Shown one piece after another: positions 1-64,000 of a stretch of 64,000 nucleotides of DNA. The stretch's first letter is position 1; each line of letters opens with the position of its first letter. Below the pieces are notes generated by a model, which saw only the letters and a list, made by a program, of their open reading frames with translations, was not told where the DNA came from and did not search any database. The position numbers were made by a program, and so were the translations under genes. The stretch comes from Cytophagia bacterium (GTDB lineage: Bacteria; Bacteroidota; Bacteroidia; Cytophagales; Spirosomataceae). Location: the NCBI GenBank assembly GCA_004293645.1, contig REAB01000067.1, forward strand, positions 1-64,000. The letters run 5' to 3'.

Positions 1-64
1 CAAAAAGAGTACCTCCATGTTTTCGGTATTTTACTACCAGCTTCTTAACGGTATGCTCTTTTTG
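1..64. terminator. Hairpin at the window edge, possible terminator
   Basis: Bases 1-13 (CAAAAAGAGTACC) pair with 50-64 (GGTATGCTCTTTTTG), with a 2-nt bulge and a loop of about 36 nt. The right arm ends in five T. It could terminate a gene lying left of the window. The long loop makes this weak. Confidence 0.3.
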
Positions 65-104
65 CCAAATTTTATTTTGTTAACACAAACCTACGAAGTT
101 CTTA

Positions 105-728
105 ATGACTACAAATGACGGCTGGAAAGAACGCAGTCAAAAAAACGGTATTTCCATTTGGCAAAGACCTTTTGCAGATGACAAAAACGACCTTTTTAGG
201 TGGCGGTTGCCCAGTGTAGCGGCAGCGCATGCCGAAGTTTTCAATGTTTTTACCCATCAAATGATTGATTATCACCACTATTGGACAGCCGAATATACGG
301 GCGGTTATGTGGTAAAAGTGCTTGACGAAAATACCCAAATTATTTACCAACAATTTAATTCGGGCGTGCCATTTATATCCAATCGAGATTTGCTGTATAT
401 CCAGTGGTCCAGAAAAATTGATGATAAAATGATGCAGACCAGTTTTAGGTCAATCGTTTTAGACGATTTTCCAAAAACCGAAGGATTTGAAAGAATTGAT
501 TGGTGGGGAGCGCATCTTTTTGAAGCCAATGCCGACGGCACCAGTCAATTGGTACTGATTGACAGAGAAAATCAAGGCGGGTTCTTTCCATCTTTTATGA
601 TGAATCTTATTATGCCCAAATACCTGACGCATCAGTTTGAAAGTATTATCAAATTCTTTGAAAAAGGCGGTGTTGATGCCCACGAAAAACTGCCTGACGC
701 TAAGAATACGGCACTCGGAATGCCTTAA
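105..728 (+). CDS. START-domain (SRPBCC fold) lipid-binding-like protein
   Basis: A 207-residue soluble protein without signal peptide. Its length and pattern fit a single START/SRPBCC domain: an N-terminal Trp-rich start, alternating strands through the middle (a region with YTGGYVVKVLDENTQ and the FISNRDLLYIQWSR strand typical of START proteins), a WWGAHLF strand, and a long C-terminal helix after residue 165. Such domains form a cavity for lipids or other hydrophobic ligands; the ligand cannot be read from sequence. ATG at 105 is the first start after the upstream hairpin, and no Shine-Dalgarno site is visible. The gene stands alone, with 180 bases before the next gene on the same strand. 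Fold assignment is fairly sure, function unknown. Confidence 0.75.
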   Translation: MTTNDGWKERSQKNGISIWQRPFADDKNDLFRWRLPSVAAAHAEVFNVFTHQMIDYHHYWTAEYTGGYVVKVLDENTQIIYQQFNSGVPFISNRDLLYIQWSRKIDDKMMQTSFRSIVLDDFPKTEGFERIDWWGAHLFEANADGTSQLVLIDRENQGGFFPSFMMNLIMPKYLTHQFESIIKFFEKGGVDAHEKLPDAKNTALGMP

Positions 729-735
729 AGTATAG

Positions 736-787
736 AACACGGATGACACAGATTGCTTCGCAAACGCGGATATTTACGGATTTTTAT
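736..787. repeat. Degenerate ACGCGGAT-type intergenic repeat
   Basis: Short words such as ACACGGAT, CACAGAT and ACGCGGAT recur here. They are also found at 11611-11657, and in cleaner form in the palindrome at 48435-48502. It looks like a decayed member of one intergenic repeat family. Confidence 0.35.
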
Positions 788-908
788 ACTCCTTTAAATT
801 TGACCAGTGTCTCATTCGTGTGCCAATTTTTCGGCTTTCCCGTATCAAGTCTATACGATTAAGTTAAAACACTGAAAATTAGAAAATTGAAACTTGAAAA
901 TTATCAAA

Positions 909-1448
909 ATGAACTTCTTTATTCAATACGAAACGCTCATTAACCAAATTTGGACATTTACTCTTGTTGCAATGGTTGTCCTGTATATTGTTTGCAATGT
1001 GTTGCCCGACAGCATTGTTGGCAAATACTTACCGCTGCACAATGTTTTTAAGCCCCAAACCAACGTCGATTTAGATTATCAATCCATTGGCTACGCCCTT
1101 TTGCATACCACCTGGGCAACCCGCATCACTCATTCTACCATCATTGTTGAAGCGGTTTTGTGGTTTGTCGTTTTTGAAAGTTGGCATTGGACTGTTCCTT
1201 TTATGGCGTTGGCTTTAATCCTCCTTCAATCGGTATTGATTGGCGACAAAAAATTTGGGCTTTTCTTTATGCTGATGGGCCTTTTAACCTTTGGCGGAGC
1301 TGTTTATTTGATTCAGTTTATGGGTATTTCTAATGCCGTTTTGGTTGCCAAATCAGTTTTGATGTTGGGCGGTTTAATGCGAATGTTGAGCCATTCGGCA
1401 GAACTTATTCCACCACTTTTGGTGAACAAAACCGACCAATTTTTGTAA
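909..1448 (+). CDS. Small multi-pass membrane protein, unknown function
   Basis: A 179-residue protein starting at ATG 909 (MNFFIQYETL); an in-frame TTG at 894 would add five residues but is less likely. Four or five hydrophobic segments are visible: about residues 13-31, 70-85, 90-106, 112-130 and 135-155. The first is followed by a polar stretch of some 35 residues containing VLPDSIVGKYLPLHNV. There is no recognisable catalytic motif and I do not recognise the family. The N-terminus and overall plan resemble small uncharacterised integral membrane proteins of Cytophagales. The gene is monocistronic, with a degenerate repeat upstream and a decayed gene fragment downstream. Confidence 0.6.
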   Translation: MNFFIQYETLINQIWTFTLVAMVVLYIVCNVLPDSIVGKYLPLHNVFKPQTNVDLDYQSIGYALLHTTWATRITHSTIIVEAVLWFVVFESWHWTVPFMALALILLQSVLIGDKKFGLFFMLMGLLTFGGAVYLIQFMGISNAVLVAKSVLMLGGLMRMLSHSAELIPPLLVNKTDQFL

Positions 1449-1512
1449 CATAATTTAGTACCTTTCCCCAACCCTGTCGTTGCCACGCTCAACCAAAATT
1501 TAGTGGTGATTG

Positions 1513-1715
1513 GACATCCACGAAGCCAATGCCAAAACGAGAAACATTGCGGAGGGCGACGAGATCAAAGTATTCAACCAAAGAGGCGAAGTACATCTGA
1601 CTGCCCGCCTCAAAAACAAAGTGAGAAAAGGCGTAGTTTGTAGCCCCAAGGTTTTTGGTCATCTTTGGTGAAAGGCGGTTCGTTGGCCAATGCCTGTACA
1701 CACTTATATATTTGC
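1513..1715 (+). pseudogene. Remnant of a molybdopterin-dependent oxidoreductase (C-terminal dinucleotide-binding domain)
   Basis: Reading frame 1 from 1513 gives DIHEANAKTRNIAEGDEIKV and then VFNQRGEVHLTARL and VRKGVVCSPKVFGHLW before a stop at 1669-1671. This matches the C-terminal domain of molybdopterin oxidoreductases, where an I-H-P-x-D-A-x-x-x-G-I-x-x-G-D segment precedes an R-G-x-v strand and an R-x-G-V-V strand. A single-base shift then continues the family pattern as KGGSLANACTH (the usual GGxxxNALT region). Only about 65 codons remain, with a stop just upstream (1507-1509) and a frameshift. No start and no catalytic domain exist, so this is a decayed fragment. Its neighbours have no link to molybdenum enzymes. 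Confidence 0.6.
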
Positions 1716-2375
1716 GTTCGAGTTGAGCTTGTATAAGTCGGCGGGTTTTAGGTTTTCAAAACCTGGCAACACCAAGTCGGCGTGGGTCAAAACGCTGGGC
1801 TGGCCAATGCCCACCGTCCGCATCTGGGCGCGCTTGGCGGCTTCGATGCCCGCCACCGCGTCTTCAAACACCACACAGTCGGCGTTGTCGAAACCCAGTT
1901 CTTGGGCACCTTTCAAAAACACTTCGGGGTCGGGCTTGCTGCGGCTTATTTTAGTGCCGTCAATGATGGCATCGAACCAATGAAGTATCTCGACGCGCTC
2001 CAAAATCAGTTTGGCGTTTTTGCTCACCGACCCCAGTCCAATCTTGATGCCCGCCGCGCGGGTTTTTTCCAAAAAAAGCACCACGCCTGGCAGCAAGTCG
2101 GCGGGGGTCATTTGCTGCACCAACTCCAAATACCACTCGTTTTTGAGGGTGGCCAAATCGGTTTTCTCGGCATCAGAAAACTGCACATCTTGGAGGGCCA
2201 AAATTCGGTCGAGCGAGTCCATACGGCTAATTCCTTTGAGCGTTTCGTTGAATTCGTGCGAAATATCGAAGCCCAGTTTGTCGTTGGCCAGCCGCCGCCA
2301 CGCTTGGTAATGAAAAACGGCGGTATCTACCAGCACGCCGTCGAGGTCGAAAATAAATGCTTTGGGAAAAGACAT
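1704..2375 (-). CDS. pgmB: Beta-phosphoglucomutase (HAD superfamily)
   Basis: A 223-residue cytoplasmic HAD hydrolase that interconverts beta-glucose 1-phosphate and glucose 6-phosphate, feeding maltose or trehalose phosphorolysis products into glycolysis. Motif I is DLDGVLVDT at residues 10-18: Asp10 is the phosphorylated nucleophile and Asp12 the general acid/base, as in the family. The mutase-type GISR stretch (48-51) in the cap domain, motif II GSVSKN (115-120), Lys147 in SKPDP and the Mg-binding Glu171-Asp172 all match beta-phosphoglucomutase rather than plain phosphatases. Length is normal. The last codons abut the molybdopterin-enzyme remnant on the other strand. No maltose or trehalose phosphorylase gene lies nearby, so the pathway cannot be deduced from context. 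Confidence 0.88.
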   Translation of the reverse strand: MSFPKAFIFDLDGVLVDTAVFHYQAWRRLANDKLGFDISHEFNETLKGISRMDSLDRILALQDVQFSDAEKTDLATLKNEWYLELVQQMTPADLLPGVVLFLEKTRAAGIKIGLGSVSKNAKLILERVEILHWFDAIIDGTKISRSKPDPEVFLKGAQELGFDNADCVVFEDAVAGIEAAKRAQMRTVGIGQPSVLTHADLVLPGFENLKPADLYKLNSNANI

Positions 2376-2398
2376 GGGTTAGAGGGGAAAGGAGAAAG

Positions 2399-2426
2399 GT
2401 TAAAGTGTAAAGGTTAAAGTGTAAAG
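2399..2426. repeat. Two tandem 14-bp units
   Basis: The unit GTTAAAGTGTAAAG occurs twice head to tail (2399-2412, 2413-2426), in the divergent gap between pgmB and the porin gene. No function is apparent. Confidence 0.7.
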
Positions 2427-2570
2427 TTGAGATGCTTGTGTGTTGCAATGTTCACTGATAAATGCTCAATGATGAATGTATTGCGGCAAAAGTAAGGCTT
2501 ATTTTTGAACCATTGCCACAAACTGAATCGTTAAAAAGCCTTAAAATCGCCGATTGCACCGCTTTTGTTG

Positions 2571-2578
2571 TAATTTTG
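2571..2578 (+). promoter_or_regulatory. Candidate Bacteroidota -7 box for the porin gene
   Basis: TAATTTTG matches the TAnnTTTG consensus of the primary Bacteroidota sigma factor. No good -33 TTTG lies 18-21 nt upstream. The box ends only five bases before the GTG start, so the transcript would be almost leaderless. Confidence 0.3.
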
Positions 2579-2582
2579 TGCC

Positions 2583-4583
2583 GTGAAAAAACATTTTATT
2601 CTTCTATTTATCTGGTTTTCGGTATTGGGCAACGCCCTCGGTCAAATTCCTGGCATGGGTGGACGGCCTGGGCCAATTCCGACGGGTGGCGGTGGCGGCA
2701 GAGGCGGCAGGGCCCAAATAGACGACACCACCAAGCAGATTTATGGCCCAAAAACCACGCGCTTTTTTTTGGAAGAAGATGTCTTCAACAACCAAAAAAC
2801 GCTTTACACCATAGACACTTCTACCTACGCTTTTCACCAGTATAATTACGTACAACGCGCTCAATACCAACTCGTTGACTTAGGAAACATTGGCACCGCC
2901 ACCCGCCCCGTTTTTTTTAAACCTGTTGCCCAAATCGGTGCGCAGTTTGGCTACAACGCCTACACACCCTACGCCTACGCACTCAACGAAGTAAAGTTTT
3001 ACGACACCAAATCGCCTTACACCAATATGTATTTGGTGCTGGGGGGCGTGGGGCAAAACATGGTGCGCTTCGACCACAACCAGAACATCAGTCCGCGTTT
3101 GAATATTGGCTTCAACGCCCAACGCTTCACCACCAACAAGCAATTTGGCACCAGCGGCCCTTCCGACCCGCAAAACAACTTGGCCGCCAATTGGGCTTTT
3201 GTGTGGCACGCCAACTACCGCACCAAAGACGACAAATACACCTTGTTGGCACAGTTCAATTACCTCAACCATTTTGTGTTTGAGCAGGGCGGCATCGTGG
3301 GCGACTCTACTTTTTTCAAAACTGACCGAACGGTGTCTTATTTTGAAGATGCCAACCGCCCCTCGCTGCTCCGTACGGCCTATTCTTGGGAGCGCCGCAG
3401 TCATTGGCACGTGTATCAGCAGTATGTCAAGGCGGAGGGATTTCAGTTGTACCACGTTTTTGACTTCCGCACCGACAAAAATTATTTCTACCACCCTGAT
3501 TTGAGCGAAGCAAGAAAGTACAATTTTTACCAAGACTATTTTTACAATCCCAATCAAACCGACCAAGCCGTTCGCTTCAACTTGGTTGAAAATAAATTTG
3601 GGGCAAAAGGACGTTACAAAAAATTCGATTATCGGCTGCACTACCGCAACCGAATTGTAAGTATGAACGGCAACTATGATAAACTGTTTCGTTTTATTAT
3701 CAACACCGATATTGCACCAAGAAATTATAAAATACCGCCCCGCATCGAAAACTTTGCGGGCTTGTGGGTAAGTTATTTTCTCAAAGATAGTACCCAACGC
3801 CTTACTGCCGAAACCGAAATCTCGGCGGGTAGTGGCCTCAAAATCAAGGCCGACTTGGTAAGTAAGTTTTTCTCGGTGGGTTATTCGTCGGTGCTATCAC
3901 CGCCCACGCTTTTGCAGCAACGCTACGAAAGCAACCACCTGCGCTGGAACAATGCTACTTTTCAATTCACCAACTCCAACAACGTATATGGGGTGCTGCA
4001 CTTGGCCACCAAAAATGCCCGTTTTGAGCCAAGTATAGACTACCATTTGCTCAACAACTACATTTATTTCGACTCTTTGGCACGCCCTGCCCAGTTTAAC
4101 CGTTCGTTTAGCGTGCTGCGTTTGGGCGCATTGGCCGAGTGGAAACCAGGCCGTTGGCAGTTTTTGACCCAGTTTCATTATTCGGCAGTGAGCAACGACA
4201 AAGTGTTGCGCATTCCGCCTATCTTTGTCAATTTTCGCACCACTTTCGATTTTATTTACGCCAAAGTACTTTTCATTCAATTGGGCATAGATTTACACTA
4301 CAAATCGGCCTATTTTGCCGATGCCTACATGCCGCTCACGCAGCAGTTTCACCTCCAAAATCGCCTCCAAACCGAAGGCTACCTATTGGGCGAAGCGTTT
4401 GCCAATTTTCGCATCAATCGAGTACGTTTGTTTGTCAAATTTGCCCACGCTACCAATGCTATCTGGAAACCTGGGTATTTTCAAACACCTTTTTACCCAG
4501 TAGTTGGTCGGTCGGCTAATTTATTCGGAGCGAATATTCCTTCTCTCTTAAGCTTTGGCGTAAACTGGCCACTTTTCGACTAA
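2583..4583 (+). CDS. Putative outer-membrane porin (Porin_10 type)
   Basis: A 666-residue secreted beta-barrel protein. Residues 1-21 form a signal peptide (start GTG at 2583, cleavage near LGQ), followed by a Gly/Pro-rich linker at about 22-42 with a GGGGG run and RGGR. The segment DTTKQIYGPKTTRFFLEED and the long series of alternating aromatic strands ending in GANIPSLLSFGVNWPLFD resemble Bacteroidota 'putative porin' proteins (Porin_10 family, about 650 residues). It should form a passive outer-membrane channel, substrate unknown. The GTG start is supported by the complete signal peptide behind it. The downstream gene also begins with a Gly-rich mature end, so the two may have a shared role, though 192 bases separate them. 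Confidence 0.75.
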   Translation: MKKHFILLFIWFSVLGNALGQIPGMGGRPGPIPTGGGGGRGGRAQIDDTTKQIYGPKTTRFFLEEDVFNNQKTLYTIDTSTYAFHQYNYVQRAQYQLVDLGNIGTATRPVFFKPVAQIGAQFGYNAYTPYAYALNEVKFYDTKSPYTNMYLVLGGVGQNMVRFDHNQNISPRLNIGFNAQRFTTNKQFGTSGPSDPQNNLAANWAFVWHANYRTKDDKYTLLAQFNYLNHFVFEQGGIVGDSTFFKTDRTVSYFEDANRPSLLRTAYSWERRSHWHVYQQYVKAEGFQLYHVFDFRTDKNYFYHPDLSEARKYNFYQDYFYNPNQTDQAVRFNLVENKFGAKGRYKKFDYRLHYRNRIVSMNGNYDKLFRFIINTDIAPRNYKIPPRIENFAGLWVSYFLKDSTQRLTAETEISAGSGLKIKADLVSKFFSVGYSSVLSPPTLLQQRYESNHLRWNNATFQFTNSNNVYGVLHLATKNARFEPSIDYHLLNNYIYFDSLARPAQFNRSFSVLRLGALAEWKPGRWQFLTQFHYSAVSNDKVLRIPPIFVNFRTTFDFIYAKVLFIQLGIDLHYKSAYFADAYMPLTQQFHLQNRLQTEGYLLGEAFANFRINRVRLFVKFAHATNAIWKPGYFQTPFYPVVGRSANLFGANIPSLLSFGVNWPLFD

Positions 4584-4775
4584 TCAGGCCGCCTTGATTC
4601 ATCTATGATTTCGCCCCCTTTATCGTTGTTGTCTTCTAATTGGGCGATTTTCTAAAAAAAGTACAAAACAATAGCCATAGATTTGGGTCTTAATAAACAG
4701 GATGGTTGCTTGTTCTCCTGCTACTCAATCATCTGTGTTCCAGTTTTTTTATACATGAAAACATTAATTTAGTCC

Positions 4776-7436
4776 ATGAAAAATGTACAATTACTCATTG
4801 CGCTATTCGTAGCCATTTCTACCGCCACCTTCGCCCAGTTTCCAGGTGGTGGCGGCTTTGGCGGCGGTGGTCGCGGCGGAGAACGCGGCGGTAGTTCTCA
4901 AATGAACAACATGCCCAGCACGCCCAGTGGCAACGGACGTATATCGGGTACCGTAATAGACTCGGCCAGCAGCAAACCCGTTGAGTACGCCACCATTGCG
5001 TTGTTTGACAAAAAAACCAACAAGATAATTGACGGAACGACCGCTGGCCCAAAAGGTGAGTTTTTGATAAAAAGTCTGCCCGAAGGCGATTTTAAGGTGG
5101 TGGTGAGCTTTTTGGGTTACAAAAACACGGAGTTTACCGACGTATCAATAGCGCGGGGCAAAAAAGAGCAAAACTTGGGCAACGTCAAGTTGGCCTCCGA
5201 TTCGCAGTTGCTCGGCGAAGTAACCGTAACGGGCCAAAAAGCCTTGATAGAAGATAAAATTGACCGTTTGGTCTATAATGCCGAGCGCGACATCTCGAAC
5301 GCAGGCGGCGATGCTTCCGACGTACTCCGCAAAGTGCCGATGCTGTCGGTGGACTTGGACGGCAATGTTTCGATGCGGGGTAGTCAGAATATCAAAGTAT
5401 TGATAAACGGCAAACCCTCAACCATTGTGGCCAACAGCGTGGCCGATGCCCTCAAAATGATTCCTTCTGACCAGATTAAATCGGTGGAAGTGATTACCAG
5501 CCCCTCGGCCAAGTACGATGCCGAAGGCTCGGCGGGTATCATCAATATTATTACCAAAAAGAACAACCTGCAAGGCTTAACAGGCTCAATAGATGCTTCT
5601 GGCGGCAACCGTTCGAGTAACTTAAACGGCAACATCAACCTCAAAACCAAGAAGTTAGGTATTTCAATTAGCGGAGGTGGTCGCTTTTTTTATCCACCCA
5701 ACGGTGGTTTTACCAACATCTCGCGCGTGTTGCCCAACGGCCAAACGCTGGCAACGCGCCAAGAAAACGACGGAAGACAACTGGGTGGTTTTGGCAATAT
5801 TTCGACCAATATTGACTACGAAATAAACGCCTATAACAACATTACTTTTGGCGCACGCCTGAGCCAACGGCAGTTTAACAACACCAACACGCAGCAGTCG
5901 TTTAACGTACTAAACGGTGGCACACCTATCCCTACTTTTGGCAACTTGATAGATGTTAAAAACGTGGGTAAAAACATAGACTTAAACTTTGACTACACCC
6001 GCAAGTTTGCCAAAGCCGACAAAGAACTGAGCGTGCTGGTGCTTTACAGCAACAACAACGGCGACAACACCTACACCCGCGACCAATACCGTGGCTTAGA
6101 CCAAAACCAGTTTTTTTACCGCGAACAAAACCCCAACCTCAGCACCACAAAAGAAAAAACCCTGCAAATAGACTACCAAGACCCGCTCTCTAAACACGTA
6201 CAAATGGAGACGGGCGTAAAGGCTATTTTACGAACCATTGAAAGCGACGCACGTTTCAATTTTGATAGCACAGGGCGTGGTACTACGTTTATCAGCAATC
6301 CCGACCGTGCCAACGTCTTCAATTACGACCAAAACGTGTATTCGGGGTATTTATCATTTTTGTTTCAGACTACCAACAAGTGGGGCTTTAAGCCTGGATT
6401 ACGGTACGAATATACCCAACTCGACGCTACTTTCCGCGAGGGTGCGCCCCGCGCCAGCCTCAACAATTTTGGCACTTTTGCACCAAGTTTGACCATTTCA
6501 AAATCGCTGAAAGGCGGCAAAACGGTGCGTGTGAGCTACAACCGCCGTATTCAGCGGCCTTCTATTCGATTCTTGAACCCCAACGTAGCCCAAAGCGACT
6601 TGTTCAATTTTTCATTTGGCAATCCTAAACTCAACACCGAGTTTACCAACAACTTTGAGTTGAACTTTAGCACGTTTTTCAAAACCACCACCATCAACGT
6701 CTCAACTTACGCCCGCCTCACCGACAACTCCATTGAGTCGGTAAGTTTTAGAGGAGGCCAGGCGCAATTTGATCTTTTGGTAGCAGACCAGGGCTTACTC
6801 AACGCAAACGGCATAAAAGTAGGTAACAATGCGCTCTTAACTACTTTCCAAAACGCGGGCAAAAACCAAACCTACGGCTTCAACTTCTTTGGGTCTGTTA
6901 GACCTACTTCTAAGCTCAGTTTAAACGCCAGCTTTGACTTGCAGTATATCAACATCAACGGTACTATTCAAAACAGGTCGGTGTCGAACAGCGGCGCAAC
7001 TTTCAATCTATTTGGGCAAGCACAGCAGCAATTGGGTAAAAATTGGAGTGCGCAACTATTTGGTTTCGTGCGCGCCCGCGAGATTCAGTTGCAAGGCACG
7101 CGCGGTGGTTTTGGGGTGTACAGCCTCAACATTTTGAAAGAATTTAAGAAACAACAAGCCAGTTTGGGTTTTGGGGCCGAAAACTTCCTGTCCAATACCT
7201 TCAAGCAGCGGTCGGCTTTGAGCAGCGACGTGCCTGGCAACGTATTTACGCAAGAAAACGTCAATTTTATCTACAACCGTGGCTTCAAGGTAACCTACCG
7301 CCAGCGGTTTGGCAAAATGAGTTTTGACGGCAACTTGTTCCGCCGCAAAAAGAGCATCAACAACGACGACCAAAAAAATGACAGCAGTGCCAACGACGGC
7401 GCGGGCGGCGGTGGTGGCCGCCGAGGTGGGTCTTAA
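4776..7436 (+). CDS. Outer-membrane beta-barrel protein with CarboxypepD_reg and TonB-plug-like domains
   Basis: An 886-residue member of the OMP_b-brl_3 type. Residues 1-20 form a signal peptide (cleavage after TFA-Q). A Gly-rich stretch follows (about 22-38, with GGGGFGGGGRGG). A CarboxypepD_reg-like beta-sandwich spans about 53-140, a plug-like domain about 145-265 (IEDKIDRLVYNAERD, then SMRGSQNIKVLING), and a barrel fills the rest. Unlike most TonB-dependent receptors, the barrel is not preceded by an obvious TonB box. The C-terminus is unusual: an Asn/Asp-rich and then Gly/Arg-rich tail (GAGGGGGRRGGS) replaces the aromatic last strand, so the tail may be exposed. Transport substrate is unknown. 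A clear terminator follows at 7465. Confidence 0.8.
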   Translation: MKNVQLLIALFVAISTATFAQFPGGGGFGGGGRGGERGGSSQMNNMPSTPSGNGRISGTVIDSASSKPVEYATIALFDKKTNKIIDGTTAGPKGEFLIKSLPEGDFKVVVSFLGYKNTEFTDVSIARGKKEQNLGNVKLASDSQLLGEVTVTGQKALIEDKIDRLVYNAERDISNAGGDASDVLRKVPMLSVDLDGNVSMRGSQNIKVLINGKPSTIVANSVADALKMIPSDQIKSVEVITSPSAKYDAEGSAGIINIITKKNNLQGLTGSIDASGGNRSSNLNGNINLKTKKLGISISGGGRFFYPPNGGFTNISRVLPNGQTLATRQENDGRQLGGFGNISTNIDYEINAYNNITFGARLSQRQFNNTNTQQSFNVLNGGTPIPTFGNLIDVKNVGKNIDLNFDYTRKFAKADKELSVLVLYSNNNGDNTYTRDQYRGLDQNQFFYREQNPNLSTTKEKTLQIDYQDPLSKHVQMETGVKAILRTIESDARFNFDSTGRGTTFISNPDRANVFNYDQNVYSGYLSFLFQTTNKWGFKPGLRYEYTQLDATFREGAPRASLNNFGTFAPSLTISKSLKGGKTVRVSYNRRIQRPSIRFLNPNVAQSDLFNFSFGNPKLNTEFTNNFELNFSTFFKTTTINVSTYARLTDNSIESVSFRGGQAQFDLLVADQGLLNANGIKVGNNALLTTFQNAGKNQTYGFNFFGSVRPTSKLSLNASFDLQYININGTIQNRSVSNSGATFNLFGQAQQQLGKNWSAQLFGFVRAREIQLQGTRGGFGVYSLNILKEFKKQQASLGFGAENFLSNTFKQRSALSSDVPGNVFTQENVNFIYNRGFKVTYRQRFGKMSFDGNLFRRKKSINNDDQKNDSSANDGAGGGGGRRGGS

Positions 7437-7464
7437 AAAAAACAGCAAGTTTAAAAGTAGAAAA

Positions 7465-7502
7465 GGGTTACAAAACTGTTTTGGTTTGGTAACCCTTTTT
7501 TG
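7465..7502 (+). terminator. Rho-independent terminator after the outer-membrane protein gene
   Basis: GGGTTAC (7465-7471) pairs with GTAACCC (7489-7495), followed directly by a run of seven T. It lies 28 bases after the stop codon. Confidence 0.8.
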
Positions 7503-7681
7503 TGCGTTAAACAGGTATTTTTACGCTATTTTAAAAAACACGTATTTCTACGCTAAAACCAACCAAAAAAAGGCCCGACATTTGCGGTGGGTTTGGTTGA
7601 ATTGCCACCGCGAGGTGCAAAGATTTTTCTCATAGGTTAGGTTAGAAAAAAATGCCAGGGGAATTTTCTCCTGGTTTTTTT
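7503..7681 (+). ncRNA. Possible small structured transcript between two terminators
   Basis: This stretch of about 180 bases has no credible reading frame but contains a stem GCGGTGG/CCACCGC (about 7583-7611) and ends in a second strong terminator (7655-7681). Near its left end GTATTTTTACGCTA and GTATTTCTACGCTA form an imperfect direct repeat. A transcript starting after the first terminator would be short, structured and cleanly terminated. No promoter of consensus quality is visible, so this is only a candidate. Confidence 0.25.
7655..7681 (+). terminator. Rho-independent terminator
   Basis: CCAGG (7655-7659) pairs with CCTGG (7670-7674), extendable by a G-A/T-C pair, followed by seven T. 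It does not belong to any visible gene, since the preceding gene already has a terminator at 7465. Confidence 0.65.
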
Positions 7682-7764
7682 ATAGGCTAAATTTACCAAG
7701 ACGCTTGTTTCGTTTTAGATTTATTCGTAATCTTACCACCACGAACTAATCTATATCCTACACA

Positions 7765-8448
7765 ATGAAGCTTTTTCAGATTTTACTGTTTTTTGTTTTT
7801 GTGGCATCAACGGCCATGGCGCAGCCCTTGCGCAACTCACGGGTAGTGGGCGGTTTTGACATTGGCGCGGGTTTTGAGCAAAAAAACCTAATGCCGTCGC
7901 TGCAAGTTTATCAATTGTTAAAAATAGGAAAAAGCGGCATTTTTCAGGCAGGCTATAGCTTTCGGCTGAACCGATTTATGGGTTCAGATATAAACTTATT
8001 GAGCAGCCAAAACGATACGTTGCAGATGGATAAAACCGCCGTAACAATGCTCAATTTTGGTCTAAAAGCCCAAATATCGCTCAAATGGGTAGAAATTGGG
8101 GCCAGCGCCGACTTGTTTGGCTTGGCATTTGGCGGAAAACAAACGGGCTTGTACGTAAGTAGCAGGGCTTTCAACAAAACCGATACCCTCAATTTGCACC
8201 GCACGAAGCAGCAGGCTGGCGTTCGCCGTGGCAATTTACAGTTGTTCAACAACAACAATTCGATTGGCAACTTAAACGCCGATGTCTATGCCCGCGTGTG
8301 GGTAAGCCGGCAAGTGGGACTCAAAGTTGGCTATATTTTCAACCTCACCCAATACCGCACCGACCGCGCCCTGCTCAACGACAACCGCGATTTTCGTTTT
8401 ACTCCCCGCCTGTTTTACGTGGGCGTATCTTTTCCTATTCTCAATTAA
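7765..8448 (+). CDS. Secreted outer-membrane-type beta-barrel protein, unknown function
   Basis: A 227-residue protein with a signal peptide of about 19 residues (MKLFQILLFFVFVASTAMA-Q). The mature part shows alternating hydrophobic strands of 8-12 residues separated by polar turns, for example IFQAGYSFRLNRF and VSRQVGLKVGYIFNLTQY. It ends in RLFYVGVSFPILN, the kind of aromatic final strand found in small outer-membrane barrels. No named family is recognised. The stop codon overlaps that of the convergent DUF2721 gene by four bases (8445-8448). It follows two terminators and is therefore likely transcribed on its own. Confidence 0.65.
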   Translation: MKLFQILLFFVFVASTAMAQPLRNSRVVGGFDIGAGFEQKNLMPSLQVYQLLKIGKSGIFQAGYSFRLNRFMGSDINLLSSQNDTLQMDKTAVTMLNFGLKAQISLKWVEIGASADLFGLAFGGKQTGLYVSSRAFNKTDTLNLHRTKQQAGVRRGNLQLFNNNNSIGNLNADVYARVWVSRQVGLKVGYIFNLTQYRTDRALLNDNRDFRFTPRLFYVGVSFPILN

Positions 8449-8897
8449 TCTTTGCTGTCGTCGTCGCCCCGAAAACGACCAAATAAGTTAATTCGGCTGC
8501 CTTCGAGCTGCTTTTCCATGTCGCCGAGTTCTATTTTGAGCGCGTTGATAGACATGGATATTTCCCATATCGAAAGCGATAAAGCCACAATTTGCAGCAA
8601 AAGGGCGGAGAAAAATAAAACCTGCGCCACCGTCTGGCTTTGCAAATAAATAGACAGCATACAAATAGCACTCAGCAACAGGCTACTTACAATAATAAAC
8701 TGAATATCGCGGATAAGGTACACTCGGCGGTGCAGGTTGCGGATTTGTGCTACATACACTTGCTCTGGATTGGCCTGAAATTTTTCGTGCAAATCTCGAA
8801 TCAAGCCCGTAATGGCCAAATAACGGTTGGTAAAGGCAATCATCATCAACGAAACAGTTGAAAACAAAAGCGCGGGGGTACTGATGGTGAGTTCCAT
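8445..8897 (-). CDS. DUF2721 family membrane protein
   Basis: A 150-residue protein starting at ATG 8897 (MELTISTPALLFSTVSLMMI); the longer frame to 8942 runs into the upstream gene and lacks support. The pattern of an N-terminal PALLF helix, an AFTNRYLAITGLIRDLH segment and two further close-set helices (about residues 68-88 and 93-112) is typical of DUF2721, whose function is unknown. The C-terminus is acidic (DDDSKD). The start lies two bases after the stop of the aldehyde dehydrogenase gene on the same strand, so the two are probably translated from one message. That spacing is the only hint of a role. Confidence 0.75.
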   Translation of the reverse strand: MELTISTPALLFSTVSLMMIAFTNRYLAITGLIRDLHEKFQANPEQVYVAQIRNLHRRVYLIRDIQFIIVSSLLLSAICMLSIYLQSQTVAQVLFFSALLLQIVALSLSIWEISMSINALKIELGDMEKQLEGSRINLFGRFRGDDDSKD

Positions 8898-8899
8898 AG

Positions 8900-10384
8900 T
8901 TAAATTCCTTGTTTGCTCCACTGCCCGTTTAACATGCGCCAAATGCCAAGCGGGTTGGCATCTTGCAGTTCGGCGGGCAAAAACTCGTCTTTAAAACCTT
9001 GAATAGCCAACGGGCGCACAAATCGGTGAATGGCGTGCGCGCCTACCGAGCCAAAACGGCCGTCGGTGCTGGCAGGAAATGGGCCACCGTGCTGCATGGC
9101 CGCGCATACTTCTACGCCCGTAGGTACGCTATTGAGGACGAGCCGCCCGCACAACAAGCTGGCTGCCTGCACGAGGTCGCGGTGGGCGTGTAAGTCGTGG
9201 TCGGTGGCAATGAAAGTACAGGTAAGTTGCCCTTCCAAATGGCTTGCTACTTGGCTCATTTCTTGCTCATTTTGGCATTTTATCAACAACGAAAATGGGC
9301 CAAATACTTCTTGGTGCAGAGTAGGGTTTTGTAGAAACTCCGCCGCCGAAACCGACGCTGCCGACGGAATACCGTCGTTGGGGGCGTATTCGAGGGTAGT
9401 TTCGGCTTCTACTGCCACCGCCGTTTGGGCCAATACATTGGCGCGTTTTTCTCTAAATGCCGTGGCAATGCCTGGGTGTAGCATGGCCACGGGGGCAGTT
9501 TGTTCAATGGCGGCGTTGAGGGCTACCATAAATTGGTCGAGGCCGCTCCCTGCCGTGCCAATCAACAAACCAGGTTTGGTGCAAAATTGTCCCATGCCGC
9601 CCGTAATAGAACCTGCGTACATTTTGCCATATTTTTCGGCTTCTTTTTCGAGGGCATCGGGCAACAAAAATACGGGGTTGGTACTGCCCATTTCGGCAAA
9701 AACTGGAATGGGTACGGGGCGTTGATTGGCCAAATCGAACAGTGCTTTGCCGCCCACAAATGAACCTGTAAAGCCTACTGCGGCGGTTTTGGGGTGCATC
9801 ACCAGTGCTTTGCCCACTTCAAAATTGGCCCCGTGCAAATGCACAAACGCACCCGCAGGAAGTCCACATTTTTCGACTGCTTTCAAGATGGCACTGGCCA
9901 CCAATTCGGAGGTTTCGGGGTGAGCGGGGTGGGCTTTTACTACCACGGGGCAGCCCGCCGCCCAAGCAGCGGCGGGGTCCACGCCCGCCGTAGAATAAGC
10001 AAACGGGAAATTGCTCGCCCCAAACACCACCACGGGGCCAATGGGTACGAGCATATTGCGAATGTCGGGTTTGGGCAACGGCTGGCGGTCGGGTAGGGCG
10101 GTTTCGATGGTAGCTTGCAGCCACGAGCCTTCGGCCACTACGTCGGCCAAGTTACGAAGTTGGTTGCAAGTGCGTCCGCGCTCGCCCAAGAGGCGGGCTT
10201 CGGGCAGGTTGCTTTCGCGTTGAGCGGTTTCGATGAGTATGGGTCCGAGGGCTTCTATTTCGGTGGCAATGGTGCGCATAAACGCCGCTTTTTGCGCCCC
10301 CGATTGATAACGATAGCTCAAAAAGGCGGTGTAGGCACTTTCTAAGGCCGTATTGATTTGAGCGGTAGTGGCATCTTGAAACAT
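8900..10384 (-). CDS. Aldehyde dehydrogenase, alpha-ketoglutarate semialdehyde (2,5-dioxovalerate) type
   Basis: A 494-residue NAD(P)-dependent aldehyde dehydrogenase. Catalytic residues are in place: Asn125 (GASNFPFAY), Glu231 (FAEMGSTNP) and nucleophilic Cys268 (GMGQFCTKPG). The GQFCTKPG and FAEMGSTNPVF signatures, in place of the usual GQVC and ELGGK, mark the branch that oxidises 2,5-dioxopentanoate to 2-oxoglutarate in oxidative pentose, hexuronate or hydroxyproline breakdown. No other enzyme of those pathways is adjacent; an altronate dehydratase lies 41 kb away. The DUF2721 gene follows after two bases. Some members of this branch act on other aldehydes, so substrate is inferred from family only. 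Confidence 0.82.
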   Translation of the reverse strand: MFQDATTAQINTALESAYTAFLSYRYQSGAQKAAFMRTIATEIEALGPILIETAQRESNLPEARLLGERGRTCNQLRNLADVVAEGSWLQATIETALPDRQPLPKPDIRNMLVPIGPVVVFGASNFPFAYSTAGVDPAAAWAAGCPVVVKAHPAHPETSELVASAILKAVEKCGLPAGAFVHLHGANFEVGKALVMHPKTAAVGFTGSFVGGKALFDLANQRPVPIPVFAEMGSTNPVFLLPDALEKEAEKYGKMYAGSITGGMGQFCTKPGLLIGTAGSGLDQFMVALNAAIEQTAPVAMLHPGIATAFREKRANVLAQTAVAVEAETTLEYAPNDGIPSAASVSAAEFLQNPTLHQEVFGPFSLLIKCQNEQEMSQVASHLEGQLTCTFIATDHDLHAHRDLVQAASLLCGRLVLNSVPTGVEVCAAMQHGGPFPASTDGRFGSVGAHAIHRFVRPLAIQGFKDEFLPAELQDANPLGIWRMLNGQWSKQGI

Positions 10385-10523
10385 GAAAGTAAATGTGCGT
10401 TGTGGTTAGAAAATTGGTATTTGAGAAAACAAATGTAGTTGTAAAAACCAGGGTATTTGCACCAAAAACTGCTTTGCGTTGTGATTTTGGCGCGAAAGTC
10501 CTGTTTATAAAAGGATTATGGCC

Positions 10524-11570
10524 TTAAAATTCTACCGTTTTTTGCAGTTGATTGCTGGCCAAAGCGCGGTCAATTGTGCGCGTGGTTTGCAGTATTTGGT
10601 AGGGTTTTACGAGTGGTTCGGCGGCATTTACAATCACCTCATACAGGTTGTCATAAAAAGGTGTATAGTTGCCCAATTGGCTTTCTACTGGCCCCGTCCG
10701 TGCTTCCGAATACACCTTTCCCCATTGACTGCTCGGCTCTGCGCCCCAATTGGGCTGGTTGGGCCACATACCTTGCCGCAGCAAATCTTCTTGCACGTCC
10801 AATCCTTTCTTGACAAACGACCCCTGCGTACCGTGTATCAAAAATCGTAAGTCGTTTTTATAAGCCAATAGGCTGGATTTCAACGCAATACGCTTGTCGG
10901 TATAGTCGAGCCGAATGTCGAAATAATCGTCGGTGAGGGCGTTGGTGCGGGTGGTTTTGATGGTAGCCGTTACAGTTTTTGGCGGCCCAAAGAGCGTCAG
11001 CACTTGGTCAATGAGGTGCGGACCGAGGTTGTATAAATTGCCCGCGCCAGGCATTGGCAATTCTTTCCAAGTACCCTGCGGCACTTGCGGGCGGTAACGG
11101 TCAAAATGCGATTCTACTTCCACTATTTGGCCCAGCGTTTCCGTTTGCAGCAACGCTTGAATGGTCAAGAAGTCGGCATCCCAGCGGCGGTTTTGATAGG
11201 CGGTGATAAACAGTTTTTTGCGTTCGGCCAGTTCCATCAGGGCTTCGGCTTCGGCCAGGGTATTGGCAAAAGGCTTTTCTACTACCACGTGCTTGCCCGC
11301 TTCGAGCGCGGCTTTGGCGTATTCAAAATGGGTGTGGTTGGGGGTGCAAATAAAGACCAAATCAATGGCTGGGTCGGCCAATAACTCGGCGGGACTGCGC
11401 ACTATTTCAAGGCTCGGGTCAAATAATATCGCCTCGTTGGTGCTTCGTTCCACTACTTTGGTTAATCTCAACCGTGGATTTACTTTCAAAAAAGGCGCGT
11501 GAAAGTACCGCCCCGACAGCCCGAAGCCAATCAAGCCAACTTTTAAGTGCGTATCTAATTTTTGAAGCAT
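10524..11570 (-). CDS. Gfo/Idh/MocA family oxidoreductase
   Basis: A 348-residue NAD(P)-dependent oxidoreductase. The start at ATG 11570 (MLQKLDTHLKVGLIGFG) is preferred to the longer frame reaching 11678, whose extra 36 residues fall in a repeat-like region. The N-terminal Rossmann fold has GLIGFGLSGR at about residues 12-21, then VFICTPNHTHFEYA and the EKP motif (VVVEKPFANT) that contributes the conserved lysine. The C-terminal alpha/beta domain carries GAGNLYNLGPHLIDQ, with the conserved His of the family. Such enzymes oxidise or reduce sugar or inositol-type substrates; the substrate is not evident. The relation to E. coli YdgJ-like members is plausible. It stands alone, facing a gap with a repeat. 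Confidence 0.82.
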   Translation of the reverse strand: MLQKLDTHLKVGLIGFGLSGRYFHAPFLKVNPRLRLTKVVERSTNEAILFDPSLEIVRSPAELLADPAIDLVFICTPNHTHFEYAKAALEAGKHVVVEKPFANTLAEAEALMELAERKKLFITAYQNRRWDADFLTIQALLQTETLGQIVEVESHFDRYRPQVPQGTWKELPMPGAGNLYNLGPHLIDQVLTLFGPPKTVTATIKTTRTNALTDDYFDIRLDYTDKRIALKSSLLAYKNDLRFLIHGTQGSFVKKGLDVQEDLLRQGMWPNQPNWGAEPSSQWGKVYSEARTGPVESQLGNYTPFYDNLYEVIVNAAEPLVKPYQILQTTRTIDRALASNQLQKTVEF

Positions 11571-11610
11571 AGTAACAGGTGAATAATAAGTTGGTCGAAT
11601 TAGTTTATGG

Positions 11611-11657
11611 AACGCGAATGACGCGGATACGGAGTAACGCGGATTTTCGCGGATAAA
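11611..11657. repeat. Degenerate CGCGGAT-type intergenic repeat
   Basis: ACGCGAATGACGCGGATACG and ACGCGGATTTTCGCGGATAA words follow each other. They resemble 736-787 and one arm of the palindrome at 48435. The segment lies just before the oxidoreductase start and would form part of its leader. Confidence 0.35.
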
Positions 11658-11773
11658 CAAAAAAATAAATTTTACCACGTTATTATTTACACGCTACATA
11701 TTCTACTTTTTGATTTTAGGGAAAGAAAAATACGCCTAAATTTAAGATAAGTAGTTGCTCATATTTAATTGGG

Positions 11774-11826
11774 GGCACGACTATTAATTAAGGTGCTTTT
11801 ATTCAGCGTATTAAATCAGTCGTGCC
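11774..11826. repeat. Inverted repeat downstream of the gabT-like gene
   Basis: GGCACGACT (11774-11782) pairs with AGTCGTGCC (11818-11826) across 35 bases. It sits 34 bases after the stop of the last gene of the amine-catabolism operon. It could end that transcript, but it lacks a proper T-run in that direction. Confidence 0.4.
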
Positions 11827-11859
11827 ACCAAAAATAATATCATGGCGGCGGCCAACCAA

Positions 11860-13155
11860 TTATTTGCTGAGTCTTATCAATTCTTCACCCATGATAGATA
11901 GCCCAAGCCGAAGCTGTTTTTCAGAAATAACCAATGGGCAAAGTACCCTGATGACATTGCCATAAACACCCGCACTTATCAAAAATAAACCGCGCTCGAT
12001 GCAGGCTGTTACGAGCTTTTTGGTTAGGTCGGTATCTGGCTGGTTGGGGTCATTGTTCTTTACTAATTCGATGCCAATCATTGCCCCAAGGCCACGTACT
12101 TCGCCAATGGCGGGGCATTTTTTTTGTAAATTTTCAAAAAACGTTTGAATAATTTTACCCACGCGTTCGCCTTTCTGATTGATATTGATTTTTTGCATGT
12201 ACTCAATCGTAGCCAACGAGCCAGCACAAGCTATCGGATTGCCCGCGTACGTTCCACCAATTGTGCCTGGCAAGGCTTTGTCCATCACCGAGGCTTTGCC
12301 CATCACGCAGGCAATCGGAATACCCGACCCCATTGATTTGGCCCAAGTCGAAATATCGGGAACTACGTCATAATGCTCGTAAGCTGCCCATTTTCCCGTC
12401 CGTCCAAAACCCGATTGTACTTCGTCCAAAATCAATAAAATACCGTATTCGTCGCAAATTTGGCGCAAACCTTGCAAATAGACTTTGGGCGTTACGTAAA
12501 AACCACCCTCGCCTTGCACGGGTTCTATGATAACGGCCGCTATGTTTTCGGGAGCAACGACGGTGCTAAAATATTTTTTGAGATTGGCCAATTCTTGTAA
12601 TACATATTCGTCATAATTTTGCCCTTTGCCGTTGTGGTAATAGTCTGGAAAAGGAATACGATATACTTCGGGTGCAAAAGGTCCGCAGCCTATTTTATAA
12701 CTCACCTTCGAGGTCAGGGTCATGCCCATCATTGTTCGGCCATGAAAACCGCCCGTGTAGCAAACAATCCCTTGACGGCCAGTGGCTTGACGAGCTATTT
12801 TAATGGCATTTTCTACGGCTTCTGCTCCACTGCTCACCATCATTACTTTGGTTTCGGGGCCGTGTGGCAATATTTCAATCAGTTTTTCGGCCAAATTAAC
12901 GTACGGTTCGTGGCTCAACAAATTGAAAAATGTGTGCATTAGTTTTTTAGATTGTTCGGCAATGGCCTTAGAAACCGATGGCGGACAATGACCCGCATTC
13001 AAGACCCCAATTCCACCCGAAAAATCAATAAATTCTTTGCCATCGGCGGTATGAAAACTCGCGCCCGAAGCCTTTACGGCATCAAGTGCCGTACCAAGCG
13101 CCATGGCTTTGGGTACTACTTTGTTTCTTCTTTCTAATAATTGTTGTGATGTCAT
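11860..13155 (-). CDS. gabT: Class III aminotransferase, 4-aminobutyrate transaminase-like
   Basis: A 431-residue PLP enzyme of fold type I. Lys273 in STWAKSMGSG is the Schiff-base lysine, Asp244 in LILDEVQSGFGRTG contacts the pyridine nitrogen, and SSGAEAVENAIK (108-119) binds phosphate. The sequence is full length and resembles GABA or 5-aminovalerate transaminases, which move the terminal amino group to 2-oxoglutarate. It is last in a minus-strand operon that begins with an Lrp regulator and includes potDBCA and an aminobutyraldehyde-type dehydrogenase. This context suggests it acts in putrescine or GABA breakdown, perhaps on putrescine itself, since no other aminotransferase is present. 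No succinate-semialdehyde dehydrogenase accompanies it. Confidence 0.82.
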   Translation of the reverse strand: MTSQQLLERRNKVVPKAMALGTALDAVKASGASFHTADGKEFIDFSGGIGVLNAGHCPPSVSKAIAEQSKKLMHTFFNLLSHEPYVNLAEKLIEILPHGPETKVMMVSSGAEAVENAIKIARQATGRQGIVCYTGGFHGRTMMGMTLTSKVSYKIGCGPFAPEVYRIPFPDYYHNGKGQNYDEYVLQELANLKKYFSTVVAPENIAAVIIEPVQGEGGFYVTPKVYLQGLRQICDEYGILLILDEVQSGFGRTGKWAAYEHYDVVPDISTWAKSMGSGIPIACVMGKASVMDKALPGTIGGTYAGNPIACAGSLATIEYMQKININQKGERVGKIIQTFFENLQKKCPAIGEVRGLGAMIGIELVKNNDPNQPDTDLTKKLVTACIERGLFLISAGVYGNVIRVLCPLVISEKQLRLGLSIMGEELIRLSK

Positions 13156-13172
13156 GGTGTTTTCGTCTGTTT

Positions 13173-14654
13173 TTAATACCAGCCCAATTGTCCTTCGTCA
13201 AGGTTGATGTTGATTTGCTTGGTTTCCAAGTAGGCTTCTATGCCATATTTTCCTAATTCTCGGCCAATTCCCGATTTTTTATAGCCACCCCAAGGCAACT
13301 CATTAAACGTTGGGTGGTAATTATTGACCCAAATGATACCCGCTCTGATTTGTTTCACCACACGATGTGCTTTGGTTACACTTTCGGTAAAAACTCCAGC
13401 CGCAAGACCATATTCTGTATCGTTGGCCAACTTGACGGCTTCGTCTTCGGTATCAAAAGACGTGAAAGACATCACTGGCCCAAAAACCTCTTCTTTGAAT
13501 AGCGTGTGGTGCGGCTCAACGTCGGCAAAAATGGTTGGTTCTATAAAATTCCCTTTGGCAAACTGCTCACCTTTGGGTAAACTACCACCGCAAATCAACC
13601 TACATTTTTCAGCTTTAGCTTTCTCGATGTAGCTCATCACTTTGTCTTGCTGTTCTTTTGAAATCACTGGACCCATTCTGACACCCTCGTCGAGGCCGTG
13701 GCCAAGTTTGATATGGGTTACTATTTTGGCTACTCGTTCAATCACTTCATTGTAAACCGATTTTTCTACCAATATTCTTGACCCTGCCGAGCAAACTTGG
13801 CCCTGATTGGCCATGCCCGCAAAGGCAATCCATTCGGCTGATTTATCTAAATTGGCATCGGCAAAAACAACCACTGGATTTTTTCCACCCAGTTCGAGCG
13901 TTACATTTTTGATGCCTTTGGCGGCGGCGGTCATTACTTTCATGCCCGTATCTGTGCCACCCGTAAACGCAATTTTATCAATATCGGGGTGATTGACGAG
14001 CGCAGCACCAGCCACTTCGCCAATGCCCGTAATGATATTGACCACACCCGCAGGAATACCGACTTCTTCCGTCAGTTTGGCCAATTCTAAGATTGAAAGT
14101 GGCGTTAGTTCAGATGGTTTCATTACTATTGTACAACCTGCGGCCAATGCGGGGGCTATTTTCCAGACTCCCATCAGCAACGGGTAGTTCCAAGGCACAA
14201 TCTGCGCCACTACGCCTATTGGCTCACGCACTACCATGCTTTGCATATTCATTGGCACGGCTACGGTTTCGCCCATGGTTTTGGTGGCTAATCCTGCAAA
14301 GAAATCCAAGCAGTTGGCCGAATCTGCCACATCGCCCTCTGACTCTACTAATGGTTTTCCACAGTTTAACGTATCAAGTTCGGCAAATTTTGCCGCATTT
14401 TCTCTTAGTTTGTTGGCCAACGCCATCATCAGTTGCGCTCGGTTGAGGGCGTTGTCGGCACTGCCCCAATTGGTGTTATCGAAGGCATTTCGAGCAGCGG
14501 CTACGGCCTCGTTTACTTCCATAACGGTCGCTTCGGGAACGACTCCTATTAGATTGCCGTTGGCAGGGTCGGTGATTTTTCTGGTCTGATTGTCGGAGGC
14601 CAATACCCATTGACCGCCAATGTACATTTGATATGTTTTCATTTGATTCAGCAT
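13173..14654 (-). CDS. Aldehyde dehydrogenase, aminobutyraldehyde/betaine-aldehyde type
   Basis: A 493-residue NAD(P)-dependent aldehyde dehydrogenase with Asn156 (PWNYPL), Glu254 (LELGGKNP) and nucleophilic Cys288 (GQVCSAGSR). The WNYPLLMGVWKIAPALAAG and NQGQVCSAGSR stretches are typical of the betaine-aldehyde, 4-aminobutyraldehyde and gamma-glutamyl-aminobutyraldehyde group. Lying between potA (22 bases upstream) and the GabT-like gene (17 bases downstream), it most likely oxidises the aminoaldehyde made from putrescine to GABA. ATG at 14654 and an in-frame ATG four codons later are both possible starts. The exact aldehyde cannot be settled without assay. Confidence 0.85.
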   Translation of the reverse strand: MLNQMKTYQMYIGGQWVLASDNQTRKITDPANGNLIGVVPEATVMEVNEAVAAARNAFDNTNWGSADNALNRAQLMMALANKLRENAAKFAELDTLNCGKPLVESEGDVADSANCLDFFAGLATKTMGETVAVPMNMQSMVVREPIGVVAQIVPWNYPLLMGVWKIAPALAAGCTIVMKPSELTPLSILELAKLTEEVGIPAGVVNIITGIGEVAGAALVNHPDIDKIAFTGGTDTGMKVMTAAAKGIKNVTLELGGKNPVVVFADANLDKSAEWIAFAGMANQGQVCSAGSRILVEKSVYNEVIERVAKIVTHIKLGHGLDEGVRMGPVISKEQQDKVMSYIEKAKAEKCRLICGGSLPKGEQFAKGNFIEPTIFADVEPHHTLFKEEVFGPVMSFTSFDTEDEAVKLANDTEYGLAAGVFTESVTKAHRVVKQIRAGIIWVNNYHPTFNELPWGGYKKSGIGRELGKYGIEAYLETKQININLDEGQLGWY

Positions 14655-14676
14655 AAATACTAATTACATTTTATGA

Positions 14677-15726
14677 CTATTGGTTGTGAATTAAGTTAGA
14701 TTTTTGGTCATTCCAGCTCAAAAACACCGTATCAGTGTCGTTAATTTTTGCAATTTCATCTGGTTTGACCGACACATCAACCATCTCGCCATTAGATATT
14801 TTACAACGCACTCGCCACAAGTTACCCAAAAACGTTTTTCCGATTACTTTAGCTTCAATTTTATGCTTATTTTCTGGGTGTTCGCGGTGAATATAAATAT
14901 GTTCTGGACGAATAAAAAGCAGTGATTTACCCTTTGGAACAGTACTCGATATCGGTATCGAAAAGCCTTCGCTCACAAAATGAGTGCCGTTGTATGTGCC
15001 TGATAATGTGTTGTTTTCGCCAATAAAATCGGCCACAAATCTACTTTTTGGGTGGCCGTATAATTCCTGTGGAGCATCGAGTTGTTCTATTACACCTTTG
15101 TTCATCACGGCAATCCTGTCAGACATCGTGAGGGCTTCTTCTTGGTCGTGCGTTACAAACACAAACGTAATGCCAAGTTGTTGGTGCAGTTGTTTCAATT
15201 CAAACTGCATTTGTTTTCTGAGTTTGAGGTCTAAGGCTGCCAGTGGCTCGTCCAAGAGTAATACTTTTGGCTGATTAACAATGGCCCTTGCCAGCGCGAT
15301 TCGCTGTTGCTGCCCGCCCGAAAGTTCTTTTGGTTTTCGGTTAATAAAGCTGCCCATTTGTACTGTTTCGAGTACATCTTTGACGGCATTTGTTAGCTTT
15401 TCACCCGTTATTCCTTTTTGTTTGAGTCCAAAAGCAATGTTTTCAGAGACGTTTAAATGCGGAAACAGCGCGTAATTCTGAAAAACAGTATTGACATTTC
15501 TTTTGTACGGCGGCAAACTTGTTATGTCTTCATTTTCTAATAATACGCGCCCAGAAGTGGGGGTTTCAAAACCTGCAATCATGCGTAGTAGCGTGGTTTT
15601 GCCACAGCCACTTGGCCCCAAAAGTGTAATAAACTCACCTTGGTGGATGGTCAAATTTAGTTTTGGAATGACACGGTTTGTACCAAAATATTTTTCGATA
15701 TCTTTGAGTTCGATGCTATTGGTCAT
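14677..15726 (-). CDS. potA: Polyamine ABC transporter ATP-binding protein
   Basis: A 349-residue ABC ATPase. Walker A is GPSGCGKT at residues 37-44, the signature LSGGQQQR at 135-142, Walker B ends in LLLDEP (156-161), and the switch His is at 193 (THDQEEA). A TOBE domain follows from about 270, as in PotA/CysA-type importers. The start at ATG 15726 ([10 protein letters not shown]) overlaps the potC stop by four bases (ATGA), whereas the open frame continuing to 15993 is only potC read in another frame. It powers uptake by PotB-PotC of the ligand delivered by PotD. The assignment to polyamines rests on all four subunits together. Confidence 0.9.
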
Positions 15727-16514
15727 ATTATTTTGGTTTCTCGTTCGCCAAACTTTACCGAAAGAATAAGCGCGATGAGTGAAATGATAAAAATGATGGT
15801 TGAGATGGCATTGACTTCGGGCGTTATGCCGCGTCTGAGCATGGTATAAATCTCGATGGGCAACGTGTTGTCTCGGGCAATTAAGAAAAACGTAACGGGT
15901 ATTTCGTCCAATGAAAGCGTGAATGACAACAACGACGCGCCTATGATGGCCGTCTTGATGTTGGGCAACGTAACTTTCCAGAACGTTTGCCAAGGTGTTG
16001 AGCCTAAGTCGGCGGCGGCTTCTTCCAAATAGGGGTCGAGTCGTTTAAAACGGGCATATACCTGAGTTAAAACCAAACAAATCAAGAAAGTAGTATGGCC
16101 AATGACAACGGCCGTGAGCGAAATAGATATGCCCAACAGCGGGAAAAACGACAACATGGCTATTCCCGTCAAAATACCTGGCAAAGTGATGGGCAGAAGT
16201 ACGATTCGCTCAAAAAAGCGTTTGAGTTTAAAATTGTGCTTGTGCATTGCCAAAGCCCCCATTGTACCTATGACAAGGGCTACGGCTGTGCCAAAAATAC
16301 CAATCAATGCGCTGATTTTGAGCGAAGTAAGCAGTGTTTTGTTTTGAATCAAAACGCCATACCACTTCAACGAAAAATGCTTGATTGGGAACGAATTGAC
16401 GGTGTCGGCATTGAATGAGTAAATGACGACAATGAGCATTGGAAAGTAAATAAAAAACATGACCGCAAATGCCAGAAAGCCCGTCATGAAGTTGAGCGCA
16501 TCAAATTTTTTCAT
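15723..16514 (-). CDS. potC: Polyamine ABC transporter permease
   Basis: A 263-residue inner-membrane protein with about six transmembrane helices: a first helix at residues 10-32, then the family's YSFNAD motif at about 32-37. The cytoplasmic EAA loop, [20 protein letters not shown], lies near residues 163-182 and docks on PotA. It forms the channel with PotB. The stop overlaps potA and the start overlaps the potB stop, each by four bases, so potB-potC-potA are translationally coupled. Length is typical for PotC (E. coli 264). Substrate preference between putrescine and spermidine cannot be read from this subunit. Confidence 0.9.
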
Positions 16515-17380
16515 GTTCTGTCTGAGTTTAAACTTGAATACCGCTTTTCGGCTCTGCTCGACATATCTAACACAAACAAAACCACCACCAACAGCACAAT
16601 ACCAATGGCCGAACCAAGCGGTTTGTCGTTGGAAGTACCGAACATGTTCTGAAAAATATTGGAAATGAACAGCGTATTTGAGCCGCCGAGTAGATTAGGG
16701 GCCAGAAAGTCGCCCAGCGAAAGTACAAAAGCAAAAGTACCTCCTGTAATAATACCTGGTAAACTCAGCGGAAGCACTACCTTAAAAAAAGTAATGAATC
16801 GGTTCGCCCCCAAGTCTTTCGACGCTTCGACCAAGCTCGTCGGTATTTGCTCAAAAGATGTGTAGATGGGCATCAATACAAATGGCGTATAAATATGAAC
16901 CATGCCAATGACCACCGCCAAGTCGCTGTATAAAAGTGCGCTAATGGGCGAATCTATGAAGCCAATGAACTGTAAGAATGAGTTTAAGATGCCTTCTTCG
17001 CCCAAGATGATTTTCCAGGCATAGGCCCGAACAATGTAACTCACCCAAAGTGGCAAAATAATGAGGGTGTAGAGTAATGTTTTGTTTTTGGTGGCCTTAA
17101 AAGCAATATAATACGCCAACGGAATACTCACTATCAGCGCAATAGCGGTAACAACCGCCGATAATCCGAAGGTTTTGAAGAGCGTAAAATAATAGAGTTC
17201 TTTGGTAAAAAACCGTTTATAAGAATCGAACGACAGAGCTGGTTGCAACACGCCAAAGTCGTCGATGGTATAAAAACTTTGAATAAAAACCCGCGTATAG
17301 GGCAAAACTAAAAACAGCAACATCCACAATGCCAATGGCAAAAAAAGCAAGTAGAAACTGGGTTTGAGTTTAAGAAACAT
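16511..17380 (-). CDS. potB: Polyamine ABC transporter permease
   Basis: A 289-residue inner-membrane protein with six predicted helices, starting with a strongly hydrophobic segment at residues 8-28. The EAA loop is EASKDLGANRFITFFKVVLP near residues 184-203. Length matches PotB (about 285). It pairs with PotC to form the transmembrane channel. Its start at 17380 lies 166 bases after the potD stop. That gap holds a 20-bp perfect hairpin and other repeats, whereas every other junction in the transporter block is an overlap. The hairpin may lower expression of the membrane part relative to the binding protein. Confidence 0.9.
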   Translation of the reverse strand: MFLKLKPSFYLLFLPLALWMLLFLVLPYTRVFIQSFYTIDDFGVLQPALSFDSYKRFFTKELYYFTLFKTFGLSAVVTAIALIVSIPLAYYIAFKATKNKTLLYTLIILPLWVSYIVRAYAWKIILGEEGILNSFLQFIGFIDSPISALLYSDLAVVIGMVHIYTPFVLMPIYTSFEQIPTSLVEASKDLGANRFITFFKVVLPLSLPGIITGGTFAFVLSLGDFLAPNLLGGSNTLFISNIFQNMFGTSNDKPLGSAIGIVLLVVVLFVLDMSSRAEKRYSSLNSDRT

Positions 17381-17402
17381 GGTTGTTTTTAGTGTAATGG
17401 TT

Positions 17403-17446
17403 CAACAAACTTGTCAGATTTTATACAAAATCTGACAAGTTTGTTG
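17403..17446 (-). repeat. Perfect 20-bp intercistronic hairpin between potD and potB
   Basis: Bases 17403-17422 and 17427-17446 are exact reverse complements around a 4-nt loop (ATAC). The stem contains ACTTGTCAGATTTT. It lies inside the operon, between the binding-protein gene and the permease genes, where such hairpins often protect the upstream message or attenuate the downstream part. Confidence 0.8.
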
Positions 17447-17560
17447 TTTAAATTTTATTTTGTTCCACTGCCGTTGTCTGTGTCCACACAGGCGACCTTT
17501 GGCAAACGAAAAATCTAAAAAACTTGCGGGTTTTGTTGTTTAAATTTTATTTTGTTCCAC
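17441..17560. repeat. 28-bp direct repeat duplicating the 3' end of potD
   Basis: The 28 bases at 17441-17468 (TTGTTGTTTAAATTTTATTT then TGTTCCAC) recur exactly at 17533-17560. The second copy contains the potD stop codon and last codons. The first therefore is a duplicated gene end, with a half palindromic element lying between the copies. Confidence 0.8.
17470..17496. repeat. Half copy of the palindromic element at 26031
   Basis: GCCGTTGTCTGTGTCCACAC then AGGCGA resembles the right half of the 58-bp element at 26031-26088 (GCCGTTGCCTGTGTCTTCAC). It keeps its own hairpin CTGTG-TCCA-CACAG. Confidence 0.6.
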
Positions 17561-18659
17561 CTTTCACTTCGTTCCAAATCTCGTTGTAACGCTTGCGATT
17601 TTTGACGTACTGCCAGAAGTTTAATTTCTCAAAATAATACGTGGTGTTGTTCATTTGCGTAATTTCTTGCAATTCGGGCGACATGTACGCCTTAGCACCC
17701 TCGTTGGCTACCGAATAATTGGTAGCCTCGGCTACTTTGGCCATGTTTTCGGCCTTCGTGATGTAGTCAATCCAAGCCACGGCAAGGTCTTTATTGGTCG
17801 TTGATTTGGTAATCATCAATCGGTCTATCCAGCCCGTTGCACCTTCAACTGGTATCATTCCTTTTACGTTCATACCGTCTTTTTTGAGCGTTGCAGGCGT
17901 AAGTGGCCAGCCAATGGCCGCTACTACTTCTTTGTTTTTCATCATGTTGTCCAGTTCGCCTGCGGTTGCCCAGTATTTTCTAATTTGCGGCTTTAGTTCC
18001 ATCAGTTTTTTCTTTACTGCGGCCAACTGCTCTTCATTCATGTTATAAATCGCTCCTTTGTCAGTTTTGTCATAGCCCAATAAGATACCCGCCAAGTACA
18101 GGCTCGAAATATCGTCCCAAAGTGCTATTTTGCCCTTATTTTTAGGGTCAAAAAGTACATTCCAAGAAGTTGGGTCTTTGATGACATCGGCATTGTAAAC
18201 CAAATAGTCGGGGCCCCACGTAAACGGCACACCGTACGTTTTGCCATCTTTTACCACATCTTGCATTGAGCGAAGTTTGGCCCCTAATGAATCATAATGT
18301 GTTATTTTGGTCAAGTCAATAGGCTGTACCAAATCTTTTTCGACCAGAGCCTGCGCCATGTCAGGCGATGGCGTTACGATGTCATATACTTCGCCACCGC
18401 CAGCGGTTAGTTTGGCAATCAGCTCGTCAGACGACCCAAAGTACACGCCTTTTACGGTACATCCGTACTTATCTTCAAACGCTTTGGTAAACTTGGTGTC
18501 GGCATAGCCTTCCCAACATAAAATGCTGAGTGTCTTGCCTTTGAAGTCTGTTACGGCTACCTCCGCCGACTCTTCGGCTTTTTTCTCTGACCCGCCGCCG
18601 CAGCTCAGTGTAGTAAATGCCAATGCAATGGCAGCGATAGATTTAAATAGTTTTTGCAT
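17547..18659 (-). CDS. potD: Polyamine-binding lipoprotein of the ABC transporter
   Basis: A 370-residue extracytoplasmic solute-binding protein. The N-terminus is a lipoprotein signal with lipobox LSCG, Cys20 being the expected lipidated residue. The mature domain has the PotD/PotF pattern: ILCWEGYAD near residues 47-55, VKGVYFGSSDELIAKL, YDIVTPSPDMAQAL, a GVPFTWGPDYLVYN strand and a C-terminal FWQYVKNRKRYNEIWNEVK. It captures putrescine or spermidine outside the inner membrane and hands it to PotBC. It follows the Lrp gene after 36 bases and is followed by the hairpin-containing gap before potB. Confidence 0.88.
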   Translation of the reverse strand: MQKLFKSIAAIALAFTTLSCGGGSEKKAEESAEVAVTDFKGKTLSILCWEGYADTKFTKAFEDKYGCTVKGVYFGSSDELIAKLTAGGGEVYDIVTPSPDMAQALVEKDLVQPIDLTKITHYDSLGAKLRSMQDVVKDGKTYGVPFTWGPDYLVYNADVIKDPTSWNVLFDPKNKGKIALWDDISSLYLAGILLGYDKTDKGAIYNMNEEQLAAVKKKLMELKPQIRKYWATAGELDNMMKNKEVVAAIGWPLTPATLKKDGMNVKGMIPVEGATGWIDRLMITKSTTNKDLAVAWIDYITKAENMAKVAEATNYSVANEGAKAYMSPELQEITQMNNTTYYFEKLNFWQYVKNRKRYNEIWNEVKGGTK

Positions 18660-18695
18660 GATTGATTTGGGTTTATTTGTAGTTTAATTAATTTT

Positions 18696-19163
18696 CTAAA
18701 TCGTAATTTCGGGCTGGCCCCACTTGTAAACCTTGAGATACATGTGGGTTTCAGTTTTCTGAATGCCCTGAACTTTCAGCAGTCGTTGCATCAAATCGAG
18801 TAGGTGGTTGTTGTCTCGGCACATGACATTGAGCTCAAGGTCAAACTCGCCCGTGCGCATGGCCAAAAAACTAACCTCTGGCAGTGCCGAGAGCTGTTGG
18901 GCTATTTCTGATATTTCTACCAATCTGTCAATCCGAATCAAAATACAGGCGTAGGCATTGTAGCCAACTTTGTTTGGATCTACCCGCCCGATTATTTTTA
19001 AAACGCCATCTTCTACCAGTTTTTGATACCGTTTAGACACTGTACTCACCACAATACCGAGCCTTTTAGAAAGCTCCGAAAAAGGCTCACGACCATCTTT
19101 TTGTAGCGACTGCATCAAAGCCAAGTCAAGGGCATCAAACTGGTATTTTTCTGGTTCAGACAA
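18696..19163 (-). CDS. Lrp/AsnC family transcriptional regulator
   Basis: A 155-residue regulator. The N-terminal winged helix-turn-helix lies at about residues 11-60 (LDLALMQSLQKDGREPFSEL, then GIVVSTVSKRYQKL as recognition region). The C-terminal RAM/ligand-binding domain runs from about 70 to 145, with the conserved GEFDLELNV. Such proteins form octamers and respond to small amino compounds. Being first in the same-strand unit with potD, it probably senses the imported amine or a product such as GABA and controls the operon and itself. A -7-like box (TAACTTTG) and AT-rich AAAAATATTTTT stretches suitable for Lrp-type binding lie within 60-100 bases upstream. Confidence 0.88.
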   Translation of the reverse strand: MSEPEKYQFDALDLALMQSLQKDGREPFSELSKRLGIVVSTVSKRYQKLVEDGVLKIIGRVDPNKVGYNAYACILIRIDRLVEISEIAQQLSALPEVSFLAMRTGEFDLELNVMCRDNNHLLDLMQRLLKVQGIQKTETHMYLKVYKWGQPEITI

Positions 19164-19216
19164 AATTATATATTTTGATTTTGACTTGTATTTTTAGAAT
19201 ATTTTTGAATTTGACA

Positions 19217-19224
19217 CAAAGTTA
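19217..19224 (-). promoter_or_regulatory. Candidate -7 box of the lrp-pot operon
   Basis: On the minus strand the sequence reads TAACTTTG, a match to TAnnTTTG, giving a start about 45 bases before the regulator's ATG. No convincing -33 box is present. Repeated AAAAATATT words flank it (19197-19240). Confidence 0.4.
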
Positions 19225-19355
19225 TCAAAAATATTTTTACTTTGTTGTATTTTATCGAAATATTTTTTGTCCACAACAAAAAACCTTTGTTGAATTTCTA
19301 TATCAATAGAGCGTTCGTTATCTTGATATGAAACCCACCAATAATAATATCATCG

Positions 19356-19553
19356 TAGTTGGGCAGAAATAGGCGGTTCGCCGCTCCGATGCTATTATTT
19401 TTGATTTGCAATAAAGGGAAATCTGGTCTTAATAAACTGATAACCAGACAATTACAACAAATTACTGTAATTACAAACAATTACAACAAATTACTGTAAT
19501 TACAAACAATTACAACAAATTACTGTAATTACAAATAATTACGAGTAACTACT
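19356..19553. repeat. Interspersed intergenic element, copy 1, with three 29-bp tandem units
   Basis: The left part (19356-19447; contains GCAGAAATAGGCGGTTCGCC) is clearly similar to 50258-50350. The right part is three exact copies of a 29-bp unit (19448-19476, 19477-19505, 19506-19534) with the core AATTACTGTAATT, a 6-bp dyad around one base. A tail ATTACGAGTAACTACTTA follows, shared with copy 2. Most of the 389-base gap between lrp and the symporter gene is this element; the rest is the lrp promoter region. Confidence 0.85.
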
Positions 19554-20956
19554 TACTGGGGCAAAGGCATGAGATTACTTTTATTGGGCTTTTCCCAATA
19601 ACTCCCCACCAACATCCCTCCCAAACTGGCTGCAGTGCCGTACAAAATGGCTGGGAATGTGGTGTTCAAAACAAAAGCGCAGAGCAGCCAAACGCCCAAG
19701 CCCAACGACATCGAAGCCAAACAGCCTGCGTTGGTGGCGCGTTTCCAGTAAAGTCCAAAAGTGAGCGGTACAAACAAAGATACCAAGCTAAACGCCGACG
19801 ACTCGCCCACCAACTCAAAAATATCTTGCCGCGCCAAGCCCATCAAGACCGAGGCCAACGTAACAAAAACAACGGCACCCCGAATCACCGCCAGCAGTTG
19901 TTGGTCGGTTAAATGGGGATAGCGCGGCTTAATGAGGTTTTCGCCCAGTACGGCGGCAGGAGCCAAAATAGCGCCACTGCTGGTACTCAACAAAGCCGAA
20001 ATCAACGCCCCAAAAAACAGCACTTGAATCCAAACGGGGGCGTGGTTTAAAATCATGCGCGGAATGATGAGTTTGGGGTCGCCTTGCAGCAATTCGGGGT
20101 ATAAACTTTTGGCTATCAGCGCAATAAAGAGTGGTAAAACGGCGACCGTCAAATACAAAATACCCGCTAAAATAGACGAACGCACGGCCGTTTTGGCATC
20201 TTTGGAAGCCATAACCCGCTGAAAAATATCTTGCTGTGGAATAGACCCCAGGCCAATGGTTATCCAAGCAGCTACGTACTCGGCCCAGCTCTGAAAAGAA
20301 TGTTGCACGGGCAAGAACCTAAAAAAATGGTCAGGTTGCTGGGCCACGACTGGCGCAAAACCGCCCGTTTGGCTGAGCAAAATAACCAGTATCACCACCA
20401 GCCCGATGATGAGCAAAATGTTGTGAATAAAGTCAGTAATAGAAATGGACCACATTCCGCCCATGAGCGTATAGGTCATGACAAGCGTGGCACCTACCCA
20501 GATACCCGTCGTGAGTGGTAATCCAAAAATAACTTGCCCCACTACGCCCATGGCCACAAATTGGGCGGCAATCCAACCAAAATAAGAAGGAATAATCATA
20601 ACTGCCGATAAGAACTCGGCTTTTTTGCCAAAACGAATCAAGAAAAAATCGCAGAACGTGATGATGTTCCATTTGTAGAAAGTACGGGCAAAAAAAATGC
20701 CTACCAAAATGAGGCACAAAGCGGCACCAAAAGGTTCTTCGATAACGCTCAAAATGCCGCCTTCTATAAAATGAGCGGGCGCGCCCATCATGGTTTCTGA
20801 GCCAAACCACGTGGCAAACGTTACCATGGTGGCCAGTGCCAACGGCAAACGCCGCCCCGCCAGCACAAAATCTTCGGTGTTTTTTACGCGGCGCGAAGCC
20901 CAAAAACCCACCGCCAAATTGAGCAACAGGTAAACGATAATGCAAAAAATAAGCAT
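19553..20956 (-). CDS. Sodium:solute symporter (SSS/SLC5 family)
   Basis: A 467-residue inner-membrane protein with about 12-13 hydrophobic helices. The N-terminal LLNLAVGFWASRRVKNTEDFVLAGRRLP pattern, ATWFGSETMMGAPAHFIEGG in helix 2, and QQDIFQRVMASKDAKTA in the middle are typical of SSS symporters. The partly conserved residues of the sodium site lie in helices 1 and 8. The transported solute (often choline, proline, pantothenate or sugars) cannot be told from sequence. The gene starts 28 bases after the PorU2-like gene and is probably co-transcribed with it, though a functional connection is not obvious. Its 3' end meets the interspersed element. Confidence 0.82.
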   Translation of the reverse strand: MLIFCIIVYLLLNLAVGFWASRRVKNTEDFVLAGRRLPLALATMVTFATWFGSETMMGAPAHFIEGGILSVIEEPFGAALCLILVGIFFARTFYKWNIITFCDFFLIRFGKKAEFLSAVMIIPSYFGWIAAQFVAMGVVGQVIFGLPLTTGIWVGATLVMTYTLMGGMWSISITDFIHNILLIIGLVVILVILLSQTGGFAPVVAQQPDHFFRFLPVQHSFQSWAEYVAAWITIGLGSIPQQDIFQRVMASKDAKTAVRSSILAGILYLTVAVLPLFIALIAKSLYPELLQGDPKLIIPRMILNHAPVWIQVLFFGALISALLSTSSGAILAPAAVLGENLIKPRYPHLTDQQLLAVIRGAVVFVTLASVLMGLARQDIFELVGESSAFSLVSLFVPLTFGLYWKRATNAGCLASMSLGLGVWLLCAFVLNTTFPAILYGTAASLGGMLVGSYWEKPNKSNLMPLPQ

Positions 20957-20984
20957 TGAAAATCAGGTTTTAGGGTTGATAAAT

Positions 20985-23900
20985 TCAACGAATTAACACC
21001 ACTTTTCCCGTGGCTTGCACGCCATCGGCGAGTGGTATATCTTGGCCATTTTTGCGCACCACCAACCGATACAAATACGTGCCAGCCGCCAGTCCGCTGG
21101 TGTCGTTGAGTTGCCATTCGTTGCTGCCTACCCGCACGGGCAGGGCCATTGCTTTAACCAATTTCCCGTTCAAGTCGGTGAGCGTAATGCGGGCTTCGTC
21201 GGGGGCGGCTACGCCCGACACCACAAAACCAAAGCGAAGTAGCTGCCCAAACGGATTAGGATATGCGTTGATTGTCAGTACTTTAGATTCATTTATAACC
21301 CGAAAACTAATTAAATAAACGCCCGTTCGGTTGCCGCTTACGTCGCTGCCTTGCGCTCGCAGTGTGTAAAGGCCGTCGGGCAGCGTGCCTGGTCGGTATT
21401 CGATTTGGCACACATTGTTGGCATTGGCGGGCGTAAACCGCACCGACGCACCGCGCAACGCCACCCGTCGCAGGGGCTGGTCGGCGCGTTGCAAATACAG
21501 GTCAATGCCCGTGGTGTCGCGTTTGAACAAGAAACGGTTTTCGTCTTTGAGTTGTACCACAATCAATGGGTTGGCCGACACCACTTCGCCATCTTGAATT
21601 TTTTGGCCGTCAATGGCTACTTCCAAAATGGGCGGCAGGCGGTCGGGGCGCACCGTAAATGGCAAATTAATGACGTTGTTGTTGAAATTTTGCTCGGGCT
21701 GCTGGCGTGGATTAAAATTGACCGTCAGGCGGTTGTCGCCCACATTGCCCAGCGTAGCCACATTTTGACTAATTTTGATGGACTCGCCAGGTAGGAGCGG
21801 GGCATATTTTTTGTTGCTCGTCTGTACGCCATTTTTGGCCGAATAGAGCGTAGTTTGCACCAAAACCGAATCTTTAAAAGCCACATTTACCACGTTTTTG
21901 AAGTTCAAATCAAGCACAAAAGGCTCACCTTCTTGCTTTTCTAAAGCAGTAATTACGCCACTACTGGCCACGCCCTCGGCCACGGGCTGGTGGCGCACCA
22001 ACCAGTCTTGCAGTTGCGCAGGAATTGTGAAATTTACGTCGTTGTTGGCCAACTTTAACTGTAAACGGAGGTACGGGAATTGCCGCGCATTGATACTCTT
22101 TAAATCAATGCGGGCGGTATTTTGATTGGCCAATAACAAGGTTTCTTTCCCCTGCAAATCAACCCCAATCACATCAAGCGCGCTGGTATTTGATATCTGA
22201 TATTTGTACTTTGATATTTGATATTTGACATCTTCCCATTGATTGGCTGGCCCCACCAGCGACGACACAATCTGGCCGTTGCCAGCGGTGCTGTTGAGCG
22301 TAAAGTTTTCCAATTGGAGCGAACGAATGCTCGGAGCTAAGTCGTTGGGGTCGGTAAAGAGTTCTTTAACAGGCTGTTGTGCGCCTTTTTGGCCAATTAA
22401 TAAATAAGGTCTGCCGCTTTTGAGGTCGGTGAGTCGTTCGGTGCCAATGCCCAAGTCGCGGAGTTTGGCTTTGGCGGCAGCGGGCCAGCGGTCAAATTGT
22501 ACGTCGCCGCTCGTCATTAGCACCACAAAATCACCCTGCGGCACGGCGTTAAGGTAGCGTTCGAGCAACCCCGCGCTGATGATATCGGCATCGCGGAGGG
22601 TGTTCATGACGTAGGGTGGATTGCCACACCTGAGCGCGTCGAGCACCGAATAAGCCCGCAGGTTGTCGCGGCGCAGCGCGGTAACAATTACGTTGCTTTC
22701 GGGGCGAAAGCCGTTGGCGGGGTTGTAGGTGTTACAGTTGCCGTCGTTTACCAATAAAATAGTGCCAATGCTGAGTTGAGTTTTCAAAAAACCCTGCGCA
22801 AAAGCACCCACCGAGCTGCCGTTTAGCACGCCCGAAATGGGAGTTGTTTGGCTTTGATAACTCCAAACGGGCGCGGTGGTGGTAGAAAGGCCAATTTGCA
22901 GCGGCGTAGCCTTGGTAAATTGCGCGGGTTGGCGTTGCGTCCAGCCAGTGCCAGTGGCCTTAAAATAGCTAAATGAACTCGTTGCCCAGCGGTTTTCGTC
23001 GTTGCTGGGGCGGTCGGCGTAGCGCACGCGCCAGTAGTAAGTAGTGCTGTCGCGGGGCAAAATAGCTACTTTCCAAGTGGGCAGCAGGTTATCGGTTAAA
23101 GTTTGGGTTTTGCGAAACGGGCTGTCGAAACGGGCGGTGGTATCGAGTTCAAAAATGTAGTTTCGGCTCATAAACTCAACGGCTTGCGCCACCAGCGTTA
23201 CCTCGGACGTGGGGGCATCGCTGTCCGAAACGAGGGCGTATTCGGCGGGCAGCAGCGGGTACGGGCCCTGCGCTGGAATATTAAAATCGAACGCAGCCAC
23301 GTTGTTTTGTTCGTCCATTTCGGCCACTTCGTTGTCGGGGTCGAGTCTTATTTCAAACCGATTGAGTCCGCTTTGGGTGCGGTCGTTGGGAATGTCAATG
23401 TATAACGTATCTTGGTAGGCCACCGCCCCAAAAACCGACGAATAAGCGAGCGTTGCGCCATCGCGCGAAGTGCGCAAAAGTCTGATTTTCAGTTTATTAT
23501 TTCTAAAAAAAACACCAAAATTGGCCACCGTTATCTGCACCCGCAGCGAGTCGTTGAAAGCCGAAAGCGGTGCGCCGTTTTTGGCCGTAATGGCCACGTC
23601 GCGCGGACTGATGGCATAGTCTGTTCTTTTGGCAGGAAAAACCACCACGGCAGGGTCGCCCTGCAAACTCATTTGTTGGGCATCGGCAATCTGAATCGGG
23701 GAGCTTTCGCGTTTCAAAAATTGCTGGGCTATTTGGCGGTGTACTTGCCCAAAAGGTCGGCTTAGGTTGAGGCTGTCGCCCAGCCAAGTATCATAAAAAG
23801 CGTCGCCGTATTGTTTGAGCGAAAAACTGTAGGCCAGATTGGAATGGGCCAAAAACAGCACCGCGCCTCGGTCGCGGGCGGCAATCCAGTCAATGGGGTA

Positions 23901-25922
23901 GGTATTGGCCCCAAAAGTAAAATTACCCAGCACGCAGCCGTTGGCATAAATGAGCGGATAGCGGCCTTTGTTGCGGTAGCCCAGCACGTCGTTGCTGGCC
24001 AAGCCAATGTCAATGTCGGTAACGCTCAAACTCGAATGACCAAATATCGTAACCAGTCCCGCGCCTTCGTTGATTTGATTGGTAATGCCCACGTACTCAA
24101 CGGCTTCGTCGGTTTTTTTTGTAATGGTCGTTACTTTTGCGCCCAGGTATTGCCGCTGCGATTTTTGCTTAAATTCGTCCATAAAACCTTTAAACTGCCG
24201 CAGTTCAAACGGGCTGATGCCGCCGCTGAGGTGCAGCACGTTTTTGCGCCAAAGCGCGTTCATGGGCGTAGCTTCGTGTTGTTTTACTTTTTCCAAATAG
24301 TCCAAAACCGTCTGCGGGCTGTCGGTCCAGAGGCGACCCGTGGGTAGGGCGGCCACAAAAGCGGGCGAGCCTTTCAAGCCCTGCGAAAACATCAAATCGG
24401 AGCCAGGCCAGCCAAAAGTGGGCACCATGTCGCGGGTGTAGCGGTCGCGGGCGGTGCGCGTAAAATCAACCTGAGTGGTGCGGCCTACCAAAAACAAAAA
24501 CTGAGGATTGCCACGCTCCACCATAAATGCCACAAACCGCTTGATAGCCAACGGACTAAACTCGCCATAATTAAACTGATTGACGAGCAAGTCCATGTCC
24601 ACGGTGAGGGTATCGTAGCTGCCACCTGCCGCCGACGCGCGGTAAGCGGCGTAGGTTTGGGCGGGTTTGAGCAAGTTGCGGTGCGTAACAATTAGGAAGT
24701 TGTGTTTGGTGGGATCAATGTTGCGAAAACTAACGCGCTGCACCCCCAAAACGGGTAGCGAAGTGCGGGTCAAAAATAGTGTTCGGGCGGTATTGGTGTT
24801 GCGAACTACGCCTTTCAAAGTGGTATTTTCGAGGGTTGTCCCAACCTGGGTTACATTGTTTTTATCGCTCAAATCGTACAGCCGCGCTTGGCCGTCGGCG
24901 TTGGGTATTTGCACCAAAGAGCGGTTTTGAGCATTGGGGGTTAAGTAAAAATATTTTTGCAAATAACCTTGAAAATCAAAGCGTTGCGGGTAAAAAAGCC
25001 GATAATAAGTTACCGAATATGTGTCTTCGGGCTGGGTGTCGGTATCGCCGCGCGAGGTGGTAGAAACAAAAATTTTGTTGTTGGTAATATCCGAAAAAGC
25101 CAGCGTTTGCCGCGACACATACGGGTAAAACAACTCAAAAGTGGCGGTTTCGAGCAGGCGTTGTCGGGTTTGGCTACCCGCCATTATTTCTACGCGGTGC
25201 TTGCGGTGGTCGCGGCCCATGAGATGTACTTCCAAACGCGGCGCGGGGCCCGTTGCCCATACGTTTTCAAGGGTTAATTCGCGTACGTTTGGTTTGTTTT
25301 TGGTCCATTCTGGGCCGCTCCATCCTTCACCGTGGTCGTAGTAGGACATCTGCGCGCCCGCCGCTGCCCCCAACGGATAAATCAACCCTTCCGACATTCC
25401 TTCGTGATTGGAAGATTTGATGTTAGAAACCAACAAGTTTTCAAGGTGATAGGCTTCGGGACTGAGGTTGCTGGATGCGGTTTCTTGGTAAAAATCCATG
25501 CGTTTGCCCGCCTGCCCGTCGAGCCGCCACGTTAAGAAATAGGCGGTGGTGTCGGAGTATAAATTGTAGATTTTGTGCGGCTGCGCACTGTGCGGAATGT
25601 ACAGCAGCGAGTCTTGCGTGCCGTCGTTTCCTTGGCCATAAAACTCAATAAAGTCTTCATTATCAAGGCGTTTGTCGGCTTGCCCTGCTACAAAAATGGC
25701 CTGTTCTTGTCCCCGAAAAAACAACTGCAAAGTGGTGGCATCAACGTTGTTGGCCGCAAAACCTGCCTGCCGCAATTCAGCGGCGGAGATGCGATAAATG
25801 CCTGGTTGCACCACGGGTATTCGGAGATAAGTTTGGGCTTGGTTTATCCATTCGTTGCCATATTGGGCTTTGGCCGCGCTACAAACAACAAATAAAAGAA
25901 GTGTTACCCGTAATTTTTTCAT
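20985..25922 (-). CDS. C25-family (gingipain-like) PorU2-type protein of the type IX secretion system
   Basis: A 1645-residue secreted protein. Residues 1-19 form a signal peptide. The C25 peptidase domain (about 405-745) has the His-Cys pair in place: His629 in TIFGHSS and Cys663 in YANGCVLGNF. Repeated beta-sandwich and adhesion-like domains follow. The last 90 residues form a type A T9SS sorting domain, starting at AYPNPFGQLLRF and ending GKVVLIR. Length and order match the proteins annotated as putative T9SS sortase PorU2, thought to cleave sorting domains and attach cargo to the outer surface. Residues about 1231-1246 (KYQISKYKYQIS) are encoded by an ATATTTGAT-type simple repeat at 22187-22231, otherwise usual in intergenic DNA. 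The symporter gene follows after 28 bases. Confidence 0.82.
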   Translation of the reverse strand: MKKLRVTLLLFVVCSAAKAQYGNEWINQAQTYLRIPVVQPGIYRISAAELRQAGFAANNVDATTLQLFFRGQEQAIFVAGQADKRLDNEDFIEFYGQGNDGTQDSLLYIPHSAQPHKIYNLYSDTTAYFLTWRLDGQAGKRMDFYQETASSNLSPEAYHLENLLVSNIKSSNHEGMSEGLIYPLGAAAGAQMSYYDHGEGWSGPEWTKNKPNVRELTLENVWATGPAPRLEVHLMGRDHRKHRVEIMAGSQTRQRLLETATFELFYPYVSRQTLAFSDITNNKIFVSTTSRGDTDTQPEDTYSVTYYRLFYPQRFDFQGYLQKYFYLTPNAQNRSLVQIPNADGQARLYDLSDKNNVTQVGTTLENTTLKGVVRNTNTARTLFLTRTSLPVLGVQRVSFRNIDPTKHNFLIVTHRNLLKPAQTYAAYRASAAGGSYDTLTVDMDLLVNQFNYGEFSPLAIKRFVAFMVERGNPQFLFLVGRTTQVDFTRTARDRYTRDMVPTFGWPGSDLMFSQGLKGSPAFVAALPTGRLWTDSPQTVLDYLEKVKQHEATPMNALWRKNVLHLSGGISPFELRQFKGFMDEFKQKSQRQYLGAKVTTITKKTDEAVEYVGITNQINEGAGLVTIFGHSSLSVTDIDIGLASNDVLGYRNKGRYPLIYANGCVLGNFTFGANTYPIDWIAARDRGAVLFLAHSNLAYSFSLKQYGDAFYDTWLGDSLNLSRPFGQVHRQIAQQFLKRESSPIQIADAQQMSLQGDPAVVVFPAKRTDYAISPRDVAITAKNGAPLSAFNDSLRVQITVANFGVFFRNNKLKIRLLRTSRDGATLAYSSVFGAVAYQDTLYIDIPNDRTQSGLNRFEIRLDPDNEVAEMDEQNNVAAFDFNIPAQGPYPLLPAEYALVSDSDAPTSEVTLVAQAVEFMSRNYIFELDTTARFDSPFRKTQTLTDNLLPTWKVAILPRDSTTYYWRVRYADRPSNDENRWATSSFSYFKATGTGWTQRQPAQFTKATPLQIGLSTTTAPVWSYQSQTTPISGVLNGSSVGAFAQGFLKTQLSIGTILLVNDGNCNTYNPANGFRPESNVIVTALRRDNLRAYSVLDALRCGNPPYVMNTLRDADIISAGLLERYLNAVPQGDFVVLMTSGDVQFDRWPAAAKAKLRDLGIGTERLTDLKSGRPYLLIGQKGAQQPVKELFTDPNDLAPSIRSLQLENFTLNSTAGNGQIVSSLVGPANQWEDVKYQISKYKYQISNTSALDVIGVDLQGKETLLLANQNTARIDLKSINARQFPYLRLQLKLANNDVNFTIPAQLQDWLVRHQPVAEGVASSGVITALEKQEGEPFVLDLNFKNVVNVAFKDSVLVQTTLYSAKNGVQTSNKKYAPLLPGESIKISQNVATLGNVGDNRLTVNFNPRQQPEQNFNNNVINLPFTVRPDRLPPILEVAIDGQKIQDGEVVSANPLIVVQLKDENRFLFKRDTTGIDLYLQRADQPLRRVALRGASVRFTPANANNVCQIEYRPGTLPDGLYTLRAQGSDVSGNRTGVYLISFRVINESKVLTINAYPNPFGQLLRFGFVVSGVAAPDEARITLTDLNGKLVKAMALPVRVGSNEWQLNDTSGLAAGTYLYRLVVRKNGQDIPLADGVQATGKVVLIR

Positions 25923-26030
25923 TGGGTGAATTGGAGTGAATAAAGGTTTGAATCCAGCACCGTGTTTGATGCGGCGTTTTTTTTACAAATTTAAGGTAGA
26001 AATACTGGTTCAACTACAATTGATGCGGGA

Positions 26031-26088
26031 ATTGTCCGTGAAGACACGGACAATGACGGCTGCCGTTGCCTGTGTCTTCACAGGCAAT
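26031..26088. repeat. 58-bp composite palindromic element (two hairpins and a palindromic centre)
   Basis: ATTGTCCGTG-AAGA-CACGGACAAT (26031-26054) is a perfect 10-bp hairpin. ATTGCCTGTG-type arms then form a second one, TTGCCTGTG-TCTT-CACAGGCAA (26067-26087). Between them ACGGCTGCCGT is itself palindromic, so the whole element is nearly self-complementary. A half copy lies at 17470-17496. It fills the gap between the GH113-like gene and the PorU2-like gene, both on the minus strand. Confidence 0.85.
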
Positions 26089-26127
26089 CTTTTGTCCCGT
26101 GTGGCGGTTTGATATTTACCTTAGCCA

Positions 26128-27165
26128 TTATTTTTTGCCATACCATTTTTTAAGCACTACTTCGGCGGGTTTACCTTGGGGCGTGTACGGGTCGGGTTCG
26201 TGGTTGCGGCGGTAAGTGGGAGCGTGCAAAAACCACTTCCACACAAAGCCCCCCGCAAACCATTCTTGCTGCCAAACCTCCCGAAAAAGAACTTCGTAGG
26301 CATCGGCTTGTTGCTGTAAATTAGTTGCTGCTTCGCTGTGGTATTCCCAGGGGCGCACGGCAGCTCCTTCTACACTTCGGTAGCCAAATTCAGTAAACAA
26401 AATAGGCTTTTGCGTTTCGATGGCCAGTTTTTTAAGCAATTGCAAGTGTGGTTGCCAGCCTTTTTGCAAGTCGTCGGGCGTTGGCTTTTTGTTGTTGGTA
26501 AGCGGAAAATAAGCGTCAATGCCAATGTAATCTAAGTCTGCCCAAATGGGGTTTTGGTGGCATTTATCCCAATTGTCGGCGTAGGTGAGCGGGCCTTTGT
26601 AAATTTGCCGTACCTGTCCAATCAAATTGCGCCAAAACTGGGGGCGTTGGCGCACAAAAGCGTCCATTTCGGTGGCAATACAAAACAGGGCTACGTTCAT
26701 CGAATCGGCTACTTGGGCATTCCGAAGCACGTATTTACCAAAATCTTGCTCAAAAATTTGCCATTCGGCCTCGGTTTTTAGGGTAAAATCGCCCGTGTAA
26801 GTACCCTGCGCCACCCACACGTGCGGCTTCAACATTACTTTCAAACCCATTTGGTGCGCCATGGCAATGGTTTTGGCGGCCCCCTGCGAGGTTTCGCCCC
26901 ACCACTGCTGTGAGTTGTCAAAATAAAAATGAGGTTCGTTGGGGCGACAAAATCCGTAGGGAACTACCGCCACCCACTCGGCATTGGTTTGTCTAATAGG
27001 CTGAAAGGCCGCCGTGTCGATGGGCGCATTGGGCGCAACCGTGCAAACGCCCTTTATTTTGGACTGCTTATAGACAAATGACGATTGGCACGACCCGCCT
27101 CCCAACAGTGGCAGCGCAAATATCCAGACAAAAATGCTCAATTGACGAAATTTATTATTTGTCAT
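26128..27165 (-). CDS. GH113-like glycoside hydrolase lipoprotein
   Basis: A 345-residue protein with a lipoprotein signal (lipobox GGSC, Cys26). The catalytic (beta/alpha)8 pattern fits family GH113 and relatives: the acid/base Glu166 in CIATEMDAF, a DYIGIDAYFPL strand, and the nucleophile Glu259 in ILFTEFGYRS. Conserved Trp residues lie near the C-terminus (GGFVWKWFLHAP). Characterised GH113 enzymes are beta-mannanases, but many Bacteroidota homologues are untested. It would act in the periplasm or on the cell surface. It is divergent from the methyltransferase gene and lies upstream of the PorU2-like gene across the palindromic element; no polysaccharide-utilisation genes (SusCD) are nearby. 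Confidence 0.75.
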   Translation of the reverse strand: MTNNKFRQLSIFVWIFALPLLGGGSCQSSFVYKQSKIKGVCTVAPNAPIDTAAFQPIRQTNAEWVAVVPYGFCRPNEPHFYFDNSQQWWGETSQGAAKTIAMAHQMGLKVMLKPHVWVAQGTYTGDFTLKTEAEWQIFEQDFGKYVLRNAQVADSMNVALFCIATEMDAFVRQRPQFWRNLIGQVRQIYKGPLTYADNWDKCHQNPIWADLDYIGIDAYFPLTNNKKPTPDDLQKGWQPHLQLLKKLAIETQKPILFTEFGYRSVEGAAVRPWEYHSEAATNLQQQADAYEVLFREVWQQEWFAGGFVWKWFLHAPTYRRNHEPDPYTPQGKPAEVVLKKWYGKK

Positions 27166-27290
27166 GGCAATACAATTGGTAGTTTGGAGTTTGGTTGTTA
27201 AATTTGTTGTCTAATTTGCCTTTTGTGTAGATAAAATTAGGCTTTTTATCGTTTTTATACCCATTCAGCTACCTAAAAATAAACTTAAAA

Positions 27291-27881
27291 ATGGCTATTG
27301 CTACTAAAATTACGGACATCGTAAACCGAAAAATTTTGCGCCGCGACCGCGACCGCTGGAACTATCAGTACAACTTAGGCCGCTGGGAAGGCTTGGGCGA
27401 CATCAACGAACTGGCGCGTTTTAGCGTCATTGCAGGCTATGCCCAGCACCTCAAACCCAACGGCAAAGTCTTGGAAATTGGCGCGGGCGAAGGCTATTTA
27501 CAACAACGCTTCGACAAAACCAAATACAGCCTCTACTACTCGACCGATGCCTCGGACGTGGCCGTCGAAAACGGTAAAAAATACGAAGACGAAAAGACCA
27601 AGTACGTAATAGCCGATATGAATGACTACGCGCCAGACCAAAAGTTTGACGTTATTATCATCAACGAAGCCATTTATTACGGCGGCTCGGTGGACAAAGT
27701 ACTGGGGCGTTTCAATGCCTACTTAGAACAAGGCGGCATTTTTATTGTGAGCATCAACGGCGATGAGCGCAACGCCGACTGGCACCGCATGATGGAAGCC
27801 TCTACTTTTTCTAAAATAGATGGTACAACGGTGGTTTGTACCCGCAATACGTTTTATATTACGGTATTGAGTGGCAAATAA
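27291..27881 (+). CDS. Class I SAM-dependent methyltransferase
   Basis: A 196-residue protein. Motif I, VLEIGAGEGYLQQRF, lies at about residues 61-75 and is followed by the acidic position after the second strand (YYSTDAS). Motif IV-like FDVIIINEAIYY is at about 120-131, so the fold is the small class I Rossmann type with an EAIYY catalytic-loop variant as in Methyltransf_11/23-like enzymes. The basic N-terminal region (RKILRRDRDRWNYQYNLGRW) is unusual and may help bind a substrate. The substrate is unknown. The start at ATG 27291 is the only sensible one. The downstream DUF2452 gene has its own promoter. Confidence 0.78.
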   Translation: MAIATKITDIVNRKILRRDRDRWNYQYNLGRWEGLGDINELARFSVIAGYAQHLKPNGKVLEIGAGEGYLQQRFDKTKYSLYYSTDASDVAVENGKKYEDEKTKYVIADMNDYAPDQKFDVIIINEAIYYGGSVDKVLGRFNAYLEQGGIFIVSINGDERNADWHRMMEASTFSKIDGTTVVCTRNTFYITVLSGK

Positions 27882-27979
27882 AATGTGCTATGTAATTGTT
27901 TTTAAGTAGATTTTTTATCTACTTAAATTCAGTAATTTAGATATATTTTTATTATTTTGGGTAATTTCGCATTAATCTG

Positions 27980-28009
27980 TTTGACGACCTAAACAATCAA
28001 CTAATTTTG
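27980..28009 (+). promoter_or_regulatory. Bacteroidota-type promoter of the DUF2452 gene
   Basis: TTTG at 27980-27983 and TAATTTTG at 28002-28009 are separated by 18 nt, close to the TTTG-N(19-21)-TAnnTTTG consensus. Transcription would start near 28016, about 25 bases before the ATG at 28041. Confidence 0.6.
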
Positions 28010-28040
28010 TGGTTAGAATAGTAAACATCAAGTTCAGGTA

Positions 28041-28487
28041 ATGCAAGAAATCATTCATAATCCCATCAACCCCGACAAAGTAGCCGAAAACCCAGGCTTA
28101 ATGGCTTACGCGCACTCGGCGGGCGGGGCTGTCATTAGGCCCGAAGACATGGGCAAAGTAAAGGGCAAGTCGGTGTTGGCCATGCGGCAGCAGTCGGAGC
28201 GGCAGCTCAACCAAGTGTATCAGCAAATGGCCGTTTTGGCGCAGCAAGCCAAAGCCCTGCGGCAGCGGGTGGAGGTTTCGGAGCGAATCTATCGGGTTAA
28301 TATGAATTTTGAACCCATCATCAACGAAACATACTACGTTTACGAAAAAGAAAACGGCTCGGACGTATTGTCAATGGTAGCACCCAACGAGTGGGGGCGT
28401 TCTTACAAATTTAGCCGTTTTATTGCCCAAGTTACGCTCCTCGCCGACCACACGTGGGAAGTGCTTTATAATGAGGAGTTTGAATAA
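28041..28487 (+). CDS. DUF2452 family protein
   Basis: A 148-residue cytoplasmic protein whose layout matches DUF2452. The start has NPINPDKVAENPGLMAYAHS, then a GGAVIRPEDMGKVKGKSVLAM segment, a Gln-rich amphipathic helix (about residues 50-80, QQMAVLAQQAKALRQR), and a C-terminal beta part with FEPIINETYYVYEKENG and LSMVAPNEWG. No enzymatic motif is visible and the family has no assigned function. A good promoter lies directly upstream, and the following Rpn-type gene begins 67 bases downstream with a different base composition, so the two need not be related. Confidence 0.82.
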   Translation: MQEIIHNPINPDKVAENPGLMAYAHSAGGAVIRPEDMGKVKGKSVLAMRQQSERQLNQVYQQMAVLAQQAKALRQRVEVSERIYRVNMNFEPIINETYYVYEKENGSDVLSMVAPNEWGRSYKFSRFIAQVTLLADHTWEVLYNEEFE

Positions 28488-28554
28488 TTTGAGCGGTAAG
28501 CCCGTGCGGTTTGTAGTTTGAGGCAAAATTCAACTTGTTCAACAATTTCGTTTT

Positions 28555-29370
28555 ATGACAATAGGCTACAGGAAGCACCAATCCAACCAATACGATAAGA
28601 TTTTTAAAGAGAATATTGAAGCCGTTATCTCAAGTATCATGCAAAATGTACTCGAAATAACGGCTCTTACTGTGGAAGAATTACCCGATGACATTCAGCA
28701 TACCAAAGAACGAAAGCCTGACGTTCTCAAAAAAGTAACAGATGATAAAGGCAGCACGTTTATTCTGCAAATTGAATTCCAAGTAGCTGATGAGCCTAAA
28801 ATGGTTTATCGCATGGCTGAGTATTTTATCATGCTTGAAAGAAAATATAATTTACCTGTAAGGCAATTTGTAATTTTTCTTGGGATTAACAATCCTAAAA
28901 TGCCTACCCGACTTGATAGTGATAGGATGAAATTTAGTTTTCTGCTTATTACTCTTTCAAAACTTGACTATCATATTTTTCTTAAATCGAACAAACCCGA
29001 AGAAATAGTTTTGGGCATTTTAGCAAATTTTGAGGGAGAAAAGCCTGAAAACGCACTCAAACAGATAATTAGCCGTATAAAAGAAACTACTGAAGGAGAA
29101 CTTTCGTTGAACAGATACTTTAACCAGTTGCGTATTTTAGCACAACTTCGCAACTTAGAACTAAATTTAAAAAATGCTATGGAAAGTATTGCAGCGTATA
29201 TCAAAGAAGAAAGAGATGTTCTCTATTTAAGAGGACAACAACGAACAGAGGAGCGAATTGTAAGAAATTTGCTTTCTAAGATGTCCTTGACTTTTGAGCA
29301 AATTGCAGACATTACAGGTGTTACAGTGGACTTTGTCAAGGGAGTTCAACAACAAGTTAGTGGTAAATAA
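28555..29370 (+). CDS. Rpn-type PD-(D/E)XK nuclease family protein
   Basis: A 271-residue protein of the recombination-promoting nuclease / 'PD-(D/E)XK transposase' group. The nuclease core is visible: Asp56 (KPDVLKKV) followed by Glu74-x-Gln76 (ILQIEFQ), the E-x-Q form common in this family, and a downstream YRMAEYFIML helix. The C-terminus (about 235-271) holds a helix pair typical of the family tail, LTFEQIADITGVTVDFV. Members cut DNA and may act in recombination or phage exclusion. Base composition is AT-richer than in adjacent menB, suggesting acquisition. It has no partner gene. A second, damaged member of a related subgroup lies at 32502. Confidence 0.75.
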   Translation: MTIGYRKHQSNQYDKIFKENIEAVISSIMQNVLEITALTVEELPDDIQHTKERKPDVLKKVTDDKGSTFILQIEFQVADEPKMVYRMAEYFIMLERKYNLPVRQFVIFLGINNPKMPTRLDSDRMKFSFLLITLSKLDYHIFLKSNKPEEIVLGILANFEGEKPENALKQIISRIKETTEGELSLNRYFNQLRILAQLRNLELNLKNAMESIAAYIKEERDVLYLRGQQRTEERIVRNLLSKMSLTFEQIADITGVTVDFVKGVQQQVSGK

Positions 29371-29467
29371 CACTTGGTAAATCTTGCCAAGATTTTATGT
29401 TTTTTATGCGCTTCTTTGTTAATACGTTTTCGATAGCAATAACTCACCACAAACCACAAACTAAAAA

Positions 29468-30280
29468 ATGAATTGGACTCCGATTAAAGAATACGAAGAT
29501 ATTAAGTTCAGCTTGTACGAAGGTATTGGCAAAATTAGCATCAATCGCCCCGAAAAACACAACGCATTTCGGCCACAAACCGTAACCGAAATGATTGATG
29601 CCATGCACATCTGCCGCGAAGACCCGCGCATTGAAGTAATAATTTTGACGGGCGAAGGCGGCAAGGCGTTCTGCTCGGGCGGCGACCAGTCGGTGCGCGG
29701 CCACGGTGGTTACGTAGGCGACGACCACATTCCGCGCCTCAACGTGCTGGATTTGCAAAAAATGATTCGTTCTATTCCCAAAGTGGTGATTGCGATGGTG
29801 GCGGGCTGGGCCGTTGGCGGCGGCCACGTGCTGCACGTCGTATGCGACATGACCATCGCCGCCGACAATGCACGTTTTGGACAAACAGGTCCCAAAGTCG
29901 GTAGTTTTGACGGGGGGTTTGGGGCATCTTATTTAGCACGAGTAGTAGGTCAAAAGAAAGCCCGCGAAATCTGGTTTTTGTGCGACCAATACGATGCCCA
30001 AGAAGCCCTCAATATGGGGCTGGTAAACAAGGTAGTACCGCTCGACGAGCTGGAAGAAACCACCGTTTCGTGGTGCAAAAAAATTCAAGAAAAGTCGCCA
30101 TTGTCTATCAGAATGCTCAAATCGTCGTTCAATGCCGAACTGGATGGGCAAGCGGGTATTCAAGAATTGGCAGGAAACGCTACGTTGCTCTATTATTTGA
30201 GTGAAGAAGCCAAAGAAGGTTTTACGTCGTTTTTAGAAAAACGCAAACCCGATTTTAGCAAGTTCCCCAAGTTTCCTTAA
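29468..30280 (+). CDS. menB: 1,4-dihydroxy-2-naphthoyl-CoA synthase
   Basis: A 270-residue crotonase-fold enzyme of menaquinone synthesis that closes the second ring of o-succinylbenzoyl-CoA. Diagnostic pieces are [18 protein letters not shown] (about residues 76-93), the oxyanion-hole region [17 protein letters not shown] and the [25 protein letters not shown] block, all characteristic of MenB rather than other enoyl-CoA hydratases. Length is normal. The gene is alone; the other men genes are not in the window. It ends 45 bases before a strong terminator, so it is probably monocistronic or the last gene of a short unit. Confidence 0.93.
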
Positions 30281-30325
30281 CCGTTTCGGCGGTTTATGAA
30301 CAAATAGGCGTTTCGGTAAAGATAT

Positions 30326-30359
30326 GGTCTGCTCGTTTCGATGAGCAGACCCTTTTTTT
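30326..30359 (+). terminator. Rho-independent terminator after menB
   Basis: GGTCTGCTC (30326-30334) pairs exactly with GAGCAGACC (30343-30351) around an 8-nt loop, followed by C and seven T. Confidence 0.9.
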
Positions 30360-30400
30360 GTATCTGCTTGCCAATGAGCGTACTTCTCAGAGACAAGTAA

Positions 30401-30440
30401 TAATTTTGCGCTGAAATACCCGCTAAAATTGTTATTTTTG
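30401..30440 (+). promoter_or_regulatory. Candidate -7 boxes of the cyclophilin gene
   Basis: TAATTTTG (30401-30408) and TATTTTTG (30433-30440) both match TAnnTTTG. The nearer one has TTTG at 30405-30408 as a possible -33 element, but 24 nt apart, which is long. Confidence 0.4.
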
Positions 30441-30468
30441 CGCATTCATTCTAATCTAAATTTTTCAG

Positions 30469-31050
30469 ATGAAACGCGCTTTATCCTTCGTTTTTGTTGC
30501 TCTTTTGTTGGCAAGTTTTACCAAACCCGAAAAAAAATACGCCGTCGGGCAAATCAAGACTCCCATGGGCGAAATTTTGTTTTATCTCTACGACGAAACC
30601 CCCAACCACAAGGCCAGTTTTATAAAATTGGCCAACGAACACTACTGGGACTCGCTCACTTTCAATCGTGTTATCAATAATTTTGTGGCGCAGGGCGGCT
30701 GCCCCGACACGCCAGCGGGTTTTTCGGACTCACCGTATTTGCTCAAACCCGAATTTAAAAAAGAACTACGCCACGTGTATGGCGCAGTGGGTGGCGGCCG
30801 CGACAACAACCCCGAAATGCTCTCGGCGGGTTGTCAGTTTTATATTGTTCAAAACAAACAAGGCATCGCGCGGCTCGACGATAAGTTTACGGTGTATGGC
30901 CAAGTTTTTAAGGGTATGGACGTGGTAGATGCCATTGTAAACGTAAAAACCGATAAAAAAGACCAACCCCTCACGCCTATTCCGCTCAAAGTGCGCATTA
31001 TTTACCTGACCGAAAAGCAGTTCAAAAAATACGGATACGTAGCAAAATAA
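30469..31050 (+). CDS. Exported cyclophilin-type peptidyl-prolyl isomerase
   Basis: A 193-residue protein with an N-terminal signal (MKRALSFVFVALLLASF, mature end near residue 19), so it acts in the periplasm. The cyclophilin core is present: FNRVINNFVAQGGCPDTP at about residues 66-83, including the catalytic-type Arg and the F-x-x-Q-G-G motif, then SAGCQFYIVQN (119-129) and LDDKFTVYGQVFKGMDVVDAI (133-153). It catalyses cis-trans isomerisation of prolyl bonds in exported proteins. The insertion between the Gln-Gly-Gly motif and the GCQFYI strand (about 35 residues, PYLLKPEFKKELRHVYGAVG) is a usual bacterial variant. It stands alone; the following gene has a different role. Confidence 0.9.
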   Translation: MKRALSFVFVALLLASFTKPEKKYAVGQIKTPMGEILFYLYDETPNHKASFIKLANEHYWDSLTFNRVINNFVAQGGCPDTPAGFSDSPYLLKPEFKKELRHVYGAVGGGRDNNPEMLSAGCQFYIVQNKQGIARLDDKFTVYGQVFKGMDVVDAIVNVKTDKKDQPLTPIPLKVRIIYLTEKQFKKYGYVAK

Positions 31051-31118
31051 ATGAATTTGAAAATGTCATCTAATGAGAATTTGATGATAAATGTTAAATG
31101 TTAATTGATAACTGAAAA

Positions 31119-32327
31119 ATGCCAGGAACAGAACTATTTGGCGCCGAAGAGCGCAAAGAAATCAACGACGTGTTAGAAACAGGAATTTTGTTTCGCTACA
31201 ACCACGATGCCCAACGCAACAACATTTGGAAAGCCCGCGAAATGGAAGCCGAGGTTTGCAAGGTAGTGGGGGCCAAATACGCCCACGCCATGTCGAGCGG
31301 CTCCACGGCTGCCCAGTGCGCCATGGTGGCCGCAGGGATTGGTGCTGGCGATGAGGTAATTGTGCCGCCGTTTACGTACATAGCCACCATCGAAGCCGCT
31401 TTGATGATTGGCGCATTGCCCGTTTTTGCCGAAATTGACGAAACCCTCTGCCTTTCTGCCGAGGGCATCAGAAAGGCCATTACGCCCCGCACCAAAGGCG
31501 TTTGCTTGGTGCATATGTGCGGCCAAATGGCTGATATGGAGGCTATTATGGAGGTAATTCACAAACACAACTTGGTGTTGGTAGAAGATGCTGGCCAGGC
31601 CATGGGAGCCAGCTACAAAGGCGTTTCGACGGGGCTTTGGGGCAAAACAGGCGCGTATTCGTACGATTTTTTCAAAATAGCCACCGCTGGCGAAGGCGGC
31701 GTAATGGTAACCAACGACGAGCAAGCCTACAAACACGCCGACTCATACTCCGACCACGGCCACGACCACATTGGCTCAAATCGGGGCATGGAGCAGCACC
31801 CTATTGTGGGTTTTAACTACCGTATTTCGGAGCTGCACGCCGCCGTGGGGCTGGCCCAAACGCGCCGCGTACCGTATTTGGTAGAGAAAAACAACGAACA
31901 CAAGAAATGGTTGATGAGTCGCCTCGCCAACGTGCCAGGCGTGTCGTTTGCCCACATTCCCGACCCTGACGGCGACTCGGCCACGTTCTTAAACTTGCTG
32001 TTGCCCGACACGGAATCTGCCCAAGCTGTGGTGGCCGAACTCAACGCGGCGGGCGTGGGTGGGTTCAATTATTGGTTTACCAATATGTACCATTTCATCA
32101 ACCAGTGGGACCACATCAAAACCTTGCGAACAGCCAGTAAATTGACCATTGAGCTACTCGGTGCGCCACAAGACTACGCCCAGCTCGACTTGCCCAAATC
32201 GCAGGAAGTCGTTGGCCGTTTGATTTCGTTTGGCGTGCGCGTAACTTGGACCCAAACCGAACTCGAAACGCTGGCCAACAATTTGGAAGCCGCCATCAGA
32301 AAAGCCATGGTAGCCTATACTTGTTAG
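31119..32327 (+). CDS. DegT/DnrJ/EryC1-type aminotransferase, KdnA-like
   Basis: A 402-residue PLP aminotransferase. The Schiff-base lysine is Lys186 in YDFFKIATAGEGG, and the PLP-ring contacts are VEDAGQAMGASYKG (156-169). The N-terminus MPGTELFGAEERKEINDVLE, FRYNHDAQRN, the FAEIDETLCLS strand and SDHGHDHIGSNRG block resemble KdnA, which in Shewanella transfers an amino group to C8 of oxidised Kdo to make 8-amino-Kdo for lipid A-core. If so, it would modify the lipopolysaccharide inner core. The partner oxidase KdnB is not adjacent, so the substrate remains inferred from family similarity alone. Length and motifs are intact. Confidence 0.75.
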   Translation: MPGTELFGAEERKEINDVLETGILFRYNHDAQRNNIWKAREMEAEVCKVVGAKYAHAMSSGSTAAQCAMVAAGIGAGDEVIVPPFTYIATIEAALMIGALPVFAEIDETLCLSAEGIRKAITPRTKGVCLVHMCGQMADMEAIMEVIHKHNLVLVEDAGQAMGASYKGVSTGLWGKTGAYSYDFFKIATAGEGGVMVTNDEQAYKHADSYSDHGHDHIGSNRGMEQHPIVGFNYRISELHAAVGLAQTRRVPYLVEKNNEHKKWLMSRLANVPGVSFAHIPDPDGDSATFLNLLLPDTESAQAVVAELNAAGVGGFNYWFTNMYHFINQWDHIKTLRTASKLTIELLGAPQDYAQLDLPKSQEVVGRLISFGVRVTWTQTELETLANNLEAAIRKAMVAYTC

Positions 32328-32501
32328 TAAACGAAAATTGCTGCGTGTTGTTTGACGTGTGTTTGTACTTAAAATTGTAGAAAATGTCAAAAAAACTGGC
32401 ATCCTTCACGGAAATAAAAAATAGGCATTTTAAATCATTGACATTCAATTGTTTACAAGCCAAAGTGTCAACTACTTTTTAATGGTTATGAAGGAGATAT
32501 T

Positions 32502-33323
32502 TTGGAAGGTTTCCTCTCTGAATTACTGGGAGAGGAAATTAAAATCAAGCAGATTCTTGACAGCGAAAGCAACAAAGAATCGGAAGATGATAAGTTTAAC
32601 CGCGTAGATATTCTTGTAGAAAATGCAAAGGGCGAGTTGGTCATCATTGAAGTTCAAAATAGCAAAGAATATGATTATTTTCAGCGAATGTTGTACGGTA
32701 CGTCGAAAGTTATCACCGAACACATCAAAGAAGGGCAGCCTTATGCAGATGTAAAAAAAGTAATTTCGATAACTATTGCCTATTTTGATTTGGGGCAAGG
32801 TAAAGATTACGTTTACCATGGAACGACCACTTTTAAAGGCATACACAAAAACGACATCTTGGCTTTGGCCGATTTTAAAGGCATACACAAAAACGACATC
32901 TTGGCTTTGGCCGAAAAACAGGTAGAATTGTATCGAAAGGATAATATCTACCAGATATTTCCCGAATATTGGGTAATAAAAGTCGGGAAATTTGGCAATA
33001 GAGTAAAAGATAAGTTGGACGAATGGATTTACTTTTTTAAGAATTCGGAGATAAAAAATGATTTTTCAGCAAAAGGATTGAAGGAGGCAAGTGAGCGGCT
33101 CGACGAGATGAAATTGAACGAAAAAGATGCCAAAGAGTATAAAAAATACCTCACAAACCTGCGCGATGTTGCCAGCGACCAGCACACCAAAATGGCAGAC
33201 GCACAATCTTTAATAAAAAAAGGAAAAACAGAGGTAGCTCAAAATCTCAAAATGATGGGATTGTCGATGCTGGATATAAAAAAAGCGACAGGATTGACCG
33301 ATGCAGAAATAGAGCAACTGTAA
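32502..33323 (+). CDS. Rpn-type PD-(D/E)XK nuclease family protein, start lost and internally duplicated
   Basis: An open frame of 273 codons from TTG 32502. The nuclease motif is Asp36 (NRVDILVE) then Glu50-x-Gln52 (IIEVQNSKEYDYFQRM), followed by the family's SITIAYFDLGQGKDYVYHG and HKNDIL segment, then a helical C-terminus ending in a small HTH-like tail. In the related family the EGFLSELL block is preceded by about 20 residues with a normal Met. Here the frame continues upstream to 32442 without any ATG before a stop, so the true start is missing or is a rare codon. A 42-bp tandem duplication (32831-32914) repeats FKGIHKNDILALAD. Probably a decaying gene, AT-rich like the other Rpn gene. 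Confidence 0.6.
   Translation: MEGFLSELLGEEIKIKQILDSESNKESEDDKFNRVDILVENAKGELVIIEVQNSKEYDYFQRMLYGTSKVITEHIKEGQPYADVKKVISITIAYFDLGQGKDYVYHGTTTFKGIHKNDILALADFKGIHKNDILALAEKQVELYRKDNIYQIFPEYWVIKVGKFGNRVKDKLDEWIYFFKNSEIKNDFSAKGLKEASERLDEMKLNEKDAKEYKKYLTNLRDVASDQHTKMADAQSLIKKGKTEVAQNLKMMGLSMLDIKKATGLTDAEIEQL
32831..32914 (+). repeat. Exact 42-bp tandem duplication inside the Rpn-type gene
   Basis: The unit 32831-32872 (starting TTTTAAAGGCATACACAAAA) is repeated exactly at 32873-32914. It keeps the reading frame and adds 14 residues beside the nuclease domain. Exactness shows it is recent. Confidence 0.95.
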
Positions 33324-33449
33324 AAATTTGTTCAATTGTAAGTAATTTGGTATAAATAAACGACGTTTCAATTTTGTATAAAACTTTGATAATAAGCACT
33401 TTGCGATTCTATTGACTATCGACTATTGACCGTGGACAAAAACGGCCTG

Positions 33450-34994
33450 ATGCAATACACCGCTCGATTTCGTTCAAAAAAAGCGGCTCCAAGTGTAATT
33501 TTCGCTTGGCTGGGTTGGGGGGGATTGTTGGAGCTAACCAGCCTAAACGCCCACAGCCAAGCCATTGTTCAAACCATTTTGCACAATAAAAACAGCTTTT
33601 ATTATACTGACATGACCGCCTATCAGCGGCCCAATCGGGCGTGGCCAGTAGGCGTGTTTGACTCGGGTACGGGCGGGCTAACGGTACTGAACGCCATTGT
33701 GCAGTTCGACAAACACAACAACCGCACGGGGCAAAGCGGCAAAGACGGCATTCCTGATTTTCAGACCGAAGATTTTATTTATTTGGCCGACCAAGCCAAT
33801 ATGCCCTACGGCAATTACGCGGGCGTGGGCAAAACGGAGTTTTTGCGCGAATTGATTCTGAAAGATGCCCAGTTTTTGTTGGGTAACAAATACTATTTAG
33901 ACCAAAAAAGTGAAGTCCAAACCGACAAAAAGCCCATCAAAGCTCTGGTGATAGCCTGCAATACCGCCACGGCTTACGGTAAAGAACAAATTGAGGCTTT
34001 TTTGCAAACGGTGGGCAGTCCGCTCAAAGTAATCGGCGTGATAGACGCGGGTGCAAAAGGCGCGTTGCAAATCCTACGCCCCGACGAGTCGGCGAGCGTT
34101 GGGGTTTTTGCTACGGCGGGTACGGTGGCTTCTAATGGCTATGTCAATGCCCTCAAACGCTACCAACAACTATGGAAATACACGGGACAGTTGCAGTTTT
34201 ATAGTCAGGGTGGGGTAGGGCTGGCCGAGGCCATTGACCAAGATGCCGCCTACATTGACCCCGCCGCCAACGCGCCCCGCACGGCTTACAAAGGCCCAAA
34301 CGTCAATGTGCCAGATTTGGGCATTGACCGCACGCTCATGGAGCTGTACAATTTTGATTTTGGCAATGACAAAATGCTTTGCGATGCCAAAAACGTGGAC
34401 GATTGCAGTCAGTTACAAATCAACTCTGCCGACAACTACGTGCGTTATCACTTGGTGTCGATGCTCGAAAAAATGCGCCAAACCCCCAACGCGCTGCCCC
34501 TCAAAGCCTTGATTTTGGGCTGCACGCATTATCCTTACATGACCCAAACCATCGAAAAAGTATTGACAGAACTCCGCGACAAACAACGCAATGGGGCATA
34601 TCGCTACCGTCATTTGTTGGCCGAAAAAATACACCTCATTGACCCCGCCCTCAACACCGCTCAAGAACTTTATGACCATTTGCACCAAACCCAACTCACC
34701 AACGCGAAAGGTAATTTAGCCAACAGCGAATTTTACATCAGCGTGCCTAACTTGCTCAATACCAGCACAAAAACCGAGCAAAATGGTACGCGCCTCACCT
34801 ACGATTTTAAATATGGCCGCGCCGAAGGGCAAATACAAGAAGACGTGCGCGTGGTGCCGTTTAGCAAGCAAAATATCCTGCCCGACGTAGCCGAGCGGCT
34901 GCGCACCCAAATACCCGCCACGTTTGAGCTGATTCGGGCTTTTGGCAAAACCAGTGCAAAAACCAAACAATTGCCTATTCAAGAGCGGTTGTAG
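33450..34994 (+). CDS. Exported, extended glutamate-racemase-like protein (Asp/Glu racemase fold)
   Basis: A 514-residue protein from ATG 33450 with a plausible signal peptide: basic RFRSKK, a hydrophobic core (about 15-31), then an Ala-rich end near residue 35-38. The body has both catalytic cysteines of glutamate racemase: Cys170 in VIACNTATA and Cys358 in LGCTHYPYM, with FDSGTGGLTV (70-79) at the start of the fold. Ordinary MurI is about 270 residues and cytoplasmic; this one is almost twice as long, with insertions such as residues 255-330. It could racemise glutamate outside the membrane or have another amino-acid substrate. A housekeeping MurI is expected elsewhere. Confidence 0.68.
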   Translation: MQYTARFRSKKAAPSVIFAWLGWGGLLELTSLNAHSQAIVQTILHNKNSFYYTDMTAYQRPNRAWPVGVFDSGTGGLTVLNAIVQFDKHNNRTGQSGKDGIPDFQTEDFIYLADQANMPYGNYAGVGKTEFLRELILKDAQFLLGNKYYLDQKSEVQTDKKPIKALVIACNTATAYGKEQIEAFLQTVGSPLKVIGVIDAGAKGALQILRPDESASVGVFATAGTVASNGYVNALKRYQQLWKYTGQLQFYSQGGVGLAEAIDQDAAYIDPAANAPRTAYKGPNVNVPDLGIDRTLMELYNFDFGNDKMLCDAKNVDDCSQLQINSADNYVRYHLVSMLEKMRQTPNALPLKALILGCTHYPYMTQTIEKVLTELRDKQRNGAYRYRHLLAEKIHLIDPALNTAQELYDHLHQTQLTNAKGNLANSEFYISVPNLLNTSTKTEQNGTRLTYDFKYGRAEGQIQEDVRVVPFSKQNILPDVAERLRTQIPATFELIRAFGKTSAKTKQLPIQERL

Positions 34995-35162
34995 GCGAAG
35001 GCAGTAAAATGCGCTTTTTGCGCAATGTTTTTATCTACTTATTTGGCTTCATCGCGTTTTTCCTCTTTTCACGCCCTTTTTTCCTGCTTTCAACAAAAAG
35101 TGCTATTTAGGCAGCTTGCCGTTTTTCAATTTTGTTTCATCAAATTTTAAAACAGAAACAAA

Positions 35163-36356
35163 ATGAAAAATCTATTGACAACCATTTTTTCAATCTACTC
35201 TTTTTTGGGTTTTTGCCAAGATTACACACTCTCTGGCATTGTGAGAAACAGCAACCAAGAACCCGTTGAGATGGTGGGCGTTTTTACAAAAACGGGGCAA
35301 GGAACGCTGACCAACGAATTGGGTGAATTTACGTTGAAAGTTTCGACGTTGCCTGCCAAAATTATGCTGAGTCATTTGAGCTACAAAGCTGTTGAAGTAA
35401 CCGTGGCCGACCAAAAACTGTTGCCTATTGTACTTGAAGAAAACGTGAAGACGCTACCCGAAGCCAAAGTAGGAAACTACGCCATTGAGCTGATTTACAG
35501 AGTGATAGATAAAGTAGCCGCCGACTCAACCTACAATCATTTTGCGCGAGGATTTTACAGGAAAATTCAGAAAGAAGGCGAAAAATACACGGTTTTGCAT
35601 GAACTGCTTTTTAATGCAAACACCAACGGCAAATATGGTATTGATGCTTGGCAACCCACCGCCAGTCGCTACACACTGCACGATGGGCACGTAGAAAATC
35701 GGACTATACAATCTTCCATACGAAGTAGCTCATCAAGTCCTCGTGTTCAGTTTATAACAGATAATTACGGGCTAATTCCCAAAAATGAGATTGCTAAAAT
35801 GTACCGTTTTGATATAGAAAATTTCATAGACCAAGATACTCCAAACGAGATTGCGGTGGTACTTTGTACTCCAAAAGAACCTACCGAAACGAGCTTTACG
35901 GGGAAATTCTACGTTAAAACGGCCACAAACGCGCTTTTAAAAGTAACTGGTCGAAGAAAACTCAATAAGAAATTTTGGACCCATAATTTTTGGTTCAAAG
36001 TCAAAGAAAGTTACTTAGACCTCAACGTAAGTTACCGCGCAGATGGCGAGGTATCGGTACTTTCGGGCATGGATTTGGACTTTGTTACCCTGGTTCAGTA
36101 TGCCTCGGTAGTAAATAAAACAATAATAGACCACGTTGATTTGATAATGTATGAATATGGTGAACCCAAAAACAATGAAGCCCGCCAACTGCAAAATAGT
36201 ATTGTTCCCGAATCAGAGATTTTTAAGACTACCCAAGAAAGTCCCGACTTTTGGGCCAACAACGCTGTCATTAAACGTACGCCCGTGGAAGATGAAATTA
36301 TCAAGGTTTTTGAAAGTAGAAAGAAAAAAGGAAGCACCCTATTTATCAACAAATAG
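35163..36356 (+). CDS. Secreted CarboxypepD_reg-domain protein
   Basis: A 397-residue protein with a signal peptide (about 1-18, MKNLLTTIFSIYSFLGFCQ) and a CarboxypepD_reg-like beta-sandwich at about residues 21-95 (YTLSGIVRNSNQEPVEMVGV, then LGEFTLKV). The remaining 300 residues form a mostly beta region with no named domain; pieces such as LIYRVIDKVAADSTYNHFARGFYRKI resemble the uncharacterised part seen in DUF5686-like Bacteroidota proteins. No TonB plug or barrel is present. The 3' end overlaps the palindrome at 36336. The lytS/lytR genes follow in the same direction after 53 bases, so it could be an output or a partner of that system, but nothing proves it. Confidence 0.65.
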   Translation: MKNLLTTIFSIYSFLGFCQDYTLSGIVRNSNQEPVEMVGVFTKTGQGTLTNELGEFTLKVSTLPAKIMLSHLSYKAVEVTVADQKLLPIVLEENVKTLPEAKVGNYAIELIYRVIDKVAADSTYNHFARGFYRKIQKEGEKYTVLHELLFNANTNGKYGIDAWQPTASRYTLHDGHVENRTIQSSIRSSSSSPRVQFITDNYGLIPKNEIAKMYRFDIENFIDQDTPNEIAVVLCTPKEPTETSFTGKFYVKTATNALLKVTGRRKLNKKFWTHNFWFKVKESYLDLNVSYRADGEVSVLSGMDLDFVTLVQYASVVNKTIIDHVDLIMYEYGEPKNNEARQLQNSIVPESEIFKTTQESPDFWANNAVIKRTPVEDEIIKVFESRKKKGSTLFINK

Positions 36357-36375
36357 GGTTGATGAGCTATCTTTG
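36336..36375 (+). promoter_or_regulatory. Palindrome ACCCTATTT-N6-AAATAGGGT with -7 box upstream of the LytS gene
   Basis: Arms 36336-36344 and 36351-36359 are exact complements around a 6-nt loop, and no T-run follows, so it is not a normal terminator. TATCTTTG (36368-36375), a TAnnTTTG match, lies nine bases after the palindrome. The palindrome thus covers the region where a -33 box should be. A close relative lies at 39185-39210. Confidence 0.5.
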
Positions 36376-36409
36376 AGAACGTTTGAGTGGATAAAAAATT
36401 AGCATTGAA

Positions 36410-37435
36410 ATGAGCGATTATTGGAAACATAAACAAAAAATAGCCAAGTCAGATGTTTGGATTGTGGCCTTTTGTTTTGTGCTTGCTACTCCGTTTTTTT
36501 ACGAAACTTTCGTATTTTGTTATCATAAAATAGGGGTAATTAAAACTATTTTTTTTGTATTTTTTCACTATTTTAATCCATTGTTACTGGTTTATTTTTT
36601 GGTCTATTTTCTGCTTCCTGTTTCTATCAAAAACAAAAATGTGTTCTATTTTACTTTGATTTTGCTCGTTACTCTTTTGGTGCAGGCTGCATTGTCAAGA
36701 ACGGTATATGGGTTTCTGGGGGTAAAAGTTGCTAAGATTAACTTTGACACCATAACATTCGAAATACAGGACACCATTATGCTGGCTGCGCCACTATCTA
36801 TGATTCTGTTTGTCAAGCAGTTAGTAGAAATTAAAGGCCAATTTTTGAGAATTGAAAAGGAAAAGAAAGAGGCGGAGCTTAAACTCTTGAAACAACAAAT
36901 TGACCCACATTTTTTGTTCAATAATCTCAACGTATTGGGGGTGTTGATTCAGCAAGATAAGAACTCGGCTACTGAATACCTCAATCGTTTTGCCAACCTT
37001 TATCGCTACCTTATCAAGTATAAAGACGAAGACGTGGTGTTGTTGGAAGAAGAATGGAGCTTTGCTCAAAATTATATTTTTTTAATACAACAACGTTTTG
37101 GAAATACGTATGATTTTAGCAGTTTTCAAAACGACAGTATTGGGCCGCTGTTAAGTCGATTTGTGCCACCTGGCGCCGTCCAAGCGCTCATCGAAAACAT
37201 CGTCAAACACAATCAAGGCGACCACGAGCGACCGTTGCAAATTGAGGTTGAGTTTGGGGATAATTATTGCGCCATCAAAAACGAAATCAGGGCCAAACTC
37301 ACCAGCGTAGAGTCCACGCAAACGGGACTGAAAAGTTTGGAAATGCGGTACAGGTTATTGTCAGACCAAAAATTGATGATTAAGCAGACTGAGGGCAGCT
37401 TTGAGGTAAAAATCCCACTTTTGAAATCGGTGTAA
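36410..37435 (+). CDS. LytS/YpdA-type sensor histidine kinase
   Basis: A 341-residue inner-membrane kinase. Four hydrophobic segments lie at about residues 17-37, 44-70, 78-98 and 122-140, then a coiled linker IEKEKKEAELKLLKQQ. The phosphoacceptor is His167 in QIDPHFLFNNLN, as in the His_kinase (PF06580) family. The ATP-binding domain shows an N-box, ALIENIVKHNQG, near residues 254-265, and a C-terminal TGLKSLEMRYRLL. It senses an unknown signal, probably with its membrane part alone since there is no large periplasmic loop, and phosphorylates the LytTR regulator encoded 18 bases downstream. Confidence 0.88.
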   Translation: MSDYWKHKQKIAKSDVWIVAFCFVLATPFFYETFVFCYHKIGVIKTIFFVFFHYFNPLLLVYFLVYFLLPVSIKNKNVFYFTLILLVTLLVQAALSRTVYGFLGVKVAKINFDTITFEIQDTIMLAAPLSMILFVKQLVEIKGQFLRIEKEKKEAELKLLKQQIDPHFLFNNLNVLGVLIQQDKNSATEYLNRFANLYRYLIKYKDEDVVLLEEEWSFAQNYIFLIQQRFGNTYDFSSFQNDSIGPLLSRFVPPGAVQALIENIVKHNQGDHERPLQIEVEFGDNYCAIKNEIRAKLTSVESTQTGLKSLEMRYRLLSDQKLMIKQTEGSFEVKIPLLKSV

Positions 37436-37453
37436 AGTAGCAAACGGGCGAAC

Positions 37454-38224
37454 ATGAAAATTTTAATCATTGAAGACGAACAAATAGCCAGCAGCCAGTT
37501 GGCGCATTATATTGGCCAATACAACGCTGATTTTGAGATAGTTGGTATTTTGAGGAGTATCAAAGAAGCTATGATTTGGTTTGGCGTTTACCCAAAACCT
37601 GATTTGATTTTTTCGGATATTGAGTTGTTAGATGGCAACGTTTTTATGCTTTACGCTAACGTTTTGGTGCAATCGCCCATTGTTTTTACCACCGCTTACG
37701 ACCAATTTTTGCAACGAGCTTTTGATGCCAACGGCATTGGGTACATCTTGAAGCCTTATGGTTATCAGAAAGTAGCGGAGAGTCTTGATAAGTTTTTGAG
37801 TTTAAAAAAAGAGCTTTCAATTCTGCCCGAAACGCTCACTTTGGCTGTTATTGAACAACTCAAAGCGGCGCTTCAACCGCATTTTCAAAGCTACAAACAG
37901 CGTTTTACGGTCAAAATACGCAACGGAATCCACATTTTGGCTGTGGCAGATATTGTCTATTTTGAGTCGAAAGATGGGGTGGTATTTGCTTTTGGCAAAA
38001 ACCAACAAAAATACCCGCTCAATGGCACGCTCAACGACGTAGAAGAAGTGCTGAATCCAGTCCATTTTTTTAGAATCAACCGGTCCGAAATCGTGAATCT
38101 TGAAATGATTGATAGAATTGAAGTTTATTTTAACGACCGCCTCCTTGTCAAAACCAAGGCAATCAACAAAGACTTGATTGTGAGTGCCAACCGCGTACCA
38201 GCGTTCAGAAAGTGGTTGGGGTAA
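37454..38224 (+). CDS. LytTR family response regulator
   Basis: A 256-residue regulator. The receiver domain (1-120) has the acidic pair at Glu7-Asp8-Glu9 (IIEDEQ), the phosphoacceptor Asp near residue 55 (IFSDIELLDG), Thr in FTTAYDQF and Lys in YILKPYG, so it looks functional. The LytTR DNA-binding domain starts near residue 152 (RFTVKIRNGIHILAVADIVY) and contains FFRINRSEIVNL, typical of that fold. It should bind imperfect direct repeats near target promoters. It is coupled to the LytS-type kinase upstream. The stop at 38224 abuts a broken aminotransferase fragment. Confidence 0.9.
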   Translation: MKILIIEDEQIASSQLAHYIGQYNADFEIVGILRSIKEAMIWFGVYPKPDLIFSDIELLDGNVFMLYANVLVQSPIVFTTAYDQFLQRAFDANGIGYILKPYGYQKVAESLDKFLSLKKELSILPETLTLAVIEQLKAALQPHFQSYKQRFTVKIRNGIHILAVADIVYFESKDGVVFAFGKNQQKYPLNGTLNDVEEVLNPVHFFRINRSEIVNLEMIDRIEVYFNDRLLVKTKAINKDLIVSANRVPAFRKWLG

Positions 38225-38225
38225 T

Positions 38226-38396
38226 GGCATTGGCTACTTACTTAATGCCGTTTGGCTTACTCAAACCCACGGCGTGGCGTGCATTCCCGTGTCGGCGTTT
38301 TACCGCCATGCCACCGACCACGGCGTAGTGCGGTTTTGTTTTGCCAAAAAACAAGAAACCCTCGACCAAGCCGTGGCCAAACTGAGGGCGGTGTAG
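38226..38396 (+). pseudogene. C-terminal remnant of a class I/II aminotransferase (YbdL/methionine-aminotransferase type)
   Basis: The frame reads WLTQTHGVACIPVSAFYRHA, then TDHGVVRFCFAKKQETLDQA and a stop at 38394-38396. This matches the last about 55 residues of methionine/kynurenine aminotransferases, in which a GV-x-x-IP-x-SAFY strand leads to VRFCFAK-x-EETL. The PLP lysine and the whole N-terminal domain are absent, and the fragment follows directly on the lytR stop, so the lytR end is probably a deletion junction. No start codon makes biological sense. Confidence 0.78.
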
Positions 38397-38456
38397 CGAG
38401 GTGCGTTTTTGGTTTTTAAGGGGTAAAAATCAATGACGTTATTGGACCTAAATCGT

Positions 38457-38464
38457 TACATTTG
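38457..38464 (+). promoter_or_regulatory. Candidate -7 box of the NarL-type regulator gene
   Basis: TACATTTG matches TAnnTTTG, 22 bases before the ATG at 38487. No good -33 box is visible. Confidence 0.3.
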
Positions 38465-38486
38465 AGAAAAATACAGCCACTCTCTT

Positions 38487-39140
38487 ATGGAAAATGAAGC
38501 AATATCGGTCTTATTGGCCCACACCGACCCGCTGATGTGCCAAGCACTTGGCAATTTGCTCACTGCGCAACACTACCCAGTGTACTTTTGCCATACCGAG
38601 GCCGACATCCTACCGCTGCTGTGCCAACACCAGCTGAGTGTTGCGTTTTTGGGCCACAACATCGCCCAAAACGGCAATACTTTGGCATTGGCGGCTTGCC
38701 TGAAAGCCCAATTTCCTGCGGTGCGGTTTGTTTTGTTTACCCAAACGCCCTCTTTTGAAGAAGCCATTGCGGCCATGTGCGCCGAAATAGACGGTTACTT
38801 GTTCTACGACGACGGTCTCACGGCTATTTACGACTGCATAGATGCGGTGGTGTGTGGCACGCCTTACTTCTCGCCGTCTATCAAACAACTACTCGACGAC
38901 AACCCCGACCCCGCTGGGCCGACCCTATCGCCGCAAGAAGCAAAGGTAATAGCGTTGGTAGAGCAAAATCGAAGCAACAAAGAAATAGCCGAATTGCTCC
39001 ACATAAGCCTCTTTACGGTGCAAGACCACCGCCGCAATATACGCCGCAAATTGGGCATAAAAGGAGGTAAGAATATTTTGCTGGAATACCTAAAACTTCC
39101 CCCCCCCCCCCCCCCGAATAAAACGCTGATAATCAAATAG
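38487..39140 (+). CDS. NarL/LuxR-type regulator with degenerate receiver and poly-proline tail
   Basis: A 217-residue regulator. The N-terminal half has the receiver fold, but the phosphoacceptor position (SVAFLGHNIA, about residue 56) is Gly instead of Asp, so control by phosphorylation is unlikely. The C-terminal LuxR-type HTH (about 143-203) is intact, with LSPQEAKVIALVEQNRSNKE, then ISLFTVQDHRRNIRRKLGIK. After the HTH, a run of 17 C (39099-39115) encodes six prolines, and the last residues NKTLIIK depend on its length. Gain or loss of one or two C would change the tail. It lies next to the lytS/lytR genes but has its own promoter candidate. Confidence 0.78.
   Translation: MENEAISVLLAHTDPLMCQALGNLLTAQHYPVYFCHTEADILPLLCQHQLSVAFLGHNIAQNGNTLALAACLKAQFPAVRFVLFTQTPSFEEAIAAMCAEIDGYLFYDDGLTAIYDCIDAVVCGTPYFSPSIKQLLDDNPDPAGPTLSPQEAKVIALVEQNRSNKEIAELLHISLFTVQDHRRNIRRKLGIKGGKNILLEYLKLPPPPPPNKTLIIK
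39099..39115 (+). repeat. Homopolymeric tract of 17 C in the regulator gene
   Basis: Seventeen consecutive C residues lie near the 3' end of the regulator reading frame, encoding PPPPPP. Tracts of this length are prone to slippage in replication and to errors in sequencing. Confidence 0.95.
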
Positions 39141-39184
39141 TTGTGTAAAAATGTACACCATACAGTGCGTGGAATGCTAAAATA

Positions 39185-39242
39185 TCCCTATTTTTTGTTC
39201 AAAATAGGGATTGCGCGGTATTATTTCTGGCGCGTACCTTTG
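39185..39242 (+). promoter_or_regulatory. Palindrome TCCCTATTTT-N6-AAAATAGGGA with a good promoter for the lipoprotein/protease block
   Basis: Arms 39185-39194 and 39201-39210 are exact complements around TTGTTC. TTG at 39211-39213 directly follows and TACCTTTG lies at 39235-39242, with 21 nt between, a proper Bacteroidota promoter. The palindrome therefore abuts the -33 box from upstream. Its core is shared with 36336-36359. Confidence 0.55.
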
Positions 39243-39248
39243 TACACG

Positions 39249-39290
39249 AAAAAGCCCCAACTTAGTTTGGCGACCGAAGAGGGGCTTTTT
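39249..39290 (+). terminator. Terminator-like hairpin in the leader of the lipoprotein/protease block
   Basis: AAAAAGCCCC (39249-39258) pairs with GGGGCTTTTT (39281-39290), and the arm itself supplies the T-run. It begins about where transcription from the promoter at 39235-39242 should start. It may be a bidirectional terminator, or an attenuator in the leader of the downstream gene. Confidence 0.6.
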
Positions 39291-39336
39291 CAAAAAGTTC
39301 AAACAATTTTACAAATCATTTAAACGGTTCAAAATT

Positions 39337-39585
39337 ATGAAAAAAAATCCACTTATGCCATTACTTTTAGTAGTTATGGTGGTCGCGTGTACTACAAAGA
39401 TAGACCCGAATGAATCTGGTTTAGATTCAAAATCATCTTTGCGAGTTGGAAAGGCAGAAATTGACAAATTGTATAATACTGATTATGAAGGGCTTAATAA
39501 CCTAATTAGAAGTATAAGACGTGTGTCTTTTGGTGTGCCTAATTTTGAAAACCCTAGATGGAGAGCATTCGCTATCTCTGTCTGA
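39337..39585 (+). CDS. Small lipoprotein, possibly truncated
   Basis: An 82-residue protein from ATG 39337; the longer frame to 39211 runs through the hairpin and is rejected. The signal has a lipobox VVAC with Cys near residue 16, followed by Thr-Thr-Lys. The rest (DPNESGLDSKSSLRVGKAEI, then YEGLNNLIRSIRRVSFGV) matches no family I know. It ends abruptly in NPRWRAFAISV, and may be the front of a longer lipoprotein cut by a frameshift, which I could not verify. AT-rich like the protease gene 106 bases downstream and probably co-transcribed with it. Confidence 0.5.
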   Translation: MKKNPLMPLLLVVMVVACTTKIDPNESGLDSKSSLRVGKAEIDKLYNTDYEGLNNLIRSIRRVSFGVPNFENPRWRAFAISV

Positions 39586-39691
39586 TTCCACAAGCTTTGC
39601 CAGAGAGCCAGAATTTTTATGTGTGTTTTTTAACAGCCGAACTTAGTTTTTACCATTTTAATTGTTATTTCATATTTAAATTAAACTCAAA

Positions 39692-41002
39692 ATGAAAAAA
39701 TTAATTAAAATTATAGTTTCTGCCTTTTTTGTATGTTTTTCTATATTATCTTGTCAAAAGGATAATATAGATAGTCAACAAATACAAACGTCTAATGTGA
39801 ATGACCTGCACGTAACATCTGACGTAGCACTCGAAGTTTCAAATAATTATTTTGAAATTTCAAACACTACCTCAAAATCCAATAGTTCACGTATTGGTAG
39901 AGACGGGAAAGGACTGATTGATATGAAAGATAAAAAAGTGAAATCTTTAAAAACCTTTAAAGACGAAAAAACTCAAGAAGAACTTTTCCATCTTTTTAGA
40001 TACGAGGGAGGAGGTTTTTCTATAATCTCAGCCGATAAAAGAATGACTCCTGTTTTAGCTTTTTCTGAAAGCAATGATTTTGAAAACGAAGAGTTAGCGG
40101 GAATCAAAGAATGGATAATGGCGACCAAAATGGGTATAAAAAAAGTAAAAAAAGACCTTAAAGAGCCAGAGGAAAAAGACAAGAGATTATGGGAAATATT
40201 CTTAAAACAGTCAAAAGGTGGTCGTGTTGCAGTTACTTGTCAGCCAGATCAAATTTTTGATACAGGTAGGTTTGTTGATGCCGTTGCAATATGGGGACAA
40301 GGAGGAGAATATAAATTCTATTCACCCACTGATAATGGTTGTCAATGTCAAAAAAAACCTGCGGGTTGTGCATCGGTAGCAATGGCAATGATTATGAGGT
40401 ATCATCAACATCCTCAAACTACAATGAGCTTCAACGGAGCATCCTTTGTTACTAATTATCCTACTATGGCGCGTATTTTGTCGGGTTCGAGTTGTGCTTT
40501 ACCTTCACCAGAAAGCCTGCAAGTTGCAATGTTGATGAGACTTTGCGGAGGAGCGGCAAATTCAGGATACGGAGTCTTTGGTTCTTGTAATACATACACA
40601 TATCCTTGGAATGTGGATGATGGACTCAGTTTTATGGGGTTCTCCAATGGAGGCAATTCTGGGTCTCTTTCAGATCAATATAATAATTTAAAAAGCGACT
40701 TGATGAATGGGTTTCCAGTTATTTTCTCTGGAACACAAGGAATGTTTAACCTTAATGACTGGCATATTTGGGTAGGAGATGGTTATCGTTCGTATCGTTA
40801 CGAATACGCTTACACAGACCCAAGGACTGAAATTACTCGTTGTATATCAAATAAAACAGAGTGGATTGGAATGAATTGGGGATGGGATGGAGAATGTAAC
40901 GGATACTTTTATGCAGCTTATGAATTTGATACAAGTCAGAATGGGACGAACTATGGTACCTATCGTTCGTATTTGAATGTTATAACTGGAATCAGAAAAT
41001 AA
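39692..41002 (+). CDS. C10 family (streptopain-like) cysteine protease lipoprotein
   Basis: A 436-residue predicted lipoprotein (lipobox LSC, Cys21) with a Spi-like propeptide (about 40-175; SADKRMTPVLAFSESNDF is the typical strand pair) and a C10 catalytic domain. Catalytic Cys226 lies in PAGCASVAMAMIMRYHQHP and His358 in DWHIWVGDGY; Trp396 follows in MNWGWDG. C10 enzymes (SpeB of Streptococcus, Bfp of Bacteroides) are secreted zymogens that cut host or competitor proteins. The Trp-x-x-x position and the C10 fold are well kept, so it is likely active. It is followed after eight bases by a small lipoprotein. Base composition is AT-richer than the flanking genes, pointing to transfer. Confidence 0.85.
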   Translation: MKKLIKIIVSAFFVCFSILSCQKDNIDSQQIQTSNVNDLHVTSDVALEVSNNYFEISNTTSKSNSSRIGRDGKGLIDMKDKKVKSLKTFKDEKTQEELFHLFRYEGGGFSIISADKRMTPVLAFSESNDFENEELAGIKEWIMATKMGIKKVKKDLKEPEEKDKRLWEIFLKQSKGGRVAVTCQPDQIFDTGRFVDAVAIWGQGGEYKFYSPTDNGCQCQKKPAGCASVAMAMIMRYHQHPQTTMSFNGASFVTNYPTMARILSGSSCALPSPESLQVAMLMRLCGGAANSGYGVFGSCNTYTYPWNVDDGLSFMGFSNGGNSGSLSDQYNNLKSDLMNGFPVIFSGTQGMFNLNDWHIWVGDGYRSYRYEYAYTDPRTEITRCISNKTEWIGMNWGWDGECNGYFYAAYEFDTSQNGTNYGTYRSYLNVITGIRK

Positions 41003-41010
41003 TAAAAATC

Positions 41011-41472
41011 ATGAAAAACATTTTATACATATTTTTCATAGCAACGATGTGTGCTTGTGAAAAAGAAGAAAATTTCGGCCCTTTTGAATCTTCATTTTCT
41101 GGATTTTGGAAATTGAAAGAAACTCAATCAACAAATGGGAAAATTACTCCATCATCTTCAAATATCTATTTTTTTAGAGAATGGTACGGCGATGTTAGTA
41201 AATTTAGTACAATGGGCAAAGATAGTATTATCTTCTATTTAGAAAAAAATCCTACAACTGCCACAGCAATCAAAGAACGCATTGAAAGGAATGTGAAGTT
41301 GAAAAAAGCTGTTTCTTCATTGGATAATGGACAATACATTTCTATTCAATCGTTTGCTAATCAAATGGGTACAAATGTGTATTTAGAGATTCGTATTGCT
41401 AATGAAAAAGAAGAACTGTCTGCCAGTGAAATTCAAAGATATATACCAGTAGGTACAACAAGAAAGTGGTGA
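41011..41472 (+). CDS. Small lipoprotein following the C10 protease, possible lipocalin-like inhibitor
   Basis: A 153-residue protein with a lipoprotein signal (MCACEKEE, Cys16). The mature part starts with SFSGFWKLKETQSTNGK, a G-x-W-x-x-x-E-type start as in lipocalin-like domains, followed by short beta strands (IYFFREWYG, SIIFYLEKN, NVYLEIRIAN). I cannot name the family. Its start lies eight bases after the protease stop, so they are surely co-translated. In other bacteria C10 and staphopain proteases are accompanied by small inhibitors of the same size range, some of lipocalin-like fold. A role as an inhibitor or immunity partner is therefore a hypothesis from position and fold hints. Confidence 0.62.
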   Translation: MKNILYIFFIATMCACEKEENFGPFESSFSGFWKLKETQSTNGKITPSSSNIYFFREWYGDVSKFSTMGKDSIIFYLEKNPTTATAIKERIERNVKLKKAVSSLDNGQYISIQSFANQMGTNVYLEIRIANEKEELSASEIQRYIPVGTTRKW

Positions 41473-41798
41473 TATTACAATCGTGTCACGTTTCACAAGG
41501 TTGTTGATGGAGAATAGCTATATTTTTGTTCAAGTTTAAGACTTTATTTTTAAATTCATTGGATATCTTTCCCAAATAACGTGTAGCTTTTCAAAGATTT
41601 AGGTCAACAATACGTCCATACTTTGAAACGTAACCAAAAATCTATCCAAACACCCTCACAAACTTGGTAGATTTGGTACATTTCAGACCGTTGAAAAACG
41701 CGCCAGCCTTGTTTCTCCAAAATACATTTTAGTAGAATATTGTTAGTTTGGCATTTAGATTGCTATTTTGTTGTAACCAAATACTTGTACAACCTATA
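41473..41798. other. Intergenic stretch without recognised gene
   Basis: These 326 bases are AT-rich and show no conserved frame, hairpin with T-run, or TAnnTTTG box. TTTG at 41747-41750 and TATTTTG at 41764-41770 are too close together for a normal promoter. I see nothing supportable here. Confidence 0.5.
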
Positions 41799-43862
41799 AT
41801 GCAGTTTCTTTTTCCAACTTTTCTCTGGAGTTTATTGGCCATTGGAGTTCCCATCGCCATTCACTTGTTCAATTTTAGGCGCACGCGGCGGGTGTATTTC
41901 TCGAACGTAAAGCTGCTCAAAACCGTCGAAATGGAGACCAGTTCGTTCAGGCGGCTCAAACAATACCTCATTTTGGCGGCGCGGGTGTTGGCCATTGCGG
42001 CTTTGGCGTTGGCGTTTGCGCAACCTTTTTTGCCCAGCAAAAACAAAGCGGGTATCAATCGCCAGGGCGTAACGAGTATGTACGTTGATAATTCGTTTTC
42101 GATGCAAAACGAGCAAGACGGCCAGCGGTATTTGGACATTGCCACCACCAAACTGGGGCAACTGTTGGGTTTGTTTCGCAATGCTACGGCTATGCAGCTC
42201 ATTACCAACGACTTTGGTAGCCAAGAGCAAGCCCTCAGCCCCGCCGACCGCCTCCGCGACCGCCTCACCACCATCAAAATGGCCGCCACACCGCGCACGC
42301 TGGCCAACGTTTATAAGCGGCAGGTCAATTTGCTGGCAAGCCACGCGGGCAGCGGCAAAAATCAACTTTTTTGGTTTTCTGATTTTCAAAAAAGTACCGC
42401 TGGCGACTTGGCCAAGCTCCAAATTGACTCCACCAATCGGCTTTTTGTGGTGCCCGTGCAGGCCAATGCTACCCAAAATGTTTTTGTAGATTCGGTGTGG
42501 CTCAATACGCCCTTCGTGCGGGAGTTTCAGAACAATATTTTGTACGTCAAAGTGAGCAATTCGGGCAATAACGATGTCAAAAACTTGGTAGTGAAACTTT
42601 TTTTGGACGATGTGCAGGTGGCTACCGCACCCGTCAATTTGTCGGTGCGGGGTTCGGCAGCGGCAGCTTTCAATTTTAACATTCGGGGCAAGGGCTTCAA
42701 GCGCGGCAAAATTACGTTCGACGACCAACCCATTACTTTCGACAACGACTACTTTTTTGTCCTCAATGCCTCGCCTACCATTCGGGTGTTGCATTTGTAC
42801 GGCGCGAGTACCCCCACGCCCTACGTCGAAAAAGTGTTTGACAACGACAGCCTTTTTGCGCTTCAAAGCATAAACGCCAATAACGCCGACGTGGGTTTGC
42901 TCAAAAATACCGATTTAGCGGTGCTCGAAAACCTCAGTAACGTAGAAGGTGCGTTGCGCGGTGAGTTAGAAAACTTTGTAAAAAATGGCGGCAGTTTATT
43001 GGTTATTCCGCCCGCTACCCCCGACCTAAACGCTTACGCCAACTTTTTGACTGCGCTGGGTATCAATGGCTTGGCTACCCGTACGGAGCAGACGGCGAGT
43101 CCTTTGCCCTTGGCCAACCCCGACCGCAGCAGCCCTTTTTTTAGTGATGTTTTTGAACAATCGGTGCGGCAAGAAAACATAGATATGCCCACCGCCGCGC
43201 CCGTGTGGCAGTGGCAAGCCAACGGCACGCGCCTGCTGTCGTTGCGCAGTGGCGATGTGTTCTTGACGCAGTCTGCCGTGGCGCGGGGCAAAGTGTACGT
43301 GCTGGCCAGTCCGTTGCAAGCGCAGTACGGCAATTTTGCCCAAAACGCGCTTTTTGTGCCTACGTTCTACAAAATAGCCGCCCAAAGCGTCCGCGAGCAA
43401 CGAACGGGCTACTCGTTTTCGGAGAATAACTTGGTGCTGACCGTGCCAGACGCGCCCAAAAACGCCATTTATAAACTCAAACGGGGTAAATTAGAACTCA
43501 TACCCGTGCAGCGACTCAACGGCAATCAGTTGGTGCTTGAACTGCCCAAAAGTAACCAATTGAGCAGCGACCAAGAGCTGGAAGCTGGTTATTATGAACT
43601 CCAAAACGACAATAAAACGCTGCAACTGCTGGCTCTCAACCAAGACCGCCGCGAGTCGCAGATGGATTATTACAGTGCCGACGAACTGCGCCAAGTATTT
43701 AAGAATCAGCCCAATGTAGCTATTTTTGATAACCTCAATGATGCCGATTTTGTCAAAGAATTTGAACAACAAAACTTCGGCAAAAGCCTCTGGAAGTATT
43801 TTCTGATGGCGGCACTGTTGTTTTTATTACTCGAAATACTGGTAGCACGCTTTGTAAAATAG
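41799..43862 (+). CDS. BatA-domain membrane protein (aerotolerance-regulator type)
   Basis: A 687-residue inner-membrane protein from ATG 41799 (MQFLFPTFLWSLLAIGVPIA); the open frame to 41748 lacks support. The N-terminal BatA domain has a helix at 5-22, HLFNFRRTRRVYFSNVKLL with the basic inside-positive pattern, and a second helix near 58-75. A von Willebrand A-like region follows (SMYVDNSFSMQN, the MIDAS-type DxSxS being DNSFS), then a large extracytoplasmic part and a C-terminal helix (about 664-683). Such proteins often lie in moxR-bat operons and may assist stress tolerance or protein maturation, but here no MoxR gene accompanies it. The family is sure, the role unclear. Confidence 0.8.
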   Translation: MQFLFPTFLWSLLAIGVPIAIHLFNFRRTRRVYFSNVKLLKTVEMETSSFRRLKQYLILAARVLAIAALALAFAQPFLPSKNKAGINRQGVTSMYVDNSFSMQNEQDGQRYLDIATTKLGQLLGLFRNATAMQLITNDFGSQEQALSPADRLRDRLTTIKMAATPRTLANVYKRQVNLLASHAGSGKNQLFWFSDFQKSTAGDLAKLQIDSTNRLFVVPVQANATQNVFVDSVWLNTPFVREFQNNILYVKVSNSGNNDVKNLVVKLFLDDVQVATAPVNLSVRGSAAAAFNFNIRGKGFKRGKITFDDQPITFDNDYFFVLNASPTIRVLHLYGASTPTPYVEKVFDNDSLFALQSINANNADVGLLKNTDLAVLENLSNVEGALRGELENFVKNGGSLLVIPPATPDLNAYANFLTALGINGLATRTEQTASPLPLANPDRSSPFFSDVFEQSVRQENIDMPTAAPVWQWQANGTRLLSLRSGDVFLTQSAVARGKVYVLASPLQAQYGNFAQNALFVPTFYKIAAQSVREQRTGYSFSENNLVLTVPDAPKNAIYKLKRGKLELIPVQRLNGNQLVLELPKSNQLSSDQELEAGYYELQNDNKTLQLLALNQDRRESQMDYYSADELRQVFKNQPNVAIFDNLNDADFVKEFEQQNFGKSLWKYFLMAALLFLLLEILVARFVK

Positions 43863-43932
43863 TTTTTTTAAAATGAGGAAAATATACCATTTTAGGGGGT
43901 AAGTTCGTTAGTGAATACAAAGACGATTTGCC

Positions 43933-44481
43933 ATGAAACATTTCAACATCTATCTCATTATCAGTTGTTTGTCGGTTCATTTGGTGCAATCTCAGGCGCT
44001 GATGCAACCCAAACCGTTGAAGCCCGACACGCTCAGAACAATCCAACTCAAAGAAGTAAAAGTGTTTGGAATGACCATTGAGCGATTTAAGCAAACATTT
44101 ATGGCATTGGAGTTACCCCCCAAACCTGTTGTTAAATTAGACCTTCCTCCTCCCGAAAAATTTAGACAATTAAGTGCTGACCCGTGGAGTGGTGGCCTAA
44201 AATGGTAATCGAAAGTGGGGCCTTTTACGTATTTTTGGCGAAAATGGAGTCGGTTTGCCAACAATGAGCGGAAATATAACGCGAAAGTGGCCTACGATAA
44301 AAAATTTAGCAGGGAATGGGTAAGTAAAATAACAGGTCTAAACGACGCGCATTTATCGGCATTTTTGCGGTATTGTCGCCCGCCCAAAGAACTGGTTTTG
44401 GAAGGCACAGAATACGATTTGGTGCTGTATATTCACGAATATCTTGCCCCTTTTTTGGCACAACAAAAAGCCAAAACTTAA
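43933..44481 (+). pseudogene. Exported Bacteroidota-type protein gene split by a single in-frame stop codon
   Basis: Two open frames, 43933-44208 and 44209-44481, are in the same phase and separated only by TAA at 44206-44208. Joined, they give 182 residues: a signal peptide (MKHFNIYLIISCLSVHLVQS), a strand-rich part with TIQLKEVKVFGMTIERFKQT, PLPP-type loops, DPWSGGLKW, then GPFTYFWRKWSRFANNERKY and a helical tail including TGLNDAHLSAFLRYC. The pattern (Pro-Thr-Tyr ...Trp-Ser-x-x-x-Lys, then TGL-x-x-x-x-L-x-x-F-x-x-Y-C) resembles a known but unnamed exported family of this phylum. A nonsense mutation or a sequencing error is the likely cause. It overlaps the convergent moeB-like stop by four bases. 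Confidence 0.75.
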
Positions 44482-45548
44482 CGCAGCACTGCGTTAATAC
44501 CTCCCGTTAGATTGATTAAATTGTCAAAACCGTGCTGATTTTGCAGCAGTTCAATGGCTTTTTGACTCCTGATTCCGCTTTGGCAATACACCACCACAAG
44601 TTTGTGGCGGGCAATATCGGCTACGTGTTTTTCTAATTCAGAAAGTGGCATCAACGCACCTCCCAGGTGCTCGGAGGCGTATTCGTGCGCCTCTCTGACA
44701 TCAATAAGTTGAAAATCTTTGTCCATTTGTTGCCACTCCCGAAACGTTTGCGGGCTAATTTGTAACAGATTGGGAGCTGCGCAAAATTGCTCATAATCAA
44801 TAAGTTGGCTGATAACAGGGCGGTTGGGAAGTTTAGGAATTTGAATGATGCGCGTAGTGAGGCTCAAAGCATCAATCACAAACAACCGCCCCGTGAGCGG
44901 TTGGCCAATTTGGGCCAATAGTTTGATGGCCTCGTTGGCCTGAATGGCCCCCACCATGCCAGGCAACACGCCCAATACGCCCGCTTCGGCGCAATTGGGG
45001 GCGAGTTCGAGCGGGGGAGGTGTGGCAAATAAATCGCGGTAGTGGGGGCCATTTTGATAATTGAAAATAGCCACTTGGCCCTCAAACCGATAAATAGCCC
45101 CGTAAACAAAAGGTTTATTGAGCAACACGCAAGCGTCGTTTACCAAATAGCGCGTCGGAAAATTATCGGAACCGTCGATGATGAGGTCGTAGGGAGCAAA
45201 TAGGGCGAGGGCATTTTGAGAAGTTAAGTAGAGGTGGTGCGGCTCAATTTTTACGTGTGGATTGAGCGAACGCAACCGTTGGGCAGCTTCGGTTACTTTG
45301 GGTTTTCCAACCGACTCTGTGCCGTACAAAATTTGGCGTTGTAGGTTACTCATGTCCACGGTATCGTTGTCTATGAGGCCAATTGTCCCCACGCCTGCCG
45401 CTGCCAAGTAGAGTAAAACAGGACTCCCCAGTCCGCCGCAACCAATTACCAATACTTTGGCCGCTTTGAGCCGCTCTTGGCCCGCTACCCCAAACTCAGG
45501 AATGAGCAAATGACGGCTGTATCTTTGAAGTTCGGCAGCAGAAAGCAT
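44478..45548 (-). CDS. MoeB/ThiF-type adenylyltransferase fused to a rhodanese domain
   Basis: A 356-residue E1-like enzyme that adenylates the C-terminal Gly of a ubiquitin-fold sulfur carrier (MoaD or ThiS type) for molybdopterin or thiamine synthesis. The N-terminal domain has the ATP site VIGCGGLGSPV (34-44), Asp127/Asn-type DGSDNF and Cys186 in APNCAEAGVLG. The C-terminal rhodanese domain (about 263-355) keeps its Cys322 in YCQSGIRSQKA, so it can supply sulfur. The zinc-binding CxxC pairs of MoeB are gone: the first site reads HYRDLF (169-174), and the second region reads PNRPVI. Many MoeBR fusions keep them, so this is a zinc-free variant. Confidence 0.82.
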   Translation of the reverse strand: MLSAAELQRYSRHLLIPEFGVAGQERLKAAKVLVIGCGGLGSPVLLYLAAAGVGTIGLIDNDTVDMSNLQRQILYGTESVGKPKVTEAAQRLRSLNPHVKIEPHHLYLTSQNALALFAPYDLIIDGSDNFPTRYLVNDACVLLNKPFVYGAIYRFEGQVAIFNYQNGPHYRDLFATPPPLELAPNCAEAGVLGVLPGMVGAIQANEAIKLLAQIGQPLTGRLFVIDALSLTTRIIQIPKLPNRPVISQLIDYEQFCAAPNLLQISPQTFREWQQMDKDFQLIDVREAHEYASEHLGGALMPLSELEKHVADIARHKLVVVYCQSGIRSQKAIELLQNQHGFDNLINLTGGINAVLR

Positions 45549-45601
45549 ATTTGGGGATTAGGGGTTGGGTATTGGAGATTAGGGTTTGGTAATACATAAA
45601 A

Positions 45602-45632
45602 AACTTCCCGAAAGTTGGATTTTCGGGAAGTT
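45602..45632. terminator. Hairpin between the DUF2911 and moeB-like genes
   Basis: AACTTCCCGAAA (45602-45613) and TTTCGGGAAGTT (45621-45632) form a perfect 12-bp stem with a 7-nt loop. It lies 26 bases after the DUF2911 stop on the minus strand. A-rich left flank gives T in that direction, so it probably terminates the DUF2911 transcript. Confidence 0.65.
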
Positions 45633-45658
45633 AGGACAAGACAATATTTTGAGTTTTA

Positions 45659-46153
45659 TTAAAACTTCAACGGCACTGAGAACATGGCCGTGTCCCACAT
45701 GAAATCAAGTTTATCGTCCGAAACGGCAAAGGTTAATTTTTCAACGGGTTCTTTGGTGGCTTGGGCCGGTACGGTAATTTTCAGAACGTCTTTGTCTTTG
45801 ATTTTGTCGTAATCATAAGAACCCCACTGCTTTAATGTAGGATTCAAAACTACAGTCCATTCTTTTTCGCCAGGAATGGTAAACAACGAGTAAGTACCCG
45901 CTTTCAACGCGGTGCCGCCAAACATACCGTCTTTTTTGAACGTAATTTCGGTGGCTTCGTTGGCCCCCGTACGCCATATTTCACCAAAAGGAATGAGTGC
46001 CCCGAAGATTTTGCGGTCTTTTTTAGAAGGCTGGCCGTAGGCCACAGTTACGTTGCTGCTCTCGGCTTTGATGCGCGGGCTGGCGGGTGGTTGGCTGTTG
46101 CAGGCGGTAGCAACTACCATCGAAAACAAGACAAAAAAAGCTGATTTTTTCAT
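45659..46153 (-). CDS. DUF2911 family lipoprotein
   Basis: A 164-residue exported protein from ATG 46153, with lipobox ATAC (Cys near residue 18). The domain pattern is clear: NVTVAYGQPSKKDRKIFG, LIPFGEIWRTGANEATEITF and a GTYSLFTIPGEKEWTVVLN strand, all typical of DUF2911. The family is of unknown function but very common in Bacteroidota as a periplasmic or surface beta-sandwich. The longer open frame up to 46210 would put an unlikely N-terminus in front. The gene is last before a hairpin on the minus strand, after the CHU_C gene with 84 bases between. Confidence 0.9.
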   Translation of the reverse strand: MKKSAFFVLFSMVVATACNSQPPASPRIKAESSNVTVAYGQPSKKDRKIFGALIPFGEIWRTGANEATEITFKKDGMFGGTALKAGTYSLFTIPGEKEWTVVLNPTLKQWGSYDYDKIKDKDVLKITVPAQATKEPVEKLTFAVSDDKLDFMWDTAMFSVPLKF

Positions 46154-46237
46154 GATTAAATAATAAAGTTTGATTAAATTGAATGAATACACAACGACCA
46201 CACAGGGCAAAAAGTTGCACCACCACGGCAGGTATTT

Positions 46238-47686
46238 TTAGCGAATCAACAGAAATGAACCCCGTTTGCTAAAAGTGCGTTTGGCCTTGTCGAGCATATC
46301 AAGGCGATAAAAATAAGCACCTGATACGGCAGGTTGGCCATTTTGCTGGCCATTCCAACCTTGTTTGGGGTCGGTAGAAGAGAAAATAATGCTGCCCCAT
46401 TGGTTATAAATGAGCCATTTAAAACCCTGACTTAACTCGCCTTTTATTTCGAGCAAATCGTTGAATCCGTCGCCGTTGGGTGTAAAAGCATCGGGTATAA
46501 ACACATTGCCCAGCAAATTGCAAAGTACGGGTGGCGGGGGCAAACAGGCTACGTTGGAGAGTACAACGCCTTTTTCGGTTTCTACTTTGAGTTGATAACA
46601 CGTTTTGTTGTTGCAACTGGGGTCGGTGTCGTCGCGGCTAAACTCGGTGGCGTTGGCTTTCCACCAGGGCGCGTTATTTTTTAGAACGGTTCGTTGCAGG
46701 GCTTCGCTCGGATACCGATAGGGCGCTACCGACACCCGATTCAAAGCACCTTCGCCCGTAACTTTTAAATAACTCACACACAGCACATTAGACTCAATTT
46801 GGGCCGAGCAAGTGTCGGTAGGCATGAGTTTAAAACACGTAATTTGGTTGGTATCTATGAGTACTTTAACGGTCTCTTTGGACATTCTGATGGTTTTACC
46901 CGACGACGCAAACGGGTCGGTGGCTTCTTGGCGGTAGAGCAGCCAGCCGTTTTCGGAGGGATTATCAATGGTCAATTCGGCGGTGTTGGCATCGGTAATG
47001 GCCAATTTGGTGAGCGTAGGCGGTTCGTTGGCTTGTTTGGCCGAAATAGTACGCACGGTGCTGCCGCCGCATTTGCCATATTTATGAATGCCTTGCACCC
47101 GCACTTGTTTGGGCAGCTGGTCGGTGTAGCGGTGGGTAACAACGCGGGTTTGCTTGTTGATAATTTCACCATTGCCATCGCCCCATTGAATGCCGTAGTC
47201 GTCGTATTTATTGGCGGGGTCGCTGGGTAAAGTGAGGGTAGCCAACCCATTGACGCAGAGCTGCAACCGAATAACGGGAGGCGTGGTGTCTTGTACCGTA
47301 ACTGTGGCGCAAGAGCGGGTGGCTCTGCCGTCTTTTTCGCCCAGCTGCATTACTACATAAATTCCTGCTTTTGGATACGTGTAGTTGGAGTCGGTGGTAG
47401 TTTTATAATTGCTGGGCGCGCCACCTTGGTAATCAAAAATGTAGCGGTGATTGGTTGCTCCTTTGAGCGTATTGAAAGCACTGGTGGCAAAAGGCATACA
47501 ACCCACGGTGGCTTTCATGCCCATTGAGCCGCTCAATACGCTGACATCAGTGCATTGGTTATTGGCAATTTGTTGCGAAAATCCAAACGAAATAAATCCA
47601 AAATAGCAGCAAATTATCCCCCAAACGGCTTTGGAGAAAAGTCGTTGAAACTTTGAAAATAAGAATGTAGTATATGGTTTTGACAT
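46238..47686 (-). CDS. Secreted protein with CHU_C (type B) T9SS sorting domain
   Basis: A 482-residue exported protein from ATG 47686, with a hydrophobic N-terminus (about residues 12-37, ending GFSQQ). PKD-like and fibronectin-like segments follow (about 60-140, TTDSNYTYPKAGIYVVMQLG; 145-230). The C-terminal about 85 residues form the gliding-motility-associated CHU_C domain: VFIPDAFTPNGDGFNDLLEI, then KWLIYNQWGSIIFSS and GAYFYRLDMLDK, ending in GSFLLIR. The protein should be moved through the type IX system and anchored at the surface. The frame continuing to 47845 is rejected, since it runs into the terminator at 47723. Function of the exposed part is unknown, perhaps adhesion. Confidence 0.85.
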   Translation of the reverse strand: MSKPYTTFLFSKFQRLFSKAVWGIICCYFGFISFGFSQQIANNQCTDVSVLSGSMGMKATVGCMPFATSAFNTLKGATNHRYIFDYQGGAPSNYKTTTDSNYTYPKAGIYVVMQLGEKDGRATRSCATVTVQDTTPPVIRLQLCVNGLATLTLPSDPANKYDDYGIQWGDGNGEIINKQTRVVTHRYTDQLPKQVRVQGIHKYGKCGGSTVRTISAKQANEPPTLTKLAITDANTAELTIDNPSENGWLLYRQEATDPFASSGKTIRMSKETVKVLIDTNQITCFKLMPTDTCSAQIESNVLCVSYLKVTGEGALNRVSVAPYRYPSEALQRTVLKNNAPWWKANATEFSRDDTDPSCNNKTCYQLKVETEKGVVLSNVACLPPPPVLCNLLGNVFIPDAFTPNGDGFNDLLEIKGELSQGFKWLIYNQWGSIIFSSTDPKQGWNGQQNGQPAVSGAYFYRLDMLDKAKRTFSKRGSFLLIR

Positions 47687-47722
47687 ACCTGCTGGATTTG
47701 CACCGTACAGAATTAACAAAAA

Positions 47723-47747
47723 AACGAGTGCAAAAATTGCACTCGTT
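47723..47747 (-). terminator. Rho-independent terminator of the dehydrogenase operon
   Basis: AACGAGTGCAA (47723-47733) pairs with TTGCACTCGTT (47737-47747). The A-run at 47718-47724 gives a T-run on the minus strand, 40 bases after the small-subunit gene. Confidence 0.85.
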
Positions 47748-47787
47748 GGCCAAAAACAATGAAATAAGTGCCTTTTTGGGGCAAAAA

Positions 47788-48408
47788 TCAAGAATCGTAA
47801 CTGAGTCCGTACTGTTTTAGCACGTCGGCGGGTACGCCTTCCCACTTGTTGGGCATATTGCCTGCGTAGCCCAAATCTTTGATACCCATCTGGCTGGTAA
47901 AGAAGCCCGTAGCGGTAAAATTTCGCATCATGTTAAAAAATGCTACGCCCTGTTTTACGTCGGGTTTAGTTTTGGCGGGATAAGCTATCAAGTCTATCAG
48001 CTCCATTTGTTGGTTTTTTGGGCAGTCTATCCACTTTTTGCCAAATCGTTTATTACTTTGGTTATCAAGCCACATTAAGCCTCCGCGCATGGGCGTTTGG
48101 TGCTGGGGTTGGTCTTTCATCATGAACTCAATAAAAGCAGGTACGCCCGCTTGCGAGGCACTTCCCGATTTGTCGTCGGCAGGAATAATGATGTCGCAAA
48201 GCGCAGTTACGGTTTTGAGTTCGTGGGGCGTAAAAAACTTGTCGGCCATGAGTTTGGCATCTCTGATGGCTTCTTCTTTGAGGCGGCCTCCTGGTATTTT
48301 GACGGGTACTGGGCCCGTGGGCGGCGGCGTGGCAGCAGCTTCGGTGGGCAATACGGCTGCTCCGAAGGCCGTGGCGGCAAGGGTTCTGAGGGTATCTCGG
48401 CGTTTCAT
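47788..48408 (-). CDS. Gluconate 2-dehydrogenase subunit 3-like protein with Tat signal
   Basis: A 206-residue protein with a twin-arginine signal (MKRRDTLRTLAATAFGAAVL), so it is exported folded. The body follows the Gluconate_2-dh3 pattern: FFTPHELKTVTALCDIIIPA near residues 58-77, then AGVPAFIEFMM and RGGLMWLDNQS. It is the small subunit that accompanies a GMC-type catalytic subunit in periplasmic sugar or gluconate dehydrogenases and is needed for its export, since the large subunit has no signal of its own. It follows the GMC gene after a 100-base gap with a palindrome, and is last before the terminator. Confidence 0.88.
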   Translation of the reverse strand: MKRRDTLRTLAATAFGAAVLPTEAAATPPPTGPVPVKIPGGRLKEEAIRDAKLMADKFFTPHELKTVTALCDIIIPADDKSGSASQAGVPAFIEFMMKDQPQHQTPMRGGLMWLDNQSNKRFGKKWIDCPKNQQMELIDLIAYPAKTKPDVKQGVAFFNMMRNFTATGFFTSQMGIKDLGYAGNMPNKWEGVPADVLKQYGLSYDS

Positions 48409-48434
48409 TTTCTTAGGTTTTTGAGGAATTATTG

Positions 48435-48502
48435 GCTCACGGATTTCGCAGATTTACACAGATGTCAAAAAAAATCTGTGTAAATCTGCGAAATCCGTGA
48501 GC
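48435..48502. repeat. Perfect 29-bp inverted repeat (palindromic element)
   Basis: 48435-48463 (starting GCTCACGGATTTCGCAGATT) and 48474-48502 are exact reverse complements around a 10-nt loop rich in A. It lies between the large-subunit and small-subunit genes of the dehydrogenase. Degenerate parts of the same words occur at 736-787 and 11611-11657. Confidence 0.9.
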
Positions 48503-48508
48503 GTAAAA

Positions 48509-50254
48509 TCAAATATTTTTCTTCTTCACTTGGTCTATTAAATATTCTGAGGTGCGCATGGAGCTGGCCAAAATGGTCCAAGTTACGTTCTTGTCGCCTT
48601 GCGACACAAATGGTCCTGCATCTACTACAAACAGGTTTTTGACATCGTGGGCCTGTTGGAAAGCATTGAGTGCCGACTTGCTGGGGTCGTTGCCCATACG
48701 CACCGTGCCTACTTCGTGAATAATCTGCCCAGGTTTGGCCAATCCATAATTGGTATCAGCACCTGGCTTAGAGCCCATTGGCACGCCCCCCATTTCGGTT
48801 ATCAGCTGCTCAAACGTGTCTTGCATGTGTTTGGCCTGTTTTATTTCGTTGTCCGACCATTTGTAGTTGAACCGCAGCGTTGGAATTCCGTATTTGTCCA
48901 CCTTATCGGGGTCAATTTCGCAATAATTAGACTCCAACGGAATAGGCTCACCACGCCCCGCCATGCCAATATACGCTCCATAGAAGCGGCGGTAATCGTC
49001 TTTTAAACCTGCGCCGTAGCCGCCAGCGTCTTTCATGCTGCCGTTGCGGGTGGGGTATTTGCCGTTCATGTTTTCCATGCCAAATCCAAACCCAAAACTG
49101 GGCATGCCCATGCCACCGCCGTACTCAATGTGGTAGCCGCGCGGAAAATCCAGCTTTTTGTTGTCGAGCCACCAGGGCGTAAATACGTGCATACCGCCCA
49201 CGCCGTCTTCGTTGTAGCGTTTGCGGTCCATGAGGGCAGGAATAAAGCCGCCGCGCGACGCGCCCGTTGAGTCGTTCAAATATTTGCCCACTACGCCACT
49301 GCTGTTGGCCAGTCCATTGGGGAAACGCCCCGATTTTGAGTTCAGTAAAATACGAGCCGACTCGCAAGCCGACGCGCCCAATAGCACGGTTTTGGCGCGA
49401 ATGGTCTTTTCTTGCATCGTTGCCACGTCCACGTAAGACACGCCCGTGGCCAAACCCGTGTTTACGTCGGTCAATACTTCGCGGGCCATGGCACCGTTGA
49501 TGAGCGTTACGTTGCCCGTTTTGATGGCGGGTTTGCACAACACCGACGACGACGAGAAATCGGCGTAGGCCATGCAAGCACGCCCGCATTGGCCACAGTA
49601 AAAGCACTCACCGCGTTCGTCGTTTATTTTTTGAGTCAGCATAGACATCCGCGACGGTAGAACGGGGATTTGCAGGTTTTTACCCGCTTTTTTTATCATT
49701 AATTCGTGCAAACGTGGCTTAGGCGCGGGTAAAAAGAAACCATCGGGTTCGTTTGGAAAATTTTCGACCGTACCAAAGATGCCAATCAATTTGTCCACAC
49801 GGTCATAAAAAGGCTTCAAATCGTCGTAGCCAATCGGCCAGTCGTCGCCGATGCCCGAAAGCGAGCCGCGCCGAAAATCATCGGGCCCAAAGCGCAACGA
49901 AATGCGGCCCCAGTGGTTGGTGCGTCCCCCCAGCATCCTGGACCTAAACCAGTGAAATTCAGTGCCTGGCGTGCTGCTGTACGGCTCGCCGTCTATTTGC
50001 CAACCGCCCCAAGCTGCGTCAAAATCGCCAAAAGCCCGCGTGGTGCTTGCCCCCCGCCGTGGCGACTCGTACGGCCATTTGAGTTGGGTAATGTACTTGG
50101 GGTCGGCGGGGTCAAAATAGCCACCTGCTTCGAGTAGGCATACTTTGGCCCCTGCTTTGGCCAGCATATAAGCGGCCATGCCGCCGCCCGCGCCCGAACC
50201 TACAATGACGGCATCATAAACCGTGGGCTGTTCTTTGATTTGAAAAATAGACAT
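48509..50254 (-). CDS. GMC-family oxidoreductase, gluconate/glucose dehydrogenase type
   Basis: A 581-residue flavoprotein. FAD is bound through GSGAGGG (19-25), the ExG pair of Glu42-Ala-Gly, and the family's HWGR region near 114-117. A Cys-rich loop CFYCGQCGRAC (Cys217, Cys220, Cys223, Cys227) could hold an iron-sulfur cluster, as in bacterial glucose dehydrogenases. The catalytic His lies in HEVGTVRMG, and the NVTWTILASSMR block completes the active site. It oxidises a sugar or gluconate in the periplasm with electrons passing to the membrane. No signal peptide is present; it is probably carried out together with the Tat-exported small subunit encoded next. No cytochrome subunit is adjacent. 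Confidence 0.88.
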   Translation of the reverse strand: MSIFQIKEQPTVYDAVIVGSGAGGGMAAYMLAKAGAKVCLLEAGGYFDPADPKYITQLKWPYESPRRGASTTRAFGDFDAAWGGWQIDGEPYSSTPGTEFHWFRSRMLGGRTNHWGRISLRFGPDDFRRGSLSGIGDDWPIGYDDLKPFYDRVDKLIGIFGTVENFPNEPDGFFLPAPKPRLHELMIKKAGKNLQIPVLPSRMSMLTQKINDERGECFYCGQCGRACMAYADFSSSSVLCKPAIKTGNVTLINGAMAREVLTDVNTGLATGVSYVDVATMQEKTIRAKTVLLGASACESARILLNSKSGRFPNGLANSSGVVGKYLNDSTGASRGGFIPALMDRKRYNEDGVGGMHVFTPWWLDNKKLDFPRGYHIEYGGGMGMPSFGFGFGMENMNGKYPTRNGSMKDAGGYGAGLKDDYRRFYGAYIGMAGRGEPIPLESNYCEIDPDKVDKYGIPTLRFNYKWSDNEIKQAKHMQDTFEQLITEMGGVPMGSKPGADTNYGLAKPGQIIHEVGTVRMGNDPSKSALNAFQQAHDVKNLFVVDAGPFVSQGDKNVTWTILASSMRTSEYLIDQVKKKNI

Positions 50255-50257
50255 ATA

Positions 50258-50435
50258 AGTAGTTGGTCAGAAATAGGCGGTTCGCCGCTGCGATTATATT
50301 ATTTTTGATTTGTAATAAAGGGTAATTTGGTAATAATAAATTGATAAACATCGGACCGCACGGGCGGCCCCGCGCCGACGCGGGCAATTACAACAAATTA
50401 CTGTAATTACAAACAATTACGAGTAAGTACTTATC
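50258..50435. repeat. Interspersed intergenic element, copy 2
   Basis: 50258-50348 (with GTTGGTCAGAAATAGGCGGT) matches 19356-19447 with a few changes. After a GC-rich insert 50351-50384 with its own hairpin CCCGCG-CCGA-CGCGGG, one unit of the 29-bp tandem repeat (about 50386-50414) and the shared tail ATTACGAGTAAGTACTTA follow. It forms the left half of the 429-base gap between the GMC gene and the gene at 50684. The remaining bases (50436-50683) hold no clear signal. Confidence 0.82.
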
Positions 50436-50683
50436 AATTTGAAAATTTGAAAATACAGAAATTTGAAAATCACAATGTTGAACTGCCTGAAAACGGGCTA
50501 ATTGTACAACTCAACAACGATAATTCACAAAGTGGTAAAACACATATATTTACTCAAATATTGTCATTTTTTAATTTTTATCAAAGCGAAGCACCACATC
50601 TGTACCAATGCGCCATCATAACATACTGGGGTAAGGGTTTTGAGAAAAAATGAATATATTTGTAGTGAAAAGATGAAACACCA

Positions 50684-51328
50684 ATGAAAGCGAAAAGTTT
50701 TAAATATTGGATTACCCAAGACCTTCATGAACAATTTGGCATCAGAAGAATCTACGATTTAGTGTTGCTCAGTGAGTGGTTATCGGCTACCAATGAGATT
50801 TCTAAGGAAGAAATAGAACAATTAGAGCTTCTTCGAATAGGTTTAAACAAAAACGCCGAATTTTGGAATGAAGAGGAGTTAAAGATGAAATTTATTGGCC
50901 CTTTGATTGAATTTGTTAAGATTGATTCTGACAGTTTTAGAACTTTTTATGACCGCCCAATACGCATAACAGTAAATGAAATTCTACTTAGTGGCACACT
51001 CGACATGGTGATTGCCACGGGCTTTCAAGTACCCAAAAAACCGTTCTTTTGCGTGCACGAGTACAAGCAAGAAAGTAAACGGGACGGTGACCCCAAAGGG
51101 CAACTGTTGGCAGAAATGATAGCCTTGCAAGCCATAAACTTACCCGACGAAAATCCTGTTTATGGTTGCTATGTGTTGGATAGAAACTGGTTTTTTGTTG
51201 TACTAAAAGGCCATGAATATGCCGTGAGTAATGCCTTAGATGCTTCTCAAGAAGATGTTTTCATTATTTTTAAAATGCTTAAAAAAGTAAAAGAATACAT
51301 TATTGAAATAATTAAGAAAGATTCGTAA
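50684..51328 (+). CDS. Restriction-endonuclease-like (PD-(D/E)XK) protein, unknown role
   Basis: A 214-residue cytoplasmic protein without signal or membrane segment. The centre has Asp107 (SGTLDMVIATG) and Glu126-x-Lys128 (CVHEYKQES), followed by a helix with Gln (KGQLLAEMIALQAIN), the order expected of a PD-(D/E)XK nuclease. The N-terminus (YWITQDLHEQFGIRRIYDLV) resembles a recurring uncharacterised family in Cytophagales. Whether it cleaves DNA is unknown. It is AT-richer than its neighbours, has the interspersed element upstream, and no partner. It is the third small nuclease-like gene in the window. Confidence 0.62.
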   Translation: MKAKSFKYWITQDLHEQFGIRRIYDLVLLSEWLSATNEISKEEIEQLELLRIGLNKNAEFWNEEELKMKFIGPLIEFVKIDSDSFRTFYDRPIRITVNEILLSGTLDMVIATGFQVPKKPFFCVHEYKQESKRDGDPKGQLLAEMIALQAINLPDENPVYGCYVLDRNWFFVVLKGHEYAVSNALDASQEDVFIIFKMLKKVKEYIIEIIKKDS

Positions 51329-51438
51329 CGTCCTAATGCCCGTATTCGTAGTTATGGTTGTCCTTGCGGTAATTTGTGTACAGAAATGCGGCAACTTAGT
51401 GCCCTGAAAACACCAAGGCTGCCACACCATAAGAAATA

Positions 51439-53088
51439 TCACAACGAAACGCCGCGTTTCCAGGGAATAAAATCGTCTTGGCCGAGGCGTTGGGCTTGCG
51501 TTAGTTGCTCGCCGCTGGCTATTTTGATAATCAATTCGAGCAATTCGTCGGCATTTTGGGCAATGGTTTGCTCGCCCGAAATAACCGTACCGCAGTCAAA
51601 ATCAATGACATCGGGCATTCGTTCGGCCAGGGCGGTGTTGGTAGCTACTTTCATGACGGGGCAAATGGGGTTTCCCGTGGGTGTGCCAAGGCCCGTTGTA
51701 AATAGAATAATGGTGGCTCCTGCGGCGGTTTTGCCCGTGGTGGCTTCTACGTCGTTGCCAGGCGTACAGGCCAATTGCAGCCCGCGCTCGGTAGATATTT
51801 CGGTGTAGTTGGTTACGTCTTGAATGGGTGCTGTGCCGCCTTTTTTGGCTGCGCCCGCGCTTTTGATGGCATCGGTAATGAGGCCGTCTTTGATATTGCC
51901 AGGCGACGGATTGAACGCAAAAGCCGACCCCACTGCCTCGGCTTTGCCCGAATAATCGCGCATTAGTTTTTCAAACTTGGCCGCTTTTTCTTCGGTTACG
52001 CAGCGATTGAGCAGCTCTTGTTCCACGCCGTGCAACTCTGGAAACTCGGCCAAAATGGTTTTTGCGCCCAACGTTACCAATATATCGGACACTTCGCCCA
52101 GCACGGGGTTGGCCGATATGCCCGAAAACCCGTCGGAGCCGCCGCACTTTAAACCCACCACCAACTCCGAAAGCGGCACATCTTCGCGCGTACATTGATT
52201 GGCTTTGATGAGTCCCAAAAAAGTTTCTTTTACCGCCTGCGACAGCATCGTGTATTCGGTGCCATCTTGTTGTTCAAAAATGAGTAACGGCTTCTCAAAG
52301 TCCGGGCTACGTTGGTGAATCTCTTTTTTGAGCGTACTAATTTCCGAATGTTGGCAGCCCAAACTCAGCACCGTAATACCCGCCACGTTGGGATGAACGG
52401 CATAGGCCGCAAACAACGCGCAGAGGGTGTTGGCATCGTGGCGCGTACCTCCGCAGCCGCCCTCATGGGTCAAAAACTTAATGCCGTCAATGTTTAAAAA
52501 GGGGCGAAGCCCCCCACCCCCCGATGGGGGAGTAACTTTAGCTCCCCCATCGGGGGGTGGGGGGGCTATATTTTGATAAAGATGCAATAATTCGCGCACT
52601 TGGTCGCGGTAGGTTTCGGGTTGGGCGTAGCCGAGTTCGCGCTCAAAGGCATCTTTTAGAATCAAAATATTGCGGTTTTCGCAAAATACCAGCGGTAGCA
52701 CCAGCCAATAATTGTACGTACCCACCTTGCCGTCTTGGCGGCGATACCCTTTAAAAGTGCGTTCCTGCCATTTCTGTACGTTGGGTGGTGTCCAGTGGTA
52801 AGGTTGTCTTTTGGCAGTGCTATACGGTTCGGAGTCGTGTTGCAGGTTGAAAGTCGTGATGGTTTCGCCGCGTTGAATGGGCTGCTTGGCTTTGCCCACC
52901 AGCACGCCATACATGATTACGGGGCTGTTGGTGGCCAAACTTTGGGTTACAAATTTGTGCTTGGCGGCTACGGCATAAGGTAGCTCATAATCAACGCCTT
53001 CGTGCGTGATAACCTCGCCAGCGGCCAAGTTGCGCAGGGCCACAATTACGTTGTCGTTGGGGTGTACTTTTAAAACCTTGTGCTGCAT
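51439..53088 (-). CDS. uxaA: Altronate dehydratase (UxaA) with in-frame palindromic insertion
   Basis: A 549-residue enzyme that dehydrates D-altronate to 2-dehydro-3-deoxy-D-gluconate in galacturonate breakdown. Residues 1-90 are the small SAF-like domain (VALRNLAAGEVI). The large catalytic domain starts about 198 with LTHEGGCGGTRHDANTLCAL, followed by GLKCGGSDGFSGISANP and TGLGTPTGNPICPVMKVATN. Between the domains, residues 175-195 (APPPPDGGAKVTPPSGGGGL) come from a perfect-frame 60-bp palindrome, absent from usual family members. Conserved cysteines of the Fe site are in place, so it may be active if the insertion is tolerated in the linker. No uxaB or uxaC is adjacent, so the family member may act on a related sugar acid. 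Confidence 0.85.
   Translation of the reverse strand: MQHKVLKVHPNDNVIVALRNLAAGEVITHEGVDYELPYAVAAKHKFVTQSLATNSPVIMYGVLVGKAKQPIQRGETITTFNLQHDSEPYSTAKRQPYHWTPPNVQKWQERTFKGYRRQDGKVGTYNYWLVLPLVFCENRNILILKDAFERELGYAQPETYRDQVRELLHLYQNIAPPPPDGGAKVTPPSGGGGLRPFLNIDGIKFLTHEGGCGGTRHDANTLCALFAAYAVHPNVAGITVLSLGCQHSEISTLKKEIHQRSPDFEKPLLIFEQQDGTEYTMLSQAVKETFLGLIKANQCTREDVPLSELVVGLKCGGSDGFSGISANPVLGEVSDILVTLGAKTILAEFPELHGVEQELLNRCVTEEKAAKFEKLMRDYSGKAEAVGSAFAFNPSPGNIKDGLITDAIKSAGAAKKGGTAPIQDVTNYTEISTERGLQLACTPGNDVEATTGKTAAGATIILFTTGLGTPTGNPICPVMKVATNTALAERMPDVIDFDCGTVISGEQTIAQNADELLELIIKIASGEQLTQAQRLGQDDFIPWKRGVSL
52508..52567. repeat. GC-rich palindromic element inside the uxaA gene
   Basis: 52508-52532 (AGCCCCCCACCCCCCGATGG then GGGAG) pairs with 52542-52567 around a 9-nt loop, with one extra G in the right arm. 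Its style (C/G-runs with ATGGGGGAG) suits an intergenic element, yet it is read through in frame. Confidence 0.9.
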
Positions 53089-53260
53089 TGATGTTGCAAA
53101 TAATAAGATTGTTGTTCTTTATAAAACGGTTTGGAATTATTTCCTGCACCATTTTATAAAGAACAAATGTCTCCGTTTCTAACCAAGTGCCAACCAGATT
53201 TGCTGTCGAGGCAATAACCGCGCAGACTTCGAGCTGCCATACAAACTTAAGTTTGTCTTC

Positions 53261-53923
53261 TTACTGCTTCAAATAAGCTTCTACTTCATGTACCGACACC
53301 ACGTCGGCGTATTTGAGCAGCAAGTCGGTGAGGTTGGCAAAGTGGTAACTTTCGTGTTTATCGGCCACACATTCTTCTGGCACAATAGTGCGATACCCCC
53401 TTGACAATGAATCTATTGCAGCTGCCCTAATACAGCCAGAGGTGCTACCACCCGTCAGAATAACGGTATCTATTTGATGCCACACCAAAAGGCTTTGAAG
53501 CTGGGTTTCAAAAAAAGGCGAGGGCATTTTTTTGCAATAAATCACGTCTTTTTGGCGGTCTATTACCAACCGCTCGTCAAACTCGGCGCGGCGGCTATCA
53601 AATTTGATATTTTGCAGCGAATCGGGCGTGTTGGTGCGCGTTCCCCACACACCCGCGTCTTCGGCAGAGTCCATGTAAGCCACGTACGTAAACACCACAG
53701 GCCAGTTTTTTGCCCGCGCCAATGCGTTGATTTGGTTGATGTAAACAATCTGGTTGGGGTCGGTTTCGTAGGCCGTCTTCGGAAATTCTTGCAGGTTGGT
53801 ATAGGCGTTTTGAACGTCAATATTTATGATAGCAGCCTTACGGCCAAACCCAAAACGAGCGCGGGCAGGGTTGGCTTTTACTTCATAATAAATCTCGCGG
53901 GCAGTTTTGTTAGATAATTCCAT
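53261..53923 (-). CDS. Isochorismatase-family cysteine hydrolase
   Basis: A 220-residue protein with the catalytic triad of the family: Asp36 (INIDVQNAY), Lys131/132 (YCKKMPSPF) and Cys164 (GGSTSGCIRA). The GCIRAAAIDSLSRGY helix after the cysteine is like that of N-carbamoylsarcosine amidase and other amide hydrolases, not of plain isochorismatases. The reaction is probably release of ammonia or carbamate from an N-carbamoyl compound. Length (220) is typical. The gene is on the minus strand with 172 bases to altronate dehydratase, and a stretch of simple repeats in front of it. No creatinine or hydantoin genes are near. Confidence 0.8.
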   Translation of the reverse strand: MELSNKTAREIYYEVKANPARARFGFGRKAAIINIDVQNAYTNLQEFPKTAYETDPNQIVYINQINALARAKNWPVVFTYVAYMDSAEDAGVWGTRTNTPDSLQNIKFDSRRAEFDERLVIDRQKDVIYCKKMPSPFFETQLQSLLVWHQIDTVILTGGSTSGCIRAAAIDSLSRGYRTIVPEECVADKHESYHFANLTDLLLKYADVVSVHEVEAYLKQ

Positions 53924-53936
53924 TGCTGGTTGATTT

Positions 53937-54062
53937 GAGGTTTGTTATTTGTGGTTTGAAATTTGTGGTTTGAAATTTGAAGTTTACCATTTACACATTT
54001 TACCATTTACGCATTTACCACTTACGCACTTACGCATTTTACCATTTACGCACTTACGCATT
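53937..54062. repeat. Degenerate short tandem repeats
   Basis: Two series follow each other: GTGGTTTGAAATTT units (53946-53985), then CATTTACGCACTTA-type units (53986-54062). The stop codon of the flavoprotein gene (54054-54056 on the minus strand) lies within the second series. Confidence 0.75.
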
Positions 54063-55325
54063 TACCATTCCTTGCCCCGCTACGTAGCCAGTTGTCCACG
54101 CCGACTGAAAATTATATCCGCCCGTAATGCCATCAATATCAAGTACTTCGCCCGCAAAAAACAATCCTTTTAGTTTTTTACTTTCGAGGGTTTGGGGGTC
54201 TATTTCGTTCAAATCTATGCCGCCGCAGGTTACAAACTCTTCCTTAAAAGTAGTTTTTCCGCGCACCAAGAATGGGCAATTGGTAAGGTGTTCGGCCAAG
54301 CGATTGAGGTTTTTGGCGGGCAAATCGGCCCAGCGCATTGTATCTGGAATGTGCGACATTTCTAACAGCAACACCCACAACCGATGCGGCAAATCGGCAA
54401 AAGGCAAGGTGTGAACAAACTTCAATCGGTAGCGCAAGTCTTGGCGGGCTTCTTCGAGTGCTTGCCGCGCCACTTGGTCGGTTTTGAAAGTTGTAAAGTT
54501 GGCCAGAGCCGTAAAAGCATAGTTTTTTTCGGCCAATGTGCGCGCCCCCCAAGCCGACGTGCGCAACACCGAAGGCCCGCTCAATCCAAAATGCGTGAAC
54601 AACAGCGGCCCTTGCTCGTCGAGTTTAGTGCCCGCCACCCGCACCCGAGCCAGCTTTACGGCCACGCCACTCAACGCATGAAACGGCGACTCTGGCACAT
54701 TGAACGTAAACAACGACGGCGTAGGCACAACCACCGACAGTCCCAATTGCGCCAGCCAATCGTAGCCCGTTGATTGGGGGTGTCCGCCCGACGTAATAAG
54801 CACGCGGTCAAATTCGTGGGTGGTAGCGTCGGCAGTGGTAAGTCTAAACCGTCCCGATTCGGTGGGGCAAATTTGAGCAACGGCACAGCTCGTTTTTACC
54901 TCAATACCAGCGCGTTGGGCGGCGTTAAGCAAACAATTGATAATGGTTTCGGAACGGTCGGTGGTAGGAAATACGCGCCCGTCTGGCTCGGTTTTGAGGG
55001 CTACGCCGCGTTTTTCAAACCACGCCACGGTGTCGTGGTTGTTGAAAATTTCAAACAAAGGGCGCAGAAATTTTGCCCCGCGTGGATAGCCCGCGCAAAG
55101 TTGCGGCAGCGTGGCGGCGGCGTTGGTAACGTTGCAACGCCCCCCACCCGACACCCGCACTTTGCTCAGTACGGCGCGGTTTTTCTCAAAAATAGTAACG
55201 CTGGCGTGATGTCCGTGTTTTTCGGCGGCAGCGATGGCTCCCATGAAGCCCGCCGCGCCGCCACCCACCACGCCGATTTGAATTTTTGTCAATTTAACAA
55301 TTTGTTTTGCGTAATTTTGGGTCAA
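54054..55325 (-). CDS. BaiN/HI0933-family FAD-dependent oxidoreductase
   Basis: A 423-residue flavoprotein with the FAD-binding motif GVVGGGAAGF (18-27), the GGGRCNVTN motif typical of HI0933-type proteins (about 59-67), and RVFPTTDRSETI. The C-terminal part contains TCGGIDLNEIDPQTLESK and FAGEVLDIDGITGGYNFQSAW, characteristic of this family. The substrate is unknown; BaiN acts on bile acids in gut bacteria, but most members are unassigned. The start ATG at 55325 lies 12 bases from the divergent DUF4905 start, so the two promoters overlap. The 3' end runs into a simple repeat that supplies the stop codon. Confidence 0.85.
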   Translation of the reverse strand: MTQNYAKQIVKLTKIQIGVVGGGAAGFMGAIAAAEKHGHHASVTIFEKNRAVLSKVRVSGGGRCNVTNAAATLPQLCAGYPRGAKFLRPLFEIFNNHDTVAWFEKRGVALKTEPDGRVFPTTDRSETIINCLLNAAQRAGIEVKTSCAVAQICPTESGRFRLTTADATTHEFDRVLITSGGHPQSTGYDWLAQLGLSVVVPTPSLFTFNVPESPFHALSGVAVKLARVRVAGTKLDEQGPLLFTHFGLSGPSVLRTSAWGARTLAEKNYAFTALANFTTFKTDQVARQALEEARQDLRYRLKFVHTLPFADLPHRLWVLLLEMSHIPDTMRWADLPAKNLNRLAEHLTNCPFLVRGKTTFKEEFVTCGGIDLNEIDPQTLESKKLKGLFFAGEVLDIDGITGGYNFQSAWTTGYVAGQGMVNA

Positions 55326-55337
55326 ATTTACTCAGTT

Positions 55338-56150
55338 TTGACCGTAATTCATTCTCAAAGTTTTTCTTTCAACTTGCCCGTCTGGCGCATCATGGGCAAT
55401 ATCCTGGCCGATGCCTCCGTTCCTACCTTGCTCGTGCTCGAACTCCGCAACCGCGACCAAGTGGCTTGGGCCAATTTAAACCTCAGCACGGGGCGGCTTA
55501 TTTGGCAACACACCATCGAAACCACCGATTGGTGGACGGGCAGCTTGGGGTGCTACAACGGCATTTTGCTATTGCACCGTTACGCCAACGCCGAGCAGCC
55601 CGCTCCCACAGGACTTCTGGCCGTCAATGCCGACGATGGAAAAGTGCGCTGGGAGTTAAAAAAAGCCGTTTTTGTGCAAACCGACGGTCATTTTATGCAA
55701 ATAGCGCAACGCAACGCCGCCCAAGAACCCGCTTATGAATGGCGGCAATTGACCGACGCGCAGCCCATTGTCGAACCGCCCCAAAACTGGATTGCACCAA
55801 ACCAAGATAGCACCTGGCTTACGTCTATTTCGTACGCGCCTACCAACCAATATTACGATTTTTTGAGCCATTTTATTGCGAATAAAACAGGGCAACAACC
55901 CGTCCAAATAATAAATTATGCCGAAATTGATGCTTGTATTGTGCTTTTGTACTATTTTTACTCTCCCAATTCTATTACTTTATCCCAATCCTTGCTGGTT
56001 ATTGATTCAACTAAGAAGATATTGTGGCACGAAATTAGCAGTAATCTCGGCGACAGTACCACGCTCGGCGGCTTTATGCATAACCAAAACCAAGTGATTT
56101 ACCTTCGTTCTGAACTTGAATTATTGGTACTAAATTTTTCAAAATCATGA
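55338..56150 (+). CDS. DUF4905 family protein
   Basis: A protein of about 270 residues with start TTG 55338 preferred, because the family begins with a FSFNLPVWRI-type strand that would be lost from ATG 55392 (252 residues). A longer ATG-free frame further upstream overlaps the divergent gene and is rejected. Pattern elements are IWR-like LPVWRIMGNI, LVLELRNRDQVAWANLNLST, and later WLTSISYAPTNQYYDF and LLVIDSTKKILWHE, giving a beta-rich fold. Function is unknown; it fits DUF4905. Its stop overlaps the LysM gene start by four bases (ATGA at 56147), so the two are translated together. Confidence 0.65.
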   Translation: MTVIHSQSFSFNLPVWRIMGNILADASVPTLLVLELRNRDQVAWANLNLSTGRLIWQHTIETTDWWTGSLGCYNGILLLHRYANAEQPAPTGLLAVNADDGKVRWELKKAVFVQTDGHFMQIAQRNAAQEPAYEWRQLTDAQPIVEPPQNWIAPNQDSTWLTSISYAPTNQYYDFLSHFIANKTGQQPVQIINYAEIDACIVLLYYFYSPNSITLSQSLLVIDSTKKILWHEISSNLGDSTTLGGFMHNQNQVIYLRSELELLVLNFSKS

Positions 56151-57214
56151 CTGGAAAAATAGGATTTATTCTCGGAATTACCTTATCAATAAGCGGGCTG
56201 GCGCACGCTTACTCCCCCGTTCAACCCGACTCTACGGGCGTTGAAAACAAAAATGGAAAAACGTACGTGGTGCATCGGGTCAATGCTGGCCAGACGCTAT
56301 ATGCCGTGATGCGCCAATACAAAACAACGCTGCAAGCCATCAAAGCGGCCAATCCTGGCATGAAAGACAACCTCACCACGGGGCAAGTGCTGCGCGTGCC
56401 GTACACGGGTAGCCCCGCCACAACGGCGGTAGTATCTACTAAGCCACAGCCCATCGAAAAAAACGTGGAAGTGGGCAAAACCATTGTAATTAAGCCCATT
56501 GAGAACAAACCCGAACCCAAAAGCGACAGTAAAATTGTAATACCCGCCGACAACACGCCCCCCAAAGTGGAGGTAGCCGAAAGCCCAAAAACCGAAGAAA
56601 AGCCCGCCGAAATTCCAAAATTAGAACCCAAACCCATTCCCGTTGTGGTAAACAAAAACGGGATGCATCGCGTCGAAGCGGGGCAGTCGTTGTATGGGGT
56701 GGCCGTAAAGTATGGGGTAATGATGGCCGACATTCGCCGCTGGAACGCACTGGGTTCTGACCAAATACGGGCTGGCCAAGAATTAATTGTATCTGAACAA
56801 GCCTACGCCGCCGAGGCCAGTCGCCGCCCCAAACCCGACTCCGCCAAAGTAGCCGAAGCCAAGAAACCTGCGCTGCCCACCCGCCCCACCGAAGACCCCA
56901 CCAATGCCACTTTGCCCGAAACCCGCATTGCCAACAGCGGCTCGCGCTTGGTAGAAATGGGCACCGCCGAGGTGATTGATGCCTTAGACAACGGCAACAA
57001 ATATTTGGCTTTGCACCGCACCGCACCCGTTGGCTCGCTGGTACAAGTCAAAAACGTGAGCAATGGCCAAAGTGTGTGGGTAAAAGTAATTGGCAAACTA
57101 CCCGAAATCAGTGCCAACAACCGCATCATTATTAAATTGTCGGCGCGGGCGCACGAAAAACTGTCGCCAGGCGGCAAGCGTTTTAGTGCCGAAATTAGTT
57201 ATTTAGCGCAGTAA
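56147..57214 (+). CDS. Secreted LysM protein with RlpA-like double-psi barrel
   Basis: A 355-residue exported protein: signal peptide about 1-21 (MTGKIGFILGITLSISGLAH), a first LysM domain (HRVNAGQTLYAVMRQYKTTL, about 45-88), a Pro/Lys-rich linker (90-165), a second LysM domain (HRVEAGQSLYGVAVKYGVM, about 172-215) and an RlpA-like double-psi beta-barrel (about 255-350; GTAEVIDALDNGNKYLALHR, then APVGSLVQVKNVSNGQSVWV). The LysM domains bind peptidoglycan, the barrel is of unknown or transglycosylase-like function. It is co-translated with the DUF4905 gene. It may take part in cell-wall or outer-membrane organisation. Confidence 0.85.
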   Translation: MTGKIGFILGITLSISGLAHAYSPVQPDSTGVENKNGKTYVVHRVNAGQTLYAVMRQYKTTLQAIKAANPGMKDNLTTGQVLRVPYTGSPATTAVVSTKPQPIEKNVEVGKTIVIKPIENKPEPKSDSKIVIPADNTPPKVEVAESPKTEEKPAEIPKLEPKPIPVVVNKNGMHRVEAGQSLYGVAVKYGVMMADIRRWNALGSDQIRAGQELIVSEQAYAAEASRRPKPDSAKVAEAKKPALPTRPTEDPTNATLPETRIANSGSRLVEMGTAEVIDALDNGNKYLALHRTAPVGSLVQVKNVSNGQSVWVKVIGKLPEISANNRIIIKLSARAHEKLSPGGKRFSAEISYLAQ

Positions 57215-57221
57215 TTCACCG

Positions 57222-58016
57222 TCATTCTTCTACCTGCGAATGAGCTTCTTCGGCCAGTTTGTGAGCGTTTTCTTCGCCCAAATAACGGTTAATGACAGCG
57301 TGCGCGATATACAAAATGGGGGTCATCATCAAAGCTACGATGCCTTTGTAGATATAATTGATACTACCCACCGACAGCACCTGCGTTACCGACCAATCGC
57401 CGAACAAGTAGAAGGCAATAAAAATAACCACAAAGCTATCTACCAATTGCGAAAAAAGCGTAGAACCCGTAGCCCGCAACCAAATTTGTTTGCTGCCCGT
57501 GCGCTTGCGTAGCCACGCAAAAATGGTTACATCTAAAATTTGGCCAATCAAAAACGCAACGACTGAGCCAACCATAATGCCCAATCCCTGCCGAAAAATT
57601 TTGTTAAATCCTTCCCCAATATTGAGCGGATTGCCCAACGAGTCCGTTTTGTTTACATCTAACCAAAACTGCGCGGGCGGTAGCTCGGTAGTGGCATAAA
57701 TAGCCACAAACATATACACAATAAACCCCGCCGTGAGGTAAGAAATGCGCCGCACGCCGCGCTTACCAAAATACTCGTTGATGATGTCGGAGGTAATAAA
57801 AACCACGGGCCAGTTTACGACCCCCGCCGACATATTAAAATCGAGTTGAGTACCAAAAAGCGGAATTTGCGCGGGCGACATTCCCAACAAGGCTTCGACC
57901 GAAAAAATTTTAGCCCCAATGATTTCGGCAATCAAGGCGTTGGTCAAAAATAAACCGCACAAAAACAAGAAAAGACTCTGTTTTTTACTTTCAAAAGAAA
58001 CGGGAAATGTGGGCAT
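57222..58016 (-). CDS. Queuosine precursor transporter (YhhQ family)
   Basis: A 264-residue inner-membrane protein of the VUT/YhhQ family that brings queuosine precursors (preQ0/preQ1 or queuine) into the cell. It has six to seven hydrophobic segments. Hallmarks are TNALIAEIIGAKIF near residues 25-38, VNWPVVFITSDIINEYFGKRGVRR (about 67-90), VGSVVAFLIGQILDVTIFAWLRKRTG and STLFSQLVDSFVVIFIAF. The C-terminal extension (NRYLGEENAHKLAEEAHSQVEE) is hydrophilic and cytoplasmic. No preQ1 riboswitch is recognisable in the short leader. It is convergent with the LysM gene, seven bases apart. Confidence 0.85.
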   Translation of the reverse strand: MPTFPVSFESKKQSLFLFLCGLFLTNALIAEIIGAKIFSVEALLGMSPAQIPLFGTQLDFNMSAGVVNWPVVFITSDIINEYFGKRGVRRISYLTAGFIVYMFVAIYATTELPPAQFWLDVNKTDSLGNPLNIGEGFNKIFRQGLGIMVGSVVAFLIGQILDVTIFAWLRKRTGSKQIWLRATGSTLFSQLVDSFVVIFIAFYLFGDWSVTQVLSVGSINYIYKGIVALMMTPILYIAHAVINRYLGEENAHKLAEEAHSQVEE

Positions 58017-58050
58017 TTAAGATGCTGTAAAAATTTAAGTAATGAGTTAA

Positions 58051-58128
58051 AATTTTTGTCATGCTGACGAAGGAAGCATCTAAGGCAGATGCGTTTTTAG
58101 ATGCTTCGTGCCTCAGCATGACAAAATT
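58051..58128. repeat. Imperfect inverted repeat with GTCATGCTGA ends
   Basis: 58057-58081 (TGTCATGCTGACGAAGGAAG then CATCT) pairs with 58099-58123 except for a 5-nt mismatched centre. AATTTT/AAAATT flank both ends. Elements with such ends are frequent in Cytophagales genomes and look like miniature mobile or REP-type sequences. It lies between the yhhQ-like gene and the YyaL-like gene, both on the minus strand. Confidence 0.7.
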
Positions 58129-58200
58129 ATTTCTCTTTGTTCAAAATGATATTATGCTTTTTTTATTCTTCCATTTTAACGCCTTTTCAAGGCAAATTGT

Positions 58201-60225
58201 TTAGATTTTATTGATTTGAACAAATGCTTCGGCGGCGGTTTTTACGGGCAGTTGGCAGGTTTTATCGAAGCAAACATAAATGTGCGTTTCGGCGGTGGCG
58301 GGTTTGTCTTGCAGCAGTGGTAATGCCGACGAATGGGTTGTTCCCAGCATTATTTTATTAGGAGCAAACTGCCGCTCTAATTCCAATCGGAGGGCTTCGG
58401 CGGCGGGCCCCACAATGGCCACTTCGGCGGTGGATTGTGCGCGCATGGTTGCCAATGCAGCCCAGTTCGTAACCCATTGCGAGTCGGTGAGGAGGGTATT
58501 TTTTAATTTGGCCAACAACAAATCTGACAATTCGAGCCAATCGGCGCGGTTGAGCAGTAAACCTGCGGTGTACAGATTGTGCGCCATGATGGAATTGGAA
58601 GCGGGTATTACATTGTCAAAAATTTCTTTTTTTCGGGCTATCAACTCCTCCGCATTTTGGTCGGTAAAAAAGAAAAACTCGTCGGCGGGGTCGTAGAAAT
58701 TGGCTATCACGTAGTCTAACAAAAGCGCGGCTTGGTGCAGCCAAGTTTCGTTGAACGACACCTGATAAAGCCCCAAATATCCCTCAATAACGGCGGCATA
58801 ATCTTCCAAAAACCCTTTGATTGGCTTGGCTTGATTGGCCTTGTAGCTGTGCATGAGTTGCGCGCCCTCAATGGTCATTTTTTGTTGGATAAACCCCGCA
58901 TTTTGCACCGCCAATTCTTTGAAATTTTCATCGCCAAAAGCCCGATAAGCGTCGGTTAAACCTTTGAGCATAAGCCCATTCCACGAAGCCAGTACTTTGT
59001 CATCGAGGCTTGGTCTTACGCGGGGCGTACGAATTTCAAACAATTTTTGCAGGGCATTTTGGTACTGCCGGTCAAAATTTGAGTGCCAAATGTTGCATTT
59101 TTTTGCTGTTTCGGCGGGGCTTTCGGTGAGGTGCAGGTGGTTCATGCCGTGTTCCCAGTTTCCGTCCGCGCTGATGTTGTAAAGTTTGGCAAACCAATCA
59201 AAATCACTTCCGAGTGCGGCTTGCAGTTCGGCTTGCGTCCAAACATAAAACTTACCTTCCACGCCCTCGCTGTCGGCATCTAAGGCAGCATAAAACCCAC
59301 CCGCAAGGCTGGTCATTTCGCGGCGCAGCCAAGCTACGGTTTCATAAACTCGTTTTTTATACAACTCGCTGTTTGTCAGCACATAAGCCTCGCTGTAAAT
59401 ACTCAACAACTGGCCGTTGTCGTAGAGCATTTTTTCAAAGTGCGGAATAAACCACTCGTCATCGACCGAATACCGCGCCCAGCCTCCGCCGAGGTGGTCG
59501 TAGATGCCGCCTAAGGCTATTCGGTCGAGGCTCAATTTGAGATGCGTCAGTGCTTGGGGGCTTTTGGTGAGGGCAATGTAGCGCAGTAAAAACTTATAAA
59601 TAGACGGCATCATAAACTTGGGGGCGCGGTTCATTCCTCCTTTTTCGAGGTCAAAATGGGCTTCCAATTGCGCAAACATAGCCTCCGCATCTGCTATCGT
59701 AAAAGACTCACTGTCAGTACTTAGGCTATATTTTTGGGTTTCCAAAAGCTGCATATTATCGGCAAAACCATCAGCCGAGCGGCTCAGGTCTTCGTAGTGA
59801 TTTTCAAAACCATCGCGCACACTTTTGATCAACTGCACCCAGTTTTGGGGCGGCAAATACGTGAGGCCGTAAAATGGTTTGGCGTTGGGCATCAAAAATA
59901 CGTTGAGTGGCCAGCCGCCCCGCACACCCATGGCTTGTACCGCGTCCATGTAAATTGCGTCCAGGTCGGGGCGTTCTTCTCTATCTACTTTTATGCACAC
60001 AAAATGCGCGTTCATTACTTGGGCAACAGCCTCATTTTCAAAGCTTTCGCGCTCCATCACGTGGCACCAGTGGCAAGCCGAGTAGCCAATACTCACCAAA
60101 ATTGGCTTGTTTTCGGAGGTGGCTTTGCGCAGGGCTTCTTCGCCCCACGGATACCAATCAACGGGGTTGTGGGCGTGTTGAAGCAAATAAGGTGAAGTTT
60201 CGTTAATCAAGCGATTGAAAGTCAT
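58201..60225 (-). CDS. Thioredoxin-domain protein of the YyaL/SPATA20 (DUF255) family
   Basis: A 674-residue cytoplasmic protein starting at ATG 60225 ([20 protein letters not shown]). The GTG at 60234 adds three residues and is less likely. The N-terminal thioredoxin-like domain has Cys51-His-Trp-Cys54 ([15 protein letters not shown]), then [21 protein letters not shown] large (alpha/alpha)6-barrel-like region follows, with [20 protein letters not shown] and [12 protein letters not shown] as family signatures. The reaction is unknown; such proteins resemble N-acylglucosamine 2-epimerase-like folds in their second part. Length is normal. The gene is isolated. Confidence 0.88.
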
Positions 60226-60378
60226 TGGAAACACATTTGGGTTATATTTTTAGAACAGAATTAAAGCTGAAAGGTTCACGGGGTTTGTTCGGGTTTGAGC
60301 GGGGCTGCACAAATAAAAATAAGGGTAATTGGCTTTTGGGTTGTCATAAATTCAAAAAAATCAATTATTTTAACAGCC

Positions 60379-62694
60379 ATGAAATCTACCTTATCCTTTA
60401 TCCTGTTCATTTTTGTTGTTGCTGCCCACGCCCAAACGCTCACCCAAACCGTGAAAGGCCGCGTGATTGACACCGAGTCGCGGCGGCCTGTGGTGGGAGC
60501 CAGCGTGTCGGTACTGACGGTGTCGCCGCTGGTGGGAGCCAGCACCGACTCAGATGGGTTTTTCAAAATATTGAACGTCCCCGTTGGCCGCCACTCGCTC
60601 ATTATCAGTTCAATAGGCTACGAAAGCACCGCCATCAAAGAGTTGCTGGTGGGTTCGGGCAAAGAAATTGAATTGAATATTTTACTTTCTGAAAGCCTAC
60701 AACAACTGCAAGAAGTAACCATCAAAGCCCAGAAAGAGCACGGTGCGCCGCTCAACGACATGGCCAGTGTGTCGGCGCGGTCGTTTTCGGTCGAGCAGGT
60801 CAAACGCTTTGCGGCGGCCATCAACGACCCCGCCCGCATGGCGCTCACGTTTGCGGGTGTAGCTTCCAACAACGACCAGAGCAACGCGCTCATTATCAGG
60901 GGCAATACCCCCAAAGGCGTGCTGTGGCGCATGGAAGGCGTGGAGATTCCAAACCCCAACCACTTTGCCGAAGAAGGCGCAACGGGCGGCGGTATTAGCG
61001 CGTTGAGCGTAAACGTACTGGGCAATTCCGATTTTTTTACGGGAGCTTTCCCCGCCGAATACGGCAACGCCACTTCGGGGGTTTTTGATTTAAAACTGCG
61101 CAATGGCAACAACGAAAAGCGCGAATACGCCGCCCAAGTGGGTGTGATGGGCTTGGACGTAGCCGCCGAAGGGCCTTTTTCTAAAAACAATAAAGCCTCT
61201 TATTTGGTCAATTATCGCTACTCCACGCTCGAAATCTTGAAACAAATCGGCGTTAATCCAGCGGGCGATGCCACCCCCAACTTCCAAGATATGGCCTTCA
61301 AGCTGTTTTTTCCAGTGGGCAATAAGCACACGCTTTCGCTGTGGGGCATGGGCGGGTTGAGCAAGCAGCTCCGCGACCGCACCGACCGTACCGACGCTTT
61401 CCACTCAGACAGGGGCGTGGTGGGCCTCAATTGGGTTCATTTGGTGTCCGACAAAACTTTTATTGACGCTACTTTGAGCTGGGCGGCCAGCCGCTCCACC
61501 TACGATGCCACGCGCAAAGAGCGGGTGTTTATCAGGGAACAAAGTTATACCAATGAAGCCTACCGCGCTTCTTTTCAAATCAACCACAAATTTAACGCCC
61601 AACACGCTTTGCGGGTGGGTGGCATTGTGAGCAATCTGCATTTCAATTTGCTCAATCGCACCATTGATGGCCCCAAAACGAGTATTTTTATTGACCAAAA
61701 AGACGATACGCATTTATTGCAAGGCTACGCCCAATGGAAGTTTAGGGCATCGCCCGCGCTTTCGCTCAACGTTGGTTTTCATGCCACGGTGCTGCAACTC
61801 AACGGACAGTCGGCGGCTGAGCCGCGCCTCGGTATGCGCTGGACCGTTGCCCCGCGCCACACCCTGAGCGCAGGTTTTGGCGTTCACAGCCGTACGGAGG
61901 CCATTTCCACTTATTTTGCCCAAATCAAAACCAACGCGACCGAGAGTGGGTTGGCCAATAAAAACCTAAAATTGATGAAATCGCGGCATTACGTGCTGGG
62001 CTACGAATATAGGCCACACACCGACTGGCGGCTGCAAGTAGAAGTGTATTATCAGCAGCATTACGACCTGCCAATTGGCCCCGCCAATACCAAAAATGCT
62101 TTTTTGAAAACGTTTTCGTTGGTCAATTCTTTGGACGGCTACAGCAACGACTCGCTGGTGAGCAACGGCACAGGGCGAAATTATGGGATAGATTTTAGCA
62201 TCGAAAAATCGCTCACGAACGGGTTTTATTTGATGCTCAATACTTCTATTTACGAAGCCAAATATACCGCCGCCGACGGCGTGGAGCGCAACAGCCGATT
62301 TAATGGCAATTTTGTGCAAAACCTGCTGCTGGGCAAAGAATGGAAAGTAGGCAAACGCAAAACCAACAGCTTTGGCCTCAACTTGCGCAGCCTCTGGGCG
62401 GGCGGAAACCGCTACACCACTTACGACTTGGCGCAAGCCCAAAAAAGAAACAGCGATGTCAGAATATGGAACCAAGCCTACGCCGAGCAAATTCCCCATT
62501 ATTTTAGAATGGATAGCCGCGTTAGCTACACCAAAAATAGAAAAAAGGCTACTTACACCATTTCGCTCGACTTGCAGAACCTCACCAATCGGCTCAACAA
62601 ATATGACCCGTATTATTCGGGTACCACCAGAAATTACGTTTTTGACACCCAATTGGGCTTAGTGCCTATTCTAAATTGGCGGGTGGAGTTTTAG
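60379..62694 (+). CDS. TonB-dependent-receptor-type outer-membrane protein
   Basis: A 771-residue outer-membrane protein starting at ATG 60379; the frame up to 60295 lacks a signal-like start. It has a signal peptide (about 1-19, ending AAHA-Q), a CarboxypepD_reg-like domain (about 25-105; VKGRVIDTESRRPVVGASVS) with an internal repeat of VVGAS-type words, and a plug-like region (about 110-235; ALIIRGNTPKGVLWRMEGVE then FTGAFPAEYGNATSGVFDLK). A barrel follows, ending in the aromatic strand QLGLVPILNWRVEF. This is the type seen in substrate-specific receptors lacking a SusD partner. The substrate is unknown. The stop overlaps the convergent glycosylase stop by four bases. Confidence 0.85.
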   Translation: MKSTLSFILFIFVVAAHAQTLTQTVKGRVIDTESRRPVVGASVSVLTVSPLVGASTDSDGFFKILNVPVGRHSLIISSIGYESTAIKELLVGSGKEIELNILLSESLQQLQEVTIKAQKEHGAPLNDMASVSARSFSVEQVKRFAAAINDPARMALTFAGVASNNDQSNALIIRGNTPKGVLWRMEGVEIPNPNHFAEEGATGGGISALSVNVLGNSDFFTGAFPAEYGNATSGVFDLKLRNGNNEKREYAAQVGVMGLDVAAEGPFSKNNKASYLVNYRYSTLEILKQIGVNPAGDATPNFQDMAFKLFFPVGNKHTLSLWGMGGLSKQLRDRTDRTDAFHSDRGVVGLNWVHLVSDKTFIDATLSWAASRSTYDATRKERVFIREQSYTNEAYRASFQINHKFNAQHALRVGGIVSNLHFNLLNRTIDGPKTSIFIDQKDDTHLLQGYAQWKFRASPALSLNVGFHATVLQLNGQSAAEPRLGMRWTVAPRHTLSAGFGVHSRTEAISTYFAQIKTNATESGLANKNLKLMKSRHYVLGYEYRPHTDWRLQVEVYYQQHYDLPIGPANTKNAFLKTFSLVNSLDGYSNDSLVSNGTGRNYGIDFSIEKSLTNGFYLMLNTSIYEAKYTAADGVERNSRFNGNFVQNLLLGKEWKVGKRKTNSFGLNLRSLWAGGNRYTTYDLAQAQKRNSDVRIWNQAYAEQIPHYFRMDSRVSYTKNRKKATYTISLDLQNLTNRLNKYDPYYSGTTRNYVFDTQLGLVPILNWRVEF

Positions 62695-63293
62695 GCGGGT
62701 TGCCAACGCCACAGGTAGCGGCAAGCCACCGAGCGATAAGGTCGCCAGGCTTCGGCTATTTCAAAGAGTCTGATTTTGAGCAACTTACCCGACAAATCTA
62801 CGCCATAAGCACGCATCATTTTTTGGCGTATTACCAAATCGTCGTACGGAAAAACGTCCTGACGGCCCAGCACAAACATCAAAAGCATCTCGACCGTCCA
62901 GCGACCTACGCCTTTGATGGGCGTTAAATAGGCCACAATTTCATCGTCGGTTTTTTGTTGCAATTGGTCATAATCAATGCCTTGCGTAAGGGCAAACTCG
63001 GCCACGTTGCGGAGGTAATTTACTTTTTGGCCAGACAGCCCCGCCGACCGCAAGTCGGCCTCTGACTTGGCCAGCAAGATTGCTGGATGCGGGTATTGGT
63101 CAGGAAAAAGTTGGACAAAACGCGCAAAAATAGCGTCGGCGGCCTTGACCGAAATTTGCTGCGAAACAATGCTTTCTAACAACGCCAAATACACATCTTG
63201 CCCCGCGTCAAAATCTTTTTTGTATTCAGGGGTTTGCGCAATGATGTGTTGCAAAACAGGGTCTTTTTGGAGAATTTCGTGGGCAGCGGTCAT
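62691..63293 (-). CDS. DNA-3-methyladenine glycosylase (AlkA-like, HhH-GPD)
   Basis: A 200-residue DNA-repair enzyme that removes alkylated bases. The helix-hairpin-helix is IKGVGRWTVEMLLMF (about 126-140), followed by the catalytic Asp region FPYDDLVIRQ, in which Asp152 corresponds to the catalytic Asp of AlkA. SIVSQQISVKAADAIFARF (41-59) is the signature of the family's N-terminal part. No iron-sulfur cysteines are present. The sequence is short, as in the AlkA-type proteins without N-terminal domain. The gene starts four bases after the muconolactone-isomerase-like gene, so the two are co-transcribed; a shared role is not obvious. Confidence 0.88.
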   Translation of the reverse strand: MTAAHEILQKDPVLQHIIAQTPEYKKDFDAGQDVYLALLESIVSQQISVKAADAIFARFVQLFPDQYPHPAILLAKSEADLRSAGLSGQKVNYLRNVAEFALTQGIDYDQLQQKTDDEIVAYLTPIKGVGRWTVEMLLMFVLGRQDVFPYDDLVIRQKMMRAYGVDLSGKLLKIRLFEIAEAWRPYRSVACRYLWRWQPA

Positions 63294-63296
63294 GGT

Positions 63297-63593
63297 TTAA
63301 TTGAGGTTGAACAGCGGCAACCGAAACGCCACGGCGTTGTTGAACATCAACTTACTGATGTGTGGATTGAGGTAGCCAATGAGGGGCAACTCGGCAATTA
63401 CGTCCATGACCTCCAACTCTGATTCGGCTCTGACGACGCACCAAATCTTGGAACGGTCGGCGGCCAATGCGTAAGAATTAACCTTGCCTTGTTCCATCAA
63501 TTCGGTAATTTTGGCGCGGTGGCGCGGTATGGTTTGTACAAAATCCTCCGTTATTTGCAGGGGAAGCGTAAGTTCTACCATGAATTGGCTCAT
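63297..63593 (-). CDS. Muconolactone-isomerase-like (YciI/MIase fold) small protein
   Basis: A 98-residue cytoplasmic protein with a ferredoxin-like alpha+beta pattern: FMVELTLP strand, an amphipathic helix (about 15-34), VNSYALAADRSKIWCVVRAES strands, EVMDVIAELPLIGYL helix and a final strand. This is the muconolactone delta-isomerase / YciI type fold. No catechol-degradation genes are present, so the enzyme activity is doubtful; many such small proteins have unknown roles. It starts upstream of and is coupled to the AlkA-like gene (three bases between). Met5 is an alternative start. Confidence 0.72.
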   Translation of the reverse strand: MSQFMVELTLPLQITEDFVQTIPRHRAKITELMEQGKVNSYALAADRSKIWCVVRAESELEVMDVIAELPLIGYLNPHISKLMFNNAVAFRLPLFNLN

Positions 63594-63813
63594 TCGATTG
63601 ATTTAATTTGTTGTCAGAAAATGCAACATCAAGCCGCAAAAATTGGTTCTTTCTCTGCCAAAACCACTACGGAGATACGAAGATTACCTCATCTTTTTCA
63701 GCATCAAATACAACCACAAATCTTCACCAATCCTTAAAAACGAGCCGCAGTTGGTACGGCCATCTGTGGTTTTTACATTTCTCAAAAAAATAACTTGACG
63801 AGGGAAATACCTT

Positions 63814-64000
63814 CTACATACCCTCACCCGCCAACCCCTTCAAATCCAGCACAAAACCTGCCAGCACGTCCTCGCCCAAGAGCGGGTTGTCGAAGGTGTT
63901 TATCAATATTACGGCTTGCTGCGGGCGGTAGATATACACTTGCTGGTTTTTGGGGTCAATGAGCCAGCCCAAACGGCAGCCGTTGCCTATCCAGTCTTCT
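63814..64000 (-). CDS. Uma2 family endonuclease, C-terminal part, running off the window
   Basis: No start codon is inside the window. The last 61 complete codons on the minus strand read EDWIGNGCRLGWLIDPKNQQ, then VYIYRPQQAVILINTFDN and GEDVLAGFVLDL, with stop TAG at 63814-63816. The N-G-x-x-L-G-W-L-I-D-P strand followed by V-x-Y-x-P is a hallmark of Uma2 (DUF820), a PD-(D/E)XK nuclease family often amplified in genomes of cyanobacteria and Bacteroidota. The catalytic residues lie outside. The stretch 63594-63813 between it and the isomerase-like gene holds no evident gene. Confidence 0.78.
   Translation of the reverse strand, partial: EDWIGNGCRLGWLIDPKNQQVYIYRPQQAVILINTFDNPLLGEDVLAGFVLDLKGLAGEGM

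Follow-up and report, generated by a model that had tools for sequence, protein, structure and literature searches.

A palindromic repeat read in frame within an altronate dehydratase gene of a Spirosomataceae bacterium may be a mini-form of a DUF559 nuclease-carrying mobile element

We analysed a window of 64,000 nucleotides (positions 1 to 64,000 of contig REAB01000067.1, assembly GCA_004293645.1) from a member of the Spirosomataceae. Its minus strand harbours an ORF of 549 aa, uxaA, with Pfam matches to SAF (residues 12-82), GD_AH_second (114-294) and GD_AH_C (306-547), which confirm that it belongs to the altronate dehydratase family. Within this gene lies a 60-bp imperfect palindrome. Its stem of 23 bp is perfect (52510-52532 with 52542-52564) and encloses a loop of 9 nt, and the imperfection is a single bulged G ahead of the outer AG/CT pair. 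The features of the locus are as follows:

51439..53088, minus strand: uxaA host gene, altronate dehydratase family, 549 aa (ORF and Pfam matches)
52508..52567, no strand: complete palindromic element, an inverted unit pair (sequence, fold z of -6.4, genome family)
52510..52532, plus strand: unit 1, CCCCCCACCCCCCGATGGGGGAG (exact in the pattern scan)
52533..52541, no strand: 9-nt loop, TAACTTTAG (sequence)
52542..52564, minus strand: unit 2, inverted copy of unit 1 (exact minus-strand match in the pattern scan)
52507..52569, minus strand: codons 174-194, IAPPPPDGGAKVTPPSGGGGL, replacing the ancestral linker (alignment with relatives; low-confidence coil in the model)

When the 121-nt region around the palindrome was folded as RNA, a free energy of -64.8 kcal/mol was obtained (z = -6.4), and none of 200 shuffled sequences was equally stable. 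The uxaA ORF runs in frame through the palindrome, and codons 174-194 derive from the element. The preliminary description had reported both the palindrome and the unbroken frame, and both proved to be real. It had also placed the element exactly at the join of the two UxaA domains, which holds only in part: the element lies inside the GD_AH_second envelope and not at a Pfam boundary, but the solved GarD structure can be aligned to UxaA only from residue 196 onward. In the AlphaFold model of UxaA (mean pLDDT 82.5), residues 174-201 are without secondary structure and pLDDT is about 50-60 over residues 171-190. The predicted low-confidence coil agrees with the linker location that had been proposed, and the region 171-201 looks, as expected, like a flexible linker in the model. 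A search of plasmids with the uxaA region gave nothing beyond a 52-bp conserved piece of altronate dehydratase.

UxaA relatives of the same family and the same order are all hypervariable at the position of the element when aligned. At the DNA level, the element sits exactly between the YQN and RPF codons, where the Runella counterpart is GQLETVQKLAPFTDSSTPRPWSNDLN. The palindrome was absent in all relatives examined and from all 106 other UxaA linkers examined. Among the 107 linkers, the longest palindromic stem is the one described here (23 bp, next best 8), and the Pro+Gly share is likewise highest here (43%, next best 26%); no other linker combines with these values, so that the idea withstood the refuting check that the preliminary description had set for it. 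The distance between the anchors CENRN and N(V/I)DG is 63 residues here, 62-75 in relatives and 68 in Runella defluvii. The net gain of about 21 residues that had initially been assumed has to be given up, since a similar linker length in relatives points to replacement. These alignments show that the uxaA element took over the position of a variable interdomain linker and is not a net addition.

To describe the repeat family, we used pattern scans and 274 kb of stretches around the sites, on which all site counts rest. The uxaA arm has 66 matches in this genome at up to 3 mismatches, whereas the reversed-pattern control gave 0. A degenerate unit, C4-NNN-C5-NAN-G5, gave 99 exact matches versus 1 in the reversed control, and a looser search allowing up to 1 mismatch gave 163 versus 6. 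With a slightly stricter unit, most relatives had 0-2 copies, one genome of the same family had 12 and one of another family had 48. This Spirosomataceae genome is thus rich in the repeat family, which is rare in most of the relatives. A unit measures about 25 bp, forms a small hairpin of its own and is found singly or in inverted pairs; arms that belong to one site often differ in subtype, as BIME arms do. In three of five unit variants all six frames are free of stop codons, and in the other two a stop interrupts two frames out of six. A local origin of the palindrome within uxaA was ruled out by the genome-wide copies. These copies, together with the absence of the palindrome from the other 106 UxaA linkers, bear out the earlier proposal that a dispersed repeat was converted into coding sequence.

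The copy in uxaA is not isolated, as dozens more ORFs, many of them for core enzymes, carry the element in frame. Of the 104 unit sites that were read, 66 (63%) lie no less than 60 codons deep in ORFs of 200 codons or more; with a margin of 30 codons the number is 71. The other sites are mostly intergenic or at ORF ends. As 58% of random positions in the same stretches meet the same criterion, copies are found in genes about as often as random positions, a comparison that is approximate because the stretches are centred on the sites. Hosts identified with Pfam include LeuRS (three sites), ValRS and AlaRS (two sites each), PurH, HisF, KdsB, LigA, CarB, GltB, UvrA, Mfd, MetH, AcrB and the 2-oxoacid dehydrogenase E2. 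No clear frame-breaking copy was seen among the sites outside these 66, part of which were verified by homology. A peptidase-C39 ABC transporter (L072:71-2350) is split by a stop codon that lies in frame ahead of its palindrome; its paralogue (L085) is intact and has the element at the same linker.

We compared 14 host sites (the uxaA site and 13 others) with Runella or Telluribacter homologues. The palindrome was absent from the homologues at all 14 sites, and the loops concerned are rich in indels. Relative to these homologues, UvrA, GltB, AlaRS and LeuRS site B have gained the copy almost purely by insertion, and in PurH, ValRS, CarB, LeuRS site A and UxaA it replaces existing sequence. In the loops of HisF, KdsB, LigA and ValRS, a Runella-like genome (G030) has a different in-frame repeat-like sequence of the CAGTTCACAGTTCACAGT / CTCACTTCTCACTTC type (L256, L252, L254, L264). 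These repeats are unrelated to ours, which suggests that the four loops act as general repeat sinks. In a histidine kinase gene of the same Runella-like genome (L185) and of the genome studied here (L073), a unit is seemingly located at the same position (SPLTPDGGI), so that this copy is apparently common to two genera.

One host contains a longer form. In the metH ORF of this genome (1468 aa) we found AGCCCCCTAACCCCCAGAGGGGGAAT, followed by a DUF559 domain and an inverted arm, all in frame. Elsewhere in this ORF, the same arms enclose a short remnant at a second site, and the interior of this remnant is similar to that of the full form at 26 of 33 nt. The DUF559 domain is described from Vsr-like PD-(D/E)XK nucleases; in Caulobacter, a protein with this domain has been linked to DNA damage (PMC12907096). 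Only two DUF559 genes are present in this genome, and the domain was detected in 148 of 291 genomes of the order. An ORF length of at least 400 aa was found for 58 of 150 tabulated DUF559 matches, and for some of these the host was identified. In relatives, DUF559 occurs in frame within MetH (both sites), IleRS, MnmE, LeuRS and Eco57I-type methylases. In ten DUF559-bearing ORFs, the host frame continues without a break and Pfam matched no intein domain. Embedded and free-standing DUF559 domains conserve the same residues, such as E, D and E-x-D-G-x-x-H. In several genomes of one family (L305, L308, L309, L315, L318, L321), a GATase_5 (PurL-like) protein carries DUF559 at its C-terminal end, and these loci have long flanking inverted repeats with scores of 36-51 where measured.

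Nuclease and palindrome coincide in position. Three LeuRS loops (A, B and C) hold DUF559 cassettes in other genera and palindromes in this genome. The nuclease is present in several genera each at LeuRS sites A and B and at one MetH site, and in one genus at LeuRS site C. The metH cassette site of this genome is common to three other genera, and its metH remnant site corresponds to a cassette site in G006 and to a palindromic unit in G055. Homologous positions therefore show empty, palindrome-only and nuclease-carrying states. An inverted repeat scoring at least 14 between the 200-bp flanks was present at 61% of 44 DUF559 loci from across the order versus 0.4% of shifted controls (p = 8.6e-13); at about four in ten of the 44 loci a strong flanking inverted repeat was not found. 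The flanking repeats are C/G-run palindromes with an architecture like that of the arms described here, and the hairpin stems flanking DUF559 have a median of 9 bp versus 5 in controls. Moreover, the three nucleases associated with the arm type of this genome (two in metH and one in LeuRS, from two families) group together with an SH-aLRT support of 93.

Taken jointly, these data lead us to favour a reading in which the copy in uxaA is a mini-form, devoid of the nuclease, of a mobile element that has DUF559 between inverted C/G-run units, and we consider this reading probable. One element family would then comprise a full form with arms and a Vsr-like PD-(D/E)XK endonuclease, partly deleted forms and the nuclease-less palindrome. 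Insertion would be broad across the genome, and the surviving genic copies would be those that preserve the frame and reside in insertion-tolerant loops. Since the units are without stop codons in most frames, the host protein would simply gain a Pro/Gly-rich surface segment, which is presumably translated and tolerated; in uxaA this segment would have displaced the variable linker between the N-terminal and the catalytic parts. The architecture and the shared sites suggest that cutting by DUF559 followed by repair drives the spread, although such DUF559-driven mobility is deduced here from sequence comparison. Mini-forms may have arisen by loss of the nuclease region or may have been moved in trans. 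A point against this reading is that two DUF559 genes stand beside about 100 element sites, so that most copies would need to be old or to have moved in trans. Junction words were no longer than in shuffled pairings, so that target-site duplication was not detected at the junctions; this result is compatible with repair-based entry and is no proof of it. In a wider sense, the data would fit a so far undescribed class of selfish elements in Bacteroidota, in which palindrome-bordered DUF559 is inserted in frame and unspliced into loops of essential enzymes and mini-forms scattered over the genome rewrite protein loops, as in uxaA. We regard the chances for and against this wider claim as evenly balanced.

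The main rival is an RPE-like or REP-like in-frame repeat that has nothing to do with DUF559, with both collecting independently in permissive loops and another enzyme spreading the repeats. The shared LeuRS and MetH sites could stem from permissive loops alone, given that several of the palindrome-bearing loops hold in-frame repeats of unrelated sequence in Runella and that shared sites are expected if insert-tolerant loops are few; the low number of DUF559 genes in this genome also fits. Evidence against it comes from the palindromes that border DUF559 on both sides far above control positions, in host genes as well as at free-standing loci, and from the nuclease group that matches the arm type in the three loci with this arm type. 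We hold this explanation to be rather unlikely, but a serious competitor. Mobilisation of a REP/BIME family by a RAYT (Y1 transposase) would be in keeping with seven Y1_Tnp matches in the genome and with hairpin-forming units that measure about 25 bp and stand alone or as inverted pairs. However, the GTAG or CGTC tag is absent from the five unit variants, the copies are mostly intragenic (63% versus 58% of random positions) and none of the seven Y1_Tnp loci is flanked on both sides by units, the closest case being one unit about 1.2 kb from the gene in L091. RAYT was rejected as the mobiliser because of this lack of flanking units, and the explanation as a whole is very unlikely.

Hairpin inserts that are skipped by ribosomes occur in some mitochondria, and the very stable uxaA hairpin might suggest that the element is removed at the RNA level or bypassed by the ribosome, leaving a protein free of it. 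Excision would require neither a preserved frame nor the absence of stops, whereas both are seen at the 66 long-ORF sites, and in several hosts the original loop has been replaced, so that precise removal would shorten the protein; we find this highly improbable. An assembly artefact could be considered for a metagenome-assembled genome in 241 contigs, as palindromes can mislead assembly. Against dozens of independent in-frame sites, and like inserts at the same positions elsewhere, including the nearly closed G040 (LeuRS) and the 70-contig G055 (MetH), it is hardly credible.

The mobile element that we favour can be compared with several known systems. In-frame palindromes are known from Rickettsia as RPE (Ogata et al. 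2000, 2002, as summarised in PMC10969869 and PMC3733652). The preliminary description had likened the uxaA element to these, and the comparison stands in kind (66 of 104 sites in long ORFs, 14 of 14 compared sites empty in relatives): as far as the summaries describe them, both are dispersed palindromes, many of which are in frame in unrelated housekeeping genes and absent from the orthologues. In contrast, RPEs are about 150 bp long and belong to another phylum, while the family here consists of pairs of C/G-run units of about 60 bp and has a nuclease-carrying longer form in the same gene loops. As lineage and unit length differ, we call the family RPE-like, on the basis of published descriptions, and not RPE. 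Intragenic REPs that encode 20-30 aa have been described in several species, some of them within uvrA and DNA ligase genes (PMC3733652). With REP/BIME systems associated with RAYT (GTAG and CGTC families, PMC3733652) the family shares palindromic units in the range of 20-40 bp that are single or in inverted pairs. It differs in that it has no GTAG or CGTC, is not predominantly extragenic, leaves RAYT unflanked and has DUF559 as its nuclease. Membership in REP was rejected on tags, RAYT flanking and extragenic location.

Like MITEs, the elements are short, have inverted repeats and are possibly internal-deletion derivatives of a longer coding element. Terminal inverted repeats common to the short and the longer coding form were indeed found, as metH has the arrangement arm-DUF559-arm with the same unit type as well as an arm-flanked remnant. 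Unlike in MITEs, target-site duplication was undetected, an endonuclease domain takes the place of a known transposase as the partner, and residence within genes is common. Vsr-like homing endonucleases exist among homing endonuclease genes, and the presence of a Vsr-like nuclease at the same conserved-gene sites in distant genera resembles homing endonucleases and inteins. Here, by contrast, the host enzyme contains the nuclease within its own reading frame, the borders of the nuclease are palindromic and no intein domain was matched in the ten ORFs examined with Pfam.

In-frame palindromic inserts have hitherto mainly been treated as a peculiarity of Rickettsia and some scattered genomes rich in REPs. 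In the present case they are abundant in another phylum, reside in core enzymes and have a candidate partner enzyme at the same gene positions in distant genera. The entry of repeats into proteins thereby becomes testable in culturable relatives, and a role is suggested for the widespread but little-studied DUF559 genes. In open-licence papers, we found none that links DUF559 to palindromes, tRNA synthetases, Bacteroidetes or insertion into host genes, and nothing relevant on in-frame palindromes in Bacteroidota. The mode is RPE-like, but in another phylum and with a candidate partner, a novelty that we state with caution.

Other repeats were also seen in the window. A 92-nt unit is present at 19355-19555 and 50259-50433 with 88% identity, each time followed by TAATTACAAACAATTACAACAAATTACTG-type repeats, and looks like another dispersed family. 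A second palindromic repeat type lies at 58049-58131, where an inverted repeat has arms of 35 nt (TGTCATGCTGACGAAGGAAGCATCTAA...). In addition, 42 bp, a length divisible by three, are perfectly duplicated in tandem at 32831-32914, and a short intergenic array of CATTTACGCATTTACC-like units lies at 53988-54065.
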